This document shows positions 1 through 64,000 of a stretch of DNA of 64,000 nucleotides, one piece after another. The notes beneath the pieces were generated by a model. It searched no databases and had not been told where the DNA came from. It saw nothing but the letters and a program-made list of their open reading frames with translations. This stretch comes from Bacteroidales bacterium. Its GTDB lineage: Bacteria; Bacteroidota; Bacteroidia; Bacteroidales; WCHB1-69. A program made the position numbers and the translations under genes. Numbering within the stretch: position 1 is the stretch's first letter; every line of letters starts with the position of its first letter. The DNA lies in NCBI GenBank assembly GCA_017615795.1, contig JAFZZK010000013.1, forward strand, positions 1-64,000, given 5' to 3'.

Positions 1-327
1 GCCAGTGTCGATACGCTGCACCTGACCGTCAACTACGGCACGCACAACGTCGAGACCGAAACTGCCTGCGAGAGCTATACATGGCATGGAACGACGTACA
101 CCACGTCGGGCACCTACACGTATGCCTACAGCAACGCTGCAGGGTGCGCCAGTGTCGATACGCTGCACCTGACCGTCAACTACGGCACCCACAACGTCGA
201 GACCGAGACAGCCTGCGAGAGCTATACATGGCATGGAACGACGCACACCACGTCGGGCACCTACACGTATGCCTACAGCAACGCTGCTGGATGCGCCAGT
301 GTCGATACGTTGCATCTGACTGTGACT
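1..327 (+). repeat. 147-bp in-frame tandem repeats
   Basis: Two complete 147-bp units start at 1 and 148, and a third begins at 295 and diverges after about 30 bp. Units 1 and 2 differ at only about seven positions. The period is exactly 49 codons, so unit gain or loss keeps the frame. Since the window begins inside the array, the total copy number is unknown. Confidence 0.9.
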
Positions 328-909
328 CCTGTCTATAACATCCCTGTGTCGCACGAGATGTGCCAAGGCGAAAGCTTCAACTTCCACGGCACAACGTTGA
401 CAACAGCCGGCACTTATGTGGACACCCTACAGACCGTCAGCGGCTGCGACAGTGTGGTCACCTTGGTCCTGACTGTCCATCCGACATACACGGTGGACGT
501 TTACGACACGGCAATGCTCGAGCACGAGTACGTCTTTGGCGACTTCACGCTTACGCCGCATGATACGGGTGTCTATACGTACGACTTCCAATACTCCACA
601 GTGGAAGGCTGCGACAGCTTAGTGCATCTAATCTTGCTGGTGAAGAACAACGACGGGGTGACATCGCCCGCGCTGCCCGACGTTGAAGTGTATCCGAACC
701 CGGCTCACACGCTGCTCAACATCAAGGGCGAGGGTATGCGGCAGATTCTGATCTACAACGCTGACGGAAAGCTCGTCTTCACAAAAGAGAGCGACGGTGC
801 CGACTTGCAGCAGGTGGATGTCTCCCGCTATGCCTCCGGCCATTATTTGGTGAAGATTGTTTTTGACAACAGGAAGACTGTCACCTGCAAGGTCATTGTG
901 GGGCGTTAA
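1..909 (+). CDS. T9SS cargo protein, repeat-rich, C-terminal part only
   Basis: The reading frame is open from base 1, so the start lies outside the window; about 302 residues are visible. Residues 1-98 are two near-identical 49-residue units (core CESYTWHGTTYTTSGTY, ending GCASVDTLHLTV). They are followed by more diverged units of the same type (CQGESFNFHGTTLTTAGTY, GCDSVVTLVLTV). The last 75 residues or so (VEVYPNPAHTLLNI to VTCKVIVGR) form a T9SS type A sorting domain, which sends proteins across the outer membrane for anchoring or release. The repeat type also occurs once in the giant cargo at 27118-37743 (ACGTYTYHYFNGG). It is probably a large surface protein; its ligand is unknown. Confidence 0.9.
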   Translation, partial: ASVDTLHLTVNYGTHNVETETACESYTWHGTTYTTSGTYTYAYSNAAGCASVDTLHLTVNYGTHNVETETACESYTWHGTTHTTSGTYTYAYSNAAGCASVDTLHLTVTPVYNIPVSHEMCQGESFNFHGTTLTTAGTYVDTLQTVSGCDSVVTLVLTVHPTYTVDVYDTAMLEHEYVFGDFTLTPHDTGVYTYDFQYSTVEGCDSLVHLILLVKNNDGVTSPALPDVEVYPNPAHTLLNIKGEGMRQILIYNADGKLVFTKESDGADLQQVDVSRYASGHYLVKIVFDNRKTVTCKVIVGR

Positions 910-948
910 TCTGGAGCTTCCTCTTGTGTTCCTCTCCTTACTGTATGC

Positions 949-1015
949 CCTTACGGGTCCATTACCTGAAAAAGGTTTTGACCCGCAAGGATGCATGTGC
1001 GCAACATGCGGTCCT
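949..1015. other. Two consecutive hairpins of unknown role
   Basis: CCTTACGGGTC (949-959) pairs with GACCCGCAAGG (980-990), with one A/C mismatch and a small inner ACCT/AGGT helix. Immediately after it, GCATGT (993-998) and ACATGC (1004-1009) form a 6-bp stem with a 5-nt loop, extended by AGGA/TCCT (988-991 and 1012-1015). There is no T-tract, so this is not a standard intrinsic terminator. It could be the 3' UTR structure of the preceding cargo gene or a repeat element. Confidence 0.45.
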
Positions 1016-1243
1016 GCGGTGTGGTATGGGGTGAACGGAAAATGCACTCTTACGTCCAAAATCTTCCAAAATTCCAGGAGGTTCACCCGTGTCGTGGGCA
1101 AGTGTGGTTTTGTGCTTTTTCTGCAATTTGCAACTTTCTTTACAAAAAACGGCAACTTTTATATTTTAAGATGTCATTTTTATCATTTTGATTTTTAATG
1201 GATTAAGTGTATTTTTGCTCTTGATTCATTTGCTTTGATTTTG

Positions 1244-1251
1244 TAATTTTG
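1244..1251 (+). promoter_or_regulatory. Promoter -7 box (TAATTTTG)
   Basis: Matches the Bacteroidota sigma-ABfr consensus TAnnTTTG, with a TTG (1221-1223) 20 bp upstream as a plausible -33 element. It lies 24 bp before the ATG of the DUF1016 fragment. Confidence 0.6.
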
Positions 1252-1275
1252 CAGATAAAAATATAAAATTCAAAG

Positions 1276-1548
1276 ATGAAAAACGACGAAGCTAAACTTG
1301 TAAAAATTGAATCTATAGACACTCTTTATCAGGATGCCTATCAGATAATCGAAAATGCTCGCAGCAATGCCGTGCGAAGCGTTGATTTCTGTTGTGTGCA
1401 GATGTATTGGAACTTGGGGAAACTTATCTTTGAAGAAGAACAGCAAGGCAAGGAGCGTGCAGACTATGGCAAGTACATCATCAAGAACCTTTTTACCATT
1501 TTTCTCACCACTCTCACTCCCTGCTTGAAGTTGATTATCACAATATAG
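1276..1548 (+). pseudogene. DUF1016 (YhcG-type) N-terminal fragment
   Basis: Residues 1-72 match the N-terminal domain of DUF1016/YhcG nuclease-like proteins, with the typical run YWNLGKLIFEEEQQGKERA followed by DYGKYIIKNL. The family is usually about 330-380 residues with a C-terminal PD-(D/E)XK-like nuclease domain; here the frame departs from the family after KNL and stops at 90 residues, so the catalytic part is gone. An overlapping frame (about 1494-1570) may be an out-of-frame remnant. It keeps its own promoter. It sits in a patch of toxin-antitoxin-like genes and is probably dead or non-catalytic. Confidence 0.75.
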
Positions 1549-1602
1549 GTGTCCGCATTAAAAATTCTTTTTTTTAAAATTCCCAAAATTCAGAATTTTT
1601 AT

Positions 1603-1610
1603 TATCTTTG
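1603..1610 (+). promoter_or_regulatory. Promoter -7 box of higBA (TATCTTTG)
   Basis: Exact TAnnTTTG match. It overlaps the TTG at 1608 that would otherwise be read as a start, so translation more likely begins at the ATG at 1626. Confidence 0.65.
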
Positions 1611-1625
1611 CAAACTGTTGGAACG

Positions 1626-1940
1626 ATGAACGTATCATTCGAAGATGTTGAATTAGAAAAACTTATAATTACTCACAAAAGCAAGAGGTACAAGAAATAC
1701 ACCCGAGACAAGAAATTCTTGTGGGCATTAGACCGCGTGTTTAACGATTTGCAGGGTGTTGCCAAATGCAGCGACTTAAAGCAGTTGAGTTATCTGCATT
1801 ATGAGCAGCTCAAGAAAATAGGTTTGAGTTCAGTGAGGGTGATGAATGGTAAGGTGGAGCGGCTTTTGTTTAAGGAATTGGAGAATGGAATAAGAATATC
1901 AATCATAGAATTAGATGAAACACACTATGGACAACGATAG
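1626..1940 (+). CDS. higB: HigB-like type II toxin (RelE/ParE superfamily)
   Basis: A 104-residue basic protein starting MNVSFEDVELEKLI, with the small RelE/HigB layout: N-terminal strand, helices rich in K/R (HKSKRYKKYTRDKK), then strands ending in RISIIELDETHYG. HigB toxins are ribosome-dependent mRNA interferases. Length and position directly before, and overlapping, an HTH antitoxin fit a higBA operon, in which the toxin is unusually encoded first. The start at 1626 is preferred to the TTG at 1608 because that codon lies in the promoter box. The residues are diverged enough that activity cannot be inferred from sequence alone. Confidence 0.75.
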   Translation: MNVSFEDVELEKLIITHKSKRYKKYTRDKKFLWALDRVFNDLQGVAKCSDLKQLSYLHYEQLKKIGLSSVRVMNGKVERLLFKELENGIRISIIELDETHYGQR

Positions 1941-2265
1941 CAGAATCACAGGTTTCCGGGCGGTCCATCCCGGGGAAACCCTTGCCGAGGAACTGAAAGA
2001 GCGCGGCATCAAGCAAAAGGATCTGGCCAAGGCTATAGGCATCCAGCCAAGCCATCTGAACGAACTGATCAAGGGCAAGCGCAGTTTCACCACCGCAGTG
2101 GCGATGGCATTGGAGAAGGAATTGGGCATACCATACGATTTCTGGATGCGCCTGCAGTACGGCTACGAGCACGACTGCCTTGTCATTGCCCAGCGCGAGG
2201 TTGAAGAACAGCAGCGCACCCGACGCGAGCCACATCTTGTCAACAAGGTGGCATCAATCCTTTAG
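1915..2265 (+). CDS. higA: HigA-like antitoxin, XRE-type HTH
   Basis: A 116-residue protein of the HigA/VapI addiction-module antidote family. The hallmark VHPGETLAEELKERGI is followed by the helix-turn-helix QKDLAKAIGIQPSHLNELIKG and then MALEKELGI. It would bind HigB and repress the operon. The start at 1915 overlaps the toxin by 26 bp; the ATG at 1927 (MDNDSRITGF) is equally plausible. Overlap and order support cotranscription from the promoter at 1603. Of the toxin-antitoxin-like loci in this patch, it is the only one that looks complete. Confidence 0.88.
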   Translation: MKHTMDNDSRITGFRAVHPGETLAEELKERGIKQKDLAKAIGIQPSHLNELIKGKRSFTTAVAMALEKELGIPYDFWMRLQYGYEHDCLVIAQREVEEQQRTRREPHLVNKVASIL

Positions 2266-2288
2266 TATTGTCCCTCATAAGTCGAATA

Positions 2289-2340
2289 AAGGACGCCCTC
2301 TCGGTTGCCCTTCATTCTACATTCGTCCTTCTTTATTTTT
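2289..2340 (+). terminator. Possible terminator after higBA
   Basis: AAGGACG (2289-2295) pairs with CGTCCTT (2324-2330), followed by a T-rich stretch. The loop of about 28 nt is long, so this is a weak candidate. Confidence 0.3.
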
Positions 2341-2345
2341 AATTA

Positions 2346-2852
2346 TTAATTCTTCACTACCTTCCTCACAACGCTCACCCCTCGCTCGAAGTTGATCTTC
2401 ACGAGGTAGGTGCCGGCGGGGTACGGGGAGAGGTCGAATGCGGGTACGGGCTGCATCGTCTGGGCTTCGGACGGATTCCACTTCTCCACCAGGTCGGCGA
2501 GTTTGCGACCTTGGAGGTCATACAGTTCAATGCTCTGGTAACCGTGCATATATCCGTACACGTAAGTCGGGCCGCTCGTAGGGTTGGGAGAGATATAGAT
2601 GTCGCTCTCGCGCTTGTCAAGGTAATCCTCGATGCCCACCGAGTCGTCGGGAACAAAAGGCGTGGCGAAAATCGGGTCGTGATAGAGGGCAAACACCGCG
2701 GAAGATTGTCCTGAAGGACAGTTTGTAGAAACACTATTGGAAAATACAATAGGAGAAGTTGTACCACAGCTGAAAAGAAGATTTCCTTGATTATTGGCTA
2801 AAACTGAAGGATTTTTAAAGCTACTTGCAGCAGTGTTAAAATCAATAGTATT
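2346..2852 (-). pseudogene. 5'-truncated T9SS cargo, C-terminal remnant
   Basis: The frame is open from 2852 down to the stop at 2346-2348, about 168 residues, with an in-frame TGA just upstream (2853-2855) and no credible ATG. A GTG at 2696 gives a 116-residue product, but coding character clearly extends upstream of it (IDFNTAASSFKNPSV, LLFSCGTTSPIVFSN). The last 80 residues or so are a T9SS type A sorting domain (IYISPNPTSGPTYVYG, ELYDLQGRKLADL, YPAGTYLVKINFERG). There is no signal peptide, so export is not expected. The 5' side abuts a truncated HepT gene, suggesting a deletion that joined two unrelated genes. Confidence 0.75.
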
Positions 2853-2967
2853 TCAGGTTGTCAGCCTCCATTTCATCCTTGGTCTTGCCTTCGGCGAAAG
2901 CAAGGATGCGATCGATGGCTTCCAGCATGTGTTCCAGTCGTTCGTGGTCTCTAACGTATTCTCTCAT
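2842..2967 (-). pseudogene. Truncated HepT-like toxin (DUF86)
   Basis: A 41-residue frame starting MREYVRDHERLEHMLEAIDR and ending in NLKYY before a TGA. This is the N-terminal third of HepT/DUF86 HEPN proteins (about 115 residues). The HEPN catalytic RX4-6H motif, normally near the C-terminus, is missing. The start overlaps the end of the nucleotidyltransferase gene by 17 bp, as in intact mntA-hepT operons. The break lies next to the T9SS remnant (2346-2852), whose frame overlaps this one by 11 bp, so the junction is in this overlap. The toxin is presumably inactive. Confidence 0.78.
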
Positions 2968-3244
2968 ATATCATTCTTTTATCTTGATTGACACTTTCCT
3001 CAATTCGAGGACGCAGCGTTCCGTCCTCTACGATATCAACAGGACGTTCGAGAATTTTTTCCAGTTCACAGATCATAGCAGCATGTTTCAACAAACTAAT
3101 ACCGCCTTCATCGTACTGCACAAGCAAATCCACGTCACTCAACGGCGTTTCCTCGCCGCGGGCGAACGAGCCGAACAGCCAAGCCTTCAACACCGGCTGG
3201 GTTTTGAAATATTCGCGGATGGTATCTATCATTTCTGTGCTCAT
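2951..3244 (-). CDS. MntA-type minimal nucleotidyltransferase (antitoxin)
   Basis: 97 residues from the ATG at 3244 (MSTEMIDTIREYF). The nucleotidyltransferase signature GSFARG followed by SDVDLLV gives the Gly-Ser motif and the metal-binding D-x-D pair; a third acidic residue follows in RPVDIVEDG. Family members (MntA) neutralise the HEPN toxin HepT by nucleotide transfer. The upstream TTG at 3268 lies in the promoter box and is rejected as a start. The gene appears intact although its toxin partner is truncated, a common pattern of toxin loss with surviving antitoxin. Confidence 0.85.
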   Translation of the reverse strand: MSTEMIDTIREYFKTQPVLKAWLFGSFARGEETPLSDVDLLVQYDEGGISLLKHAAMICELEKILERPVDIVEDGTLRPRIEESVNQDKRMIYERIR

Positions 3245-3265
3245 AACAGCGCTCAATATTTTTGG

Positions 3266-3273
3266 CAAAAATA
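3266..3273 (-). promoter_or_regulatory. Promoter -7 box of the mntA-like gene (TATTTTTG)
   Basis: Exact TAnnTTTG match on the minus strand, 21 bp upstream of the ATG at 3244. Confidence 0.6.
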
Positions 3274-3361
3274 AAAAAAATACGGCGTATCAAAAAAGTA
3301 CAGGAAAAAAAAGCACTGGCAAACAAAATGGACGGTTGCCACGCACTCCGAATTCGTCACA

Positions 3362-4006
3362 TCAGTGTCGCCGATCCAGTTCCTTCTGTATCTTCTCCGC
3401 CAACTCGAAATCCTCGCTCTCCACCGCCCCGTCCAATAAGGATTGGAGCTCTTCTTCGCTCATCTCTTTCAACTTGGAGTCGATGAAGGCCTCCGGCAAC
3501 GGCTCGCCCCCCGCTTCTTCAAGCGCGTCCGCCAACTCATTGTATTCGCTGAAAAGATTATCATCATCCCCCTCTTCATCTTCCGCTTCGCGCTTTTTGT
3601 CCACCATACAGTTGGCCTCGAAGATGGCGGTGTCCATAAAGAAGGGGGCGTTGAATTTCAACGCCAACGCGATGGCATCCGACGGGCGTGCGTCCAAATG
3701 GAAGACTTTGTTGTCGCTGCCAATCATCACCATATCGGCAAAATAGACCCCGTTCTCGTAGTGGACGATGTCAACCTCCACCAACATAGTGCCGTGGTGG
3801 TCGGCCAAGGAGACAAACAGCTCGTGCGTCAGCGGCCGGTGGGTGGGCGACTGGTTCAGCTCCACCAAGATGGCGCGTGCCTCGCTCATCCCGATGATGA
3901 CGGGCACGTAGCGCTCGCCCTCCTTCTCCTTCAAGATTAGGGAAAAAGCCTCCGAAGGCTGGGCGGCGGCGTGGATGTCGGCAACCGTGAGCTCTGTTTT
4001 TTCCAT
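3362..4006 (-). CDS. Bifunctional nuclease-domain protein (DUF151) with UVR-like tail
   Basis: 214 residues. Residues 1-135 match the DUF151/BFN domain: VPVIIGMSEARAILVELN, RPLTHELF, and FHLDARPSDAIALALKFNAP with the conserved LDARPSDAI core. An acidic linker (EDEEGDDD, about 145-155) leads to a C-terminal helix DFELAEKIQKELDRRH resembling a UVR motif (UvrB/UvrC interaction). The domain is named for a plant and Mycobacterium family with reported RNase/DNase activity; the activity of Bacteroidota members is unproven. It lies 48 bp downstream of purL on the same strand, so cotranscription is likely. Confidence 0.88.
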   Translation of the reverse strand: MEKTELTVADIHAAAQPSEAFSLILKEKEGERYVPVIIGMSEARAILVELNQSPTHRPLTHELFVSLADHHGTMLVEVDIVHYENGVYFADMVMIGSDNKVFHLDARPSDAIALALKFNAPFFMDTAIFEANCMVDKKREAEDEEGDDDNLFSEYNELADALEEAGGEPLPEAFIDSKLKEMSEEELQSLLDGAVESEDFELAEKIQKELDRRH

Positions 4007-4054
4007 AAGGCGTTGTTGAATTGGGATATTGGACTTTGGCTATTGGCTATTGGG

Positions 4055-7000
4055 TTAGTTGCGGAAGTAGTTGACGGCGTTTTGGAAGATATCCTGCTCC
4101 TTGTTGCCGTCGATGTTCTTGTACAGATTCTCACCCTTGCGCTCGCTGTGTCCCATCTTGCCGAGGATGAGACCGTCTTGGGAGACGATGCCTTCGATAG
4201 CGTAGAACGAGCCGTTGGGGTTGTCAACTGGGTCCATACTGACATTGCCCTGCTCGTCGCAATATTGGAAGGCCACCTGCCCGTGCTCGAACAGTTCCTT
4301 GGCCAATGCTGGGTTGACCACGAATTTGCCCTCTCCGTGGCTGACGGCGATCTGGTGCACGTCGCCCACCTGGAAAGAGGTGAGCCACGGCGAGGCCACC
4401 GTGCCCACGCGCGTGCGCACGATGCGCGAGATGTGGCGGTTGATGTTGTTGCGGTACAGGGTGGGGGAGTCGGGCGTGATGTCACCCAGCCGTCCGTAGG
4501 GCAGCAATCCCGACTTGACTAATGCCTGGAAGCCGTTGCAGATGCCTAATACCAGTCCCTTGCGGGCCAGCAGTCCGTTGACGGCCGCCTTGATCTTGGC
4601 ATTGTTCAGGACCGTGGCGATGAACTTGCCGCTGCCGTCCGGCTCGTCGCCGGAGCTGAAGCCGCCGCTCAAGGCTAATATTTGCGACTCGTCGATGGCC
4701 GCCGCCAACTCGTCGATGGAGCGGTTGATTTCGGTCTCGTTGAGGTTGTTGAAGACGAAGATGCGCGGCTCGGCACCCGCGTCCTCGAAAGCCTTGGCCG
4801 TGTCGTAGTCGCAGTTCGTGCCCGGGAACACAGGCAGGATGACTTTGGGGCGGGCCACCGGTGTCGGGCACTTGGCCACGGGCGCGCACTGGCTGTTGAC
4901 GGCAAACTCTTCGCCCGTCGAGGTCGTCTCGTTGTCCGCCTGATCGGGATAAAGATTGAAATAGACCCCGCGCCAAGTTTGCAGACAAGCCTCCTTGTCG
5001 ATTTTTTCACCATTGATGATGAAGTCCTTGTCCACTTTGCCCAGTTCAACGGCAAAGTCGGCATCCAGTTTTCCGGTGCTTTCCACCACGAAACTGCCGT
5101 AGGCGTAGTCGAACAGGTTGAGGTCGGTGCGGATGTCGAAACCGAGGTCGTTGCCGAAACTCATCTTGGCCAGCGCCTCGGCAATGCCGCCGTATTGCGG
5201 GGTGAATGCCGCCACAATGTTCCCGTTCAGCGTGTTTTGATGCACAAAATCAAAGATTTTCTTTGTCTGCTGGATGTCGGGCAGGTTGTTTTCTATCTTG
5301 TTCTGTATGAAATAGAGGTAATGACCCTCTTTTTTGAATTCGGGAGAGATGATGTTTTTGGCGTTTTCCGTCGTGATGGCGAAGGAGACGAAGGTGGGCG
5401 GGACATTCAGGTTCTTGAAGGTGCCGCTCATCGAGTCTTTGCCGCCGAGGGCTGCCAGGTCGAATTGCTTGAGCATCCAGACGCAGCCTAACATTGCGGC
5501 GCAGGGCTTGCCCCAACGGGTTGGCTCGTGGCCCATCTTCTCGAAATATTCCTGGAAGGTGAAACGGATTCTCCGGTAGTCGGCGCCTGTGGCCACAATC
5601 TTCGACATCGATTCCAAGATGGCGAACACGGCGGCGTGGAACGGCGAGCGCAGGGCGATGTAGGGATTGTACCCGAAGGCCATCACGCTGGCGGTGTTGG
5701 TGTGCCCGTGCAGCACAGGCAACTTCTGTACGGAGGCTTGCGTCTCCGTCAGCTGGCGCTTGCCGCCGAAGGGCATCAGCACCGTGGTGGCGCCGATGGT
5801 GGCGTCGAACATCTCGATCAGACCCTTCTGGGATGCGACGTTGGGGTTGGCGAGCATATTGAGCATCTTCTCCTGCATCGTCGCGCCGGTCACGGGTTGA
5901 CCCTCCAACACGTTGTCGGGCACCGCGTTGACGACAGCTTCGGTCCTTTGCCGCACGCCGTTGGTGTTGATGAAGTCGCGGCTGAGGTCCACGATGGTCT
6001 TGCCCCGCCATTTCATCGTCAGCCGGTTGGTGTCGGTGACGCGGGCGATGATGTTGGCCTCGATGTTCTCCTGCCGGCAATACTCGAAGAAGGTCTCCAC
6101 ATCTTTGGGATCCACCACCACACTCATACGCTCCTGCGACTCGCTGATGGCGACCTCGGTGCCGTTGAGGCCTTTGTACTTGGTTCTCACAGAGTCAAGG
6201 TCTATCTCCAGTCCGTCGGCCAACTCGCCGATGGCGACGCTGACGCCGCCCGCACCGAAGTCGTTGGACTTCTTGACGAGGCGTGTCACCTCGGGACGGC
6301 GGAAGAGATGCTGTATCTTGCGCTCCTCAGGGGCGTTGCCCTTCTGCACCTCGGCGGCGCAGGTGTCGAGCGACTTCTCGTTGTGCTCTTTGGAGGCGCC
6401 GGTGGCACCGCCGATGCCGTCGCGGCCCGTGCGCCCGCCGAACATAATGATGATGTCGCCGGGTTGCGGAGACTCGCGGCGCACGTGGCTCACCGGGGCC
6501 GCACCCACCACCGCGCCGATTTCCAGGCGCTTGGCCTTGTAGTCGTCGTGATAGATTTCGCGCACGTGCGTGGTGGCCAGGCCGATCTGGTTGCCGTAGG
6601 AGGAGTATCCCGCCGCTGCGCTCTTGGAGATGACCGACTGCGGTAACTTGCCCTCCAAAGTGGCGCTCATCGGGGCGTTGATGTCACCCGCTCCCGTGAC
6701 GCGCAGGGCCTGATAGACGTAGCTGCGCCCGCTCAGCGGGTCGCGGATGGCGCCGCCCACACAGGTGGCCGCCCCGCCAAAGGGCTCGATTTCCGTGGGA
6801 TGGTTGTGTGTCTCGTTCTTGAACATCAGCAACCAGGGCTCCGTCTTCCCGTCCACATCAACGTTGATGTGGATGCTGCAGGCGTTGTTCTCCTCAGAAA
6901 CCTCCATATCGTCCAAATGTCCCGCTTTGCGCTCGTATTTGCCGTTGATGCAGGCCATATCCATCAGCGTCTGCGGTTTCACGCGGTCGCCGTACAGCTC

Positions 7001-7768
7001 TTTCCGCATAGAAAGATATTGTTCGTATGCGGCCTGCAGTTGATGCTGCAATCCGCAGGGCGTGAAGGTGATCTTGGTCAACTCTGTCTCAAAAGTGGTG
7101 TGCCGGCAGTGGTCGCTCCAGTAGGTGTCCAGCAGCTTGATTTCCGTGTCGGTCGGCTCGCGATGCTCTTCGTTCTGGAAATATTCTTGGATGAAGGCAA
7201 TGTCTTCCAACGACATCGCCAACCCTTGCGCGACGCGGAACGCCTCCAACTGCTCTTTGCTCCATTGGGTGAATTCCTCCACGATGGGCACCTCCTGCAC
7301 CTCGGGGTTCTCGGTCAGTTCCAACTTGCCCATATCCTTCTCGCGCGCCTCCACCTCGTTGATGCAATATTTCTTGATATGCGCGAACTGCTCTGGGGTG
7401 AGGTCGGCATCAAAGACATACAGCTTGGCGCTCTTGATGACGACTTCAGTCTTGGGGTCCAGCAGGGAGAGACACTGCATTGCACTGTCGGCGCGCTGGT
7501 CGAACTGGCCGGGCAAATATTCTACAGCCAGGTAGGTCAACCCTTCCAAAGGAAACTCCTCCAGGAGATTGTCCACCACGGGCTCGGACAGCACACCCAC
7601 CTTGGCGCGTTCCAGCAACACATCGTCCACGTTGAAGATATCGTAAACGACCAGCTGGCGCAGGTGGCGGATGTTGAGATTGAAATTATGGTTGAGTGTC
7701 TCTTTCAGACTGACGGCTTCGACATCGAAACCCTGTTTTTTTTCTACGAAAATACGAGCGTTGCGCAT
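4055..7768 (-). CDS. purL: Phosphoribosylformylglycinamidine synthase, PurL-PurQ fused form
   Basis: 1237 residues, the length of the large single-chain FGAM synthase. It converts FGAR plus glutamine and ATP to FGAM in de novo purine synthesis. N-terminal PurS-like and linker regions are followed by two AIR-synthase-type ATPase halves (SDHCRHTTFE; FKNETHNHPTEIEPFGGAAT; GGKDSMSGTF). The C-terminal class I glutamine amidotransferase has LVLGICNGFQAL with catalytic Cys near 1077, and SHGEGKF with the His/Glu. The start at the ATG at 7768 (MRNARIFVEKKQGF) is chosen because a promoter box at 7795-7802 lies just upstream; an ATG-initiated extension to 7849 would begin upstream of that promoter. Confidence 0.97.
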   Translation of the reverse strand: MRNARIFVEKKQGFDVEAVSLKETLNHNFNLNIRHLRQLVVYDIFNVDDVLLERAKVGVLSEPVVDNLLEEFPLEGLTYLAVEYLPGQFDQRADSAMQCLSLLDPKTEVVIKSAKLYVFDADLTPEQFAHIKKYCINEVEAREKDMGKLELTENPEVQEVPIVEEFTQWSKEQLEAFRVAQGLAMSLEDIAFIQEYFQNEEHREPTDTEIKLLDTYWSDHCRHTTFETELTKITFTPCGLQHQLQAAYEQYLSMRKELYGDRVKPQTLMDMACINGKYERKAGHLDDMEVSEENNACSIHINVDVDGKTEPWLLMFKNETHNHPTEIEPFGGAATCVGGAIRDPLSGRSYVYQALRVTGAGDINAPMSATLEGKLPQSVISKSAAAGYSSYGNQIGLATTHVREIYHDDYKAKRLEIGAVVGAAPVSHVRRESPQPGDIIIMFGGRTGRDGIGGATGASKEHNEKSLDTCAAEVQKGNAPEERKIQHLFRRPEVTRLVKKSNDFGAGGVSVAIGELADGLEIDLDSVRTKYKGLNGTEVAISESQERMSVVVDPKDVETFFEYCRQENIEANIIARVTDTNRLTMKWRGKTIVDLSRDFINTNGVRQRTEAVVNAVPDNVLEGQPVTGATMQEKMLNMLANPNVASQKGLIEMFDATIGATTVLMPFGGKRQLTETQASVQKLPVLHGHTNTASVMAFGYNPYIALRSPFHAAVFAILESMSKIVATGADYRRIRFTFQEYFEKMGHEPTRWGKPCAAMLGCVWMLKQFDLAALGGKDSMSGTFKNLNVPPTFVSFAITTENAKNIISPEFKKEGHYLYFIQNKIENNLPDIQQTKKIFDFVHQNTLNGNIVAAFTPQYGGIAEALAKMSFGNDLGFDIRTDLNLFDYAYGSFVVESTGKLDADFAVELGKVDKDFIINGEKIDKEACLQTWRGVYFNLYPDQADNETTSTGEEFAVNSQCAPVAKCPTPVARPKVILPVFPGTNCDYDTAKAFEDAGAEPRIFVFNNLNETEINRSIDELAAAIDESQILALSGGFSSGDEPDGSGKFIATVLNNAKIKAAVNGLLARKGLVLGICNGFQALVKSGLLPYGRLGDITPDSPTLYRNNINRHISRIVRTRVGTVASPWLTSFQVGDVHQIAVSHGEGKFVVNPALAKELFEHGQVAFQYCDEQGNVSMDPVDNPNGSFYAIEGIVSQDGLILGKMGHSERKGENLYKNIDGNKEQDIFQNAVNYFRN

Positions 7769-7794
7769 AGTTAGATGGTTTCTGTTTCGGGGTG

Positions 7795-7802
7795 CAAACA
7801 TA
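7795..7802 (-). promoter_or_regulatory. Promoter -7 box of purL (TATGTTTG)
   Basis: Exact TAnnTTTG match on the minus strand, 26 bp upstream of the ATG at 7768. It fixes the purL start and shows purL has its own promoter despite lying 84 bp from the phosphatase gene. No purine riboswitch-like structure is evident in the short leader. Confidence 0.65.
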
Positions 7803-7852
7803 GTCAAAAAAAATGAATTTTTGGACTGCCCCTCATTGAAAAAATCCACTTG

Positions 7853-8314
7853 TCAACCCTCTTCTTCCAGTAGCTGGTTCAATAGTCCCTGACAACCCTC
7901 TTCCACATCTCTCCAGGTGGCGTCAAAGTCTCCGGTGTACCACGGGTCGGCCACGTCGCCGGGGCGGTCGGTGTAGTCCATCATCAGGGAAATCTTCCCG
8001 TCGATGTCTTCCCCGATGATCCTTCGCAGGTTGCGGAGGTTGTTGCGGTCCATCGCAATGATGTAGTCGTAATGGCGGTAGTCACCCCGCGTCATCTGGC
8101 GGGCGGTCTTGCCCTCGCAGCCGATGCCGTGCTCGGCCAGCTTCCGGCGGGCGGGCGGATATACGGGATTGCCAATCTCCTCGGTGGATGTCGCGGCGGA
8201 GGCGATTTCAAAAAGGTGCGCAACCCCAGCATCTTCCACCATCTTCTTCATAACGAATTCGGCCATTGGACTGCGGCAGATGTTGCCGTGGCAGATGAAA
8301 AGAATTTTGATCAT
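7853..8314 (-). CDS. Low-molecular-weight protein-tyrosine phosphatase
   Basis: 153 residues from the ATG at 8314 (MIKILFICHGNICRSPMAEF). The P-loop CHGNICRS (Cys8, Arg14) is the C-X5-R-S/T active site and follows the first strand directly, as in all LMW-PTPs. The general acid Asp is in VADPWYTGDF near residue 117. Members dephosphorylate tyrosine kinases of capsule and polysaccharide export or other substrates; the substrate here is unknown. It lies 16 bp downstream of the PD40/OmpA gene, so it is probably the last gene of that transcript. The longer frame to 8452 lies inside the upstream gene and is not supported. Confidence 0.93.
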   Translation of the reverse strand: MIKILFICHGNICRSPMAEFVMKKMVEDAGVAHLFEIASAATSTEEIGNPVYPPARRKLAEHGIGCEGKTARQMTRGDYRHYDYIIAMDRNNLRNLRRIIGEDIDGKISLMMDYTDRPGDVADPWYTGDFDATWRDVEEGCQGLLNQLLEEEG

Positions 8315-8330
8315 AGAATGAAAGGTTTTG

Positions 8331-9935
8331 CTAATCGGTTGTCTTTCCGCCGGTAATGATGATTTTCCGGTCTTTGGCGGCCTCCACCCCATATACTGTT
8401 TCCCGCGTCTCCTGGGTCTTGAAACTGCGCTGCACCGCTCCCTGCGGGTCAAGATGGATGATCAGCCCGGGCTTTTTGTTATCCAGATAGGGAATGAAGA
8501 AACCGTTTTCGGTTTTGCGCAGATAATTGAGCAGACTGTAGATGCGCCGTGAGGAGAGATGGCGGTTGTAGTCGCTGTTGTGCAAGGGACTGGCATAGCC
8601 GCTGACGGTAATCTCCACCGTCTCGCCGGCAGATAGGGCTTCGTGCAAATATTGCGTCAACTTTTGCAACCGCTCGTAGCCCGTGGCCACAGAGTCGCGT
8701 AGAAATTTTCTCATCGCCTGTTCGGCCGCTTTGCGCTCTGCCTCGGTAAGTCCGCGCCCCGTTTCCCGAACATAGAGGGCGTTGTCGCTCATATATTGCG
8801 CGTAGAGGGCGGGGTAGTCGGTGATGGTGGTGTCGGAAATCGAGCGCGGGTCGGGCTGGTCGTTCTGGAAATAGAGCACGATAGGCAACACTGAGGCGAT
8901 TTTTTCGTGTATGTCGGGGGTGTCCACCGGAGGAGTCGTCACCGTGTCAATGGGCAGCATCCAATGGAACTGGAAGAGGTCATTGCAGCAGGTGTCCGAC
9001 TCTTCCATCCCGTCGTGGGGCCGGTTGGAGGATAAATATCCGTTTTCCCCAGAAGGGTCGAGGGTGAAGTAGAAGTCATTGTATTCCGAATTGAAGGGAA
9101 CGCCCATGTTGGCAACTTGTTCCCAGCGGCCCAATGCGCCTGGGCAATAGAAGATGTCGTAGTCCCCGATGCCGAGGTGTTCGTCGGAACTGAAATAGAG
9201 CACCCCTTTGTGCTTGTCGTAGAAGGGCGTCACCTCATTGCCCTCCGTGTTGATGGTCGGACCTGCGTTGACAGGTGTTTGGTAGTGGCCGTCTTGGACA
9301 ACGGAATACCAGATGTCCAATCCGCCGATGCCTTGCTTGCGGTCGGAAACGAAATAGAGCACGTTCATATTGTCTGTTTCCACCAGAAAGGGCTGCAGGG
9401 TGGAGGATCCCTCCGCATTGACGGTGGCTGGCAGCTTTTTGGGTTTTGACCAAGTGTGCCCTTCTCGAGAACTTTGCCATAGCGCACATCGCAAATCGCC
9501 GTCGTTGTTGCGCGTGCAACGTGAATAGATGAGCAGGTCCTGCTTTTCGTTGAAACAAAAGTTGCTGTTGAAAAATTTCAGGGAATTGATGCTGACCGGC
9601 AGTGCTTCTGAAGGAGTATAGTCGCCATCAGGAAGCAGCCGTGACTGATAAATGTTGCAGTACCAGCTGGTCTCGAAGAGGTGGTCCAAGTCTTCTTCTG
9701 CATTGGCGCGCATGGAAGTGAAGAAGAAGGTGGAGTCGGGGAGCAGCCGTCCGCAGTATTCAGAGAAACGGGTGTTCACTTCGTCGGGCAGTGCCTCCAC
9801 GCGTACGGGCAGCGTGTCGTGCCGGATGAAGTTGCGCTGCTCTTCGCGTTGCCGCTCCGTGAGCTTGACCACCTGCCCTTGTGCCGACAACCCCATGAGA
9901 AGGAGAAGTATGATATGGAATGCGCGCAGTTTCAT
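8331..9935 (-). CDS. PD40-propeller/OmpA-domain envelope protein, PorP partner
   Basis: 534 residues from the ATG at 9935. A signal peptide (MKLRAFHIILLLLMGLSAQGQ) is followed by about 330 residues with PD40/WD40-like blades (YFVSDRKQGIGGLDIWYS, YFSSDEHLGIGDYDIFYC, YLSSNRPHDG). The C-terminal region (about 390-534) resembles an OmpA peptidoglycan-binding domain (VEITVSGYASPLHNSDYNRHL, SSRRIYSLLNYL), without the classical double Asp/Arg block being fully clear. Its start codon overlaps the stop of the PorP-like frame as TAATG, indicating translational coupling. PorP/SprF proteins commonly sit beside PD40/OmpA partners in T9SS organisms, which suggests an outer-membrane/periplasm complex. Confidence 0.87.
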   Translation of the reverse strand: MKLRAFHIILLLLMGLSAQGQVVKLTERQREEQRNFIRHDTLPVRVEALPDEVNTRFSEYCGRLLPDSTFFFTSMRANAEEDLDHLFETSWYCNIYQSRLLPDGDYTPSEALPVSINSLKFFNSNFCFNEKQDLLIYSRCTRNNDGDLRCALWQSSREGHTWSKPKKLPATVNAEGSSTLQPFLVETDNMNVLYFVSDRKQGIGGLDIWYSVVQDGHYQTPVNAGPTINTEGNEVTPFYDKHKGVLYFSSDEHLGIGDYDIFYCPGALGRWEQVANMGVPFNSEYNDFYFTLDPSGENGYLSSNRPHDGMEESDTCCNDLFQFHWMLPIDTVTTPPVDTPDIHEKIASVLPIVLYFQNDQPDPRSISDTTITDYPALYAQYMSDNALYVRETGRGLTEAERKAAEQAMRKFLRDSVATGYERLQKLTQYLHEALSAGETVEITVSGYASPLHNSDYNRHLSSRRIYSLLNYLRKTENGFFIPYLDNKKPGLIIHLDPQGAVQRSFKTQETRETVYGVEAAKDRKIIITGGKTTD

Positions 9936-10993
9936 TACATGAGGTCGTATGGACAGGGTTCCTTGCCGATTCGTTTGATGGTTTTCTTGCGGAAAATATA
10001 GGATAGAGTCAATTCGATGCCACCGCGCGCGTGCGTGGCTGCCACGAAACGCGACACGTTGAGGTCGTAGCCTACACCCAACCGAACATTCTGCCAATTG
10101 AAAAAGACATTGGCAATGATGGCGTCGTTCCACCGGTAAAAGAGACCGCCTCCCACGGAAAAAACCGTGGTGTAACTGTTCTTCCGCTGGAAATACTCGA
10201 CATTCATCCCGAAGGTGTATTCGCTGAATCGACGCTGCCAACTGCCGTACAAGAGAGGCTCCAAGGCGAAATCGTCGGTTATGCCGATTCGTGAGAGAAA
10301 ATGGACGTTGAATTTGATAGGCAGTTGCTCAAAACTTTCGCCGAAAACTTCGCGAGGACAGTTGAGGTGGGCAGCACTGGCTCCTAACTGAAAAGTGTTG
10401 CGCTTGTCAGGTGAAAAACTCCAAAATGCGCCCGCACCAATGTCAAAAAAAAATTGACGTGTGGTGGCAAAAAGTTCACTGCTTGATTGCGAAGGATCGT
10501 AGTGGCCAAACACATACTGCTCGTCCCAACGTGCATCACTGAAATCAAGGTAATTGTGTAATAGCCCTCCGTATAGGCCGACTCCAATTTTGTGCTTGCC
10601 ACTTCTTCCTATGTATTTGATGTAGGAGGCTGTGATCATTGCCTGCAAAGAGGTGTAGTTGAGGGAGCCTGCCTTGTCAGCGAGAAATGAGCCGCCGATG
10701 CCAATCAACTCTTGCCGCCGGTTGTTGCGATATACAGCAGCATCAATGCCCCCACCGAAAGTCTGGAATGGCACCGTGACGGAATACCATTGGGAACGGT
10801 ATGCGGCAGAAGCTCTGAAAATCCCGTCGTAGGCGGCCGTTAGCGCAGGATTCAGTGCAACAGGCTGGTCATAGAATTGGGAAAAGTGGTAGTTTTGTCC
10901 CCGTGCAGAGAAAAAAAAACAGCAAAGCGCCACCAAAAGCAGGATGACATACTTGTATTTCTCGTTCCAGCAACGGCGAAGGTATTTGCGCAA
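9935..10993 (-). CDS. PorP/SprF-family T9SS membrane protein (3' part of the fused frame)
   Basis: From nucleotide 10948 the frame encodes a PorP/SprF-type protein: a strong hydrophobic signal (VILLLVALCCFFFSARGQ), then the family hallmark SQFYDQPVALNPAL, and about 300 residues of alternating strands typical of the 14-strand-like PorP fold, ending SYIFRKKTIKRIG. PorP/SprF proteins anchor T9SS cargo or stator components in the outer membrane. If made separately, the only sensible in-frame start is the TTG at 10993, giving an n-region MRKYLRRCWNEKYKY before the hydrophobic core; this is inference. The next ATG-like codon at the junction is out of frame. The 3' end overlaps the PD40/OmpA gene (TAATG). 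Confidence 0.7.
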   Translation of the reverse strand: MRKYLRRCWNEKYKYVILLLVALCCFFFSARGQNYHFSQFYDQPVALNPALTAAYDGIFRASAAYRSQWYSVTVPFQTFGGGIDAAVYRNNRRQELIGIGGSFLADKAGSLNYTSLQAMITASYIKYIGRSGKHKIGVGLYGGLLHNYLDFSDARWDEQYVFGHYDPSQSSSELFATTRQFFFDIGAGAFWSFSPDKRNTFQLGASAAHLNCPREVFGESFEQLPIKFNVHFLSRIGITDDFALEPLLYGSWQRRFSEYTFGMNVEYFQRKNSYTTVFSVGGGLFYRWNDAIIANVFFNWQNVRLGVGYDLNVSRFVAATHARGGIELTLSYIFRKKTIKRIGKEPCPYDLM

Positions 10994-12214
10994 CTCGTTC
11001 TCGCGCGGATTGTCCTGCGGCTCGTAAATCTTCACCCCGCTCAGTTGCTGCGGCATGAACTCCTGCTCGACGAAATTGTGCTCGAAATCATGGGCGTATT
11101 GATACCCCTTGTGGTAGCCAAGCTCTTTCATAAGCTTGGTGGGCGCATTGCGGATGTGCAGCGGCACGGGCAGGTCGCCGGTCTGCTTGACGATGGCATA
11201 GGCCGTGTCGATGGCCATTATCGCGGCGTTGCTCTTGGGTGAAGAGGCCAAGTAGATGGCGGTCTGCGACAGCGGGATACGCGCTTCCGGCATGCCGATG
11301 ACGTTGACGGCCTGGAAGCAGTTGTTGGCCAGCAACAGGGCGTTCGGGTTGGCATTGCCGATGTCCTCGGAGGCCAATATGACCATCCTCCGGGCAATGA
11401 ACAGGGGGTCCTCCCCGGCAATCAGCATCCGCGCCATCCAATAAACTGCCGCGTTCGGGTCGCTGCCCCGCATCGACTTGATGAACGCGGAGATGATGTC
11501 GTAATGCTGTTCGCCGTTTTTGTCATACAGGGCTAAGTTTTGTTGGATAACTTGCAAAACGCCCTCTCGTGTGACCGTAAGCACACCGTCCACGGGGTGT
11601 ATCATCCATGTTACCAGTTCTATGGCGTTGATGAGCTTGCGGGCGTCTCCGCCGGAGATGCGTAACAATGCCTCCGTGTCTTGCAAAACAATCTTGCATC
11701 CCAGCTGCTTTTCTTGATAGTCCACGGCGGTTTTCAGGATGCGTTCCAAGTTCTCGCGTGAGAGATTCTTGAGAACATAAACTTGGCAACGCGAGAGTAG
11801 GGGAGAGATTACCTCGAAGGAGGGATTCTCCGTGGTCGCGCCGATGAGCGTCACCACACCCTGCTCCACAGCACCAAGCAAAGAGTCTTGCTGCGACTTG
11901 GAAAAACGATGGATCTCATCAATGAAGAGAAGCGCGTGCCGTTCCGACTTCTTTGCTTTCTCAATGACCTCGCGAATGTCCTTTACGCCGCTGTTGATGG
12001 CACTCAGCAGATGAAAGTCCGACCCCGTCAGCTCGGCGATGAGCAGCGCCAGAGTGGTTTTGCCCACACCGGGCGGCCCCCAGAAAATCATCGACTGGAT
12101 GTTCCCGTTCTCAATGGCATTGCGCAACACCGCTCCTTTGCCCATCAGGTGCTCCTGCCCGACGTAGGCATCCAGTGTCCGAGGACGTAATATTTCTGCC
12201 AATGGCTTTTGCAT
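9935..12214 (-). CDS. rarA: RarA/MgsA AAA+ ATPase fused in frame to a PorP/SprF-like protein
   Basis: One uninterrupted frame of 759 codons. Residues 1-422 are a complete RarA (replication-associated recombination protein, clamp-loader-like AAA+ ATPase): start MQKPLAEILRPRTLDAYVGQ, Walker A GPPGVGKTT near 46, Walker B LLFIDEIHRF, sensor GATTENPSFEV, and a C-terminal domain ending RKYLRRCWNEKYKY at the usual family length. With no stop codon, the frame runs directly into VILLLVALCCFFFSARGQ and a PorP/SprF domain. Either one polypeptide is made or the PorP part starts internally. RarA is cytosolic and PorP is an outer-membrane protein, so a true fusion would be topologically odd. The start is supported by the promoter at 12233. 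Confidence 0.85.
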   Translation of the reverse strand: MQKPLAEILRPRTLDAYVGQEHLMGKGAVLRNAIENGNIQSMIFWGPPGVGKTTLALLIAELTGSDFHLLSAINSGVKDIREVIEKAKKSERHALLFIDEIHRFSKSQQDSLLGAVEQGVVTLIGATTENPSFEVISPLLSRCQVYVLKNLSRENLERILKTAVDYQEKQLGCKIVLQDTEALLRISGGDARKLINAIELVTWMIHPVDGVLTVTREGVLQVIQQNLALYDKNGEQHYDIISAFIKSMRGSDPNAAVYWMARMLIAGEDPLFIARRMVILASEDIGNANPNALLLANNCFQAVNVIGMPEARIPLSQTAIYLASSPKSNAAIMAIDTAYAIVKQTGDLPVPLHIRNAPTKLMKELGYHKGYQYAHDFEHNFVEQEFMPQQLSGVKIYEPQDNPRENELRKYLRRCWNEKYKYVILLLVALCCFFFSARGQNYHFSQFYDQPVALNPALTAAYDGIFRASAAYRSQWYSVTVPFQTFGGGIDAAVYRNNRRQELIGIGGSFLADKAGSLNYTSLQAMITASYIKYIGRSGKHKIGVGLYGGLLHNYLDFSDARWDEQYVFGHYDPSQSSSELFATTRQFFFDIGAGAFWSFSPDKRNTFQLGASAAHLNCPREVFGESFEQLPIKFNVHFLSRIGITDDFALEPLLYGSWQRRFSEYTFGMNVEYFQRKNSYTTVFSVGGGLFYRWNDAIIANVFFNWQNVRLGVGYDLNVSRFVAATHARGGIELTLSYIFRKKTIKRIGKEPCPYDLM

Positions 12215-12232
12215 GTTGTCAAAACGTGAGGG

Positions 12233-12240
12233 CAAAAGTA
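12233..12240 (-). promoter_or_regulatory. Promoter -7 box of rarA (TACTTTTG)
   Basis: Exact TAnnTTTG match on the minus strand, 18 bp before the rarA ATG at 12214. It faces away from the promoter at 12321, making this a divergent promoter region. Confidence 0.65.
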
Positions 12241-12320
12241 CAAAAAAAAGCGATTGACTATCCCCATTCTCATGTTGGTTAAAAATTAAGATTTTACTTG
12301 ACACGTGTTGAAAATAATTG

Positions 12321-12328
12321 TACTTTTG
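12321..12328 (+). promoter_or_regulatory. Promoter -7 box (TACTTTTG)
   Basis: Exact TAnnTTTG match with TTG at 12298-12300, 20 bp upstream; it precedes the ATG at 12358 by 29 bp. Confidence 0.65.
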
Positions 12329-12357
12329 TGCCTTGAAAACTAATACTCCTTTATATC

Positions 12358-12801
12358 ATGAACGAAATAGAAAACAATGCAAGTTTCTTCAGGTTTGAAG
12401 ACTTGAGAATTTATGACAAATCAATGGAATACATCACTTGGTTGCACGGACAGCTGGCCATGCGTTCGGAACAGGGATTTGTGAACAATAAATTTCCCGA
12501 CATGCCTTTCATGTCAGCAGCCAGCGCCATTGCCCTTAACACCGCAGAAGGATCTTCCCGCAACAAGTCGCAATTCCTCCATTATATGAAGATGGCCAAA
12601 AGTGCGGTGCGTGAGTGTGTGGTTTACACCGAAATCGCACACAGGCTTGATGTTTTCAGCGATGATGTCTACGAGTATTCTCGCAACCAGTTGATGGAAT
12701 TGACCAAAATGATAGGCTCCTTGATCTCCTCACTGCAACGCAGCGTTTCTTCTTCAGGAAATGTTGACAAGGAAGATGATATCGACGACAATATGTTTTA
12801 A
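12358..12801 (+). CDS. Four-helix-bundle protein (23S rRNA intervening-sequence/S23 family)
   Basis: 147 residues. Family features: FRFEDLRIYDKSMEYITWLH at the N-terminus, then SAASAIALNTAEGSSRNKSQFLHYMKMAKSA with the conserved N-x-AEG-x-S/R motif, and ECVVYTEIAH. These small all-helical proteins occur either inside rRNA intervening sequences or as free-standing chromosomal genes, as here; their role is not established. A short acidic tail (DKEDDIDDNMF) follows. It is a monocistronic unit with a promoter at 12321 and a terminator at 12829. Confidence 0.87.
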   Translation: MNEIENNASFFRFEDLRIYDKSMEYITWLHGQLAMRSEQGFVNNKFPDMPFMSAASAIALNTAEGSSRNKSQFLHYMKMAKSAVRECVVYTEIAHRLDVFSDDVYEYSRNQLMELTKMIGSLISSLQRSVSSSGNVDKEDDIDDNMF

Positions 12802-12828
12802 AAAAGAAAGGACATAATTTGCTTTTTT

Positions 12829-12857
12829 AGGATGCCGAAAGGGTGTCCTTTTTTTTT
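12829..12857 (+). terminator. Rho-independent terminator
   Basis: AGGATGCC (12829-12836) pairs with GGTGTCCT (12842-12849), including two G-U pairs, around loop GAAAG, followed by eight T. The end of the T-tract touches the next gene's -7 box. Confidence 0.75.
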
Positions 12858-12864
12858 ATCTTTG
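12857..12864 (+). promoter_or_regulatory. Promoter -7 box of the C10 protease gene (TATCTTTG)
   Basis: Exact TAnnTTTG match 19 bp before the ATG at 12884. It abuts the T-tract of the preceding terminator, so its -33 region lies in the terminator stem. Confidence 0.6.
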
Positions 12865-12883
12865 CGGGCTAATTTTACTCATA

Positions 12884-14968
12884 ATGACAACTGTAAGAAA
12901 AATTATTGGACTCCTTTTTATTATCCTGATAACCAATGTATTCGTGTGTGCAAATCCTATCAGGAAAAGTGATTTGGCCCAACTGGGAACTGCCGCTTTC
13001 CATCAACGGGCCACGTCCCTGTGCCCGTCTGCTGCCCAATATGCGCTGAAAGACATTCGTTATGTGGGAGATCAAGGCGGTGTTTTGCTTGCAATCTTGA
13101 ATTTCGATGATGGATTTTTGGTCCTTGCCGCCGATGATGCTGTAGAACCCGTATTGGCGTACTCTTTTACTGGTCATTTTTATGAAGAAACAGCGGCTCC
13201 CGGTGCGTTGTTTATGTTGAATGAATATAAAAATAGTATCAAAACGGCGCGAGGCGAGAATCTCCGGGCAACTTCCGAGATCCAAAACCAATGGGATGCT
13301 ATAAAATACAAATCCCCTAATGATACGGTCGTCGTAGTGGTTAGCCCCCTCATCACTGCTAAATGGAATCAGAATAAATACTACAATTGGTATTCCCCCA
13401 TCGACAATGAGTCCCCCGCTGGCTATAATTCCAGAACGCCCAATGGTTGTGTGGCAGTAGCCATGGCTCAAATTATGTATTATTACCGCTATCCAGAGCA
13501 AGGCACTGGTTCGCATACCAACTACACGGACTATGGTAATTTCTACGTAAACTTCGGTCAACAACGATATTGCTATGAGGCTATGGAAGACCAGCTGATT
13601 CATCATAACGATGAGGTCGCTAAATTGATTTTTCATTGTGCCACTTCTGTAAATATGCAATATTCTGCCGAGGGATCTGGAGCCTATTCCCAAGATGTCC
13701 CGGAAGCTGTGCGGACCTATTTTGGCTACTCGTCCAATTGTGAATACCGCTCAAAATACTCCTATAATACCAGTCAATGGCGACAAATGCTCAAGAACGA
13801 GCTTAACATCAAACACCCGATTTACTATTCTGGCTATTCGCAGGAAGGTGGCCATGCATTTGTCTGTGATGGCTACAATAGCGACAATCTTTTCCATTTT
13901 AATTTTGGATGGGGCGGTTCCTCCAATGGCTTTTACACAGTAAGCAGCTATGGATCCAATCCAGTGAATGGCTATGGGAACGGACAGGCTGCAATTTTTA
14001 GCTTCTGTCCTCCAGAGTCATCCTATCCCTATTATTGCTCTCCTCGTGTCGTTAATTGTCATTCTGGCACATTGGAAGACGGAAGCGGTCCTTATGATTA
14101 TGGGAACAAGCAAAATTGCCTCCATCTGCTTACAGATGACAAGGCGACTTCGGTAAACATTCATATACAGTCTTTTAATACGGAAGAGGACCACGATTAC
14201 TTGTATATTCGCGATACCCATGATTCGGTATTGCTTGCTATGTCTGGCGGAATGCCAAGTGTAACGAACTATATTTTTTATACGGATAGTGTATGGGTTC
14301 AATTTGTTACGGATGATTCTATTTCTGGCGCAGGATGGAGATTGACGTATGAATTTGATAATCTGATGCAAGCATGTCATTCCGGTTTGAAAACGGAACC
14401 CACTGGTACGCTGTCGGATGGTAGTGGCCCAGATGATTATAATCCCAATATGGAATGCATGTGGGTCTTCAGAAACTCTGCCGCATCGTACACTTTCTCC
14501 TTCGATACACTCGACATTAGCCCTGAAGATGCTTTGACTTTTTCGGATGTTAGCAATGGCCCGACTGAATTGGTGAAAATTGTCACAGGAAACACCATTC
14601 CGGCGGATTTTACTATTGAATCCCCGAAAATCGTTGTCTCGTTCTTTTCTGATAATTACAAGCAAGGACAGGGATTTAGCTTTACATGGAATGTCAACAG
14701 TCCAGAAGCTGTTGAAGATTTCGAAGAAGACGATATTGCGTTGTATCCAAACCCAAGTCATGATTGGGTTCGCATTGTCTTGCCGGAGCTGCAGGAAGAT
14801 GTGCGGGTTCTGGTATATGATGTGATGGGAAGAGTTGTTTACCAGAATAATTTCTCCGCAAATGAGGTCATAGAATTGAATACATCAAACTTGAACAGTG
14901 GCTTTTACACGGTGATTTGCCAAAGTCCCAATAAAAGATTTGAGAAAAAAATGGTGGTGGCCAGGTAG
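12884..14968 (+). CDS. C10-family (streptopain-like) cysteine protease with T9SS sorting domain
   Basis: 694 residues. Signal peptide about 1-24 (KIIGLLFIILITNVFVCA); propeptide-like region to about 150; peptidase domain about 150-390 with catalytic Cys189 in RTPNGCVAVAMAQIMYYY and His324 in EGGHAFVCDGY, then FHFNFGWGGSSNGFYTV. Next come two CUB-like modules, each beginning CHSG followed by a GTLxDGSGPxDY element (near 388 and 503), and a T9SS type A sorting domain (about 620-694; LYPNPSHDWVRIVL, VYDVMGRVVYQ). C10 peptidases such as SpeB, PrtT and interpain degrade host or dietary proteins and self-process. It is predicted to be secreted and surface attached or released. Confidence 0.94.
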   Translation: MTTVRKIIGLLFIILITNVFVCANPIRKSDLAQLGTAAFHQRATSLCPSAAQYALKDIRYVGDQGGVLLAILNFDDGFLVLAADDAVEPVLAYSFTGHFYEETAAPGALFMLNEYKNSIKTARGENLRATSEIQNQWDAIKYKSPNDTVVVVVSPLITAKWNQNKYYNWYSPIDNESPAGYNSRTPNGCVAVAMAQIMYYYRYPEQGTGSHTNYTDYGNFYVNFGQQRYCYEAMEDQLIHHNDEVAKLIFHCATSVNMQYSAEGSGAYSQDVPEAVRTYFGYSSNCEYRSKYSYNTSQWRQMLKNELNIKHPIYYSGYSQEGGHAFVCDGYNSDNLFHFNFGWGGSSNGFYTVSSYGSNPVNGYGNGQAAIFSFCPPESSYPYYCSPRVVNCHSGTLEDGSGPYDYGNKQNCLHLLTDDKATSVNIHIQSFNTEEDHDYLYIRDTHDSVLLAMSGGMPSVTNYIFYTDSVWVQFVTDDSISGAGWRLTYEFDNLMQACHSGLKTEPTGTLSDGSGPDDYNPNMECMWVFRNSAASYTFSFDTLDISPEDALTFSDVSNGPTELVKIVTGNTIPADFTIESPKIVVSFFSDNYKQGQGFSFTWNVNSPEAVEDFEEDDIALYPNPSHDWVRIVLPELQEDVRVLVYDVMGRVVYQNNFSANEVIELNTSNLNSGFYTVICQSPNKRFEKKMVVAR

Positions 14969-15035
14969 GAATATTAAACATTTTTCATGCGCTGTTGTCT
15001 TTAAGGGCGTTGTTTAACCTTATAAAACCACAGAC

Positions 15036-16205
15036 ATGAAAAAGTTAGTCATTTCCTTAGGCATCATCTGCATGCTGGCACTGTCAGCAGTAGATGTGAT
15101 GGGACAAGCACCGGTCTCAAGAACCAACTCCTCTTCCTCGGCTGGCAAATCCCAAACCACGGCAGCCCGCCAGGAAAGAAAAGGTGATGTTCAAATGAAC
15201 AAAGCCAACACTAACTATCAGAAGGCACAGCAGTCCACCACCGTTCGTCCAGCTGCGACGACTACAACCCGTCCGTCAACCAGCACGACTGCACGTCCCT
15301 CCACTACGTCTTCAAGCACGGCTCGTCCGGCTGCCACCGCAATCGCACGCCCTTCAACTTCCGCTGCGACCACAACTCGTCCGGCAAGCTCTTCCACGAC
15401 CTCTGCAGCCAGACCTGCAACCAGCGCGACGGCCACAACCCCGACTAAGCCCGCGACCAGCACCAGTAGCGCAGCGACCAGCCGCCCGTCCACGACCACA
15501 AGTGCCGCTCGTCCTGCATCCAGCAGCGCAACCAACTCTACCTCTGCTACTGTTAGTGAAAGAGCTACGACTTCCACGGGCAAGGTGACGAGCACCACTT
15601 CCGCTCGCCAGGCGGCCAACCCCGCTCCCGCTGTCACAGGTACCGCTGCAACCAGCACCGATGACTCCAAGAGAGGATACAGCCGCAATGGTGTTGCCCA
15701 GCCGCAGCCCGCACCGCAAGGCTATGCCGGCGGAGGCACGAACAACGATCCCAAGATGCATCACCACACCCCGTTCATGCACCCGAATCACCACAACTTC
15801 GGCGGCCACATGACGATTCCCCGTCACATACAGCCGGTCTACTACGGCGGAATGCCCTACTACTACTATAACAGCGTCTTCTGCACCATGATGAACGGTT
15901 ACTACGTGATCTGCAGACCCCCGCTCGGAGCCGTTATCGCCTACACGATCTTCAACACCTGGAACCCCATTATCGTAGTTCACAGAGGCGTTACCTACTA
16001 CTATGACGACGGCACTTTCTTCCGTCCCAGACAAAGAGATTACGTCGTGGTCGCCCCTCCGGTCGGAGCCTTGGTCGCCGAATTGCCCAGCAACTATCAG
16101 ACCATCGTACTCGAAGGCCGCGTCTACTACAAAGTCGATAACGTTTACTATAAGGAAGTTGTGTTGGATGGATACCTCTGGTACGAGGTGCTCTTTGTAG
16201 CCTAA
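15036..16205 (+). CDS. Secreted DUF6515-like protein with Thr/Ser/Pro/Ala-rich linker
   Basis: 389 residues. Signal peptide MKKLVISLGIICMLALSAVDVMGQ; residues about 25-215 are a low-complexity Thr/Ser/Ala/Pro/Arg linker with recurring TTTRPST/TARPST units; residues about 235-389 are the conserved aromatic domain (GMPYYYYNSVFC, GVTYYYDDGTFFRP, YVVVAPPVGALVAELP, VYYKVDNVYYKEV), which fits DUF6515. Its function is unknown; the layout suggests an exported protein on an extended, possibly O-glycosylated stalk. It follows the C10 protease by 67 bp, with no clear promoter in between. The lipoprotein at 20655-22358 has the same overall style (aromatic block plus RP/S/T-rich tract), but the order is reversed. 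Confidence 0.75.
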   Translation: MKKLVISLGIICMLALSAVDVMGQAPVSRTNSSSSAGKSQTTAARQERKGDVQMNKANTNYQKAQQSTTVRPAATTTTRPSTSTTARPSTTSSSTARPAATAIARPSTSAATTTRPASSSTTSAARPATSATATTPTKPATSTSSAATSRPSTTTSAARPASSSATNSTSATVSERATTSTGKVTSTTSARQAANPAPAVTGTAATSTDDSKRGYSRNGVAQPQPAPQGYAGGGTNNDPKMHHHTPFMHPNHHNFGGHMTIPRHIQPVYYGGMPYYYYNSVFCTMMNGYYVICRPPLGAVIAYTIFNTWNPIIVVHRGVTYYYDDGTFFRPRQRDYVVVAPPVGALVAELPSNYQTIVLEGRVYYKVDNVYYKEVVLDGYLWYEVLFVA

Positions 16206-16218
16206 AAAAAATATTTCA

Positions 16219-16267
16219 AAGTTTGAGCGCGTTTCAAAAATTTTAGTATTTTTGCGCGCTCAAACTT
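16219..16267. repeat. 13-bp perfect inverted repeat around the tRNA-Gln promoter
   Basis: AAGTTTGAGCGCG (16219-16231) and CGCGCTCAAACTT (16255-16267) are perfect reverse complements separated by 23 AT-rich bases that contain the -7 box at 16247. The left arm holds a TTG-like -33 element (16223-16225). The right arm is followed by TTG, so it could also act as a terminator for the upstream gene. Confidence 0.6.
16247..16254 (+). promoter_or_regulatory. Promoter -7 box of tRNA-Gln (TATTTTTG)
   Basis: Exact TAnnTTTG match, 14 bp before the mature tRNA 5' end, with TTG 21 bp upstream. It lies in the loop of the 13-bp inverted repeat. Confidence 0.6.
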
Positions 16268-16268
16268 T

Positions 16269-16339
16269 TGCCCTGTGGTGTAATGGTAGCACAGCAGATT
16301 CTGGTTCTGTTTGTATGGGTTCGAGTCCTATCGGGGCAA
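16269..16339 (+). tRNA. tRNA-Gln(CTG)
   Basis: Read by hand as a 71-nt cloverleaf: acceptor TGCCCTG/CGGGGCA with one T-G pair; D arm GTG...CAC; anticodon stem GCAGA/TCTGT with loop TTCTGGT giving anticodon CTG (reads CAG, Gln); T arm ATGGG-TTCGAGT-CCTAT; discriminator A. The 3' CCA is not encoded. It lies in the gap between the DUF6515 gene and udk, followed by a clear terminator. Confidence 0.93.
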
Positions 16340-16343
16340 CTTC

Positions 16344-16371
16344 AAAATCACGCTGAATGGCGTGATTTTTT
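16344..16371 (+). terminator. Terminator of tRNA-Gln
   Basis: AAAATCACGC (16344-16353) pairs with GCGTGATTTT (16360-16369) around the 6-nt loop TGAATG, followed by T residues. It starts 5 nt after the tRNA. Confidence 0.85.
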
Positions 16372-16440
16372 GTTTTCATTCCTCGTCTTTGAACTTTGAA
16401 TTCGATTTTGCCAAGGTAATCCAAATCCAAAACTTTTGTG

Positions 16441-16448
16441 TATTTTTG
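16441..16448 (+). promoter_or_regulatory. Promoter -7 box of udk (TATTTTTG)
   Basis: Exact TAnnTTTG match, 22 bp before the ATG at 16471. Confidence 0.65.
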
Positions 16449-16470
16449 CGGGTCGTAAAATATTTCAGAT

Positions 16471-17085
16471 ATGTTAGTCATTGGCATTGCCGGTGGTTCC
16501 GGCTCGGGAAAGACCTCCGTGGTCAAGAAAATCATCCAAAGCTTGCCCAAAGAGCGTGTGAGCGTCCTCAGTCAAGACGCTTATTACAAGGATAACGGCG
16601 ACTTGCCGCAGGAGGAAAAGGAGAGAATCAATTTTGACCATCCCTCCGCTATCGAGTGGCCATTGCTTATCAAACATATTCAACAACTACAGTGCGGCAA
16701 CGCTGTTGAAATGCCCGTATACTCATACGTGACGTGCGGGCGTAGCCGCGAAACCATTCCCGTGAAACCCTGCGATGTTCTTTTGGTGGAAGGCATCCTT
16801 ATCTTCACTGATCTGGAATTGTGCCAACTTCTCGACCTTAAAGTCTTCGTGGATACCGATGCCGACGAACGCCTCATCCGCATCATCCAACGCGATGTCA
16901 TCGAACGCGGTCGCGGCCTCGACAAGTCCATCATACATTACCAAAACTTTGTGAAACCCATGCATGAACTCTTTATCGAACCATCCAAACGGCTGGCCGA
17001 TATTATCATACCCGTGGGCGGACAAAATGAGAAGGGAATTGATATCCTGACGTCCAAGATCAGGCAAACGCTGGGAATCGTTTAG
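16471..17085 (+). CDS. udk: Uridine kinase
   Basis: 204 residues, normal length. P-loop GIAGGSGSGKTS at the N-terminus, SQDAYYKD (substrate-binding Asp/Tyr), NFDHPSAIEW, then VLLVEGILIF and FVDTDADERLIRIIQRD. It phosphorylates uridine/cytidine to UMP/CMP in pyrimidine salvage. It has its own promoter at 16441. The gene converges with the amidotransferase-like gene; their stop codons overlap in TTAG at 17082-17085, and no terminator is seen between them. Confidence 0.95.
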   Translation: MLVIGIAGGSGSGKTSVVKKIIQSLPKERVSVLSQDAYYKDNGDLPQEEKERINFDHPSAIEWPLLIKHIQQLQCGNAVEMPVYSYVTCGRSRETIPVKPCDVLLVEGILIFTDLELCQLLDLKVFVDTDADERLIRIIQRDVIERGRGLDKSIIHYQNFVKPMHELFIEPSKRLADIIIPVGGQNEKGIDILTSKIRQTLGIV

Positions 17086-18362
17086 GTCTTCTGTTCCTGC
17101 TTTTTGGCGGCAGGGAAAAGCACGTTGTTGAGAATGAGACGATAACCCGCCGAATTGGGGAACAAGTTCAAATCTGTGGGTGGGTCGTTGACTAAATGCT
17201 GGTAGTCTTCTGGATCGTGACCGGCATAGAACGTCCACGTCCCTTTGCCATATTCTCCATGTATATATCGCACTTCGTTGAACTGCGCCGACTCGCCCAT
17301 GACGGTTACGGTGGGTTTGACGACTTCCTTGCGGAATGCGGTGGTTTGTCCCATGAAGCCTGGAATCACGGTCAGATGGTTCTGACATAGCATGGTTGGA
17401 ACGGGATCCCACTTGGCGGAGAACTCGAATAGCGTGAAAAAGTCATTTTTCTTGTTAGTGAGGTGCAAGGTGGGACTGACATCAATGTCAGAGACCTCAT
17501 ACACGTATGGGTTGGTCTCTATTTTGAAGTTGGTGAAGGCAAAGCAATTGTCATAGTTGAGTTTGCTTTGGGCTTGTGGGTCCATGGGGTCGCCGTCGAA
17601 CATCACGTCGCAGATGTCTACGCCTTCGGCGGCCAGCGCGATGTCGTAGCTGTCGGGACCGGAGCACATGGCGAAGAGGTAGCCGCCGCCCGCTACGAAG
17701 TCCCGGATGCCTTTGGCTACGGCCAATTTCATTTGCGACACTTTGGCGAACCCCAATTGCGCCGCACGTGTTTCCTGCTCGTTTACATCGTCCTGATACC
17801 ACTGGGCATTCCGGTAGTTGGCCCAGAATTTGCCATATTGTCCCGTGAAATCTTCGTGGTGCAGGTGCAGCCAGTCGTATCTCGGCAACTCCCCCTTGAT
17901 GACCTCTTCGTCGTATAGCACGGTGTAAGGGATTTCAGCGTAGGTGAGCACTAAGGTGACGGCATCGTCCCACGGAAGTTTGTTCTTTGGGGAATAGACG
18001 GCGATTTTAGGCTCCTTTGTGAGCCGAATTTCGTTCATGTTGCTTTCGGTAGCAGCAATCTCAGCCAAAATACCTTGAGCCTGGATGTCGGCAATAACTT
18101 GATAGGAAACACCCCTGATGACACACTCGTCCTCAATGAGAGAACTGTATGCGCACATGAAACTGCCTCCGCGGTAGTTGAGTAGCCAGCTCATGTCCAC
18201 TTGATGGGATACGGCAAAATAGGCGATACCGTATGCTTTCAGATGATTTTCCTGCTCCATATCCATAGGGATGAGAATGTGGGTGGCATTGGCTTGCAAA
18301 CAGCAAGCCAGTACCAATACGATGGCCAAGAGTCTTGTTTTCATTTTTTTTATAGTGCTCAT
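17082..18362 (-). CDS. Secreted amidotransferase-like protein (often labelled asparagine synthetase B)
   Basis: 426 residues with a signal peptide ending CLQANA. It matches a conserved Bacteroidota family recognised by ILIPMDMEQENHLKAYGIAY, NYRGGSF, KIAVYSPKNKLPWDDAV, YDWLHLHHEDFTGQYGKFW and GGGYLFAMCSGPDSYDIA. Databases often call it asparagine synthetase B, but no AsnB synthetase (ATP-pyrophosphatase) domain is seen; the GGGYLFAMCSGP region resembles class I amidotransferase/ThuA-like folds. It is exported, so a cytosolic asparagine-making role is unlikely. The start could be 18362 (TAAATG, touching the upstream gene's stop) or 18344. It is the last gene of a three-gene operon with the FadL-like protein. 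Confidence 0.8.
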   Translation of the reverse strand: MSTIKKMKTRLLAIVLVLACCLQANATHILIPMDMEQENHLKAYGIAYFAVSHQVDMSWLLNYRGGSFMCAYSSLIEDECVIRGVSYQVIADIQAQGILAEIAATESNMNEIRLTKEPKIAVYSPKNKLPWDDAVTLVLTYAEIPYTVLYDEEVIKGELPRYDWLHLHHEDFTGQYGKFWANYRNAQWYQDDVNEQETRAAQLGFAKVSQMKLAVAKGIRDFVAGGGYLFAMCSGPDSYDIALAAEGVDICDVMFDGDPMDPQAQSKLNYDNCFAFTNFKIETNPYVYEVSDIDVSPTLHLTNKKNDFFTLFEFSAKWDPVPTMLCQNHLTVIPGFMGQTTAFRKEVVKPTVTVMGESAQFNEVRYIHGEYGKGTWTFYAGHDPEDYQHLVNDPPTDLNLFPNSAGYRLILNNVLFPAAKKQEQKT

Positions 18363-19151
18363 TTATCTTCTGGCGATGGGTTGACGTTGTACCTTTCCAT
18401 TAGTTCCCAAAATGTAAAGGTTTTTGTAGGTGCTTCGAAAATCACGGGCATTTTGTACATCTTTTGTTACAAGGATGAAGTTTAATGCAGGGATATCATA
18501 TTTGTATAGGCCGTCATCTCTGAGATAATAAAGTTGATTGCCCAGCCATTGGGCTGAGATGACATGCGGCAAAGGCACCTTTCTTTCGTATGATCCGAAG
18601 TTGTCGAAAAAGAAAAGGCCGTAGGTTGTATCAATGAGGACGATGCTCTTGTCCAAAGCAACTTCTATGCGCGTTGGATTGAATCGGTCGCCGAAATTGA
18701 CGGGTGTGGTGCTGAGAATATTCAGCGAGAGATCGGTGAGGATGAGTTGGTGCGTGTTGTTGTCAAATAACGCGATGCGGTTGGCACCGGCAAAGGCGGC
18801 AAGTGTTACGGAATACAGATTGTGTTCGAAGAGGGAAAGTGCGTTGCCAACAGGGGAGAGCGTGTTGTCCAATATGTCGATCTCTCCTGCATCCCTGTAA
18901 AATACAAGGATTTTAGAAGGAATGCTTGCGTCAACGTTGTCAATGTTTCCTATGTCATAGTTGCGATAGGTGAACAATTGTTGTCCGTCGGAACCGTATT
19001 TGTAAAGAGCTGCATTTTTCCATAGATATAAATTGTCTTGAATATCCACGGTGAAGTGGTCGCACTGCTCGTGGATAAAAGAAGGTCGCTCTTGGGCGTA
19101 AGAGAAGCCAAGAGCGACGATGGATATCAATAGAAGGATTGCTTTCCTCAT
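18363..19151 (-). CDS. Secreted propeller-like protein of unknown function
   Basis: 262 residues; signal peptide MRKAILLLISIVALGFSYA. The rest is rich in short strands with repeated patterns of the NLYLWKNAALYKYGSDG / QLYYLRDDGLYKYDI type, suggesting beta-propeller or NHL-like blades, too short for a full seven-blade propeller. No catalytic motif is seen. It lies 7 bp after the FadL-like gene, and its stop directly abuts the ATG of the amidotransferase-like gene, so the three are translated from one message. It probably works with its neighbours at the outer membrane. Confidence 0.6.
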   Translation of the reverse strand: MRKAILLLISIVALGFSYAQERPSFIHEQCDHFTVDIQDNLYLWKNAALYKYGSDGQQLFTYRNYDIGNIDNVDASIPSKILVFYRDAGEIDILDNTLSPVGNALSLFEHNLYSVTLAAFAGANRIALFDNNTHQLILTDLSLNILSTTPVNFGDRFNPTRIEVALDKSIVLIDTTYGLFFFDNFGSYERKVPLPHVISAQWLGNQLYYLRDDGLYKYDIPALNFILVTKDVQNARDFRSTYKNLYILGTNGKVQRQPIARR

Positions 19152-19158
19152 TTCTTGA

Positions 19159-20616
19159 TTAGAATTTGCAGCCGATGGTGCCTACGATGCGGTGTGTGGT
19201 GTTTTTGATTTGTGCCGTTGCATCGGGCGTGTAGAGGTTATAACTATCCTTGGAGAAACGTAGTACGTATGCGAAATCGACGAAGAGGAATTTGTTGTGG
19301 AAACCGAACCCCAAAGAGCCATAGTGGGCTGAGCCGTCGTAACCTTCTGCCCATTCTTTGCTGTCGCGATATGGTGAGGATTTGAAGTTGTAACCGGCGC
19401 GAAGGGCAAATTTCTCTCCTAAGTTAACCTCGCCGCCCAAGCGAACGGAGTGACGGATGCCATATTTTTGCTTGACAGTTTCGTTCTCGTTTGTGAAATC
19501 GTAGTCATCAGCATAGAGTGTGCTCATGCTGTGGTCATTGAATTCATACTCGGCAGAGATGAATCCACGTTTGTTGATGAGGAAAGCAGCACCCAAGTTA
19601 AAACGGAATGGAGTGGTTAACGAAAATCTGTAGTCGTTAGAGTATTGGTAATCAGGTTCTTGTATATTGGAGGGAAGGCTATTCCAATGAGTCTTCATTT
19701 CCCGACGATAAGTGTCTTTTATTTTCCAGAAATAGGTGGGCGACTGGATGCTGGCGCTGAGTCGTACAAAGTTGGCAGGTTGGTAGATGATGCCAATTTT
19801 GGCATTGACACCGGCACCGCGATCGCGCTGGGTGGTTTTGACTTCGTATGAGGTGATGCCTTGGAGGTCTTCCACATCTGTGGGAGTTTCCATGAGGATT
19901 GTACGTTCCATATAATCCAAGAATGGGATGCCGATGCTACCGCCAATATAGAGTTTGTCGTTGTAGTTGCCGCCGAAGGTGAAGCTCATTTCATCAATGG
20001 CCCCAGATTGTTTCACCAAGGCTGTTTGGTCAAGATTGGCGCCGCTAAAAGGAGAATCGTAAAGATTGTCGAATCCGGAGATGGTGTCGATGAGCCAAGT
20101 GTTCCATGCAATCAGAGCATCGCCGGCGAGGCTGTTGAAGTGCGTGCCGTTGGCTTGAGCCACAATGGGGTCGGCAAAAGAGCTTCGGGTCGGTCCTGCA
20201 GCACGGAAAGTGTTGTTGTAGTCCATGATGCGGTTGTAACCGAATCCGAATTGCCAATATTTCCATTCGGAATCGCGAGCAATGGGGGTCGTGATGACCA
20301 GCCCACATTCGGGAACCGTGTATTTGGCGTTTTGTGTATAGCTATTGTTGTCGTGATAGAGCGTGTTGTTCTTGAAAAAGGAGACAACAGTTGGGGTGAA
20401 AGATACTTCATGGCGCTTGTAGAGGCCGATGGCGGCCGGATTGATGCTGAGTGCGGAAAAATCACCACCCACCGTGCCGAAAGTGCCGCCCGCACCTAAA
20501 AAGCGAGCTGTTCCCATGTAGTCGGTTTGGGAAAAACGGTATGCCTCGTAGTCACCTTGTGCAAAAGAACACGTTAAAATGCCGAGGAATAACGGAATAA
20601 TCCAAAATCTTTTCAT
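19159..20616 (-). CDS. FadL/OmpP1-like outer-membrane protein
   Basis: 485 residues; signal peptide MKRFWIIPLFLGILTCSFAQ. The N-terminal hatch-like region (TDYMGTARFLGAGGTFGTVG, SALSINPAAIGLY) is characteristic of FadL/TodX-type proteins in Bacteroidota, followed by about 400 residues of amphipathic strands ending in ...HRIVGTIGCKF with a terminal Phe. FadL-type channels take up hydrophobic molecules, but many Bacteroidota members have no assigned substrate. It is first in an operon with the propeller-like and amidotransferase-like genes; the 38-bp gap to the lipoprotein gene upstream leaves open whether that gene is also in the transcript. Confidence 0.85.
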   Translation of the reverse strand: MKRFWIIPLFLGILTCSFAQGDYEAYRFSQTDYMGTARFLGAGGTFGTVGGDFSALSINPAAIGLYKRHEVSFTPTVVSFFKNNTLYHDNNSYTQNAKYTVPECGLVITTPIARDSEWKYWQFGFGYNRIMDYNNTFRAAGPTRSSFADPIVAQANGTHFNSLAGDALIAWNTWLIDTISGFDNLYDSPFSGANLDQTALVKQSGAIDEMSFTFGGNYNDKLYIGGSIGIPFLDYMERTILMETPTDVEDLQGITSYEVKTTQRDRGAGVNAKIGIIYQPANFVRLSASIQSPTYFWKIKDTYRREMKTHWNSLPSNIQEPDYQYSNDYRFSLTTPFRFNLGAAFLINKRGFISAEYEFNDHSMSTLYADDYDFTNENETVKQKYGIRHSVRLGGEVNLGEKFALRAGYNFKSSPYRDSKEWAEGYDGSAHYGSLGFGFHNKFLFVDFAYVLRFSKDSYNLYTPDATAQIKNTTHRIVGTIGCKF

Positions 20617-20654
20617 TTTAATATTATATTGCTTAGGTTAAAAAAATGGTCGTA

Positions 20655-22358
20655 TTATCGTCTGCCTCCACGACTGCTGGAAGAAGAACTGCTGCTATGG
20701 GATGAGCCAGAGTAACTTGACCTGGAAGAGGAGGAACCAGAATAACTGGAATGGGAGGGGGAAGAGCTTGAACTCGGTCTCGAATAGCTGGAACTGGAGG
20801 AACTTGGACGTGAGTATGATGAGCTGGGAGAGCTTGGGCGTGAATAAGATGAGTTGGAAGAGTTGGAACTGGGTCTGGAATAATTTGAGTTGGATGAGCT
20901 TGTACTCGGTCTTGAAGAACTGGAACTGGGTCTGGAGTAGTTTGAGTTCGAGGGACTGGAAGAGCTTGGACGCGAGTAGGAAGAATTGGAGGAACTGGAA
21001 TTAGGTCTGGAGGGATTTGAATTGGACGGAGTGGAAGAACTCGGGCGTGAGTAGGAGGGAGTGGTGGAGGGAGTGGAAGCGGGACGCGGCACGGTGACAG
21101 TTCTGACCACAGGCTTGGTTTGAGTAGAAGTGCTTGTGGCAGAAGGTCTTGTAGTTGAAGATGAGGCCGTAGCTGGTCTCTGTGTCGTTGTGCTGTTCAC
21201 GCTTGGACGTGTGGTAGTTGTGGGTCTGGTATCTGTAGTGGCAGGCCGACCTGCAGTCGTGGTGTTTGTGGTTGTGGTAGGTCTGGCATCAGGAGTGGCA
21301 GGTCTGCTCACAGCAGTCGTAGTGTTTACTGTAGAAGGGGTTATACCTGTGTTGGTGGGTTTTCTCTCTGGGGAAACTGGGTTGTCTGAAGGTGTGGTAC
21401 TTATAGCAGGTCGTGGAGTGACCGTACTGCTAGTAGTGCCGTTGCCGTTAGTGCCTGTTGATGCGCTGTAACGGGAAGAAAGTGTACTGTATTCCTGGTT
21501 GAAGGTAGGAGCAGAAGAGGAAACAATGGAGTAACGGTTGCTGTTCTCGCTGTTGCCGTAGCTGTTGGGGCCTCCGTAGCTGACCGGACGATCACCGCGG
21601 CCAGTGGAACTGTTGCCCAAGGAGGGGCCTACATTGTTGCGATGGCCATAATAGAAAGTGTTGTTATGGTCGTAGTTGTTGTGATAGTAATTGGCCGCCA
21701 TCCAATCGTTGTGGTGCCAGCCCCAAGGACCAGGATTCCAATAATGATGCGGGTGGTGGTACGCCCAGCCCCAACCGTATGTGAAACCATAGTCGTACCA
21801 ACCGTAGCCATAGTAGTAGGGTCGATAAGAATAACTCGGCCACCACCAGTTGTAACCCATGTAAATGCTTAATCCCCAACTATATGGGTTGTAGTCGTAC
21901 CAATATAAGTTGGTGTAAAAAGGGTCGTAGTAACCCCATCCGCAATAGAGGTCGCGATGGAAGCGGCGGATGCGTGAGGTGTAATAATAGTCGTAATAAT
22001 CATCTTCGTCATAATAATAATTATTGGTGACGTAGGTGTTGCCCGAACTGGTTTGTGCCGTGGCCTGAGTTGGCGCCGTCGCGTTGTCGGCATACTCGAT
22101 GAGCGGCTCGCTGATGCCGGGATAGTATGTCTTGGTGTCAATGAGGTTGCCGACTTCATCATACTCATAAATGATGGAGTCGGGTTGTATGACACCAGTG
22201 GCTTGCGATGCTGTCTTGGTTTGGGCTTGTTTAGGGGAAGCATACTGCCCGTCCTGCGACGTGGTGTAGATGTCGTCGTAATAGGCGTAAGAACCCGTGG
22301 AACAGGCAGTCAGCAGACAAACTGCTGACAATAAGGCAATTGAAAATAGTTTTTTCAT
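20655..22358 (-). CDS. Lipoprotein with Tyr/Trp-rich block and Ser/Pro-rich repeat tail
   Basis: 567 residues. Lipobox LTAC with lipidated Cys19. Residues about 110-235 are extraordinarily rich in Tyr, Trp, His and Gly (YGYGWYDYGFTYGWGWAY, HHPHHYWNPGPWGW). Residues about 315-425 are Thr/Pro/Arg rich (TTTTRPSV, RPATPDARPTTT). Residues about 425-567 are tandem S/N-YSRPSSS units ending SSSSRGGRR. Similar proteins are annotated only as hypothetical or vitellogenin-like. The low-complexity arms suggest an extended, possibly glycosylated surface stalk. Unusually for this phylum, a full AAGGAGG lies 6 nt before the ATG. It is transcribed from a promoter at 22416 that faces the proS promoter. Confidence 0.75.
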   Translation of the reverse strand: MKKLFSIALLSAVCLLTACSTGSYAYYDDIYTTSQDGQYASPKQAQTKTASQATGVIQPDSIIYEYDEVGNLIDTKTYYPGISEPLIEYADNATAPTQATAQTSSGNTYVTNNYYYDEDDYYDYYYTSRIRRFHRDLYCGWGYYDPFYTNLYWYDYNPYSWGLSIYMGYNWWWPSYSYRPYYYGYGWYDYGFTYGWGWAYHHPHHYWNPGPWGWHHNDWMAANYYHNNYDHNNTFYYGHRNNVGPSLGNSSTGRGDRPVSYGGPNSYGNSENSNRYSIVSSSAPTFNQEYSTLSSRYSASTGTNGNGTTSSTVTPRPAISTTPSDNPVSPERKPTNTGITPSTVNTTTAVSRPATPDARPTTTTNTTTAGRPATTDTRPTTTTRPSVNSTTTQRPATASSSTTRPSATSTSTQTKPVVRTVTVPRPASTPSTTPSYSRPSSSTPSNSNPSRPNSSSSNSSYSRPSSSSPSNSNYSRPSSSSSRPSTSSSNSNYSRPSSNSSNSSYSRPSSPSSSYSRPSSSSSSYSRPSSSSSPSHSSYSGSSSSRSSYSGSSHSSSSSSSSRGGRR

Positions 22359-22364
22359 AGTTTC

Positions 22365-22371
22365 CTCCTTA
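22365..22371 (-). promoter_or_regulatory. Shine-Dalgarno sequence AAGGAGG before the lipoprotein gene
   Basis: Minus-strand AAGGAGG ends 6 nt before the ATG at 22358. Most genes in this window have no such element, as expected for Bacteroidota, so this site stands out. Confidence 0.6.
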
Positions 22372-22386
22372 TATCTTTAAATTTCG

Positions 22387-22394
22387 TACTTTTG
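22387..22394 (+). promoter_or_regulatory. Promoter -7 box of proS (TACTTTTG)
   Basis: Exact TAnnTTTG match, 61 bp before the proS ATG. It lies downstream of, and faces, the minus-strand promoter at 22416-22423. Confidence 0.5.
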
Positions 22395-22415
22395 CAAATC
22401 GGTTTATATAGACGG

Positions 22416-22423
22416 CAAAAATA
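22416..22423 (-). promoter_or_regulatory. Promoter -7 box of the lipoprotein gene (TATTTTTG)
   Basis: Exact TAnnTTTG match on the minus strand with TTG (22443-22441) at about 17 bp. Transcription from here would run through the proS promoter. Confidence 0.55.
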
Positions 22424-22455
22424 CGAAAAAGTTAATTCAACAAAGTAAAAATATA

Positions 22456-23931
22456 ATGGCTAAAAATTTTTGTTCAAGAGCAGAGAACTATTCTCAATGG
22501 TACAATGACATTGTAAAACAAGCCGATTTGGCTGAAAATTCGTCAGTTAGAGGTTGTATGGTTATCAAGCCATACGGCTACGCGATATGGGAGAAGCTGC
22601 AAGCTACCTTAGATAAAATGTTTAAGGACACGGGACACGTGAATGCTTATTTTCCCATCTTTATCCCCAAATCTTTCTTTAGTCGCGAGGCCAGTCACGT
22701 GGAGGGCTTTGCTAAGGAGTGTGCGGTAGTGACCCATTATCGTCTGAAAAACAATCCGGATGGCGGTGGTGTTGTGGTTGACCCCGAAGCCAAGTTGGAA
22801 GAGGAGCTCATCGTGCGTCCCACTTCCGAAACCATCATTTGGGATACCTATAAAAAATGGATTCAGTCGTACCGTGACCTGCCGATTCTGTGTAATCAGT
22901 GGGCAAATGTTGTCCGTTGGGAGATGCGCACCCGACTTTTCCTGCGTACTGCCGAGTTTTTGTGGCAAGAGGGCCACACGGCGCATGCTACCCGCGAAGA
23001 GGCGGTGGAAGAGACTGAGCGCATGCTCCATGTGTATGCGGATTTTGTCGAGAATTTCATGGCAATTCCGGTGGTGAAAGGTGTGAAGTCGCCCAACGAA
23101 CGTTTTGGCGGCGCTCTCGACACCTATTGCATCGAGGCCCTCATGCAGGATGGCAAGGCTTTACAAGCCGGCACTTCCCATTTCTTGGGTCAGAACTTTG
23201 CCAAAGCATTTGATGTCAAGTACTTGGATAAGGATAATAAACCTCAGTATGTGTGGGCTACCTCTTGGGGTGTCTCTACGCGACTCATTGGTGCCCTCAT
23301 TATGACGCATTCCGATGATAACGGATTGGTGCTGCCCCCGAATCTCGCACCTATCCAAGTGGTTATCGTTCCCATTTATAAGAGTGAGGAACAACGCCAG
23401 GCCATCGCAGACAAAGTGCAACCGCTGATCCAAAAGTTGAAAGAGGCCAATATCACGGTTAAGTTTGACAATGACGACACCAAGCGTTCCGGATGGAAGT
23501 TCAACGAGTATGAACTCAAGGGCGTGCCTGTACGTATTGCTATTGGCCCCCGCGACCTCGAAACCAATGAGGCTGAGGTTGCACGCCGTGACACCCTTAC
23601 CAAGGAGACGGTTCCCTTTGACAGTCTTGTAGAGCATATTCAACAGTTACTCAAGGATATACAAAAAAATCTTTTTGACAAGGCCCTTAAATTCCAAAAA
23701 GAAAACACGTATAAGGCCGACACTTGGGATGAGTTTATCGATTTGCTGGACAACCATCCTGGATTTGTCTATGCCCATTGGGATGGCACGCCGGAAACTG
23801 AGGACAAAATCAAGGAATTGTCCAAGGCTACCATCCGTTGCATTCCTTTCAATAATCCGTTGGAGGAGGGTAAATGTATCCTGACCGGTAAACCTTCCAA
23901 GCAGAGAGTCCTCTTTGCCCGTGCTTACTAA
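22456..23931 (+). CDS. proS: Prolyl-tRNA synthetase, archaeal/eukaryotic-type short form
   Basis: 491 residues, the length of ProS type 3 without the bacterial editing insertion. Class II motifs: motif 1 region with [35 protein letters not shown], motif 2 [20 protein letters not shown], motif 3 [20 protein letters not shown]. The C-terminal anticodon-binding domain ([10 protein letters not shown]) is followed by the extra C-terminal domain ending RVLFARAY, as in archaeal-type enzymes. It charges tRNA-Pro. It has its own promoter and probably leads an operon with mazG and the PorE-like gene. Confidence 0.97.
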
Positions 23932-23965
23932 TAAGTTGTAACACAATTTTTTAAGATTGAACCCC

Positions 23966-24733
23966 ATGGATGAAAGGTTAGTGGCTTTCCAACGGTTGTT
24001 GGATATCATGGATGAATTGCGGGAAAAATGCCCGTGGGATAGCGTGCAGACATTCGACACCTTGCGCTGCCTGACTATTGAGGAGACATACGAACTTTCG
24101 GAAGCTATTGTCGAAAAGAATTATAAAGACATGTGCAAGGAGTTGGGAGACTTGATGCTGCACCTTGTCTTTTATTCGAAGATTGCTTCCGAACAAAATC
24201 TTTTTGATATAAAGGATGTGCTTAATCAACTGTGTGACAAATTGATACGCAGGCACCCCCATATCTATGGGGCTGAGAAGGCCCAAGATGCGCAGCAGGT
24301 GCATGAGAACTGGGAGAAAATTAAATTGCAGCGTGAGGGCAATAGATCGGTACTCGGCGGCGTTCCTAAAAGTGCGCCTTCCTTGGTGAAAGCTTATCGC
24401 ATACAGGAAAAAGCCAATGGCGTTGGGTTCGATTGGCATAATGCGGGTGAAGTGTGGGAGAAAGTTCAGGAAGAGTTGGAAGAGTTTAAGGTGGAAGCTG
24501 AAAAACAGTCCGAAAAGATGGAAGATGAGTTTGGGGATGTTCTTTTTGCGTTGGTCAACTATGCCCGGTTTATGAAGATCAATCCAGACGATGCATTGGA
24601 GAAGACCAATCAGAAATTCATCCGCCGATTCCAATATGTTGAAGAACAGGCTAAGAACAGTGGCAGAAAATTAACGGACTTATCCTTGGAACAAATGGAA
24701 GCGTATTGGCAGCAAGCAAAGCAATTCGAATAA
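23966..24733 (+). CDS. mazG: MazG nucleoside triphosphate pyrophosphohydrolase
   Basis: 255 residues from the ATG at 23966 (MDERLVAFQRLLDIMDELRE); the TTG at 23957 is less likely. Two MazG domains as in E. coli: first around 30-110 with EKCPWD, LTIEETYELSEAIVE and KELGDLMLHLVFYS (E-E-x-x-E and E-x-x-D metal ligands), second around 150-225 with EELEEFKVEAE and EDEFGDVLFALVNYAR. It hydrolyses NTPs to NMP and PPi, limiting aberrant nucleotides and affecting the stringent response. It lies 34 bp after proS and 1 bp before the PorE-like gene. Confidence 0.95.
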   Translation: MDERLVAFQRLLDIMDELREKCPWDSVQTFDTLRCLTIEETYELSEAIVEKNYKDMCKELGDLMLHLVFYSKIASEQNLFDIKDVLNQLCDKLIRRHPHIYGAEKAQDAQQVHENWEKIKLQREGNRSVLGGVPKSAPSLVKAYRIQEKANGVGFDWHNAGEVWEKVQEELEEFKVEAEKQSEKMEDEFGDVLFALVNYARFMKINPDDALEKTNQKFIRRFQYVEEQAKNSGRKLTDLSLEQMEAYWQQAKQFE

Positions 24734-24734
24734 A

Positions 24735-26669
24735 ATGAGAACATATTACAAAATTGTATATATAATATTATTGTTATTCTTGATAAGAATGACAGTTGCT
24801 CCTGTGTCAGCTCAAAAGACTTCCAAAGCTGCCAATTTGTGCGCCAAGGCGCAGCAGTTGGTCAACCAAAAACAGTTTGAAAAAGCACTTGATTTGTTGA
24901 CCCAGGCTCAAGCCAAGGATCCACTTTATTCCGACATCTATATTTTAAAGGGTGATATCTACAATTTCACCCTGCATTCCGATTCTGCTTTCAAATGTTA
25001 CTCGAAGGCTATAGCCCTGATTGGCGAGCCGGATCCTTTGTTGTACTATATTGCGGCAAGTGAGGGAGCAAAGTGCGAACAATACGAAGAAGCTTTGCGT
25101 TTCTATGAACTCTTCATGCAAAAAGGATTGCAATACACCGATGTCCTGTCAGATGCCCAGAAGGGAATAGCCAATTGCCGTTTTGCTATCGAAGCGATGC
25201 GCAATCCTGTTCAATTCCGCCCCGTTAATTTGGGAAGCAATGTGAATTCCGAGTGGGACGAATCGTTGGCTTCCATCACAGCCGACGACGGGATGTTGGT
25301 TTACACGGTGGGACGTCCGCGTGACGAGCACACGATTTGCGCTTTCTGCCAAACGGAGCAGGATCTCTATTATTCCAAAAGAGAGGCCGATGTGTGGCAA
25401 CCGCGCTCGGCTTTCGGACAACCTATCCGTACGGGTTACAACGAGGGCGCGCAGTGCATTTCCCCCGACGGGGTCTATTTGCTCTACACCATGTGCAACG
25501 CCGACTATGGCATGGGTAGCTGCGACCTCTATTGGTCAAAGAAGATGGGTAGCAAGTGGTCGCGTCCGCGCAACTTTGGCGCACCCGTGAACAGCAATGC
25601 GTGGGAGTCACAGCCCTCCATGGCCTCTGACGGCAAGACCATCTATTTTGTCTCCTCTCGTCCTGGCGGTTTTGGCGGCATGGATATTTGGAAGACGACC
25701 ATGACGGCGGAGGGTTCCTTCACAGCTCCTGAGAATTTAGGTGCCACTATCAACACACCGGGCGATGATGCCGCCCCCTTCATCCATAGCGACGGGCGCA
25801 CGCTCTACTTCGCCTCTAATGGACGTGTCGGCATGGGCGGTTATGATCTTTTTTATGCAACAATGCAGCCTGACGGTACGTGGGGTGAGCCCAAGAACTT
25901 GGGATACCCCATCAATACGGCCGCCGATGAAATCAACATCTTCATCAATACGGCCGGAACCATGGCCTATATGGCTTCCGACAAGGAGGGTGGGCAAGGC
26001 GGACTTGACTTGTATTGCTTTGAACTTGACGACAACCTGCGTCCTAACCCGGTCACCTACATCAAAGGCCGGGTGAAGGATTCTGAAAGTGAACAACCTT
26101 TGGAGGCTGCGGTCGAGATGGTGGACTTGAATACCCGGCAGCCGCTGACATCGACCAAGTCGGATGCACAAACGGGCGAATACCTTGCCTGTATCCAGAC
26201 AGGGAGCAATGTTTTGCTGAATGTCTCTGCGCCCGGCTATCCGTTTTACTCTGAAAATTTCCAGATCGAGAAGTCCTATACGGCGCTGGAGCCTTATTTG
26301 AAGGACATCAACCTGCAGAAGGCCGAGGTCGGCACCGTGGTGGTGTTGAAGAACATATTTTTTGATTTCGACCGCAGCGATTTGCAACCTGCCTCGTACG
26401 AGGAACTGGATCGTTTGGTGGACTATCTGAAGCATAACGCGGTGGCGATAGAGATCGGGGGACATACGGACGACCAAGGCAGTGACGAGTATAATGACCG
26501 TCTCTCGCAGAGCCGTGCCAAATCTGTTTATGACTATTTGGTTGCCCATGGTATCGATGCTTCCCGGTTGAGCTACAAAGGATATGGTAAGCGACAGCCT
26601 GTCGCCGACAATTCCACCGAGGAGGGACGCGCCATTAATCGGCGTACGGAGTTCAAGATTATTCGTTAA
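24735..26669 (+). CDS. PorE-like TPR/PD40/regulatory-domain/OmpA envelope protein
   Basis: 644 residues with the PorE domain order. Signal peptide about 1-26 (ending APVSAQ); TPR region about 30-150; PD40 propeller about 165-435 (SSRPGGFGGMDIWKTTM, FASNGRVGMGGYDLFYA, MASDKEGGQGGLDLYCF); carboxypeptidase regulatory-like domain about 438-520 (YIKGRVKDSESEQPLEAAV); OmpA domain about 530-644 (IFFDFDRSDLQPASYEEL, GGHTDDQGSDEYNDRLSQSRA, NRRTEF) with the peptidoglycan-binding Asp and Arg. PorE of Porphyromonas gingivalis links T9SS to peptidoglycan. Several paralogues per genome are usual, so orthology to PorE is not proven. Cotranscribed with mazG. Confidence 0.88.
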   Translation: MRTYYKIVYIILLLFLIRMTVAPVSAQKTSKAANLCAKAQQLVNQKQFEKALDLLTQAQAKDPLYSDIYILKGDIYNFTLHSDSAFKCYSKAIALIGEPDPLLYYIAASEGAKCEQYEEALRFYELFMQKGLQYTDVLSDAQKGIANCRFAIEAMRNPVQFRPVNLGSNVNSEWDESLASITADDGMLVYTVGRPRDEHTICAFCQTEQDLYYSKREADVWQPRSAFGQPIRTGYNEGAQCISPDGVYLLYTMCNADYGMGSCDLYWSKKMGSKWSRPRNFGAPVNSNAWESQPSMASDGKTIYFVSSRPGGFGGMDIWKTTMTAEGSFTAPENLGATINTPGDDAAPFIHSDGRTLYFASNGRVGMGGYDLFYATMQPDGTWGEPKNLGYPINTAADEINIFINTAGTMAYMASDKEGGQGGLDLYCFELDDNLRPNPVTYIKGRVKDSESEQPLEAAVEMVDLNTRQPLTSTKSDAQTGEYLACIQTGSNVLLNVSAPGYPFYSENFQIEKSYTALEPYLKDINLQKAEVGTVVVLKNIFFDFDRSDLQPASYEELDRLVDYLKHNAVAIEIGGHTDDQGSDEYNDRLSQSRAKSVYDYLVAHGIDASRLSYKGYGKRQPVADNSTEEGRAINRRTEFKIIR

Positions 26670-26698
26670 TTTCGATTATACTATATATATATATTATG

Positions 26699-26724
26699 AA
26701 AGGCCTGGCAACTGTCAGGCCTTT
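26699..26724 (+). terminator. Hairpin terminator after the PorE-like gene
   Basis: AAAGGCCTG (26699-26707) pairs perfectly with CAGGCCTTT (26716-26724) around an 8-nt loop. The T-tract is short (TTTGT), so efficiency is uncertain. Confidence 0.6.
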
Positions 26725-27000
26725 GTCGTCCAAAATTTGATGGTGTGCCGCCTGTTTTACGGATGACATGAAGTTTTTTTTGTAACTTATTTGGGATAGT
26801 TTAGTATAAAAATTCAAATGCCTATGTTGATAACAAGGTGTATTGTATAATGTTGTAAAGTACTGATATGTAATAAATTGTAGTAAAATATCGAGATAAA
26901 TAAGAGTAATTTCAGCTGCATTTTTGCGTGTGCCGAGGACGATTTCCAGAAAAAAAAACAAAAAAAATAATGGAAATGGGTAAAGTGTGAAAAAAAAATG

Positions 27001-27008
27001 TATTTTTG
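27001..27008 (+). promoter_or_regulatory. Promoter -7 box of the giant cargo gene (TATTTTTG)
   Basis: Exact TAnnTTTG match, implying a leader of about 105 nt before the ATG at 27118. Confidence 0.55.
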
Positions 27009-27117
27009 CAAGTTGAAATTTTAGTGAAATGTATAATAGTGTATAATCTTTTTAGACAGACAAATAAGCGAGAAAAAAAGAAAATAATATAATCAATAAC
27101 AATCAAAAAGTAACAGT

Positions 27118-30100
27118 ATGAAAAAACTATTATCGATTTGCTTTTTAAGCATGTTGCTTATGCTAGCGGGATTTACCGCAAAAGCACAGGTGACGACGAA
27201 TTGCTGTTTCTGGTTGGAAAACATGCAGCCAGACACATTGCATGACGTCTCAAACGTGGCTCCGGCACCGGGTATGTTCACACCCGGGTCTCCTGCCTAT
27301 TTGCCTGGGCAGGGCAACGACCTGATTCTGTACAACTCGATGTCGCGCGTTGACAATGTTAATCACATCAGTGTGTCTAACGGTGCAGCCAACTATATCA
27401 TTGGTGACCGTACGGACTGGTACAGGATTAACTTCACGAACAACTGCAACCTGCCCGCGTCCACGAAAGTTTCCGTTGAGTGGAAGTTGTACAACAACGG
27501 CGTGCTCATTCCGGATGCGCAATTGTCCGACTATGTGGACATTTTCATTTTCACCAAATTCGACCAGCGCGCTCATACGGACAACGTCATGGGTGAATGC
27601 GGCCATAACGGTTGGCTTGGTGGACCTGTTTATGGTAATGGTGTTTGTGGCGAAAACCAAGGCATGAACGGCAACGATGCTGCCGGTGGCTACCCTGGTT
27701 CCGTCCCTGTCATCGACAATGACCAATTCCCGTATGCGGCTTACGGTTTCGGAGCTGCCGGCTATGTCAGACAAGTCCATACTTACAATCTTGATTATTT
27801 CTACATCAATTTCTTCGAATCTTCTGAAACTCGTATCGCCCTCCGTTGGAAACAAGTTGGCAACTACTCCCTCGTTGTTGGCCTGCGCGAACGTACCAAC
27901 GGTAGCGCTTTCGCTATTTGGGATTCCGACTATCAAAATGGTTACATCGGCGGTCACCAGAGCCACTGCGGTGCTCTGCTCGCCCAAGACTCTATCCACT
28001 ATCTCGTGAACACCTCTTCCCAGATGGTAACCTGCGAAAACGATCCTTATCATTATGGCAGCCCTGAGGCCGTCTATTCTCAAACGGGATTCTATAATGT
28101 CCTCTTCGGCGAATATACCTGCGGTCACTGGAGAGTTGACTCCCTCGACCTGCTCGATTTCCAGACCCGTATCAACCCTGACATTATCGCTCATAACGAT
28201 ACCATCTGTCAAAACGTGCCTATTACGGCAGCTTGGATCGAATCCCTCGCTCCCGCTGTTAACACCGACGCTCCCGGCCTCGTAAGCTATCAAAGGTATT
28301 GGAGACTCTCCACCAGCAACAGCTACACAACTACTCCGGTGCTGTTTGACAACACGACAGTCGGCAACTATACATATTATGTGTATCAAGTCAACACTTA
28401 CGATACCATTCCGGGATTCAATTTTGACTGTATTGGTGACACCACCACATTCACCATCAGAGTGAATGAGTTCATTCCTCCGGTCTTGGACAACACGAAT
28501 ACTCGTTATGCATATTGTAACGAAGACATCACCCCGACTTCCACCCAGGTTATTAAAGCGAAATTGAACAACAACAATTTCAATCACTGCGCACAGCAAG
28601 TACATTGGTTCCTGGGCACTACAGCTACGGGCACTCCTGTTTCCACTACGGGAACTTACACAGTGAACTTGTCCAGCATCTATAATCCTAACTTCAACAA
28701 CAAAGTCACGTACACGGCTTTCTCTTATGCCGAGACTTCTCCTGGCGTGGGTACCTACTCCCCGACAGGCGTGTCTGTTGAGTTCCAGTTCTGGGCAACT
28801 CCGGAGGTGGCCAACAACGCAAGTGTTGCCACAACCGAAAATTTCAATGTTTGCCCGCACACCACCAACATTCAACTGATGAGTCACTTTGTGGTTACAA
28901 ACACCAACGCCACCACGGGTGTTGGCAACAACATCACTTGGACTTATACATGGAAGAAGAATGGTCATGCCATCAGCTACACGGGTGAAAACTATACAGT
29001 GGAGGCTCCTGGTTGCGGTCAGACAGATACTTATGTAGTCACTGCAGTTGCTCACGCTTCTCACCCTGGTTACCCGAATGATGACATCTGCGAAGCTACC
29101 ATTTCCCGTACGTTCACGGTGAAGGCTGAAGACAACGATCCTATTTCTATCGCTTGGAGAAACAGCGCTACTGCAGCCGTTACTATTTCTGGTTGCGACA
29201 GCACCACTTCTGCTTGGTCTGCTCCGTACACCATAAATAATGCAGTTGAAGGCACTGCAGGTACTTCCCCCATTAGAATTGTCAACGACAAGTGTCACAA
29301 CAAAAATGCCATCCATTACAGTGTTTCTGTCAACACGACACTTGCTCCTTGTACAACAACCGTTACCCGCAGCTATTATATTAGCGACGAATGTAACAAC
29401 ATCTCCAACACTATCAGCCAAGTTGTCACCATTGTCAACGACAGCATTCCCGTCTTGACCGGTAAGGTCGACACCGTGGAGCCTGTTCGTATTCTGAACA
29501 ACGACTGTAAGGACAACCTGCCCGCTCGTAACGTTCTGTTGTCTTCTTTGCACAACAACTTCAATATTCATTCCGCATGCGGCTCCGCCACTCCGGACAG
29601 CCTCATCCGCTTCTACATCGGTAACACGGAAGTTGCTCTTGCCAATGGCACCCCTGTTGCTGCCGAGCAAGACATCTTCGCCAACACCGATGAGGTTCAC
29701 GTGACTGTCAGAGTTGAAGACGAGTGCCACAACATCACTCCGAACAACGCCAAGATTCACGTTATCACTCTCTTAAAACCCGCTGCTATCGACATCGCCC
29801 ACGGTGCAACTCGCACCCCGGACTATGAGGTTTGTAACTATGACACTGTTGTTGTCATCTTCGACACCAACATGATTTATAACGGTTTCAGCCCGTATCT
29901 GTATTCTTGGGATCAGGATCCGAAACCCGAGGAGTGTGGTATTATCCACCTCACGGACACTTCCATCAGAGTTTACGCTCTTGTGGGTGGTGCTTACTAC
30001 ACCTCAACCCAGTTTATCATGAACATTACGGATAAATACGGTTGTAAGGCTTCCGATACTTCTAACGCTATCCACTTCTTCCCTGTTCCTACTGTGAATC

Positions 30101-33100
30101 TCGTGGAAGACACTCGTAATGACAACTACGCTCATCCTGGTGATACTCCTGTCGTATGCCCGACCTTCGGCCACTATCTCTTGGATGCTCAGGCTACCGA
30201 CAACCTTCCGCTCATGCCGTATGACCACACCCTTACTTATGTTTGGTCTGGTGAAGCTATTGACTACACTTCCACCACCAACTTCTCTTTCATCGCTGTG
30301 AACGAGAATGTTTGCGACCGTGTTTACACTGCATACGTTGATGTCACCAACTCCATGGGCTGTATCACGAGAGCTCAATATTCTATCCACGCTATCGATA
30401 CTCTTGCTCCTGTTATCACGCTTGCCCAAACCACGGACACCATTGCTCCGAATGCTCCTAATTGCGGTATCATCGTTCCCGACTATGCTCCTCTCTTCAA
30501 CGTGAGCACTGTTGTTGACGACTGCTGGAACATGGACAGCACGAGAGTGACGCAGGTTCCTGCTGCTGGCGATACCATTTATGACAATACCAATGTTGTG
30601 ATCACGGTTGCTCCGAAGTGCGGTCCTTCCGCCACCCACACCATCCGCGTGTGCTATCCGGAGCCTCGTTTCTCCACGACTATCTTGGCTTCTGTTGATA
30701 GCAGCTGTTATCCTTATACATCTACGCTTTCTGTTATCAGTGAACATGGTACCCAAGCCAATGTTGTTTGGGACAACAAGGTTACTGCCGCTACTCTGGA
30801 TGTCAGTCCTATCGAGGGTGTTGATTCTACGATCACCCACACGGTTGCCGTCTATGATGTGAACAACTGTTTGGCTGCTGACACAATTCAACTCGTGGTT
30901 TACCACAAGCCGGTTGCTGCCGACGTTCAAATCACAACCACCGCCAACAACTATTGCGATACAGCCGTTCATGCTAATGGTTCTATCACGATTACCGCTA
31001 TTCATCCTGATATCGACAGCATTCGTCTGCACGGTGAGACTGAATGGCATGCTCTGCCTTATGTCACCAATGACACTGTGAAGCCGGGTACTTATTTGTA
31101 TGACCTGCTCACGATTCACAACTGTCTCACGGAACAAGTCGTTAATGTTCTGGTTCCTAACGACACCACATTGCCTGCTGCTTTCTTGGATTCCGTTTTG
31201 GCTGTTGAGCCTTATACGCACAACGACTATTGTACGGCTCCTTGGCACGGTACCCTCAACGTCCTCTATCCTGTTGACGGCTACACCTACTATATGCCGG
31301 CACACATTAATCTGCTTGACGATGGTGTTACTATGGACACTTGTGGAAATGAGACACATATCTATAACTCCAGCCTCGAGAGCGACCTTTGGTTCAACTA
31401 CCTCTACCAAGGCACCGATTATCAAATCTACATCACAACAAACTACAACTGTCATTATGTGACCGGACCTGACACGATTCGCGATCAACGCACCACTCCT
31501 CCGGTTCCTCATCATGTGGTTGTTGCTAACTCTGTTTGCGGATCTGCAAACGGTTCCATCACCTTCTTGGATACGGATCCTAAGTATTACTACACCTTGA
31601 ATGGTATCACCTATCGTGGTGTCCAGTCTGGTGTCCGCGCTTTCACCAACCTGCCTGCTGGTGACTACAATTTGCATATCTACAATGATATCACTCGTTG
31701 CGAATTTGACACTTTGTTCACCGTTCCTGACAGCTCTGCTGGTCCTGCTTATCTGACAAACGAGGTTACTACCAGCAACCGCACCAATTGCTTCACACCG
31801 AATGGTAAGATAACGATTAATCAACAAGCTGGTTTCAGCTATTTGGTCGTCAACAGAGACAATCCTCTTGACACCATTCTTGCTACCAATTATTCTTCTT
31901 TGGATTCCGGCAACTATAGAGTGTACAAGATTGATCTTGCCACCTTGTGTGCTACCGCCAAGGATGTTCGTATTGATTTCGTGAAACCGACTGTCACGCT
32001 GACCGCCACACAGACTACTCCTGATAAGGATTGTAGTGATCTTGGCACAGGTGTTATCAATGTCACTGCTACTCCGAGCGCCAACATCGACTTCACGGTT
32101 CTTAACAGCTCTAATGACACGATGACTCCGAAATTCACAGGTTTGAACAACGACACATATACCGTCCACGCATATAATACGGTTACCAACTGTGAATACA
32201 CAAAATCTGTAACAGTTGCTTCTCAGTTCCATTATCCTGAGGTGACTTACACTTCTACTGCTAACTACATGTGCTATACTGACAAGAACGGTACGATCAC
32301 TGCTCATGACACGCTGGCTACGAGAATTGCTCCGACCTCGCCGAACTACTCTTCTTTCGTCTATATTATTAATGGTACTGATACCGTGGATGTTGCCGAC
32401 AGCCTTAATTCCGGCCACTACATGGTTAGCGTGATGACCAATCTGCATTGTACCACCACTCCGGTTGATGTTGAAGTGCTTGACAGCGCTTGGTTCAAGC
32501 CTCAATATCAAATCACGCCTAACAGCACGTGTGATATTACGCTGAGCCGTCCGGGTAATGGCCAAATCAAGGTTCTCACCCCGCAAAGCACGCATCACCT
32601 CTATGTGTTCACCTATATCGATACCATTCACTATGGTTACGATGTCGACCACTTCGAACCGATTGACTATACGAAGTTCACGTTGGCTGACGGTCACTAT
32701 CAAGTGTTCATCACCGACACTATCACTGGTTGTACGCACACCGACACTGTCTTTGTGCCGTTCATCCCGACTCCGCTGGCCATCGACACCATTGTTCCTA
32801 CTATCGATTACAGCTGCAAGGCTGGTCTCAACTTGGGTACCATCACGGTTACCGCTCACTCTTCCAGCGCTGCTGCAGTGTTGTCATACTCTATCGACGG
32901 TGGCACCACCTATCAATTGGATCCTGTCTTCACCAACATTGCTGCTGGTTCCTACTCGATTACAATCCTCGACACGGTCAACAACTGCGTCTATGACACA
33001 ATGGCTAACAGAGATGTTGTCGTTCCTCATGATCAATATGAACTGGTGTTCTCTATCGACACAACCCCGAACCATTTCTGCGACACCACTCGTTTCGATG

Positions 33101-36100
33101 GTTCCATCACGTTGACTGTCATCTCCAATGCTAATCCTGATGCAACCACGTACATGTACTCCATTGACAATGGTGCTACTTACGACACCACCAATGTGTT
33201 TACTGACTTAAAGAATGGTATCTACAACGTTTCCATTATGGATATGTTTACCGAGTGTGTTTACGATTCCGTTGCTGTTATCCGTTTGGACAACAACCAC
33301 GCTCCTGACGTTGTGATCAATGGACCGAATCATATCTGTAAGAATGAAGATGGCACTTTGTATGCTATAGTCACCACTACACTTCCTGGCGACACAGTCT
33401 TCACCTACAGATGGTACAACGACTGTCCTGCTGGCGTGATTCTTTCCACGACCGACTCTTGCAAGATTCTTACAGACATGGTACACTGCTGCACCTACAC
33501 GGTTGAAGTAACCAGCGCTTTGACTGGTTGCACCACCGTTGAGAGCATGTATGTCTGTGTTGACTCTCTGCCGCTCGTGCATTTCATCGTCAATGGTAAT
33601 CCTTGGCCTACCCGCGACCCGAACAACTACTTCAACTGCGAAAATGCACCTATCGATATTGCCATCGATTCTGTGGGTCTTGTATCTCATGTCTGGACCA
33701 ACGGTGTCAACACCAGCAATGCTTCCTTCACGGTTCCTGCATACGATATCGCTGCTAATACGACCAAGTCCTTCTGCGTGACTATTGTTGACAACAACGG
33801 TTGTACCACCACCGATGCTATCAATGTGATTGCTAAGCCGATCTTCAGAGATACTGTTGCTATCGATGCTTGTGGTACCTACACTTATCATTATTTCAAT
33901 GGAGGAACTGATACCACAATGAACTTCACGGTTGGTGGCCCGAACGAACATCAAATCCTTGACACCTATACCGCAGTGAATGGTTGTGACAGTTTCATGG
34001 TCTATAACATTACGATTTCTGCTCCTCCGACATTGGATGGTACAGTGACGATCCCGGCCACCATGTGTGACGGTGACACCATTCTTCCTACTGGTGATGG
34101 CTTCACCCATACGTATGCTACCACCTTTGGCTGGCGCATTGTGGATGCTTCCACCACTGTTAATAAGGCTAACTGCATCACTGCCGGTACAACGTTCAAC
34201 ATCAACGCTCCGGTTTCTGAAGGTCAGAACGGCATGAAGATCTATGCTTACAGTGCCAACAATTGTGACACCCTCTTCTCCACTTTGACTACTCTCACAG
34301 TGACGAATGTTCCTACTTTGATTCCTTCACCTGCTCCTATGGCTAACGATACTATTTGCGCAGGTACCTTGGTTGACTCCACCATTGTTCCTATCCTCAA
34401 TGCTGATTCTGTGAACTGGCATGGTACGACAGGCGCTGGTAACGAGTGCAAGATTGAGTACAAGCATGTTGACTCCCTCACTTGGAATGTTTGGGCTCCT
34501 ACTGCTCTTGCTAAGGGTGAATACGCATTCCGTTTCGTTGCAAAGAATGATTGTTCCGGTGATTTCATCACCCTTGACACGATGGGTCTGTATGTTGCTG
34601 GTTCTGTCACTGTTGCTATCGACAAGCCTAAACAAGCTATCTGTCTCGGTCAGCCTATTCAAACGATCACTATCACTACCACAAATGCTCGCGCTATGGT
34701 GGCTGGCGATGTTGTCTTCAATCCTGCTACAACCGCTTTGACATTCGATCCTGCAGCTATGACGATTTCTGGTACGCCTGCAACTCATGACACCATCTAT
34801 GTTGCAATTACGGCTAATACCGATGTCGCTGGTTCTCCGTGTCCGTTCATGACAATTTATGATACTATTATTGTCAACGACACTGTTGAGCTTGCCGCCA
34901 CCCCGCTTACTCAGACCATCTGCGTTGGTAACGAAATCGCTCCTATTGCTATCACTTATGCTGCTGCTACCATTGCAACCACTACTCTCCCGACTGGCTT
35001 GACTTTGGTCAATGACACCATCAAGGGTGCTCCTGTGAAGATTAAGCCCAATGACAATGACACATTGAACATCACGATCACAGCCACCAGCAACGTGGTT
35101 CCGGCTTGTAATCCTACCAAGACCGTTGATGTCCAGATTATCGTCACCGATACTGTGAAGGTCTACAGCACGCTTGCTACTCAAGAGTTCTGCGTGGGTA
35201 CTCCGCTGACCAACATCGTCCTCGATTACGACAATGCTACCATCAATGCTATCAACCTGCCTACAGGTGTGACCCTCGATGTTGACACTATCAAGGGTAC
35301 TCCGGAGAAAGCTACGACCAATCCTTCTGATACTTTTGAATACAAGATTGCTTTCGTTAGCGAAAATGGTTGTAAGAACGACACCCTTACCGGTACGATT
35401 ATTGTCCACGACACTGTGAAGTTGACCGTCACTCCGTTGGCTGACACGCTCTGTCTGGGTAATCCTATCAAACCGATTATCGTTGATGTCAAGAACGGCA
35501 CTGCTGCTTTGACGACCTTGAAGCCTGCTATCTACACTATGGTGAACGATACAATCAATGGTACTCCTGATGCCTTCGGCAATGATACCTTGACAATCAC
35601 GGCTACCAGCACGTTCGCTTCCTTCACGGGTTGCGATCCGAAGGAACAAAAGGTTGTGATTTACATCCGCGACACTGTTTCCCTGACTGTTGCTCCGTTG
35701 ACACAGACCATTTGCCTTGGCGAAGCTATCAATCCTGTTGTCATGCAGTATGCTAATGCTACTTTGACGGTTCCTACTTTGGCTGCCGGTCTCACACTTG
35801 CCTCTCATCCCGCCACTGGTCTCGACACCATTTCCGGTACTCCTGAAGATCCTGATACTCTCAGATACACCATCGTTGCCAACAGCATCTACAACCCTGC
35901 TTGCGATGCCAAGAGTGCATTAGTGACGATCATCGTGAACGACACTGTTAAGTTGAGCGTGGCAGATCCTGCATTGCTCGACCAGATGGTTTGCCGCCTC
36001 GACACCATCGACACCATCGCCTTCGCGGTTGAAAATGCTACATTGTCTGTTGACGGTGGCACGCTGCCTACCGGCCTCATCTTCAATTCAACCACCAACA

Positions 36101-37743
36101 AGTTGTATGGTGTTCCTGAGGTGATGAATGTCACAGGTGACACTATCAAGTTGACGGCTACCAGCACTGCTTATCCTCCTTGCGGTGAGAAGAAGATCCA
36201 AGTTGTGATCAAGGTTAATGACAAGCCTCTCATCACGGGTACTATCACCGATGGCAAGCTTGATGTCTGCGAAGGCCTGACCTTCACCAAACCGTCTGAT
36301 CTTGCTATTGACACCAATGGTCTGCCTACCGACACCATTTGGAAACTCAAAGATGCTACGGCTGCCTTCGACTGGACTGTTGCTGCCGACATGTCTATGA
36401 ACACGAAACCGTTGTATTACATCGCTACCAACGCTTGCGGCGCTGACACTTTGGATACAATCTTGATTGTGTACCCGCGTCCTGAACCGAGAATCGCTTC
36501 TGATGCTTACATCTGCCGCGATGGTTCCGCCACGGTGACAGAAACCACTACTTATGTGTACCCGTCCTACTCTTGGAAGGATAGTGAGGGTAATGAAGTC
36601 AGCACTGGAAAGACTTATACCTTAGATCTCTCATCCGGTTGGTTGACCACAGACTCCCTCTTCACCTTCACACTTGAAGTTGTTGACAGTAATAACTGTG
36701 TCTCCACGCACGCGCTCAATGCTTCGACAGACATTCTGCCGTTCCATGCTGATACCGCTGTTAGCATCATGGCTACTGACAAACCGCGCTTCCGCTTCAC
36801 GCACGCCGGTTCTGACACGCACACCATCGATGCTCAAACCACCGATAACCGCACGGAATACACGTGGACCGTTGACAATACTTGCGGTATTGCCGGTGAT
36901 GTCATGGTCTTCGTTACCTTCGACATCTATCGTAATGATACACTGCTGACCAACGGTAATGTCGGTCAAATGATTAGACCGGCAACTGCTGCAGGTGGTA
37001 CTAAATATGTTTCTTACGATGTGATTCATTGGCAGACTCCTTCTCATGCTGCTGCTTCGGCTACGAGTTACTTCAACTATGCCGTGTCTGCTCCTGTTCC
37101 TGGTCAGACCTTGATGGGTAACCACTATCCGAACCAGTACATCTCCACAACGATCCCGTACAGCAATGAGTACGACGAAGTGTACTTGCACTTCCTCGCC
37201 GGCAATCCTGTCGACAAGACCTTCAACCAATTCATGAAGTCTGGTGAGTATAAGATTGTCTATCGTTTGATCTCCACGACTCAAAGATCAGTTCTGCCTA
37301 CGCAGTATTACAATGCCGACTCTACTGCTAACTTAAGCATTGGTGGTAATAACTCCCTCACGGTTGGTGCTATCTTCGACACCTTGATGATGGATGAACT
37401 TTACATCAATGTTACAGGTCCGGATCAAATCTCCTCTGGCGGCTTCTCCTTGCTGACTACGGATATCGTAGAGTACGAAGCTAATGAAGACAACGCTTCC
37501 ATGGTTGTTTACCCGAACCCGACCAACAATGTGGTCAACGCTCGTATCAACGGCGTGACGGGTGAGTCCACCATCAACGTTGTCAACATTGCAGGTCAAA
37601 TCGTTGCAAGAGACAATGTTGTCCTCGACGGTACTGAGTACATCTACAGACGTGAGGTTCGCAACCTGACCCCGGGTGTTTACTTCATCCGCGTCGAAGG
37701 CGAGAATGTCACTCTCTCTAAGAAGCTTGTTATCTCTAAGTAA
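27118..37743 (+). CDS. Giant modular T9SS cargo, 3541 residues
   Basis: Signal peptide MKKLLSICFLSMLLMLAGFTAKAQ. N-terminal globular region about 25-345. Cys-paired HYR/Ig-like modules about 350-1260 (SYYISDECNNISNTIS, VRVEDECHNITPNNAK). SprB-like modules about 1280-2060 with the pattern GxITI...LxxGxYxVxIxDxxTxC (for example NIAAGSYSITILDTVNNC, LKNGIYNVSIMDMFTEC). One ACGTYTYHYFNGG unit near 2250, like the repeats at base 1. A tandem array of 87-93-residue Ig-like modules about 2496-3130. The last 80 residues are a T9SS type A sorting domain (VVYPNPTNNVVNARIN to KLVISK). Resembles SprB-type adhesins; no enzyme domain is seen. Ligand and role in adhesion or motility are unknown. A strong terminator follows. 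Confidence 0.92.
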   Translation: MKKLLSICFLSMLLMLAGFTAKAQVTTNCCFWLENMQPDTLHDVSNVAPAPGMFTPGSPAYLPGQGNDLILYNSMSRVDNVNHISVSNGAANYIIGDRTDWYRINFTNNCNLPASTKVSVEWKLYNNGVLIPDAQLSDYVDIFIFTKFDQRAHTDNVMGECGHNGWLGGPVYGNGVCGENQGMNGNDAAGGYPGSVPVIDNDQFPYAAYGFGAAGYVRQVHTYNLDYFYINFFESSETRIALRWKQVGNYSLVVGLRERTNGSAFAIWDSDYQNGYIGGHQSHCGALLAQDSIHYLVNTSSQMVTCENDPYHYGSPEAVYSQTGFYNVLFGEYTCGHWRVDSLDLLDFQTRINPDIIAHNDTICQNVPITAAWIESLAPAVNTDAPGLVSYQRYWRLSTSNSYTTTPVLFDNTTVGNYTYYVYQVNTYDTIPGFNFDCIGDTTTFTIRVNEFIPPVLDNTNTRYAYCNEDITPTSTQVIKAKLNNNNFNHCAQQVHWFLGTTATGTPVSTTGTYTVNLSSIYNPNFNNKVTYTAFSYAETSPGVGTYSPTGVSVEFQFWATPEVANNASVATTENFNVCPHTTNIQLMSHFVVTNTNATTGVGNNITWTYTWKKNGHAISYTGENYTVEAPGCGQTDTYVVTAVAHASHPGYPNDDICEATISRTFTVKAEDNDPISIAWRNSATAAVTISGCDSTTSAWSAPYTINNAVEGTAGTSPIRIVNDKCHNKNAIHYSVSVNTTLAPCTTTVTRSYYISDECNNISNTISQVVTIVNDSIPVLTGKVDTVEPVRILNNDCKDNLPARNVLLSSLHNNFNIHSACGSATPDSLIRFYIGNTEVALANGTPVAAEQDIFANTDEVHVTVRVEDECHNITPNNAKIHVITLLKPAAIDIAHGATRTPDYEVCNYDTVVVIFDTNMIYNGFSPYLYSWDQDPKPEECGIIHLTDTSIRVYALVGGAYYTSTQFIMNITDKYGCKASDTSNAIHFFPVPTVNLVEDTRNDNYAHPGDTPVVCPTFGHYLLDAQATDNLPLMPYDHTLTYVWSGEAIDYTSTTNFSFIAVNENVCDRVYTAYVDVTNSMGCITRAQYSIHAIDTLAPVITLAQTTDTIAPNAPNCGIIVPDYAPLFNVSTVVDDCWNMDSTRVTQVPAAGDTIYDNTNVVITVAPKCGPSATHTIRVCYPEPRFSTTILASVDSSCYPYTSTLSVISEHGTQANVVWDNKVTAATLDVSPIEGVDSTITHTVAVYDVNNCLAADTIQLVVYHKPVAADVQITTTANNYCDTAVHANGSITITAIHPDIDSIRLHGETEWHALPYVTNDTVKPGTYLYDLLTIHNCLTEQVVNVLVPNDTTLPAAFLDSVLAVEPYTHNDYCTAPWHGTLNVLYPVDGYTYYMPAHINLLDDGVTMDTCGNETHIYNSSLESDLWFNYLYQGTDYQIYITTNYNCHYVTGPDTIRDQRTTPPVPHHVVVANSVCGSANGSITFLDTDPKYYYTLNGITYRGVQSGVRAFTNLPAGDYNLHIYNDITRCEFDTLFTVPDSSAGPAYLTNEVTTSNRTNCFTPNGKITINQQAGFSYLVVNRDNPLDTILATNYSSLDSGNYRVYKIDLATLCATAKDVRIDFVKPTVTLTATQTTPDKDCSDLGTGVINVTATPSANIDFTVLNSSNDTMTPKFTGLNNDTYTVHAYNTVTNCEYTKSVTVASQFHYPEVTYTSTANYMCYTDKNGTITAHDTLATRIAPTSPNYSSFVYIINGTDTVDVADSLNSGHYMVSVMTNLHCTTTPVDVEVLDSAWFKPQYQITPNSTCDITLSRPGNGQIKVLTPQSTHHLYVFTYIDTIHYGYDVDHFEPIDYTKFTLADGHYQVFITDTITGCTHTDTVFVPFIPTPLAIDTIVPTIDYSCKAGLNLGTITVTAHSSSAAAVLSYSIDGGTTYQLDPVFTNIAAGSYSITILDTVNNCVYDTMANRDVVVPHDQYELVFSIDTTPNHFCDTTRFDGSITLTVISNANPDATTYMYSIDNGATYDTTNVFTDLKNGIYNVSIMDMFTECVYDSVAVIRLDNNHAPDVVINGPNHICKNEDGTLYAIVTTTLPGDTVFTYRWYNDCPAGVILSTTDSCKILTDMVHCCTYTVEVTSALTGCTTVESMYVCVDSLPLVHFIVNGNPWPTRDPNNYFNCENAPIDIAIDSVGLVSHVWTNGVNTSNASFTVPAYDIAANTTKSFCVTIVDNNGCTTTDAINVIAKPIFRDTVAIDACGTYTYHYFNGGTDTTMNFTVGGPNEHQILDTYTAVNGCDSFMVYNITISAPPTLDGTVTIPATMCDGDTILPTGDGFTHTYATTFGWRIVDASTTVNKANCITAGTTFNINAPVSEGQNGMKIYAYSANNCDTLFSTLTTLTVTNVPTLIPSPAPMANDTICAGTLVDSTIVPILNADSVNWHGTTGAGNECKIEYKHVDSLTWNVWAPTALAKGEYAFRFVAKNDCSGDFITLDTMGLYVAGSVTVAIDKPKQAICLGQPIQTITITTTNARAMVAGDVVFNPATTALTFDPAAMTISGTPATHDTIYVAITANTDVAGSPCPFMTIYDTIIVNDTVELAATPLTQTICVGNEIAPIAITYAAATIATTTLPTGLTLVNDTIKGAPVKIKPNDNDTLNITITATSNVVPACNPTKTVDVQIIVTDTVKVYSTLATQEFCVGTPLTNIVLDYDNATINAINLPTGVTLDVDTIKGTPEKATTNPSDTFEYKIAFVSENGCKNDTLTGTIIVHDTVKLTVTPLADTLCLGNPIKPIIVDVKNGTAALTTLKPAIYTMVNDTINGTPDAFGNDTLTITATSTFASFTGCDPKEQKVVIYIRDTVSLTVAPLTQTICLGEAINPVVMQYANATLTVPTLAAGLTLASHPATGLDTISGTPEDPDTLRYTIVANSIYNPACDAKSALVTIIVNDTVKLSVADPALLDQMVCRLDTIDTIAFAVENATLSVDGGTLPTGLIFNSTTNKLYGVPEVMNVTGDTIKLTATSTAYPPCGEKKIQVVIKVNDKPLITGTITDGKLDVCEGLTFTKPSDLAIDTNGLPTDTIWKLKDATAAFDWTVAADMSMNTKPLYYIATNACGADTLDTILIVYPRPEPRIASDAYICRDGSATVTETTTYVYPSYSWKDSEGNEVSTGKTYTLDLSSGWLTTDSLFTFTLEVVDSNNCVSTHALNASTDILPFHADTAVSIMATDKPRFRFTHAGSDTHTIDAQTTDNRTEYTWTVDNTCGIAGDVMVFVTFDIYRNDTLLTNGNVGQMIRPATAAGGTKYVSYDVIHWQTPSHAAASATSYFNYAVSAPVPGQTLMGNHYPNQYISTTIPYSNEYDEVYLHFLAGNPVDKTFNQFMKSGEYKIVYRLISTTQRSVLPTQYYNADSTANLSIGGNNSLTVGAIFDTLMMDELYINVTGPDQISSGGFSLLTTDIVEYEANEDNASMVVYPNPTNNVVNARINGVTGESTINVVNIAGQIVARDNVVLDGTEYIYRREVRNLTPGVYFIRVEGENVTLSKKLVISK
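34603..36480 (+). repeat. Six to seven tandem Ig-like modules inside the giant cargo
   Basis: Units begin near 34603, 34879, 35149, 35410, 35671, 35941 and 36220, spaced 261-279 nt (87-93 codons). Shared pattern: DTVxLxVxPLxQTICLGxxI, then a strand, LPTGLTL, and DTIxGTP, as in putative Ig (He_PIG-type) modules. Units differ considerably, so the array is old compared with the repeats at base 1. Confidence 0.75.
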
Positions 37744-37763
37744 TTAGAGTGACTATAACAACC

Positions 37764-37804
37764 AAGGGAGTTGTGTGTGAAAGGCACAACTCCCTTTTTT
37801 TTTT
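37764..37804 (+). terminator. Strong rho-independent terminator
   Basis: AAGGGAGTTGTG (37764-37775) pairs perfectly with CACAACTCCCTT (37785-37796) around a 9-nt loop, followed by eight more T. The next start codon is only 13 nt beyond the T-tract. Confidence 0.92.
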
Positions 37805-37817
37805 AACCCAATATTCA

Positions 37818-39611
37818 ATGGCTCGAAAAACCTCTTTTCTCGCTGAACTGCTTCATCGCTACGCCGGAAGATTGTCGATTGTTTTTTTCTTCAATTTTCT
37901 GTCTGTGTTGTTGACGTTCTGTGTTTACCTTCTTGTTGAGCCATTTTGCAAACTGCTCTTCAAAGGGGAAATGTCCGACCTGAGTCCTATTTCCTCTTTT
38001 GTTGTCTCCCGGTTGCAACCTGTCCTGCATTTTGAGAATATAGCATCATCCGTCTCTCTTCTTATATTATTGGCGATCTTGTTGTATTTTTTCAAAACGC
38101 TTTTTTCATACTTGACCCAATGGTTTATGGCTACTGTGCGGAGCGATTTCCTCTACCGATTGCGTAATCAAGTCTATCATAAAATTCTGATTCTTCCAAT
38201 CGGCTATTTCACCTCTACCCGTCGAGGAGACATAGTGTCTCGTGCTGTCGGGGACACGCAAGAGGTTGAATTTACAATGCTTAATTCCCTGAAGAGTTTC
38301 ATTACGGCTCCCTTTACGATTCTGCTTTATTTATCTTTCTTGATTTACATTAACCCACGCCTTACTTTGTATGCTTTTTTGGTGCTTCCCTTGCCATTTT
38401 TGGCTATTGCCAAAATTTCTTCCGTGCTAAGAAGAGACAATCGTACTTCCAAGCAGCGTATGGGGGCTCTTCTTTCCCAGGTGGAAGAGACTATTGCAGG
38501 GCTGCGTGTGATCAAGGGCTTTAATGCCCAAAAGAAAACAGAGGAGCAATTTCGCAGGTTTAATGACAAGTATTCCGATACACAGACACGGATCTATCGG
38601 CGTGTTGACTTGGCTTCCCCGATGAGCGAGTTTCTGGGTGTTTGTGTGGTTATGGTGGTTCTGGTAATGGGTGGCAGCATGGTCCTCTCTCCGAATTCGA
38701 CTTTTTCGCCCGAACTCTTCATTACATACGTTGCGCTGTTTCCTCAGCTGATAGCACCTATTGGCACTTTTTCGACGGCATTTTCCAACTATCGTAGAGG
38801 ACAGGCGGCGCTTGACCGTCTCTATGAATTACTCGATGCCGACGAGGTTATTCTCCAACCCCAACATCCGATTTCCGTGTCCTCTTTTGAACGTAATATC
38901 GATTTGCGCAACCTTTCCTTTTCGTATGGGAATCGCGAAGTGATATCCGATATTGATCTTACTATTGAAAAGGGACAGATGGTTGCGTTGGTTGGACCAT
39001 CCGGTTCAGGTAAGACAACACTTGCCGATATTTTGGAACGCTTCTATGACCCCACTTCCGGAGTGGTAAGGTTGGATGGAATTGACATTCGGGAATATGA
39101 CATCTCGCAATACCGTTCGCTTTACGCCTTGGTGTCACAAGATATTGTGTTGTTCAACGATACGCTCTTCAACAATATTACCCTCGGTATGGCTGCCACG
39201 GGAGAAGAGGTGATGGAGGCTGTGCGCGTGGCGCACCTGCAGGAGTTTGTGGATGGATTGGAGGATGGATTGCAGCATAGATTGTCTGACAGGGGGCTGA
39301 ATTTGTCGGGTGGACAGCGTCAGCGCATCAGCATTGCTCGGGCTGTGTTGCGTAATGCTCCCATTCTTATTCTCGACGAAGCCACATTGGCTATGGATAC
39401 AGAATCTGAACGCCTTGTGCAGCAAGCACTCGACGAGGCGATGCGAAATCGTACGGTGGTGGTTATTGCCCATCGTCTTTCAACCATACAGAGAGCCGAC
39501 CAGATTGTAGTCCTTTCTGGTGGGCGTATCACAGAACGTGGCACCCACGATGCATTAATGCGCAAAGAGGGAGATTATTACAAATACGTTATGATTCAAA
39601 ACCTTGGCTAA
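37818..39611 (+). CDS. MsbA-type ABC exporter (half transporter)
   Basis: 597 residues from the ATG at 37818 (MARKTSFLAELLHRYAGRLS). An N-terminal six-helix ABC transmembrane domain (about 20-330) is followed by a nucleotide-binding domain: Walker A GPSGSGKTT near 392, Q-loop SQDIVLFNDTLFNNI, signature LSGGQRQRISIARAVL, Walker B ILILDEATLAMDTES (family usually DEATSALDTES) and H-loop AHRLSTI. Members flip lipid A-core or other lipids or peptides; as the likely MsbA it would be essential, but paralogues are common. Its stop overlaps the trmB start (TAATG). There is no room for a promoter between the preceding terminator and the ATG, so expression depends on readthrough or a promoter inside the upstream gene. 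Confidence 0.92.
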   Translation: MARKTSFLAELLHRYAGRLSIVFFFNFLSVLLTFCVYLLVEPFCKLLFKGEMSDLSPISSFVVSRLQPVLHFENIASSVSLLILLAILLYFFKTLFSYLTQWFMATVRSDFLYRLRNQVYHKILILPIGYFTSTRRGDIVSRAVGDTQEVEFTMLNSLKSFITAPFTILLYLSFLIYINPRLTLYAFLVLPLPFLAIAKISSVLRRDNRTSKQRMGALLSQVEETIAGLRVIKGFNAQKKTEEQFRRFNDKYSDTQTRIYRRVDLASPMSEFLGVCVVMVVLVMGGSMVLSPNSTFSPELFITYVALFPQLIAPIGTFSTAFSNYRRGQAALDRLYELLDADEVILQPQHPISVSSFERNIDLRNLSFSYGNREVISDIDLTIEKGQMVALVGPSGSGKTTLADILERFYDPTSGVVRLDGIDIREYDISQYRSLYALVSQDIVLFNDTLFNNITLGMAATGEEVMEAVRVAHLQEFVDGLEDGLQHRLSDRGLNLSGGQRQRISIARAVLRNAPILILDEATLAMDTESERLVQQALDEAMRNRTVVVIAHRLSTIQRADQIVVLSGGRITERGTHDALMRKEGDYYKYVMIQNLG

Positions 39612-40273
39612 TGGCAAAGCATAAACTACAACGTTTCGCCGAGAACGAAACCTTCGGCAATTTGTTCCAGCGTTCGCACTACGATTGTGCCAATGTGCCC
39701 TTCCCGCTTCGTGGACGCTGGCGCGAAGATTATTTCCACAACGACAATCCCATCGTTTTGGAGTTGGGTTGCGGCAAGGGGGAGTACACCTTGGCTATGG
39801 CGCGCCGCATGCCGGACCGCAACTATGTGGGTGTGGACCGCAAGGGCGCGCGGTTGTGGCGCGGATGTAAGGACGCCATCGAGGAGCAGCTAGGCAATGT
39901 GGCCTTTTTGCGCATCACAATAGACCGCATCGGATACTATTTTGCCCCGGGGGAGGTCGACGAGATTTGGGTTACATTCCCGGATCCGCAACTCAAGCAT
40001 GAGCGCCGCCGCCTGGTGTCGCCTCGTTTTGTGGGATATTATCGCCAAGTGATGAAGGAGAGTGGGGGAGTGTTGAACTTGAAGACGGACAGCCGTGAGC
40101 TGTATGAATATGTGCTGGAGGTGGCGCCGGAGCAAAACTGGCCTGTTTTGTCGAAAGTCGACGACGTGTACGCGGAGCCCTGCGACCCGTTGTTGAAGGA
40201 GGTGCAGACCTTCTACGAGAAGATGTGGTTGGCCGAAGGAAAACGGATATCCTATGTCCGTATCGGCATCTGA
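39611..40273 (+). CDS. trmB: tRNA (guanine-N7-)-methyltransferase
   Basis: 220 residues. SAM-binding motif LELGCGKGEYTLAMARR, then GVDRKGARLW and the TrmB signature WVTFPDPQLKHERRRLVSPRF. It makes m7G46 in tRNA variable loops. Start overlaps the ABC exporter stop by one base, indicating translational coupling. It is followed by the leader of the secE-rpoBC operon. Confidence 0.96.
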   Translation: MAKHKLQRFAENETFGNLFQRSHYDCANVPFPLRGRWREDYFHNDNPIVLELGCGKGEYTLAMARRMPDRNYVGVDRKGARLWRGCKDAIEEQLGNVAFLRITIDRIGYYFAPGEVDEIWVTFPDPQLKHERRRLVSPRFVGYYRQVMKESGGVLNLKTDSRELYEYVLEVAPEQNWPVLSKVDDVYAEPCDPLLKEVQTFYEKMWLAEGKRISYVRIGI

Positions 40274-40326
40274 AAAAATGATGAAAAATATTTTTTTCAG
40301 ATAGCCGATTGTAATAATAAATTTTC

Positions 40327-40334
40327 TATATTTG
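40327..40334 (+). promoter_or_regulatory. Probable promoter -7 box of the secE-rpoBC operon (TATATTTG)
   Basis: Exact TAnnTTTG match; a TTG at 40309-40311 is closer (15 bp) than the usual 19-21. The predicted start of transcription would fall at the first arm of the structured leader. Confidence 0.5.
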
Positions 40335-40337
40335 CCA

Positions 40338-40436
40338 ACTTGTTTAAAAGTCGGCAAATATGTTTGTGCCGGCTGGGTTTGGTTGCTTGTAAACATGTGG
40401 TTTACAATGTTTTAAAGATTGGTTTTATAAACAAGT
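40338..40436 (+). ncRNA. Structured leader candidate upstream of secE (three-way junction)
   Basis: Three nested helices: closing helix ACTTGTTTA (40338-40346) with TAAACAAGT (40428-40436), 9 bp; hairpin AGTCGGCA (40349-40356) with TGCCGGCT (40367-40374), 8 bp with one G-U and a 10-nt loop; hairpin TTGTAAAC (40387-40394) with GTTTACAA (40400-40407), 8 bp with a 5-nt loop. There is no coding frame and no tRNA fold. It ends 83 nt before the secE ATG. It may be an autoregulatory leader of the translation/transcription operon. Confidence 0.5.
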
Positions 40437-40519
40437 GGGTGTGTGTTAAAGAGTGCATGATTTGCAAAAAAAAGAAAGAATATATCTAAAAATATCGAAT
40501 AAAATAAAACAAGAAGAAA

Positions 40520-40708
40520 ATGAAGATAGTGAATTATTTTAAGGAGATGTATGACGAGCTGGTTCACAAGACGAGTTGGCCGACCATGCAAGAACTTGGA
40601 AATAGTGTTGTGGTGGTATCTATTGCTTCCCTTATAATCGCGTTTATCGTGTTTTTGATGGATGCCATCTTCAATCTGGGCATGGATTTGATGTTCCCGG
40701 CTGTCTAA
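40520..40708 (+). CDS. secE: Preprotein translocase subunit SecE
   Basis: 62 residues, the short one-helix form. VNYFKEMYDELVHKTSWPT is the amphipathic cytosolic helix with the conserved TSWPT turn; a single membrane segment follows (VVVVSIASLIIAFIVFLMDA). It clamps SecY in the Sec translocon. First gene of secE-nusG-rplKAJL-rpoBC. In many Bacteroidota tuf and tRNA-Trp lie just upstream; here trmB does instead. Confidence 0.95.
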   Translation: MKIVNYFKEMYDELVHKTSWPTMQELGNSVVVVSIASLIIAFIVFLMDAIFNLGMDLMFPAV

Positions 40709-40749
40709 TTTTCTTCAAAACGTCGGAGTTATATCCAAAATGACCTATT

Positions 40750-41304
40750 ATGGCAGAGATTGAACGCAAGTGGTATGTGATCAAGTCGGTCGCCGGAACC
40801 GAGAAGAAAGTGAAGCAAAACATCGAGACCGAGGTTGAGCTCGCTGATCTGAAGGATGTGGTGACGAGTGTCTTGATTCCTACGGAGAAAGTTTTCCACA
40901 CGACTAAGAGCGGAAAGAAGGTTGTGAAAGAGCGCTGCTATTACCCGAGCTACATTTTTGTGGAGGCGGCAATGACAGGCGAGGTTTTCACGACATTGCT
41001 GGAAGTTCCCGGCGTGTTGGGTTTCGTGGGGTGCAAGCACAAGAACGAACAACCCAAGCCGCTCCGTCCTGACGAGGTTTCCCGTTTGCTGGGCAAGTTC
41101 GACGAGCTGCTGTCGCAAGACGAGTCGCTGTTGAAGCCTTTCCTGGTGGGCGAGGAGGTCAAGGTTATTGACGGACCTTTCAACACCTTCACGGGTGTCA
41201 TCGAAGAGATTGACACCGAGAAGAAGAAACTGAAGATCATGGTGAAGATTTTCGGTCGTAAGACCCCGTTGGAACTGGGTTTTATGCAGGTTGAAAAAAT
41301 ATAG
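40750..41304 (+). CDS. nusG: Transcription termination/antitermination factor NusG
   Basis: 184 residues. NGN domain (ERKWYVIKSVAGTEKKVKQN, CYYPSYIFVEA, VPGVLGFVG) and C-terminal KOW domain (FLVGEEVKVIDGPFNTFTG). It binds RNA polymerase and couples transcription to translation or Rho. It lies 41 bp after secE and 44 bp before rplK, a conserved arrangement. Confidence 0.97.
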   Translation: MAEIERKWYVIKSVAGTEKKVKQNIETEVELADLKDVVTSVLIPTEKVFHTTKSGKKVVKERCYYPSYIFVEAAMTGEVFTTLLEVPGVLGFVGCKHKNEQPKPLRPDEVSRLLGKFDELLSQDESLLKPFLVGEEVKVIDGPFNTFTGVIEEIDTEKKKLKIMVKIFGRKTPLELGFMQVEKI

Positions 41305-41348
41305 CGCCGGCATAGTTACAAACAATCAAAAAAATTCAATTCAAAACT

Positions 41349-41798
41349 ATGGCAAAAGAAGTAGTTGGATTAATCAAATTACAAATCAAGGGAGGTGCCG
41401 CCAACCCGTCGCCGCCAGTAGGTCCCGCCTTGGGTTCCAAGGGTGTGAACATCATGGAGTTCTGCAAGCAGTTCAACTCCAGAACACAGGATCTCGCCGG
41501 CAAGGTGATCCCGGTTGTGATCACGGTCTACAAGGATAAGTCGTTCGACTTCATCACGAAGACCCCGCCGGTGGCCGTTCAGGTCAAGGAGGCCGCCAAG
41601 CTGCAGAAGGGTTCCGGTGAGCCCAACCGTTCCAAGGTTGGCACCATCACGTGGGATCAGGTCCGCAGCATCGCCGAGCTGAAAATGCCCGACCTTAACT
41701 GCTTCACGATCGAGTCCGCCATGTCTATGGTGGCCGGTACGGCCCGTAGCATGGGTGTTGTCGTGAAGGGAGGCCAAAACCCCTTTGAACAGAATTAA
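41349..41798 (+). CDS. rplK: 50S ribosomal protein L11
   Basis: 149 residues. [20 protein letters not shown] at the N-terminus and the C-terminal rRNA-binding domain ending in [13 protein letters not shown]. Part of the GTPase-associated centre of the large subunit. The gene lies 23 bp before rplA. Confidence 0.98.
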
Positions 41799-41821
41799 TA
41801 ACAAGTAAAAAACAAGAATCA

Positions 41822-42517
41822 ATGGCAAAAATATCAAAAAAACGCAAAGAAGCATTTGCTAAATTTGATAAGAGCAAGGTATATGCTTTGCCGGAAGCCA
41901 TCCAAGTGGTGAAGAACCTTACCTACACCAAGTTCGATGCTTCCTTCGACATCGATGTCCGCTTGGGCGTTGACCCGAGGAAGGCCAACCAGATGGTGCG
42001 TGGTATCGTCACTCTCCCTCATGGAACCGGCAAGGTGGTACGCGTGCTCGCCCTCTGTACTCCTGACAAGGAGGAAGAAGCCAAGGCTGCCGGCGCTGAC
42101 TACGTGGGTCTGGAAGAGTATGTCGAGAAGATCAAGCAAGGCTGGACTGACGTCGATGTCATCATCACGATGCCCAGCGTCATGCCCAAGATCGGTGCTC
42201 TCGGACGTATCCTCGGTCCCCGTGGCTTGATGCCCAACCCCAAATCCGGCACCGTGACGTTGGAAATCGGCAAGGCCGTTTCCGAAGTCAAAGCCGGTAA
42301 GATCGACTTCAAGGTCGACAAGTTCGGTATCATTCACAGCTCCATAGGCAAGAACCGCTTCACGGTGGAACAGCTGACGGACAATGCCCGCGAAATGATG
42401 GGCACCATCATCAAGCTGAAACCCACCTCCGCGAAAGGCACCTACATCAAGAGCATCTATCTTTCCACCACCATGAGCCCCGGCGTACAGGTGGATCCGA
42501 AATCCGTTACATTATAA
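41822..42517 (+). CDS. rplA: 50S ribosomal protein L1
   Basis: 231 residues. Conserved [19 protein letters not shown] and [11 protein letters not shown]1 forms the mobile stalk near the E site and represses the L11-L1 operon in E. coli. No obvious L1-binding mimic was recognised in the short rplK leader. Only 17 bp separate it from rplJ, too little for a classical L10 leader. Confidence 0.98.
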
Positions 42518-42534
42518 TCTAAAGTTTAGTTAGC

Positions 42535-43056
42535 ATGAAAAAAGATCAAAAAAGTCAGATTATAGAAGAAATTGCACAGGACTTGACTAACTATTCACAT
42601 GTTTATGTAACCGATATCTCCGGTTTCACGGTTAGTACAGTCAACCAGCTTCGTCGTCTGTGCAACAAGCGCGACGTGAAGTTGAAAGTGGTGAAAAACA
42701 CCCTGCTCAAACGCGCAATGGAACAGTGTGAGTCGGACTATTCCGAGATCTATCCCGTTCTGAACGGACCCACCTCCATCATGCTGTGCAACACGGGCAA
42801 CGTGCCTGCCAAGCTGATCAAGGAATTCCGTGCAAAGAACGCGAAGCCCCTCATCAAGGCTGCTTTCATCGAGCAGTCCGCCTACATTGGCGACGACCAA
42901 CTGGAAGCATTGTGCAACATCAAGTCCCGCGAGGAATTGATTGGCGACTTGGTCGCATTGCTGCAATCACCTGCCAAGAATGTGGTTTCCGCATTGCAGT
43001 CGGGTGGCGGCAAATTGGCCGGCATTGTCAAAACTTTGTCCGAAAAGGCCGAATAA
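42535..43056 (+). CDS. rplJ: 50S ribosomal protein L10
   Basis: 173 residues. N-terminal rRNA-binding domain (YVTDISGFTVSTVNQLRR, LKVVKNTLLKRAM) and a C-terminal helix that carries L7/L12 dimers. Starts 17 bp after rplA, so the autogenous L10-leader found between rplA and rplJ in other bacteria is absent here. Confidence 0.97.
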   Translation: MKKDQKSQIIEEIAQDLTNYSHVYVTDISGFTVSTVNQLRRLCNKRDVKLKVVKNTLLKRAMEQCESDYSEIYPVLNGPTSIMLCNTGNVPAKLIKEFRAKNAKPLIKAAFIEQSAYIGDDQLEALCNIKSREELIGDLVALLQSPAKNVVSALQSGGGKLAGIVKTLSEKAE

Positions 43057-43109
43057 TCATAATTTAGTAAAAAAACAATTTAGTAAAAACATTTAAAAAA
43101 AATAAAACT

Positions 43110-43487
43110 ATGGCAGATTTGAAAGCATTTGCAGAACAATTAGTGAACTTGACCGTTAAAGAAGTTAACGAGTTAGCTCAAATTTTGAAGGACGAATACG
43201 GCATTGAGCCCGCAGCTGCTGCTGTGGCCGTGGCCGCTGGTCCCGTCGCTGGTGGCGCCGCTGCCGCTGAGGAAAAGACCGAATTCGATGTCATCCTCAA
43301 ATCCGCTGGTGCCCAGAAGCTTCAGGTTGTTAAACTCGTGAAGGAACTCACCAGCCTTGGCCTCAAGGAAGCTAAGGAACTGGTCGACGGTGCCCCCAAG
43401 GCCGTCAAGGAAGGTATCTCCAAGGACGAAGCTGAGTCCCTGAAGAAATCCCTCGAAGAGGCTGGCGCCGAAGTCGAGATTAAGTAA
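43110..43487 (+). CDS. rplL: 50S ribosomal protein L7/L12
   Basis: 125 residues. N-terminal dimerisation region, Ala/Val/Gly-rich hinge ([18 protein letters not shown]) and the C-terminal factor-binding domain ([20 protein letters not shown]). It is the multi-copy stalk protein. A 164-bp gap with a long hairpin follows before rpoB, consistent with the need for more L12 than RNA polymerase. Confidence 0.98.
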
Positions 43488-43510
43488 GTTCACTTACGTC
43501 AATTGCAATA

Positions 43511-43545
43511 GTACAACACTTCCACCCCGGTGGAAGTGCTTGTAC
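43511..43545 (+). promoter_or_regulatory. Long perfect hairpin between rplL and rpoB
   Basis: GTACAACACTTCCACC (43511-43526) pairs with GGTGGAAGTG (43529-43538) and TTGTAC (43540-43545), leaving one bulged C: 16 bp around only two unpaired bases. There is no T-tract. In E. coli the rplL-rpoB gap carries an attenuator and an RNase III site; this hairpin occupies the same position and is a good candidate for a processing or attenuation signal. Confidence 0.7.
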
Positions 43546-43651
43546 TTATTGTTGTTTTACTACCTGCTGTTTTCCTTCCCCCGCGTTCTTTCCTTAGCCC
43601 ATACCGTCGGGTTCTTCCCTAATCCTGTTATTTCATTTAAAATCAACTGCC

Positions 43652-46600
43652 TTGGCAAACCACAACAACAAAAGAATCAGTTTTGCATCGACACGCCCGG
43701 TTCCATATCCCGATTTCCTTGACATCCAGCTGAAATCGTTCCGGGAGTTCTTCCAGATTGACACCGATGTCGAAGACCGGAAGAAAGAAGGACTTTACAG
43801 GGCCTTCAAAGAGAATTTTCCAATCGCCGATGCAAGAAACATTTTCACCCTCGAATTCCTTGACTATTCCATCGGAGCCCCGCGCTACTCGATGGACGAG
43901 TGCCTGGAACGAGAATTGACCTATAATGTTCCCCTGACCGCCAAACTGAGATTGTCCTGTAACGATGCCGAACACGAGGATTTCGAGACCATCACCGAGG
44001 ACGCTTATTTGGGAGAAATTCCGTATATGACCCCGAGTGGCACCTTCATCATCAACGGTGCCGAACGTGTCGTCGTTTCCCAATTGCACCGTTCTCCAGG
44101 CGTGTTCTTCGGTTTTTCCTATCACACCAACGGAACACCCCTGTACTCGGCTCGTATCATCCCCTTCAAGGGATCTTGGATGGAGTTCACGACGGACATC
44201 AACAACGTGATGTACGCCTATATCGACCGCAAGAAGAAACTGCCGGTCACCACGCTCCTCCGTGCCATCGGCTATGAGACCGACAAGGACATTCTTTCCA
44301 TCTTCGACATCACCCAAGAGGTGAAGGCCACGAAGGCGAACCTGAAAAAATTCATCGGCGAGAAATTTGCCGCCGATGTCATCAAGACGTGGTACGAGGA
44401 CTTCGTTGACGACGAGACGGGCGAGGTGTCCAACATCGAACGTACGGAAGTTATCATCAATCGCGAAACCATCTTCGAGAAACAGCACATCAACATGATT
44501 GCCGACGCGAACATCAAGTCCGTGCTGTTCCATAAAAAAGATGAGAAAATGGTGGACTACTCCATCATTTTCAACACCTTGCAGAAAGACCCGACAAAGT
44601 CTGGCAAGGAAGCCATAGAATACATATACTTGCAGTTGAAGAGCACGGCGGCGCCCGACGAGGAGACCGCGCGCGCCACCCTCGACAAGCTCTTCTTCTC
44701 CGATAAACGATACGACCTCGGCGAAGTCGGACGTTATCGTATTAACAAAAAACTGAACCTTAACATACCCAAGGAGACGGGTGTGCTGACCAATGAGGAC
44801 ATCATTTCCATTATCAGTTACCTCATCGAATTGATCAACGCCAAGACTGAAGTGGACGATATCGACCACTTGAGCAACCGTCGTGTGCGCACCGTAGGCG
44901 AGCAACTGTACAACCAGTTCAGCCTCGGCCTCAACCGTATGGCACGTACCATCCGCGAGAAGATGAACGTGCGCGACCACGAGACCTTCGCCCCGACAGA
45001 CTTGATCAACTCCAAGACCCTCTCCTCTGTGGTCAACTCCTTCTTCGGCACCAACCAGCTGTCGCAGTTCATGGACCAAACCAACCCGCTGTCTGAGATC
45101 ACGCACAAGCGCAGAATTTCAGCCTTGGGTCCCGGCGGTCTGTCCCGCGACCGTGCCGGATTCGAGGTTCGTGACGTACACTACACGCACTATGGTCGTC
45201 TGTGTACCATCGAGACCCCTGAAGGCCCCAATATCGGTTTGATTTCCTCCTTGAGCGTTTTCGCAAAGATCAACAACCTCGGTTTCATCGTGACTCCGTA
45301 TCGTCGCGTGATCGACGGACAAGTCCAGTTTAACGAGCAACCGATTTTCTTGACGGCGGAAGAGGAGGACAACATGCGCATCGCGCAGGCCAACACCCCG
45401 ATGGATGAGAACGGCCTGCTCGACACCAAGGTGAAGGTGCGCCGCTTGGCTGACTACCCGATCCTGCCGCGCGAAGACGTCGATTTGATCGACATCGCCC
45501 CCAACCAGATTGCATCTATCGCAGCATCCTTGATTCCGTTCTTGGAGAACGACGATGCTAACCGTGCCTTGATGGGATCCAACATGATGCGTCAGGCCGT
45601 GCCTTTGTTGCGCCCTGAGGCGCCTATTGTGGGTACAGGTCTGGAACATCAGGTGGCTGTCGATTCCCGCGTGGTCCTTGTTGCCGAGGGCAACGGTGTG
45701 GTCACCTCCGTCGACGCTACCCATATTGAAATCGACTATGAGCGTTCCGAAGTGGAAACGCTTGTGAGTTTTGACTCCAATGTCAAGAGATACGAACTCC
45801 TGAAGTTCCGTAGAACCAACCAGAATTCTTGCATCAACATGCGTCCTATCGTGGTGAAAGGCCAAAAAGTGAAGAAGGGCGATGTGCTGACGGAAGGATA
45901 CGCCACTGAAAACGGCGAGTTGGCTCTGGGACGCAACCTTATGGTGGCATTCATGCCGTGGAAGGGTTACAATTTCGAGGATGCTGTCGTGATTTCCGAG
46001 AAAGCAGTCACCGACGACCTCTACACCTCTATCCACATTGAATCCTTCACCATGGAGGTCCGCGACACCAAGATTGGTATCGAGGAGCTGACGAACGATA
46101 TTCCCAACGTCTCCACGGAGGCCACCAAGGACTTGAATGCGGACGGTCTTATCCGCGTGGGTGCCGAGGTCAACGAGGGTGACATCCTCATTGGTAAGGT
46201 CACCCCCAAGGGCGAGAGCTATCCGACTCCAGAGGAGAAGTTGCTGCGCGCCATCTTCGGCGACAAGGCCGGCGACGTGAAGGATGCCTCCCTGAAGGCG
46301 CCCCCATCCATGAAGGGTGTCGTCATCGGTGCCAAGTCCATGTCCCGCATGAGCAAGGATCGCAAGAGCCGCGCCAAGGACAAGGAACTTGTTCAGTCGA
46401 TTGAGGAGAAATACAAAGCCGAGCGCGATGCTCTGCACGAGAAGGCTGTCATCAAGCTCTACAAGGTCTTGGAAGGCAAACAAGCCATCAAGGATGTGAT
46501 GGATCGTGAGAATCCAAGCACAGTCTGGGTGCCCAAGAGCGGCAAGTTCACGCAGAAGTTGCTGCAAGGCGTTGCTTTCGAAAAGGTCTCCGGCGGTGAT

Positions 46601-47476
46601 TGGGTGAATCCCAAGACTGACAACGGTCGTGCGGTGAATGAAGTCGTTCGCGGCATCATCCACAACTACAACATGAAATTGCGTGGCATTGAGGCTCGCA
46701 AGATCCGTGAGATCAACGATGCCACTATCGGTGCCAACCTGCCCGCAGGCATCGTCCAAATGGCCAAGGTCTATATCGCCAATGCTCGTAAGTTGCGCAT
46801 CGGCGACAAGATGGCAGGTCGTCACGGTAACAAAGGTTGCGTGGCCAAGATTGTGCGTCAGGAAGACCTCCCGTTCCTCGCGGACGGTCGTCCCGTGGAT
46901 GTGGTCCTCAACCCGCTGGGCGTGCCTTCCCGTATGAATCTGGGACAGGTGTACGAGACCGTGCTGGCATGGGCCGGCAAGAAGATGGGCTGCAAGTTTG
47001 CCACCCCCATTTTCGACGGTGCTTCCATTGACCAGATCAACGAGTACATGCGCCAGGCAGGGCTGCCTGAAAACGGCAATACCCAGTTGTACGATGGCGA
47101 GACGGGCGAACCGTTCCACCAGAAAGCCACTGTGGGCTATATCTACTACCTCAAGTTGCATCACATGGTTGACGACAAGATGCACGCACGCTCCATTGGT
47201 CCCTACTCCCTCATCACGCAACAGCCGCTGGGTGGTAAAGCCCAATTCGGTGGTCAGCGTTTCGGTGAGATGGAGGTCTGGGCCATCGAAGCCTACGGCG
47301 CCTCCAATGTCCTGCAAGAGATCCTTACCGTCAAGTCTGACGATGTGATGGGTCGTTCCAAGGCATACGAGGCCATCGTCAAGGGTGACAACATGCCCGT
47401 GTCGGGCATTCCCGAATCGTTCAACGTTTTGGTGAACGAACTTCGCGGCCTCGCACTGGACATCAAATTCGAATAA
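43652..47476 (+). CDS. rpoB: DNA-directed RNA polymerase subunit beta
   Basis: 1274 residues. Starts [20 protein letters not shown] as in Bacteroidota RpoB. The rifampicin region includes [18 protein letters not shown]; later landmarks are [19 protein letters not shown] and [18 protein letters not shown]. Catalytic core subunit. No in-frame ATG exists near the expected N-terminus, so the start is the TTG at 43652, an uncommon choice for so essential a gene. 26 bp separate it from rpoC. Confidence 0.97.
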
Positions 47477-47502
47477 GTCAAACCTATTTATCGTGCATCA
47501 AT

Positions 47503-50500
47503 ATGGCTTTCAGAAAAGACAATAATACTAGAAAAGAAATCCAGAAAATCACCATAAGCTTGGCGTCGCCCGACACGATTATCAACCAATCGCATGGCGA
47601 GGTCCTCAAGCCGGAGACCATCAACTACCGCACCTATAAACCGGAGCGCGACGGTCTCTTCTGCGAGAAGATTTTCGGACCGACCAAAGACTGGGAGTGC
47701 CACTGCGGAAAGTACAAGAGAATTCGCTACAAAGGCAAGGTTTGTGATGCTTGTGGCGTGGAAGTCACCGAACGCAAGGTGCGTCGCGAACGGATGGGTC
47801 ACATCCAGCTTGTGGTCCCCGTCGCCCACATCTGGTTCTTCAAGTCCCTTCCTAATAAAATTGGCGCCCTGTTGGGGTTGCAGTCCAAGGAGATTGACGC
47901 TATTATCTATTATGAAAAATATGTTGTCATTCAACCTGGTGTGGTCGCCAACGAGCCCATACCCCTTCATGGCAACGACTCCAGTTCCAAAACCATTGTC
48001 AATAAGGCTCTCCTGACAGAAGAGGAGTACTTTGAAATTGTTGACAAAATGCTTCCGGCAGACAACCGCCTGCTGCCCGACAATGATCCCAACAAGTTCA
48101 TTGCCAAGATGGGTGCTGAGGCTTTGTATGATCTGCTTTGCCAAGTCGACTTGGACAAGGAGTCTTACGAGTTGCGCGACCGCGCCAACAATGAGACTTC
48201 CCAGCAGCGAAAGAAGGAACTGCTGAAACGTTTGCATGTTTTCGAAGCTTTCCGCGACAGCCGCAAACGCGCCGAGAACCGTCCCGAATGGATGATTATC
48301 AAGGTGGTGCCCGTCATTCCGCCGGAATTGCGTCCTTTGGTGCCCCTCGATGGCGGTCGCTTCGCCACTTCCGACCTCAACGACCTCTACCGTCGTGTCA
48401 TCATCCGCAATAACCGCCTCAAACGCCTGATCGAGATTAAGGCTCCCGATGTGATTATGCGTAATGAGAAGCGTATGCTTCAAGAAGCTGTCGACTCCTT
48501 GTTCGACAACTCCAAGAAATCCAGCGCGGTGAAGACGGAGTCCAACCGTCCTCTCAAATCCCTGTCTGACAGTTTGAAGGGTAAACAAGGCCGCTTCCGT
48601 CAGAACCTTTTGGGTAAGCGTGTCGACTACTCTGGCCGTTCCGTTATCGTCGTCGGTCCTGACTTGCACCTCAACGAGTGCGGTCTGCCGAAAGACATGG
48701 CCGCAGAGCTCTTCAAACCGTATGTCATCCGCAAGATTCTTGAAAGAGGTATTGTGAAAACGGTGAAGTCAGCCAAGAAGATTGTCGACCGCAAGGATCC
48801 CGTCGTGTATGAGATTCTGGAAAATATCTTGAAGGGTCATCCCGTGTTGTTGAACCGTGCTCCTACGTTGCACCGTCTTGGTATTCAGGCTTTCCAACCT
48901 CGTTTGGTGGAAGGCAAGGCCATCCGCCTGCACCCGCTTTGCTGTACGGCATTCAACGCTGACTTTGATGGTGACCAGATGGCTGTGCACGTGCCCCTGG
49001 GCAATGCCGCCATCATGGAAGCCCAAATGCTCATGATGGCCTCCCACAACATCCTCAATCCCGCCAATGGTGCTCCTGTGACCGTGCCTTCCCAAGACAT
49101 GGTGCTGGGTCTGTACTACATGACCAAGGAACTCCCTTCCAAGGGTGACAACCATGTGGCAGGCGAAGGACATATTTTCTATGGTCCGGAAGAGGTTGTG
49201 ATTGCCTATAATGAGAAGCGTGTTCACCTTAACGCCATCATCAAGTGCCGTGTCAATGTGGACGGCATGGGTACCTGGAAAGTCATCGATACCAGTGTGG
49301 GTCGTGTGCTCTTCAACCAGGTGATTCCCGAGAATTATCCGTATGTCAATCAATTGCTGACCAAGAAAGCCCTCCGTGACATCATCGGAGACGTGCTGCA
49401 TCGTTGTGGCAACAAGGTGTGTGCCGAATTCCTCGACAACATCATGACCCTCGGTTACCGCATGGCTTACGAAGGCGGTCTCTCCTTTAACTTGGGTGAC
49501 GTCATCATCCCGTCGGCCAAGCCGGAACTGATTGATGAGGCCAACAAGCAGATTGATGAAATTACGATGAACTATAGCATGGGTTTCATCACGAACACCG
49601 AGCGTTACAACCAGGTGGTTGACGTTTGGTCGCAGTGCAACGCCCGTCTTTCCAAGATTTTGATGAAAGAAATCGAGGAGGATCGTCAGGGCTTCAACCC
49701 CGTGCACATGATGCGCGACTCCGGTGCTCGTGGATCTGCTGACCAGATTCGTCAGCTTTCCGGTATGCGTGGCTTGATGGCCAAGCCGAGTAAGGCCGGT
49801 TCCACCGGTGGCGAGGTCATCGAAAACCCGATTCTCTCCAACTTCAAGGAAGGCCTTTCCGTGCAAGAGTACTTCATTTCCACGCACGGTGCCCGTAAGG
49901 GTCTGGCCGATACCGCATTGAAGACCGCTGACGCAGGTTACCTGACCCGTCGTCTGGTCGACGTCTCCCACGATGTCATCATCACCGAGGTGGACTGTGG
50001 CACGCTGCGCGGCATGACCGTGAGCGCCTTGAAGAACAAGGACAATGAGGTTGTCGAGTCTCTCTATGACCGTCTTTTGGGACGTGTCACTCTCCACGAT
50101 GTCTATCATCCCCAGACGGGCGAGTTGATTATCAAGGCGGGCGAGGAACTGACAGAGGAGTATTGCCAGATTATTGAAGATTCTCCCATTGAGGAGGTGG
50201 AAATCCGTTCAGTGCCGACCTGCGAGTCCAAGCACGGTATCTGCCAGAAATGCTATGGCCGTAACCTGGCGACGGGCAAGCTGGTTCAGATTGGCGAGGC
50301 CGTTGGTGTTATCGCTGCCCAGTCCATCGGTGAACCGGGTACACAGCTGACCCTGCGTACGTTCCACACCGGTGGTGTGGCAGGCACGATGTCCGCCAAC
50401 AACTCTATTACCGCTCCTTACGACGGCTTGTTGAGCATCGATGAACTGCGTGCCCTGCAAAAAACCGACGCTTTGGGCGACAATTACTATATTGTCATTG

Positions 50501-51828
50501 GTCGTACCGCTGAAATCAAGATTATTGACAAGCAGACAGGTGTTGCCTTGTATGCAGCCAATGTGCCTTACGGTTCAAAACTTTATTTCAAGCATGGCGA
50601 CAGCATCAAAAAAGGCGACATCATCGCCGACTGGGATGCATTCAACGCGGTCATTCTTTCCGACGTGGCTGGTAAGGTGGTCTTCAATGATATTATCGAA
50701 GGCATCACCTACCGTGTCGAGACGGATGAGCAGACCAACAACCAAGACAAGGTTATCATCGAGAGTCGTCTGAAAACCAAGAACCCGAGCATTTCGGTGG
50801 TCGACGATGCCGGCAACGTGCTGAAGAGCTTCGACGTTCCCGTGGGTGCTCGTTTGGCTGTTGAAGAAGGCGCTGTGATTGATTCTGGTGAAGTCCTTGT
50901 CAAGATTCTTCGTTCCTTTGGCAAGTCCGGTGATATTACGGGCGGTCTGCCGCGCGTCACGGAATTGTTCGAGGCCCGTAACCCGTCCGATCCTGCCGTG
51001 GTTTCTGAAATTGATGGTATCGTCTCTTTCGAGAAAAAACTCAAGAGAGGTAACCGTGTGGTCAAGGTCACCCCGCGTAATGGCGACGAGGATGGCATCA
51101 AGATGTATCTCATCCCGACCTCCAAGCAGATTTTGGCACAAGAGAATGACTTTGTGAAGGCTGGTACTCCGCTCTCCGAAGGTTCCCTCACCCCTGTGGA
51201 TATCCTTAACATTAAGGGTGCTCAGAAGGTTCAGGAATACATCATCAACGAGATTCAGGAGGTTTACCGTCTGCAAGGTGTGAAAATCAGCGACAAGCAC
51301 TTTGAGGTCATCGTGCGCCAGATGATGCGCAAGATGGAAATCGAAGATCCCGGTGACACCAAGTTCCTCCAGGGTGAGTTGATCAACAAGATTGACTTCC
51401 AAGAGGAGAATGATCTCATTTGGGACAAGAAGGTGGTTGAGGATCCAGGCGATTCCGATGAGGTGAGCAAGGGTCAGATTATCACGGCTAAAAAGTTGCG
51501 CGACGTTAACTCCTTGTTGAAGCGCAAGGATATGAAGTTGGTGGTCACACGCGATGCACGCACGGCCACAGGTAAGCCGGTGCTGCAAGGTATCACCCGC
51601 GCAGCCCTGCAAACCCGCAGCTTCATTTCCGCTGCATCCTTCCAGGAGACGACGAAGGTGCTCAACGAAGCCGCTATCAACGCCAAGTCCGACTACTTGG
51701 TCGGCATGAAGGAGAATGTCATCGTCGGCCAGCGTATCCCTGCCGGTACCGGTATCCGTTCTTATCAGCATGTCCAAGTGAGTTCCAAGGATGAATACGA
51801 ATCCCTGTTGGCCTCGAAAGAAGAATAG
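47503..51828 (+). CDS. rpoC: DNA-directed RNA polymerase subunit beta'
   Basis: 1441 residues. N-terminal zinc site [20 protein letters not shown]; active-site [16 protein letters not shown] with three Mg-binding Asp; second zinc site [13 protein letters not shown]; and trigger-loop region [20 protein letters not shown]. The C-terminal jaw and clamp are complete. Last large gene of the operon, with DUF3467 27 bp downstream. Confidence 0.98.
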
Positions 51829-51855
51829 TATTGTCTAACTTGTAGATTAGTAATT

Positions 51856-52152
51856 ATGCCAGAACAAAAATTAGATATCAATCTGCCGGAAGATGTGGCC
51901 AAAGGTACATATTCCAATCTTGCCATCATCTCCCATTCCAACAGTGAGTTTATTGTTGACTTTGTGGCAATGCTCCCCGGAATTCAGAAAGGCAATGTGA
52001 ATTCGCGGATCATCATGACGCCGCAAAATACCAAACGCCTTTTGATGGCCCTTTCGGAGAACATCTCCAAGTATGAGGAACAGTTTGGTGTCATTGTTGA
52101 CCAGCAGCAAGGCCCCATCCCGCCCATGATGAACGGGGGTGCTTTGGCATAG
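51856..52152 (+). CDS. DUF3467 family protein
   Basis: 98 residues matching the DUF3467 family, with SNLAIISHSNSEFIVDFVAM, NSRIIMTPQNTKRLLMAL and ending GPIPPMMNGG. Family members are small, conserved in Bacteroidota and other phyla, and of unknown function. Its position directly after rpoC (27 bp) and before a terminator suggests cotranscription with RNA polymerase genes. Confidence 0.88.
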   Translation: MPEQKLDINLPEDVAKGTYSNLAIISHSNSEFIVDFVAMLPGIQKGNVNSRIIMTPQNTKRLLMALSENISKYEEQFGVIVDQQQGPIPPMMNGGALA

Positions 52153-52225
52153 AAACGTGAAACGTTTGCCCTCTGCAAGCGTAATGTAAGAAATACGTTC
52201 AAAAATCTAACTATAAATTGCGATA

Positions 52226-52252
52226 GGGTGGGGCATAAGTCCCACCTTTTTT
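52226..52252 (+). terminator. Rho-independent terminator of the rpoBC operon
   Basis: GGTGGG (52227-52232) pairs with CCCACC (52241-52246) around an 8-nt loop, followed by six T. Confidence 0.8.
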
Positions 52253-52305
52253 GCATACGATTTCATTATTTCGGAAACGAATATTTAAACAGTCTAAAGA
52301 GCACC

Positions 52306-54225
52306 ATGATTCAAATCAATAAGCTGTCGGTGAACTTCACGGGGGACTTCTTGTTCCGAGACATCTCCTTTGTGGCCGGTGACCGTGACCGCATCGGACT
52401 GGTGGGGCACAATGGCGCCGGCAAGTCCACCTTGCTTAAAATTATCCATCGCGACATGGAGCCGACCTCGGGCACGATGGTGATCACAACTGGTTTCCGT
52501 ACGGGCTATCTGCCGCAGGAGTTGGCCGAGACTTCCTACAAGACAGTATGGGAGGAAACGATGTCGGCTTTTGTGGAGGTGCGTGAGATAGAGGCGCGGA
52601 TGCAGCGTCTCACCCAACAGCTGTCGGAGCGTACCGACTACGAGTCTGCCGAATACGCCGCAATAGCCCAGCAACTTTCTGACGCCAATGACCGCTATCT
52701 GCACCTGGGCGGCAATACCATTGAAGGCGAAGCCGAGAAAGTTCTTGTCGGCATGGGCTTTCGGCGCAGCGACTTTCCGCGTCCCATGTCTGAATTCAGC
52801 AACGGCTGGCAGATGCGCGTATGCCTCGCCAAAATCCTGCTCCAACGGCCTGAAATCGTCCTCCTTGACGAACCGACCAACCACCTCGACATCGAATCCA
52901 TCCAGTGGCTGGAAGACTATTTGGCGAACTATGACGGCTGTGTCATCCTGGTTTCCCATGACCGTGCCTTTCTTGATCGCGTGACCAATCGCACGATAGA
53001 GATTACATTGGGCACAATTCAAGACTATAAGTGCAGCTATTCCCAATATGTGGAGCAACGTCTCGAACGCATCGAGAGCCAGCAGGCTGCTTTCGAGAAC
53101 CAACAGCAGCAGATTGCGCAGATCGAGCGTTTTATCGAACGGTTTCGTTACAAGGCCACGAAGGCGCGCCAAGTGCAGAGTCGGATCAAGATGCTCGAAA
53201 AGATGGATCGTGTGCAAGTGGAGGACTATGATGCATCGTCCATCTCTTTCCGCTTTCCCCCTGCACCGCACTCGGGCCGCATGGTGGTGGATGCCAAACA
53301 GCTGTCACTCGGCTATGACGCGTTGAACGTGCTCGACAAGGTGGATTTCCACTTGGAACGCGGCGAGCGTGTGGCATTCGTGGGCCGCAACGGTGAAGGC
53401 AAGTCCACCATGGTGAAGGCTATCGTCGGTCAGCTGGCACCCCAAGGCGGTGCCCTCGAACTCGGTTATCAGGTGGTTATCGGCTATTACGCCCAAAACC
53501 AAGCCAAGTTGCTTGACCCCGAGAAGACGGTCTTCGACACCATCGACGAGGTCGCGGTAGGCGACATTCGTCCCAAAATCCGCACCATTCTCGGCAGCTT
53601 TCTCTTCGACACGGAGGCAACAGAGAAGAAAGTGAAGGTGCTCTCAGGAGGCGAAAAGGCTCGTCTCGCATTAGCCAAGCTGCTGCTCTCACCCTTTAAC
53701 CTGCTCATCCTTGACGAGCCGACGAACCATCTTGACATGCCGTCCAAGGATGTGCTCAAGAACGCCCTGCTTCAATATGAGGGCAGCCTCATCCTCGTCT
53801 CCCACGACCGAGACTTCTTGCAGGGACTTTCCACCAGAACCTACGAGTTCAAGGACAAGCAGATACGTGGCTACACCGGCGATGTCTACGATTTCCTGGA
53901 GGCTCGAAAATTGGAGTCGTTGCACGAGCTGCAAGCACGGCAGCCGGTGACTGGCGGCGAACAGAAAACGGTATCCAGCAATAAGGAGAATTATGAGCGC
54001 CGCAAGGAACAGGAGGCTGCTGAACGCAAGAAAAAAAATCGGCTCCGCAAGTTGGAGGACGAAATGGAAATACTACAGCAGCAAGTGGCCGAGATAGAGG
54101 CCAAGTTGGCGCAACCAGACCAGTATGCCGCGGAAATCAACAGCGGCGAACTTTACAAGGCCTATGATGCCGCTAAACAAGCATTGGAAGAGAAGGAGAT
54201 GGAGTGGCTGGAGTTGGATGCTTGA
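52306..54225 (+). CDS. ABC-F family ATPase
   Basis: 639 residues from the ATG at 52306 (MIQINKLSVNFTGDFLF). Two ATPase domains with no membrane segment: first Walker A GHNGAGKST, signature FSNGWQMRVCLAK, Walker B IVLLDEPTNHLD; linker about 240-320 (RIESQQAAFENQQQQIAQ); second Walker A GRNGEGKST, signature LSGGEKARLALAK, Walker B LLILDEPTNHLD. A charged coiled-coil tail (about 565-639) resembles Uup/YheS-type members. ABC-F proteins act on the ribosome (translation factors or antibiotic protection); which subclass this is cannot be told from motifs alone. It follows the rpoBC terminator. Confidence 0.93.
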   Translation: MIQINKLSVNFTGDFLFRDISFVAGDRDRIGLVGHNGAGKSTLLKIIHRDMEPTSGTMVITTGFRTGYLPQELAETSYKTVWEETMSAFVEVREIEARMQRLTQQLSERTDYESAEYAAIAQQLSDANDRYLHLGGNTIEGEAEKVLVGMGFRRSDFPRPMSEFSNGWQMRVCLAKILLQRPEIVLLDEPTNHLDIESIQWLEDYLANYDGCVILVSHDRAFLDRVTNRTIEITLGTIQDYKCSYSQYVEQRLERIESQQAAFENQQQQIAQIERFIERFRYKATKARQVQSRIKMLEKMDRVQVEDYDASSISFRFPPAPHSGRMVVDAKQLSLGYDALNVLDKVDFHLERGERVAFVGRNGEGKSTMVKAIVGQLAPQGGALELGYQVVIGYYAQNQAKLLDPEKTVFDTIDEVAVGDIRPKIRTILGSFLFDTEATEKKVKVLSGGEKARLALAKLLLSPFNLLILDEPTNHLDMPSKDVLKNALLQYEGSLILVSHDRDFLQGLSTRTYEFKDKQIRGYTGDVYDFLEARKLESLHELQARQPVTGGEQKTVSSNKENYERRKEQEAAERKKKNRLRKLEDEMEILQQQVAEIEAKLAQPDQYAAEINSGELYKAYDAAKQALEEKEMEWLELDA

Positions 54226-54314
54226 TGATGAATGCATCACAGGACGAAAAGGATTGGCCAAGGGCAACCCAAAAATACTATAGGCCGAGGAATGACGGCT
54301 AACCGCTTTTTTTG

Positions 54315-54322
54315 TACTTTTG
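54315..54322 (+). promoter_or_regulatory. Promoter -7 box (TACTTTTG)
   Basis: Exact TAnnTTTG match 22 bp before the ATG at 54345; it overlaps an upstream TTG, supporting the ATG as start. Confidence 0.6.
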
Positions 54323-54344
54323 CGCTCTTTTTAAAACGCAGGAA

Positions 54345-55757
54345 ATGGGTCATTACGACGACAGTGAAGATAATGATATTCGGGAACTTGCGGAACAGTT
54401 TACGCGAGATTTCGATGCTGGGAGACGGTTGTTTCTCGGTCGTGACGACTTTGAGGATATCATTAACTACTTTTTTGACATCGGGGATATGAATCAAGCC
54501 GAAAAGGCTATTAAAAAGGGTACGGAAACCTATCCCGATGATGCATACTTGCAATTGCAGTATGTGAAGTACCATGCCATGATGATGGATTACAATGCGG
54601 CTCAGAAAAAATTGGAGTATGTGGAAAAGAATTTTGAGCCTGTTCCGGATTTATATGTGGAGAAAGTGCTCGTGTATCAGGCACTGAACCAACCTATCGA
54701 CGCCATCAGCGCCTTGAACAAGGCACTCTCCATGGATGAGAAATACCCCGAAGCGCACATGCTTTTAGTGCAGGAATATTTGCTGGACCAAAACATCGAA
54801 AAGGCTGTGGAACACGCTATGCGCTCCATACAGCTCGACGAGACTTTTGTGGATGACATTGGCATGATCAATATCGATTTCCTTTATCCCAAATTCCAGA
54901 AAAAAGATCTGCTGGTGAACTTTTTTACCCGTATGACGGAGGAATATCCCATGTATCCCAGCTTGTGGGGAGGTCTTGGACTCGCCTATATGAATGCCAG
55001 CGAGTATGAGCATGCCGTCGACGCCTTTTTGTTCCAGCTTTCACTTGACGAGAGTGATTTCATCGTCCATATCAACATCGCTGATGCCTACTATTCAATG
55101 GGTGACAATGTAAATGCCATCCAGCACTATTTGAAGGCCAACGAAAAGACGGATATTCCCTCGTTGGACCTGAACATCGGACGTTGCTATTTTAACATGG
55201 GCGACTACGAGTCAGCCATGTCGTTTTTTATCTTGGCGCAGAACCGCGAGGAATTGTTCAATATGGCTACAGGCGACATTGTGCGGACTTTCAGGGTTCA
55301 GGGCAAGTTCGACGAGGCACGTGCCTTCCTGCGCAACATGGTGAAGGATAACCCGCAAAACATGAACGCGGTGGAAGAACTGTTGCCCTTGCTTGATCCT
55401 GAACGAGACACCGAGGAAATCAAGGACCTGTGTTTCATGGCTTTCCACAACGAGGATTACCCCAAATACGGTTTTTTGCATAATTTTGTCCAGTTTTGTT
55501 GCGAAAACGGAGGTTATGATCTGGGCATCGATGTCTGCCTTGAATATCTTGACGATCCCGATATTGATACGACCGTGATGTACGCGCTGGCCGCTTTCTA
55601 CCTCAAGAAAGGTCATGTGCAACAGGCCTGCAACTATTTGGAGCGTGCGCTCATTGCGGCACCCGATGACAGTTACTCCGACTTCGAGGAATTAGACGCC
55701 CGGTTCGTCGATGTGCCCGAAGTAATGGAGTTGCTCAGTCGTTATACGAACTTTTGA
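54345..55757 (+). CDS. TPR-repeat protein
   Basis: 470 residues from the ATG at 54345 (MGHYDDSEDNDIRELAEQF). No signal peptide; acidic N-terminus. About ten helix-turn-helix tetratricopeptide units across the protein (DMNQAEKAIKKGTETYPDDA; QPIDAISALNKALSMDEKYP; NASEYEHAVDAFLFQLSLDE; YSMGDNVNAIQHYLKANEK). TPR proteins act as protein-binding scaffolds; the partner is unknown. Conserved in Bacteroidota near aroE and DedA in this region; the 36-bp gap to the DedA-type gene suggests an operon. Confidence 0.85.
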   Translation: MGHYDDSEDNDIRELAEQFTRDFDAGRRLFLGRDDFEDIINYFFDIGDMNQAEKAIKKGTETYPDDAYLQLQYVKYHAMMMDYNAAQKKLEYVEKNFEPVPDLYVEKVLVYQALNQPIDAISALNKALSMDEKYPEAHMLLVQEYLLDQNIEKAVEHAMRSIQLDETFVDDIGMINIDFLYPKFQKKDLLVNFFTRMTEEYPMYPSLWGGLGLAYMNASEYEHAVDAFLFQLSLDESDFIVHINIADAYYSMGDNVNAIQHYLKANEKTDIPSLDLNIGRCYFNMGDYESAMSFFILAQNREELFNMATGDIVRTFRVQGKFDEARAFLRNMVKDNPQNMNAVEELLPLLDPERDTEEIKDLCFMAFHNEDYPKYGFLHNFVQFCCENGGYDLGIDVCLEYLDDPDIDTTVMYALAAFYLKKGHVQQACNYLERALIAAPDDSYSDFEELDARFVDVPEVMELLSRYTNF

Positions 55758-55793
55758 ACCTGATTACTCATTGCAAACTTTTTTCCGCACATC

Positions 55794-56591
55794 ATGAAGA
55801 AAATCATCGCCTGTCTGCTGTTGTTAACGTTGAGCTATGGCGTTTTTGCGCAAAATGTTCCTGTCGACAGCGCCATTGTACACGAAAAAGCTTCCGTCAC
55901 CGACAGAGTCATCAACTGGTATAACAGCCATCTGAACTATGGTACCGTCACGTTGTTGATGGCCGTGGAGAGTTCGTTTATTCCGTTCCCATCGGAAGTT
56001 ATTGTGCCGCCTGCCGCGTACCAGGCGTGCAACGTCGATAATGCCGCGCTTTACAAGACGGACTCCAAGGTGGTGAACATCATCTTCGTCATCCTGTTCG
56101 CCACGCTTGGCGCGCTCATCGGAGCCGTTATCAACTATGTGCTGTCGTTGGTGCTGGGCCGTCCCATCGTCTATTGGTTTGCCGACAGTAAATTGGGTCA
56201 TCTCCTGTTGCTTAGCGGAGAAAAGGTGAAGAAAGCGGAGCAGTATTTCATCGACAACGGGAAAAGTTCCACGCTTATCGGACGTCTTATTCCTGCTGTG
56301 CGCCAGCTGATCTCCATACCGGCGGGCTTGTCCAAGATGAATTTCGGCGTTTTTGCGCTGTTCACAGCCATTGGCGCCGGTTTGTGGAATACCATCCTGG
56401 CGTTCCTCGGCTACTTGGCCCATGGACAAAAAGACCTCATTGACAAATATAACCATGAGCTGAAGTTTCTCCTCTGGGGATTGTGTGTTGCCTTTGTCGC
56501 TTATTTGATTTTCAAGGGTGTGCACAGTTCCCGCAGTGCCAAGAACAACACTGCGGAGGAGGTTGACACTCCCGAGACTCCCGCCGAATGA
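55794..56591 (+). CDS. DedA-family (VTT-domain) membrane protein
   Basis: 265 residues. N-terminal hydrophobic segment resembling a signal peptide (IIACLLLLTLSYGVFAQ), a periplasmic stretch, then the DedA core: VESSFIPFPSEVIVPPAAY, a reentrant E-x-x-x-P element, FATLGALIGAVINYVLSLVLGR with the G-x-x-x-G-N pattern, and GRLIPAVRQLISIPAGLSKM with the conserved R...P...R. DedA proteins transport or flip undecaprenyl phosphate or phospholipids. The acidic C-terminal tail is likely cytosolic. Overlaps aroE by 4 bp (ATGA). Confidence 0.9.
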   Translation: MKKIIACLLLLTLSYGVFAQNVPVDSAIVHEKASVTDRVINWYNSHLNYGTVTLLMAVESSFIPFPSEVIVPPAAYQACNVDNAALYKTDSKVVNIIFVILFATLGALIGAVINYVLSLVLGRPIVYWFADSKLGHLLLLSGEKVKKAEQYFIDNGKSSTLIGRLIPAVRQLISIPAGLSKMNFGVFALFTAIGAGLWNTILAFLGYLAHGQKDLIDKYNHELKFLLWGLCVAFVAYLIFKGVHSSRSAKNNTAEEVDTPETPAE

Positions 56592-57334
56592 GGCAGTTTG
56601 GGCTCATAGGGAAAACGCTGGGCCACAGCTTTTCGCAGCGTTACTTCGAGGAGAAGTTCGCCGCATTGGGACGTTTCGACTGTCACTATGCGCTCTACGA
56701 ACTTCCGGAAATCGGGTGTTTCCGTGAATTTGTCGCATCCACTCCGAACCTGCGCGGACTTAATGTGACCATCCCATACAAACAGTCCATCATGCCTTTG
56801 CTTGACGAGATCGATGCGGAAGCCGAGGCTGTAGGTGCCGTGAACACGGTGAAGGTTCTGCACGAGAGAGACCGGCAGAGGTTGGTGGGCTACAACACCG
56901 ATGTGGAGGGCTTTCGACGTTCCTTGGCAGGACAGCCGTTGCCATCGCGGGCATTGGTGTTTGGAACGGGCGGTGCGGCGGCGGCAATAACGCATGTGTT
57001 AAAACAGTGGGGAGTGGAGTACAAGATGGTGTCGCGGCATCCGTTGGATGCGATGATAGGCTATGATGAGGTTACGGGCGCGATGCTGAAGGAGTGTCCA
57101 TGGCTTATTAATTGTACGCCAGTTGGGATGTGGCCGGATGTGGAGGAGTGCTTGCCGTTGCCATACGAGGCTTTGACGGAACGACATTTTCTCTACGACT
57201 TGGTGTACAATCCTGAAGAGACTCTGTTTCTGCAGCAGGGCGGAAAGCGCGGGGCGCGCGTGCAGAATGGGTTGAGGATGTTGCAACTTCAGGCTGATGC
57301 CGCCTGGGAAATCTGGAACCTTAGCAGAAGATGA
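56588..57334 (+). CDS. aroE: Shikimate dehydrogenase
   Basis: 248 residues. GHSFSQRYF (shikimate-binding Ser), NVTIPYKQSIMPLLD with the catalytic Lys, GAVNTV, GYNTDVEGF with the catalytic Asp, and NADP-binding GTGGAAAAITHVL. It reduces 3-dehydroshikimate in aromatic amino-acid synthesis. Start overlaps the DedA-type stop (ATGA). Its 3' end overlaps the convergent DUF721 gene by 14 bp. Confidence 0.95.
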   Translation: MRQFGLIGKTLGHSFSQRYFEEKFAALGRFDCHYALYELPEIGCFREFVASTPNLRGLNVTIPYKQSIMPLLDEIDAEAEAVGAVNTVKVLHERDRQRLVGYNTDVEGFRRSLAGQPLPSRALVFGTGGAAAAITHVLKQWGVEYKMVSRHPLDAMIGYDEVTGAMLKECPWLINCTPVGMWPDVEECLPLPYEALTERHFLYDLVYNPEETLFLQQGGKRGARVQNGLRMLQLQADAAWEIWNLSRR

Positions 57335-57611
57335 TGTCCTTGATGACGGGAATGGCGTAATCGGCATTGATGCGCTCGATAATCATGCTTTTACGCCCTG
57401 CTAACTCAAAACGCAATGCGGCATTGGGCACCTTCACTTTCAACAAGCCGTTTTTGACGGAGACGCATTCCGTCTGCTTGGCGCACATCTCGCCCACATA
57501 TTCCGGCCAGTTCTGCATGACAACCTTCTCGGCAAACAATTGCTGCTTGCCACTTTTGGCTACAAAATCATGAACCAAGTCTTTCAATAATAGCTCTTTT
57601 TGAGATCTCAT
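57321..57611 (-). CDS. DUF721 (DciA-like) protein
   Basis: 96 residues from the ATG at 57611 (MRSQKELLLKDLVHDFV). DUF721 core: WPEYVGEMCAKQTECVSVKNGLLKVKVPNAALRFELAGRK, split here as WPEYVGEMCAKQTE and GLLKVKVPNAALRFEL. DciA proteins of this family load or assist the replicative helicase DnaB in bacteria lacking DnaC; short Bacteroidota members are assumed similar. Its own promoter lies at 57665; it is convergent with aroE. Confidence 0.85.
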   Translation of the reverse strand: MRSQKELLLKDLVHDFVAKSGKQQLFAEKVVMQNWPEYVGEMCAKQTECVSVKNGLLKVKVPNAALRFELAGRKSMIIERINADYAIPVIKDIIFC

Positions 57612-57664
57612 TGCATGGTGTTCTTCAGAGGATAGTTTTGAACTGCACCTCAACTAAGGGACTG

Positions 57665-57672
57665 CAAATATA
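57665..57672 (-). promoter_or_regulatory. Promoter -7 box of the DUF721 gene (TATATTTG)
   Basis: Exact TAnnTTTG match on the minus strand, 53 bp before the ATG at 57611; divergent from the trpS promoter. Confidence 0.55.
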
Positions 57673-57753
57673 AAAAAAAAAATAACGCTGCATCATTCCG
57701 TTGCGACCGCAGTGAGCGGCGGAATCAGCCGCCCCTCCTTCCGCTATTTTTTG

Positions 57754-57761
57754 TATTTTTG
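57754..57761 (+). promoter_or_regulatory. Promoter -7 box of trpS (TATTTTTG)
   Basis: Exact TAnnTTTG match 20 bp before the trpS ATG at 57782. No T-box or tryptophan attenuator fits in the short leader. Confidence 0.6.
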
Positions 57762-57781
57762 CACCCTTGAAATTTAGAACT

Positions 57782-58777
57782 ATGGATATTGTAGCAAGCG
57801 GCATTCGCCCCACCGGTTTCCTTCATCTTGGCAACTATTTCGGCGCCTTGAGGAACTTTATCAAGATGCAGAACGAGAACAAATGCTTCTTTTTCATTGC
57901 AGACTACCATTCTTTGACCACGCACCCCAATCCTGCCGATCTGCAGACCAACGTGCGTAATGTGCTCATCGACTACATCGCCGCCGGTCTCGACCCCGAG
58001 AAAGCCACTGTTTATGTGCAGAGTGACGTGCCCCAGGTGTGCGAGCTGAGCCTGCTGCTCTCGATGAACGTCTATGTGGGCGAGCTGCAGCGCGTGGCCT
58101 CCTTCAAGGAAAAGGTGCGCCGCCAACCCAACAACGTCAATGCCGGCCTGCTCAACTATCCGGTGCTCATGGCCGCCGACATCCTGCTGCACCGCGCCGA
58201 CAAGGTACCCGTGGGCAAGGACCAGGAACAGCACTTGGAGATGACCCGCGACTTTGCGCAGCGCTTCAACCATATCTATAAACATGAATACTTCAAACTG
58301 CCCGTGGCCTATAATTTCGGCAACGAGCTGATCAAGATACCCGGATTGGACGGCTCCACAAAGATGTCCAAGTCCGACAACGAGGCTTCCTGCATCTACC
58401 TCTCCGACGCGCCCGAGGTGGTGCGCAAGAAGGTGATGCGCGCTGTTTCCGACAGCGGTCCCACAGAACCTGGCCAGCCCAAGAGCCAGGCGGTGGAGAA
58501 TCTCTTCAGCCTGATGAAAGCTGTCTCCGCGCCCGACACCGTGCAGTATTTCGAAGACCAATACCAGGCCTGCCAGATTCGCTACGGAGACATGAAAAAA
58601 CAATTGGCTGCCGATATGATTGCCTTCCTGCAACCCATTTACGAGCGCATCCTCGAGTTGCGTTCCAAGAGCGACTACATTAGCAAGGTGGCGCGCGAGG
58701 GCGCCGAAAAGGCCCGCGAAAGCGCCTCCAAGACCATCAGCGACGTTCGTGAAATCATTGGTTTCAAAACTCTGTAA
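57782..58777 (+). CDS. trpS: Tryptophanyl-tRNA synthetase
   Basis: 331 residues from the ATG at 57782 (MDIVASGIRPTGFLHLGNYFGAL). Class I motifs: HIGH-equivalent TGFLHLGNY and KMSKS (STKMSKSDNEAS); VGKDQEQHLEMTRDFAQRFN is the tryptophan/tRNA-binding region. It charges tRNA-Trp. The extra five codons upstream to 57767 start inside the leader and are not supported. Three bases separate it from the VWA gene. Confidence 0.97.
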   Translation: MDIVASGIRPTGFLHLGNYFGALRNFIKMQNENKCFFFIADYHSLTTHPNPADLQTNVRNVLIDYIAAGLDPEKATVYVQSDVPQVCELSLLLSMNVYVGELQRVASFKEKVRRQPNNVNAGLLNYPVLMAADILLHRADKVPVGKDQEQHLEMTRDFAQRFNHIYKHEYFKLPVAYNFGNELIKIPGLDGSTKMSKSDNEASCIYLSDAPEVVRKKVMRAVSDSGPTEPGQPKSQAVENLFSLMKAVSAPDTVQYFEDQYQACQIRYGDMKKQLAADMIAFLQPIYERILELRSKSDYISKVAREGAEKARESASKTISDVREIIGFKTL

Positions 58778-58780
58778 TTC

Positions 58781-60877
58781 ATGAAACTGCTGACGCAATA
58801 TCCCCTTTGGTTGGTTGTCTTCGCCATATTGCTTGGCGTGGGGTACGCGTTGTTCCTCTATTTCAAGAACAATAATATCGTCTTCGAGAAGCCCATGCGC
58901 ATTGCGATGGCCTCGTTGCGCGGTCTCGCTGTGGCCCTTGTCGCTTTCCTGCTGCTGGCACCCATGTTCAAACGCACGGTGAAACAGACCGACAAGCCCC
59001 TGATTCTCGTGGCTGTCGACAACAGCGAATCTGTGAAATCCAACAAGGATTCAGCCTTTTACACAAATGAGTACCCTGCTCAAGTGCAGAAGATGATTGC
59101 CGAATTGGGCGAGGATTATGATGTGAAAACCTATCTTGTGGGCGATGAGGATCATCTTGTGGGCGACAAGGAGGCCTTTGCCATCGACTATTCCGACAAG
59201 TCCACGAATCTGGCATCCCTTTTTGACCAGATCAACCTGCTCTATTCCAACCAGAATGTGGGCGCGGTGGTGATGCTTACCGACGGTATTTTCAATACAG
59301 GCTCCAGTCCTTATTATAAAGCTGAAAATATAGGATGTCCCGTCTATACGGTTGGATTGGGAAGTTCGGAATTGACCACGGATCTCTTCATCTCTGACAT
59401 TTTGCACAACCGCCAAGCCATCAAGGGCAATTTTTTCCCTGTGGAAATCAAGGTGGCCGCCAACAAACTCTCGGGCAAGCAGGCCGAACTGACAGTCTCG
59501 GAGGGTAATGCTGAAATTTATCACAAGACCCTCACCCTCAGCGGAAACCGCTATTTCGAGACGGTGAAGTTCAGCGTGGAAGCCAAGACCAAAGGCGTTC
59601 ACCACTACCACGTCGACCTCACAGAATTGGATGGTGAGGTGACGCACAAGAACAACCACAGCAGTTTCTTTGTGGAGGTGGTCGAGTCGCGCGACAAAGT
59701 GGCGATCGTCTACAACTCCCCGCATCCCGATGTGGCGGCCATCCGGGAGGCTCTGAAGCTGACGGACAACTATGATGTTGAGGCTTTTCCTGTGGCTGAT
59801 TTCAAGGGCAGCCCATCCGATTACAGTTTGGTGATTCTTCACCAGTTGCCATCGGCCACCAATTCCGCCGCCGGACTTTTGTCGCAAATTCGCCAGAGCG
59901 GCACCTCCGCCCTCTATGTCGTGGGGCCGCAAACCAACCTCAACTCTTTCAACTCGCTGAACACGGGTGTCACCATTACGCAGACCAAGGCGATGACCAA
60001 CAATGCGATACCGCTCTATAACGACAATTTCACGTCCTTTACGTTCTCAGAGGAGACACGCCGGATGCTTTCCGTGTTTCCGCCTGTTAAGACACCGTTT
60101 GCCACCTACAAGACCAGCGTGGCCGCCAATGTGTTCATGTATCAAAAAGTCAGCGGCGTGGACACCAAATACCCGTTGATAGTCTTCAATGAGCAGAACG
60201 GCGCGCGCACGGGCGTGGTGACTGGCGCGGGGATATGGTCGTGGAAAGTGTACGACTACATGCACGCCGAGAATCATGACGCCTTTAACGAGATTGTCAG
60301 CAAGACGGTTCTCTATTTGGCCGCGAAAGGCGACAAAAGTCGTTTCCGCGTGCAGCACGAGAGCGTATTCGCCGAGAATGCCCCCGTGGAGTTTGGCGCC
60401 GAGCTGTACAACGATAGCTACGAGCTGATCAACGAACCCGACATCAAGATGGTGCTCAAGGGTGGCGGCGACACCACTTACGAGGCACAGTTCTCCAAGC
60501 AAAACAACAGTTATTACCTCAATATGGGCGAACTGCCATTGGGCAACTATACTTGGACCGCCACTACCCAGATTGGCGGCAAACGCCTTGAAAAGAGCGG
60601 GCGTTTTGTCATACAGGCCATTATGATGGAGACCGCCAACCTCGTGGCCGACCATAACCTGCTCAAGGGTATGGCCAAGGCCTCAGGCGGCCAATATTTC
60701 GAAAAGGACAAAATCGCCGATGTGGCCAAGGCCATCAAGAAAAACGACAATATCAAGCCTATTGCCACGTATGCGAAAAAATATTCCATGCTGCTCAACT
60801 CACCGTGGTACCTCGGCGCCATTGTGCTGCTGCTTGCGATAGAGTGGTTCCTACGGAAATGGAACGGAGGATACTAA
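58781..60877 (+). CDS. VWA-domain membrane protein
   Basis: 698 residues. Two N-terminal membrane helices (about 7-26 and 41-62), a periplasmic VWA domain with MIDAS motif VDNSES (about 78-83) and MLTDGIF, Ig-like region, then a GATase-like fold (about 310-400; VAIVYNSPHPDVAAIREAL, SLVILHQLPSAT), and a final membrane helix (about 674-690). Similar to Bacteroidota membrane VWA proteins often found in clusters with BatA/MoxR-like genes or DUF4159; a DUF4159 gene lies 1.4 kb downstream. Likely part of an envelope-assembly complex; exact role unknown. Confidence 0.82.
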   Translation: MKLLTQYPLWLVVFAILLGVGYALFLYFKNNNIVFEKPMRIAMASLRGLAVALVAFLLLAPMFKRTVKQTDKPLILVAVDNSESVKSNKDSAFYTNEYPAQVQKMIAELGEDYDVKTYLVGDEDHLVGDKEAFAIDYSDKSTNLASLFDQINLLYSNQNVGAVVMLTDGIFNTGSSPYYKAENIGCPVYTVGLGSSELTTDLFISDILHNRQAIKGNFFPVEIKVAANKLSGKQAELTVSEGNAEIYHKTLTLSGNRYFETVKFSVEAKTKGVHHYHVDLTELDGEVTHKNNHSSFFVEVVESRDKVAIVYNSPHPDVAAIREALKLTDNYDVEAFPVADFKGSPSDYSLVILHQLPSATNSAAGLLSQIRQSGTSALYVVGPQTNLNSFNSLNTGVTITQTKAMTNNAIPLYNDNFTSFTFSEETRRMLSVFPPVKTPFATYKTSVAANVFMYQKVSGVDTKYPLIVFNEQNGARTGVVTGAGIWSWKVYDYMHAENHDAFNEIVSKTVLYLAAKGDKSRFRVQHESVFAENAPVEFGAELYNDSYELINEPDIKMVLKGGGDTTYEAQFSKQNNSYYLNMGELPLGNYTWTATTQIGGKRLEKSGRFVIQAIMMETANLVADHNLLKGMAKASGGQYFEKDKIADVAKAIKKNDNIKPIATYAKKYSMLLNSPWYLGAIVLLLAIEWFLRKWNGGY

Positions 60878-60902
60878 TAGCAAGACAATCTTTTGCCCGT
60901 TG

Positions 60903-62099
60903 TCAAGGAAACCAGGTCTGGTAGCTTGTCTCCCACACCGTGTTTCCGTTGCGGTCTATCACTTGCTCGTTGTGGTAGGTGTATTTTCCCTTTTTTGTCG
61001 ATTTGGATATCTTTACGAGCCCGTGTGAGAACGAGGGACTATAGAATGCGGTGTAGCCCTCTGGAAGGCGCAGGACCATCTCTCCTGTGGGGTTGATGTA
61101 GCCTTCGGTCCCGTCCATCTCTTTCACGTATGCCAGCCCCTCCGAGAAAGTGTTTGCTTGCAGGAAACTTCGTCCAAACACGTTCTTTCCGGTGGTGTCG
61201 ATGAAAATGAATTTGCCGTCCCTTACGGAGACTGTGTTTTCCTCGTCAAGGTACAGGATTGATTCTTGCGACAAATCCATGACGGATAAGCCATTGATGA
61301 AAGCCCCGGTTTTCACATTGTCCAGGACCACTCTTCCTGTTGTGTCGATGACACACCAGTGCAGCTTGCAGGGTGGCATGCCATTGTCGCCGTCCTCGTC
61401 GCAAGGCTCGTTGGTCGCCTCTGCCACGCAACAAAGCCCCATGTGTGAGAATCTGCCTTCGGAGCATCGGTATTTGCCCCCGTATAGTTCGTTGCCCTTG
61501 GTGTCGATGATCGTCATGCCAGTGTCGGTCTTGATGACGGCCCGGTGGCAACTGAAACTTTCAGACCCGTAGTTGCTATGACGGATGTTCAGGGGGATGA
61601 CCGTCTCGCCCTTGTGGTTGATGTAGCCTAAGAGGCTCCCGATTTCAAACCAGTGTGTGCTGCGTGTACGGCCGTTGCCTACGGCGGCGAGACCGTCGCT
61701 GAAGTCGTGGGCAAATCCCCACTGCGGGCGTATGACCACTTTGCCGGTGCGATCCACGAAGCCCACCTTGTCGGTTTTGCTGTCGCGGAACCAGCAGAGG
61801 CCTTCGCTGAAGTCGCCTACTTCGGACACGTTGGATGGCAGGGTGAACACTTTTTTGCCCGCAGTGTTGATGAACCCCCACCTGTTGTTGGTGTCCTTGA
61901 CGGCGGCCAGCCCTTCTGAAAAATCATGGGCATGGATGTATTTCGGGCTCACCACTATGGTGCCGTTTTCCCGAATGAAACCATATAACTCTTGGTCTTT
62001 TTCAACCTCGCTTATTCTCACAGGCGTTGACACGCTTTGCGCCGTTGCGGCAATAATCGCTCCGCAAAGCATTAAAAAAAATATGATTGTCCTTTTCAT
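60903..62099 (-). CDS. WG-repeat secreted protein
   Basis: 398 residues; signal peptide about 1-20 (FFLMLCGAIIAATA). At least eight WG/KWG repeats: RWGFINTAGKKVFTLP, KVGFVDRTGKVVIRP, GYINHKGETVIPL, EGYINPTGEMVLRLP, each with a (F)SEGLA/DGLAAV element. WG-repeat proteins form beta-rich folds; function unknown. It is transcribed opposite to its neighbours. No clear TAnnTTTG promoter was found in the 149-bp upstream gap. Confidence 0.85.
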   Translation of the reverse strand: MKRTIIFFLMLCGAIIAATAQSVSTPVRISEVEKDQELYGFIRENGTIVVSPKYIHAHDFSEGLAAVKDTNNRWGFINTAGKKVFTLPSNVSEVGDFSEGLCWFRDSKTDKVGFVDRTGKVVIRPQWGFAHDFSDGLAAVGNGRTRSTHWFEIGSLLGYINHKGETVIPLNIRHSNYGSESFSCHRAVIKTDTGMTIIDTKGNELYGGKYRCSEGRFSHMGLCCVAEATNEPCDEDGDNGMPPCKLHWCVIDTTGRVVLDNVKTGAFINGLSVMDLSQESILYLDEENTVSVRDGKFIFIDTTGKNVFGRSFLQANTFSEGLAYVKEMDGTEGYINPTGEMVLRLPEGYTAFYSPSFSHGLVKISKSTKKGKYTYHNEQVIDRNGNTVWETSYQTWFP

Positions 62100-62212
62100 G
62101 ATCTCGAAAACCCTTTGTCCGTGTCGGGCGCAACCTTTTATGGAATAGTTAGTATAACAACAAATTCTGGTGTTTTATTATTCACGATGTTTTTTTGTTT
62201 GATTTCTTTTTG

Positions 62213-62220
62213 TATTTTTG
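62213..62220 (+). promoter_or_regulatory. Promoter -7 box of the DUF4159 gene (TATTTTTG)
   Basis: Exact TAnnTTTG match 28 bp before the ATG at 62249. Confidence 0.55.
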
Positions 62221-62248
62221 CGCCTCATAAAAAGTTTTTGTGTCTTTC

Positions 62249-62893
62249 ATGAAGAAACTCATCATACTTTTCCTGCTCTCATTATTTGTTGCCCCTCTTG
62301 GTGCGCAACAGATTGCCTTGCTGAAGTACAATGGTGGGGGCGACTGGTATGCCAACCCCACCTCGTTGCCTAATCTCATCAAGTTCTGCAACAGTAACTT
62401 GGGTATGTCATTGGAGACGAAACCCGCCACTGTCGAGGTGGGCAGCGCGGACATCTTCCAGTATCCTTTTGTCCACATGACGGGCCATGGCAACGTGCTT
62501 TTCACTGAAGCCGAGGCATATAACCTTCGCATGTACCTGATTTCCGGCGGTTTTCTGCACGCCGACGACAACTACGGCATGAACACCTACATCCGCAGGG
62601 AGATAAAGAAAGTGTTTCCGGAATTGGAGCTGGTGGAGTTGCCCTTCAACCATCCCATCTTTCATCAGAAATACAACTTCCCAAACGGCTTGCCAAAGAT
62701 TCATGAACACGACAACAAGCCGCCGCAAGCGTTCGCATTGTTCTATGAGGGACGTATGGTGTTTCTCTTCACCTATGAGTGCGACCTCGGTGACGGTTGG
62801 GAGGATTATGTTGTACACAAGGACTCGGAAGCCACGCGCACCAAGGCATTGCAGATGGGGGCAAACATCTTGCAGTATGTGTTTACCAATTAG
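62249..62893 (+). CDS. DUF4159 domain secreted protein
   Basis: 214 residues from the ATG at 62249; signal peptide MKKLIILFLLSLFVAPLGA. The DUF4159 core is visible as YNGGGDWYANPTSLPNLIKF, YPFVHMTGHGNVLF, GGFLHADDNYG and GRMVFLFTYECDLGDGWED. The fold is amidotransferase-like (ThuA-type), with no clear catalytic Cys. Members cluster with VWA membrane proteins (one lies 1.4 kb upstream), suggesting an envelope role; function unproven. Confidence 0.85.
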   Translation: MKKLIILFLLSLFVAPLGAQQIALLKYNGGGDWYANPTSLPNLIKFCNSNLGMSLETKPATVEVGSADIFQYPFVHMTGHGNVLFTEAEAYNLRMYLISGGFLHADDNYGMNTYIRREIKKVFPELELVELPFNHPIFHQKYNFPNGLPKIHEHDNKPPQAFALFYEGRMVFLFTYECDLGDGWEDYVVHKDSEATRTKALQMGANILQYVFTN

Positions 62894-63017
62894 GGCCAAG
62901 AAGATAGAGTAGAAACATGTGCAACAGGAAGCACAACCCCATGCGGAAGGGACAAAGTCGTTGACAGACTCGATCTGTCCAAACATCAAAAGGAAAAATA
63001 TTCTGAAAAATTTGAAA

Positions 63018-63827
63018 ATGTCTAAATTGTCCATGTTATCCTGCTTGTTCGTCCTGATTATGATAGGACAGAGCATGGCGCAACCATCCGACAGCACCCG
63101 TTGGAAACTGGATTGGGAAGATGATTTTTCCTTTTTAGACGAATCGCGTTGGTCTGTATTGAATTATGCCGCACATGGTAAAGAACTGCAACTCTATATG
63201 GCTGATAATGTGTGGGCTGAAGACGGGAACCTTGTGATTCGTCTGAATAACCGTCCAGTGGAATGCCTTCCCGAAAAAAATTGGGTTGCTGTGAATTCCT
63301 GTGAGCTTTGCAAACAGGGTGTTTATCCCTATTCTTCAGGATGGGTAGAGACGAAAAAATCATATTATCGGAAATATGGTTATATAGAGGCGCGTATCAA
63401 GTGCCCTTATAGAAGAGGTCTTTGGCCCGCATTTTGGACATTCATCGGAATGGGAATCCCCGATGCAAGCAATTATGCCGAGATAGATATTTTTGAGTTA
63501 TATGGACACAAGCGTCCCAATCATGTTGAGACGAATATCCATTTGGTGTATGAACCGGGTACCTTTACAAAGAATCTACAGGAGCACAACCTCAAGAAGT
63601 TCTCATACGTAAATTGGCACACGTATGCCATTGAATGGGATAGCACTAAAATTGTTTGGTATATCGACAATCAACCTATAAGGACAACCTATAATCATGG
63701 AGTGGTGGATCCCGTACGCATCATTTTTAATATGGCGGTGCAGACCAAGCGGCGACTCCAACCCCGAAAGAAGTCCTATTTTGAAGAGAAGATGTACGTG
63801 GACTATATTCGAGTGTATAAATTGTAG
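63018..63827 (+). CDS. Secreted GH16-family beta-glucanase
   Basis: 269 residues from the ATG at 63018; signal peptide MSKLSMLSCLFVLIMIGQSMA. GH16 catalytic motif EIDIFE (Glu155 nucleophile, Asp157, Glu160 acid/base), preceded by IEARIKCPYRRGLWPAFWTF and followed by HTYAIEWDSTKIVWYIDN and YVDYIRVY. Laminarinase/lichenase-type enzymes cut beta-1,3 or mixed beta-glucans; the specificity is not clear. No T9SS or carbohydrate-binding tail. The nearest upstream gene (DUF4159) is 124 bp away. Confidence 0.93.
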   Translation: MSKLSMLSCLFVLIMIGQSMAQPSDSTRWKLDWEDDFSFLDESRWSVLNYAAHGKELQLYMADNVWAEDGNLVIRLNNRPVECLPEKNWVAVNSCELCKQGVYPYSSGWVETKKSYYRKYGYIEARIKCPYRRGLWPAFWTFIGMGIPDASNYAEIDIFELYGHKRPNHVETNIHLVYEPGTFTKNLQEHNLKKFSYVNWHTYAIEWDSTKIVWYIDNQPIRTTYNHGVVDPVRIIFNMAVQTKRRLQPRKKSYFEEKMYVDYIRVYKL

Positions 63828-63878
63828 GGCCATTGTATGTTCTTGAGAATATGCGGCCTTGGATAATAGAAGGGTTTA

Positions 63879-64000
63879 TTATGGCCTGATGGCCGACACG
63901 ATGGTTCGTGCCGTATGCCCGTCGCCGTACAGGTCATCGACAAAGAGGGGCGGCATGTTGAGGAAGATTTGCACGGAGTTGACGATGTCGACGTGGTTGT
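63879..64000 (-). CDS. wecB: Probable UDP-N-acetylglucosamine 2-epimerase, C-terminus only
   Basis: Only about 39 C-terminal residues are in the window; the gene continues beyond base 64000. LYGDGHTARTIVSAIRP matches the nucleotide-sugar-binding end of non-hydrolysing UDP-GlcNAc 2-epimerases (usual xYGDGxxAxxIv). Such enzymes make UDP-ManNAc for envelope polysaccharide. Other GT-B-like enzymes cannot be excluded with so little sequence. Confidence 0.55.
   Translation of the reverse strand, partial: NHVDIVNSVQIFLNMPPLFVDDLYGDGHTARTIVSAIRP

Follow-up and report, generated by a model that had tools for sequence, protein, structure and literature searches.

A conserved open reading frame joins RarA to a PorP/SprF-family protein through a signal-peptide-like segment in Bacteroidales

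Introduction

Can a cytosolic DNA-repair ATPase and an exported outer-membrane barrel originate from one bacterial gene? The question is raised by a locus of a Bacteroidales bacterium (assembly GCA_017615795.1), from which we analyzed the first 64,000 nucleotides of contig JAFZZK010000013.1, here referred to as the window. On its minus strand, a frame without internal stop codons extends from an ATG at 12214 to a TAA at 9937–9935 and encodes 759 residues that begin as RarA/MgsA and end as a PorP/SprF-family protein. A preliminary description of this DNA had left open whether the cell makes a chimeric protein or starts PorP separately within the frame. No report of a RarA–PorP fusion was found in the literature searched, the silence of which is no proof that none exists.

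Architecture of the Fused Reading Frame

The first 422 residues (10949–12214, minus strand) are a full-length RarA, which ends RCWNEKYKY (C-terminal sequence RKYLRRCWNEKYKY). Profile searches returned matches to AAA, RuvB_N and PF12002, the last covering residues 250–415 and model positions 1–166 of 167, and the best PDB match of this part is E. coli RarA (PDB 3pvs, E 2.4e-110, residues 3–410). Like E. coli RarA/MgsA, it possesses a complete AAA+ core with Walker A, Walker B and sensor 1 as well as the MgsA C-terminal domain. Unlike the E. coli protein, it does not stop at the usual C-terminus but continues into a signal segment and a barrel; the stop after residue 422 expected of a stand-alone RarA is missing here as well as from 58 other loci.

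The frame continues through the hydrophobic segment VILLLVALCCFFFSARG (residues 423–439; 10898–10948, minus strand) into residues 440–759 (9938–10897, minus strand), the predicted mature part of a PorP/SprF-family outer-membrane barrel. Both family profiles exceed their cut-offs: PF11751 with 105 bits versus 22.3 (E 6.8e-30) and TIGR03519 with 148.1 bits versus 90.55, the latter spanning residues 421–741 and model positions 2–292 of 292. The near-complete PF12002 and TIGR03519 matches bear out the earlier view that a full RarA of 422 residues, ending KYKY, reads without a stop into a PorP domain. Since the TIGR03519 match begins at the join, PorP keeps its hydrophobic signal core, while the usual head start codon and a basic n-region of its own are missing. 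A run of nine T lies inside the hydrophobic segment (10911–10919); it had been assigned to the plus strand, which in fact reads A9 here, the T9 being on the coding minus strand. A second homopolymer of this kind (plus-strand A9, coding T9) is located at 10445–10453 at the QFFFD motif of PorP, and a T9 near this site recurs in loci of the genera g10, g5 and g14 (g1–g17 for genera and f1 for the family are working codes of this analysis).

Distribution and Evolution of the Fusion

A comparison of rarA–porP junctions among relatives, as proposed in the preliminary description, shows that 59 of the 104 family genomes, from nine of 17 genera, read through the join without a stop; eight of the 104 gave no match at E 1e-60. 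Within 120 nt across the junction, stop codons occur in frame 0 in none of the 59 loci, compared to 54 and 45 loci for the other two frames, and the openness of the frame thus exceeds chance. Not counted among the 59 fused and 24 unfused loci are the duplicates L029–L033, the named copies L054–L060 and L100, in which a contig end cuts RarA. Contig ends also truncate two of the 59 fused loci in PorP and one in RarA. In the family search, each fused genome gave a single match to the query at E≤1e-60 and hence has no second full RarA. By motif patterns that we take to define AAA proteins, 58 of the 59 fused loci retain the AAA motifs, the exception being L040 with just 95 RarA residues. Both RarA and PorP are under purifying selection; for RarA, dN/dS was computable in seven of ten pairs, none involving L009, and amounted to 0.02–0.06 (dS exceeding 1 in five of these seven).

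All 40 genomes of the window's own genus match the query somewhere at E 0.001, and 25 carry the fused gene over its whole length; in G003, the fused gene is present as far as its contig reaches. G013 (locus L009), counted in the 25 and the 59, has an in-frame TAA at RarA codon 15, with the PorP part remaining open, which may reflect decay of RarA, a base error or synthesis of PorP in another way. Outside the family, no fusion was present among the matches listed for 393 genomes of the order. In 395 genomes of the class, the window's own genome was the only one to pass E≤1e-200, a threshold that a diverged fusion could escape. Other long frames proved to be of a different nature. Those of 832–833 amino acids in G034 and G037, considered as PorP–PorE fusions, owe their length to counting across the RarA stop, and in G448 and G212 RarA has its own stop, with no PorP-like frame nearby on inspection by eye.

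These comparisons also settle the suspicion that the fusion is an artefact of a single assembly. The seven relatives that can be named are all metagenome-assembled genomes of uncultured Bacteroidales, for example UBA1176 and others from yak, buffalo and horse gut, and a homopolymer sits at the join in the window, features that could favor an assembly or sequencing error. Yet the proteins of the seven named records, which add nothing to the genome count, align unbroken with that of the window, and separate genomes of nine genera share the fusion, many without any homopolymer at the join. The relatives already refute an artefact, the chance of which is practically negligible; the fusion is real.

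In a RarA tree of 82 rows, from which G003 was left out (95 residues only), all 58 fused rows fall into one clade (support 100/99) of 74 rows that includes 16 unfused ones. The fused or split state changes at least eight times on this tree, for which one fusion followed by about seven losses would be the simplest reading, some re-fusions being possible. As judged from the tree, the fusion is older than the window's genus. A small deletion at a former TAATG junction had been put forward as the origin; a recent event of this kind in the strain is ruled out by the RarA tree, and in 23 of 24 unfused loci examined the stop is the codon immediately after residue 422. One of the losses is a T11 tract in G009. 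A PorP tree, built by a quick method and without the G009 PorP, repeats close pairs of the RarA tree, with fused G013 beside split G005, G010 and G024, and fused G025 beside split G002, G008, G014 and G035; hence, there is no sign of partner exchange. G006 deviates from this, its PorP grouping with that of G030 and its RarA with that of G036.

Where the genes are separate within the genus, a frame upstream of PorP belongs to PorP alone and has an ATG in nine of 11 cases; this count leaves out G009, a twelfth case without its own start, and G033, in which PorP lies on another contig. Intervening genes separate rarA from porP in some of the split genomes (L043, L044 and L045); their products presumably include a RhuM-type protein and a small helix-turn-helix protein. 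The replacement of one form by the other, fused or split, suggests similar working products from both, which would fit a precursor that is cut, and the re-splitting of the genes in several lineages implies that the fusion is not essential.

The Join as a Putative Internal Signal Peptide

The join is found at the same residue throughout and follows one layout: the basic RarA tail, a stretch rich in hydrophobic residues, a small residue and Q[DN]. In all 59 fused loci, 16, 17 or 19 mostly hydrophobic residues separate Y422 from a Q[DN]xH[YF][ST]Q motif, and the residue at –1 is small (45 Ala, 10 Gly, 3 Ser and 1 Thr). The last 14 RarA residues of the fused loci carry a net charge of +3 to +6. 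The tails of the 24 unfused RarA proteins are similarly charged (+3 to +5), and loss of the stop codon could thus immediately have handed PorP an n-region. By simple rules (charge, hydrophobic length and –1 residue), the segment between RarA and PorP looks like a cleavable signal peptide with a predicted signal peptidase I site before Q440. It comprises an h-region and a c-region, borrows its n-region from the RarA tail and has no conserved start codon, and therefore does not qualify as an N-terminal signal peptide of PorP itself. What every fused locus does contain is the internal hydrophobic segment with small –1 residue expected of a polyprotein that is processed by signal peptidase. For a lasting membrane anchor, this segment is short.

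A precedent for such an arrangement is fbcH of Bradyrhizobium, a single gene for a precursor of cytochrome b and cytochrome c1 with an internal signal peptide that is cut by signal peptidase. The rarA–porP gene would resemble fbcH in giving two proteins parted by an internal signal peptide, provided that cleavage takes place as we infer. In contrast to the fbcH products, which share one membrane complex, RarA as a cytosolic DNA-repair ATPase and the barrel have no known joint function.

From One Reading Frame to Two Proteins

The explanation that we consider probable, with considerable room for doubt, is an old and conserved fusion that encodes a single precursor of the order RarA–signal peptide–PorP, which is cut during export. 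The ribosome would translate RarA first, and its basic C-terminal tail RKYLRRCWNEKYKY would then serve as n-region and the following residues VILLLVALCCFFF as h-region of the internal signal peptide. The Sec machinery may subsequently take over the chain, with RarA staying in the cytosol and PorP being exported, and signal peptidase I could cleave before Q440. While PorP would proceed to the outer membrane, RarA would retain a hydrophobic tail of 16–19 residues on the cytoplasmic side of the inner membrane, or be trimmed. The sequences themselves show the fusion and its conservation, the constant site of the join, its signal-like composition, purifying selection on both parts and the absence of a conserved internal start; that the cell translates both parts as one chain, that the chain is cut, how it is oriented and what becomes of RarA are inferred.

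The chimeric protein envisaged in the preliminary description thus gains support from the open frame in 59 genomes of nine genera, and coupled expression of rarA and porP, also proposed there, would follow from the fusion. A corollary drawn at the time, that a chimera would place a cytosolic ATPase on an exported protein, does not need to apply, as the linking segment resembles a cleavable signal peptide.

The principal competitor is synthesis of PorP from an internal in-frame start, the chimera being a read-through by-product. Such a start had been suggested for the window at a TTG (10993–10991, minus strand; codon –15), and an ATG at codon +2 could play this role in other species. The TTG is indeed in frame, and initiation there would yield a good signal peptide. 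It is, however, not conserved: TTG occupies the position in 24 of the 59 fused loci versus a mean share of 25%, and in TTG share this Leu column ranks fifth of 44, i.e. fairly common and unexceptional. Between codons –30 and +8, an in-frame ATG is found in 20 of the 59 loci at no position common to all, and 36 loci have a TTG or GTG without ATG near the join. Some candidate start hence exists in 56 loci, but ATG, GTG and TTG are all absent from this interval in the remaining three. A hidden start signal could also reduce synonymous change before the join, as is seen in g10, where windows in codons –20 to –1 show values of 0.25 and 0.29 over all codons versus 0.43 in the RarA body; g1 and g14 display no clear constraint of this kind. 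Ranked among RarA windows by synonymous change at two-fold codons, the last 20 RarA codons reach percentiles of 0.36 (g1), 0.20 (g10) and 0.30 (g14), and overall the rarA 3′ end gives no clear indication of extra synonymous constraint. The strongest case for another source of PorP is G013 with its early RarA stop and open PorP part, if this is not decay or error. Conversely, as no stop follows RarA, any ribosome reaching its end must go on to the chimera, slippage excepted. The start-codon, codon-choice and constraint comparisons weaken internal initiation, which we regard as unlikely.

The T Tract at the Join

A further peculiarity of the join is a run of ten T at the same place in the signal of 18 fused genomes, which represent two clades (A and B) of the window's genus. 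Of 13 columns with Phe in all 18 genomes, only the three of the tract are invariantly TTT; in clade A, by comparison, TTC predominates at the Phe pair of the QLFFD motif in this gene. Three-codon windows with synonymous change as low as that of the tract number 2 of 719 in g1, 7 of 719 in clade B and 35 of 719 in clade A (the clade counts again without L009). One additional T would lead to a stop after 12 codons in 17 of the 18 genomes and one T fewer to a stop after 13 codons in all 18. Among 5040 control sites, 0.67% show both stops within three codons. Clade A maintains the –1 stop through different codons, which read TAA or TGA. While T10 may descend from one ancestor, it persisted as neighboring codons changed, and its preservation at synonymous sites together with the near stops suggests slippage, phase switching or termination. 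For the window, with T9 and shifted-frame stops as far as 26 and 31 codons away, this feature does not explain the fusion.

Slippage on T10, either during transcription or as ribosomal frameshifting, would add to the polyprotein model by dividing the output between the in-frame precursor and, after slipping, RarA that stops after a hydrophobic tail of 12–13 residues. The invariant TTT codons, the low synonymous change and the near stops in both shifted frames all point in this direction. However, the 18 genomes are related rather than independent, other fused species have T9 or shorter tracts or none, the window itself lacks the near stops, and other genera have a T9 at a different FFF of this gene as well; we therefore rate this addition as somewhat unlikely. 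A homopolymer within a signal sequence is a classic site of phase switching, and T10 could accordingly toggle exported PorP by replication slippage, with RarA always being made. In line with this, a T11 in G009 (L047) terminates RarA there and shifts PorP out of the reading frame, but G009 is a single genome with 7% contamination, and of the 19 genomes of clades A and B that bear the tract, 18 show a length that keeps the frame, which makes a phase switch quite improbable. Least convincing among the possible roles of the tract is that of a weak transcription terminator formed with a preceding hairpin, so that part of the transcripts would end after RarA. Over the 18 T10 loci, raw folding energies of the 30 nt before the tract range from –1.7 to –10.0 kcal/mol, and in L024 a nine-pair hairpin stops 3 nt short of the tract. 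The majority of these hairpins are weak, though, and vary in position, and a transcript ended there has no RarA stop codon; termination is thus very improbable.

Returning to the cut precursor, its most far-reaching version is a polyprotein shared by nine genera with the RarA tail as n-region, from which signal peptidase I makes both proteins and tethers RarA, of which these genomes yielded a single full copy, to the inner membrane, while in one species group T10 and the near stops set or switch the ratio of RarA to RarA–PorP. This composite is held tentatively and falls somewhat short of an even chance.

Relation to the Type IX Secretion System

The genome encodes three PorP proteins: the fused one, one beside PorKLMN and one beside GldJ and PorU. 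The core PorP of the type IX secretion system (T9SS) is found at position 108074 of contig C42, followed by PorK, PorL, PorM and PorN. Unlike this core protein, the fused PorP is not a neighbor of porK, porL, porM and porN. Its TAA overlaps the ATG of the next gene (TAATG, 9937–9933), a linkage already recognized in the preliminary description. The gene that starts here (8331–9935, minus strand) contains a PD40 repeat and gave a partial match to T9SS_PorE of 144.7 bits, below the curated cut-off of 600. The fused PorP is hence an accessory paralogue adjoining a PorE-like gene, the product of which is its likely partner. In Porphyromonas gingivalis, PorP and PorE belong to one complex (PMC9143113). 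With its full-length family match and PorE-like neighbor, the fused PorP resembles the PorP/SprF type IX carrier proteins (PMC9143113, PMC12635249), and differs from them in lacking both a conserved start codon and a separate n-region. The genome's two unfused PorP paralogues have N-termini that resemble ordinary signal peptides.

The type B sorting domain is matched 17 times in the genome, with 16 of these matches above the cut-off. In the window, a plus-strand gene (12884–14968) encodes a Peptidase C10 with two CUB stretches, a Spi-type inhibitor domain and a type A T9SS sorting tail. At the C-terminus of the fused PorP (9938–9964), a single Cys is present in the sequence EPCPYDLM, and this Cys occurs in all 54 PorP ends inspected among the 59 loci. 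For SprF of Flavobacterium johnsoniae, PMC12635249 describes a bond between a C-terminal Cys and GldK.

Conclusions

A cytosolic replication-repair enzyme and an exported barrel in one open frame over nine genera are an unexpected combination. The conserved T10 allows slippage, phase switching or termination to be put to the test in Bacteroidales, and the splits in close relatives offer natural comparisons for the fused state. If the precursor is made and cut, one bacterial gene would, by means of an internal signal peptide, give rise to two proteins in different compartments and would place RarA at the membrane.
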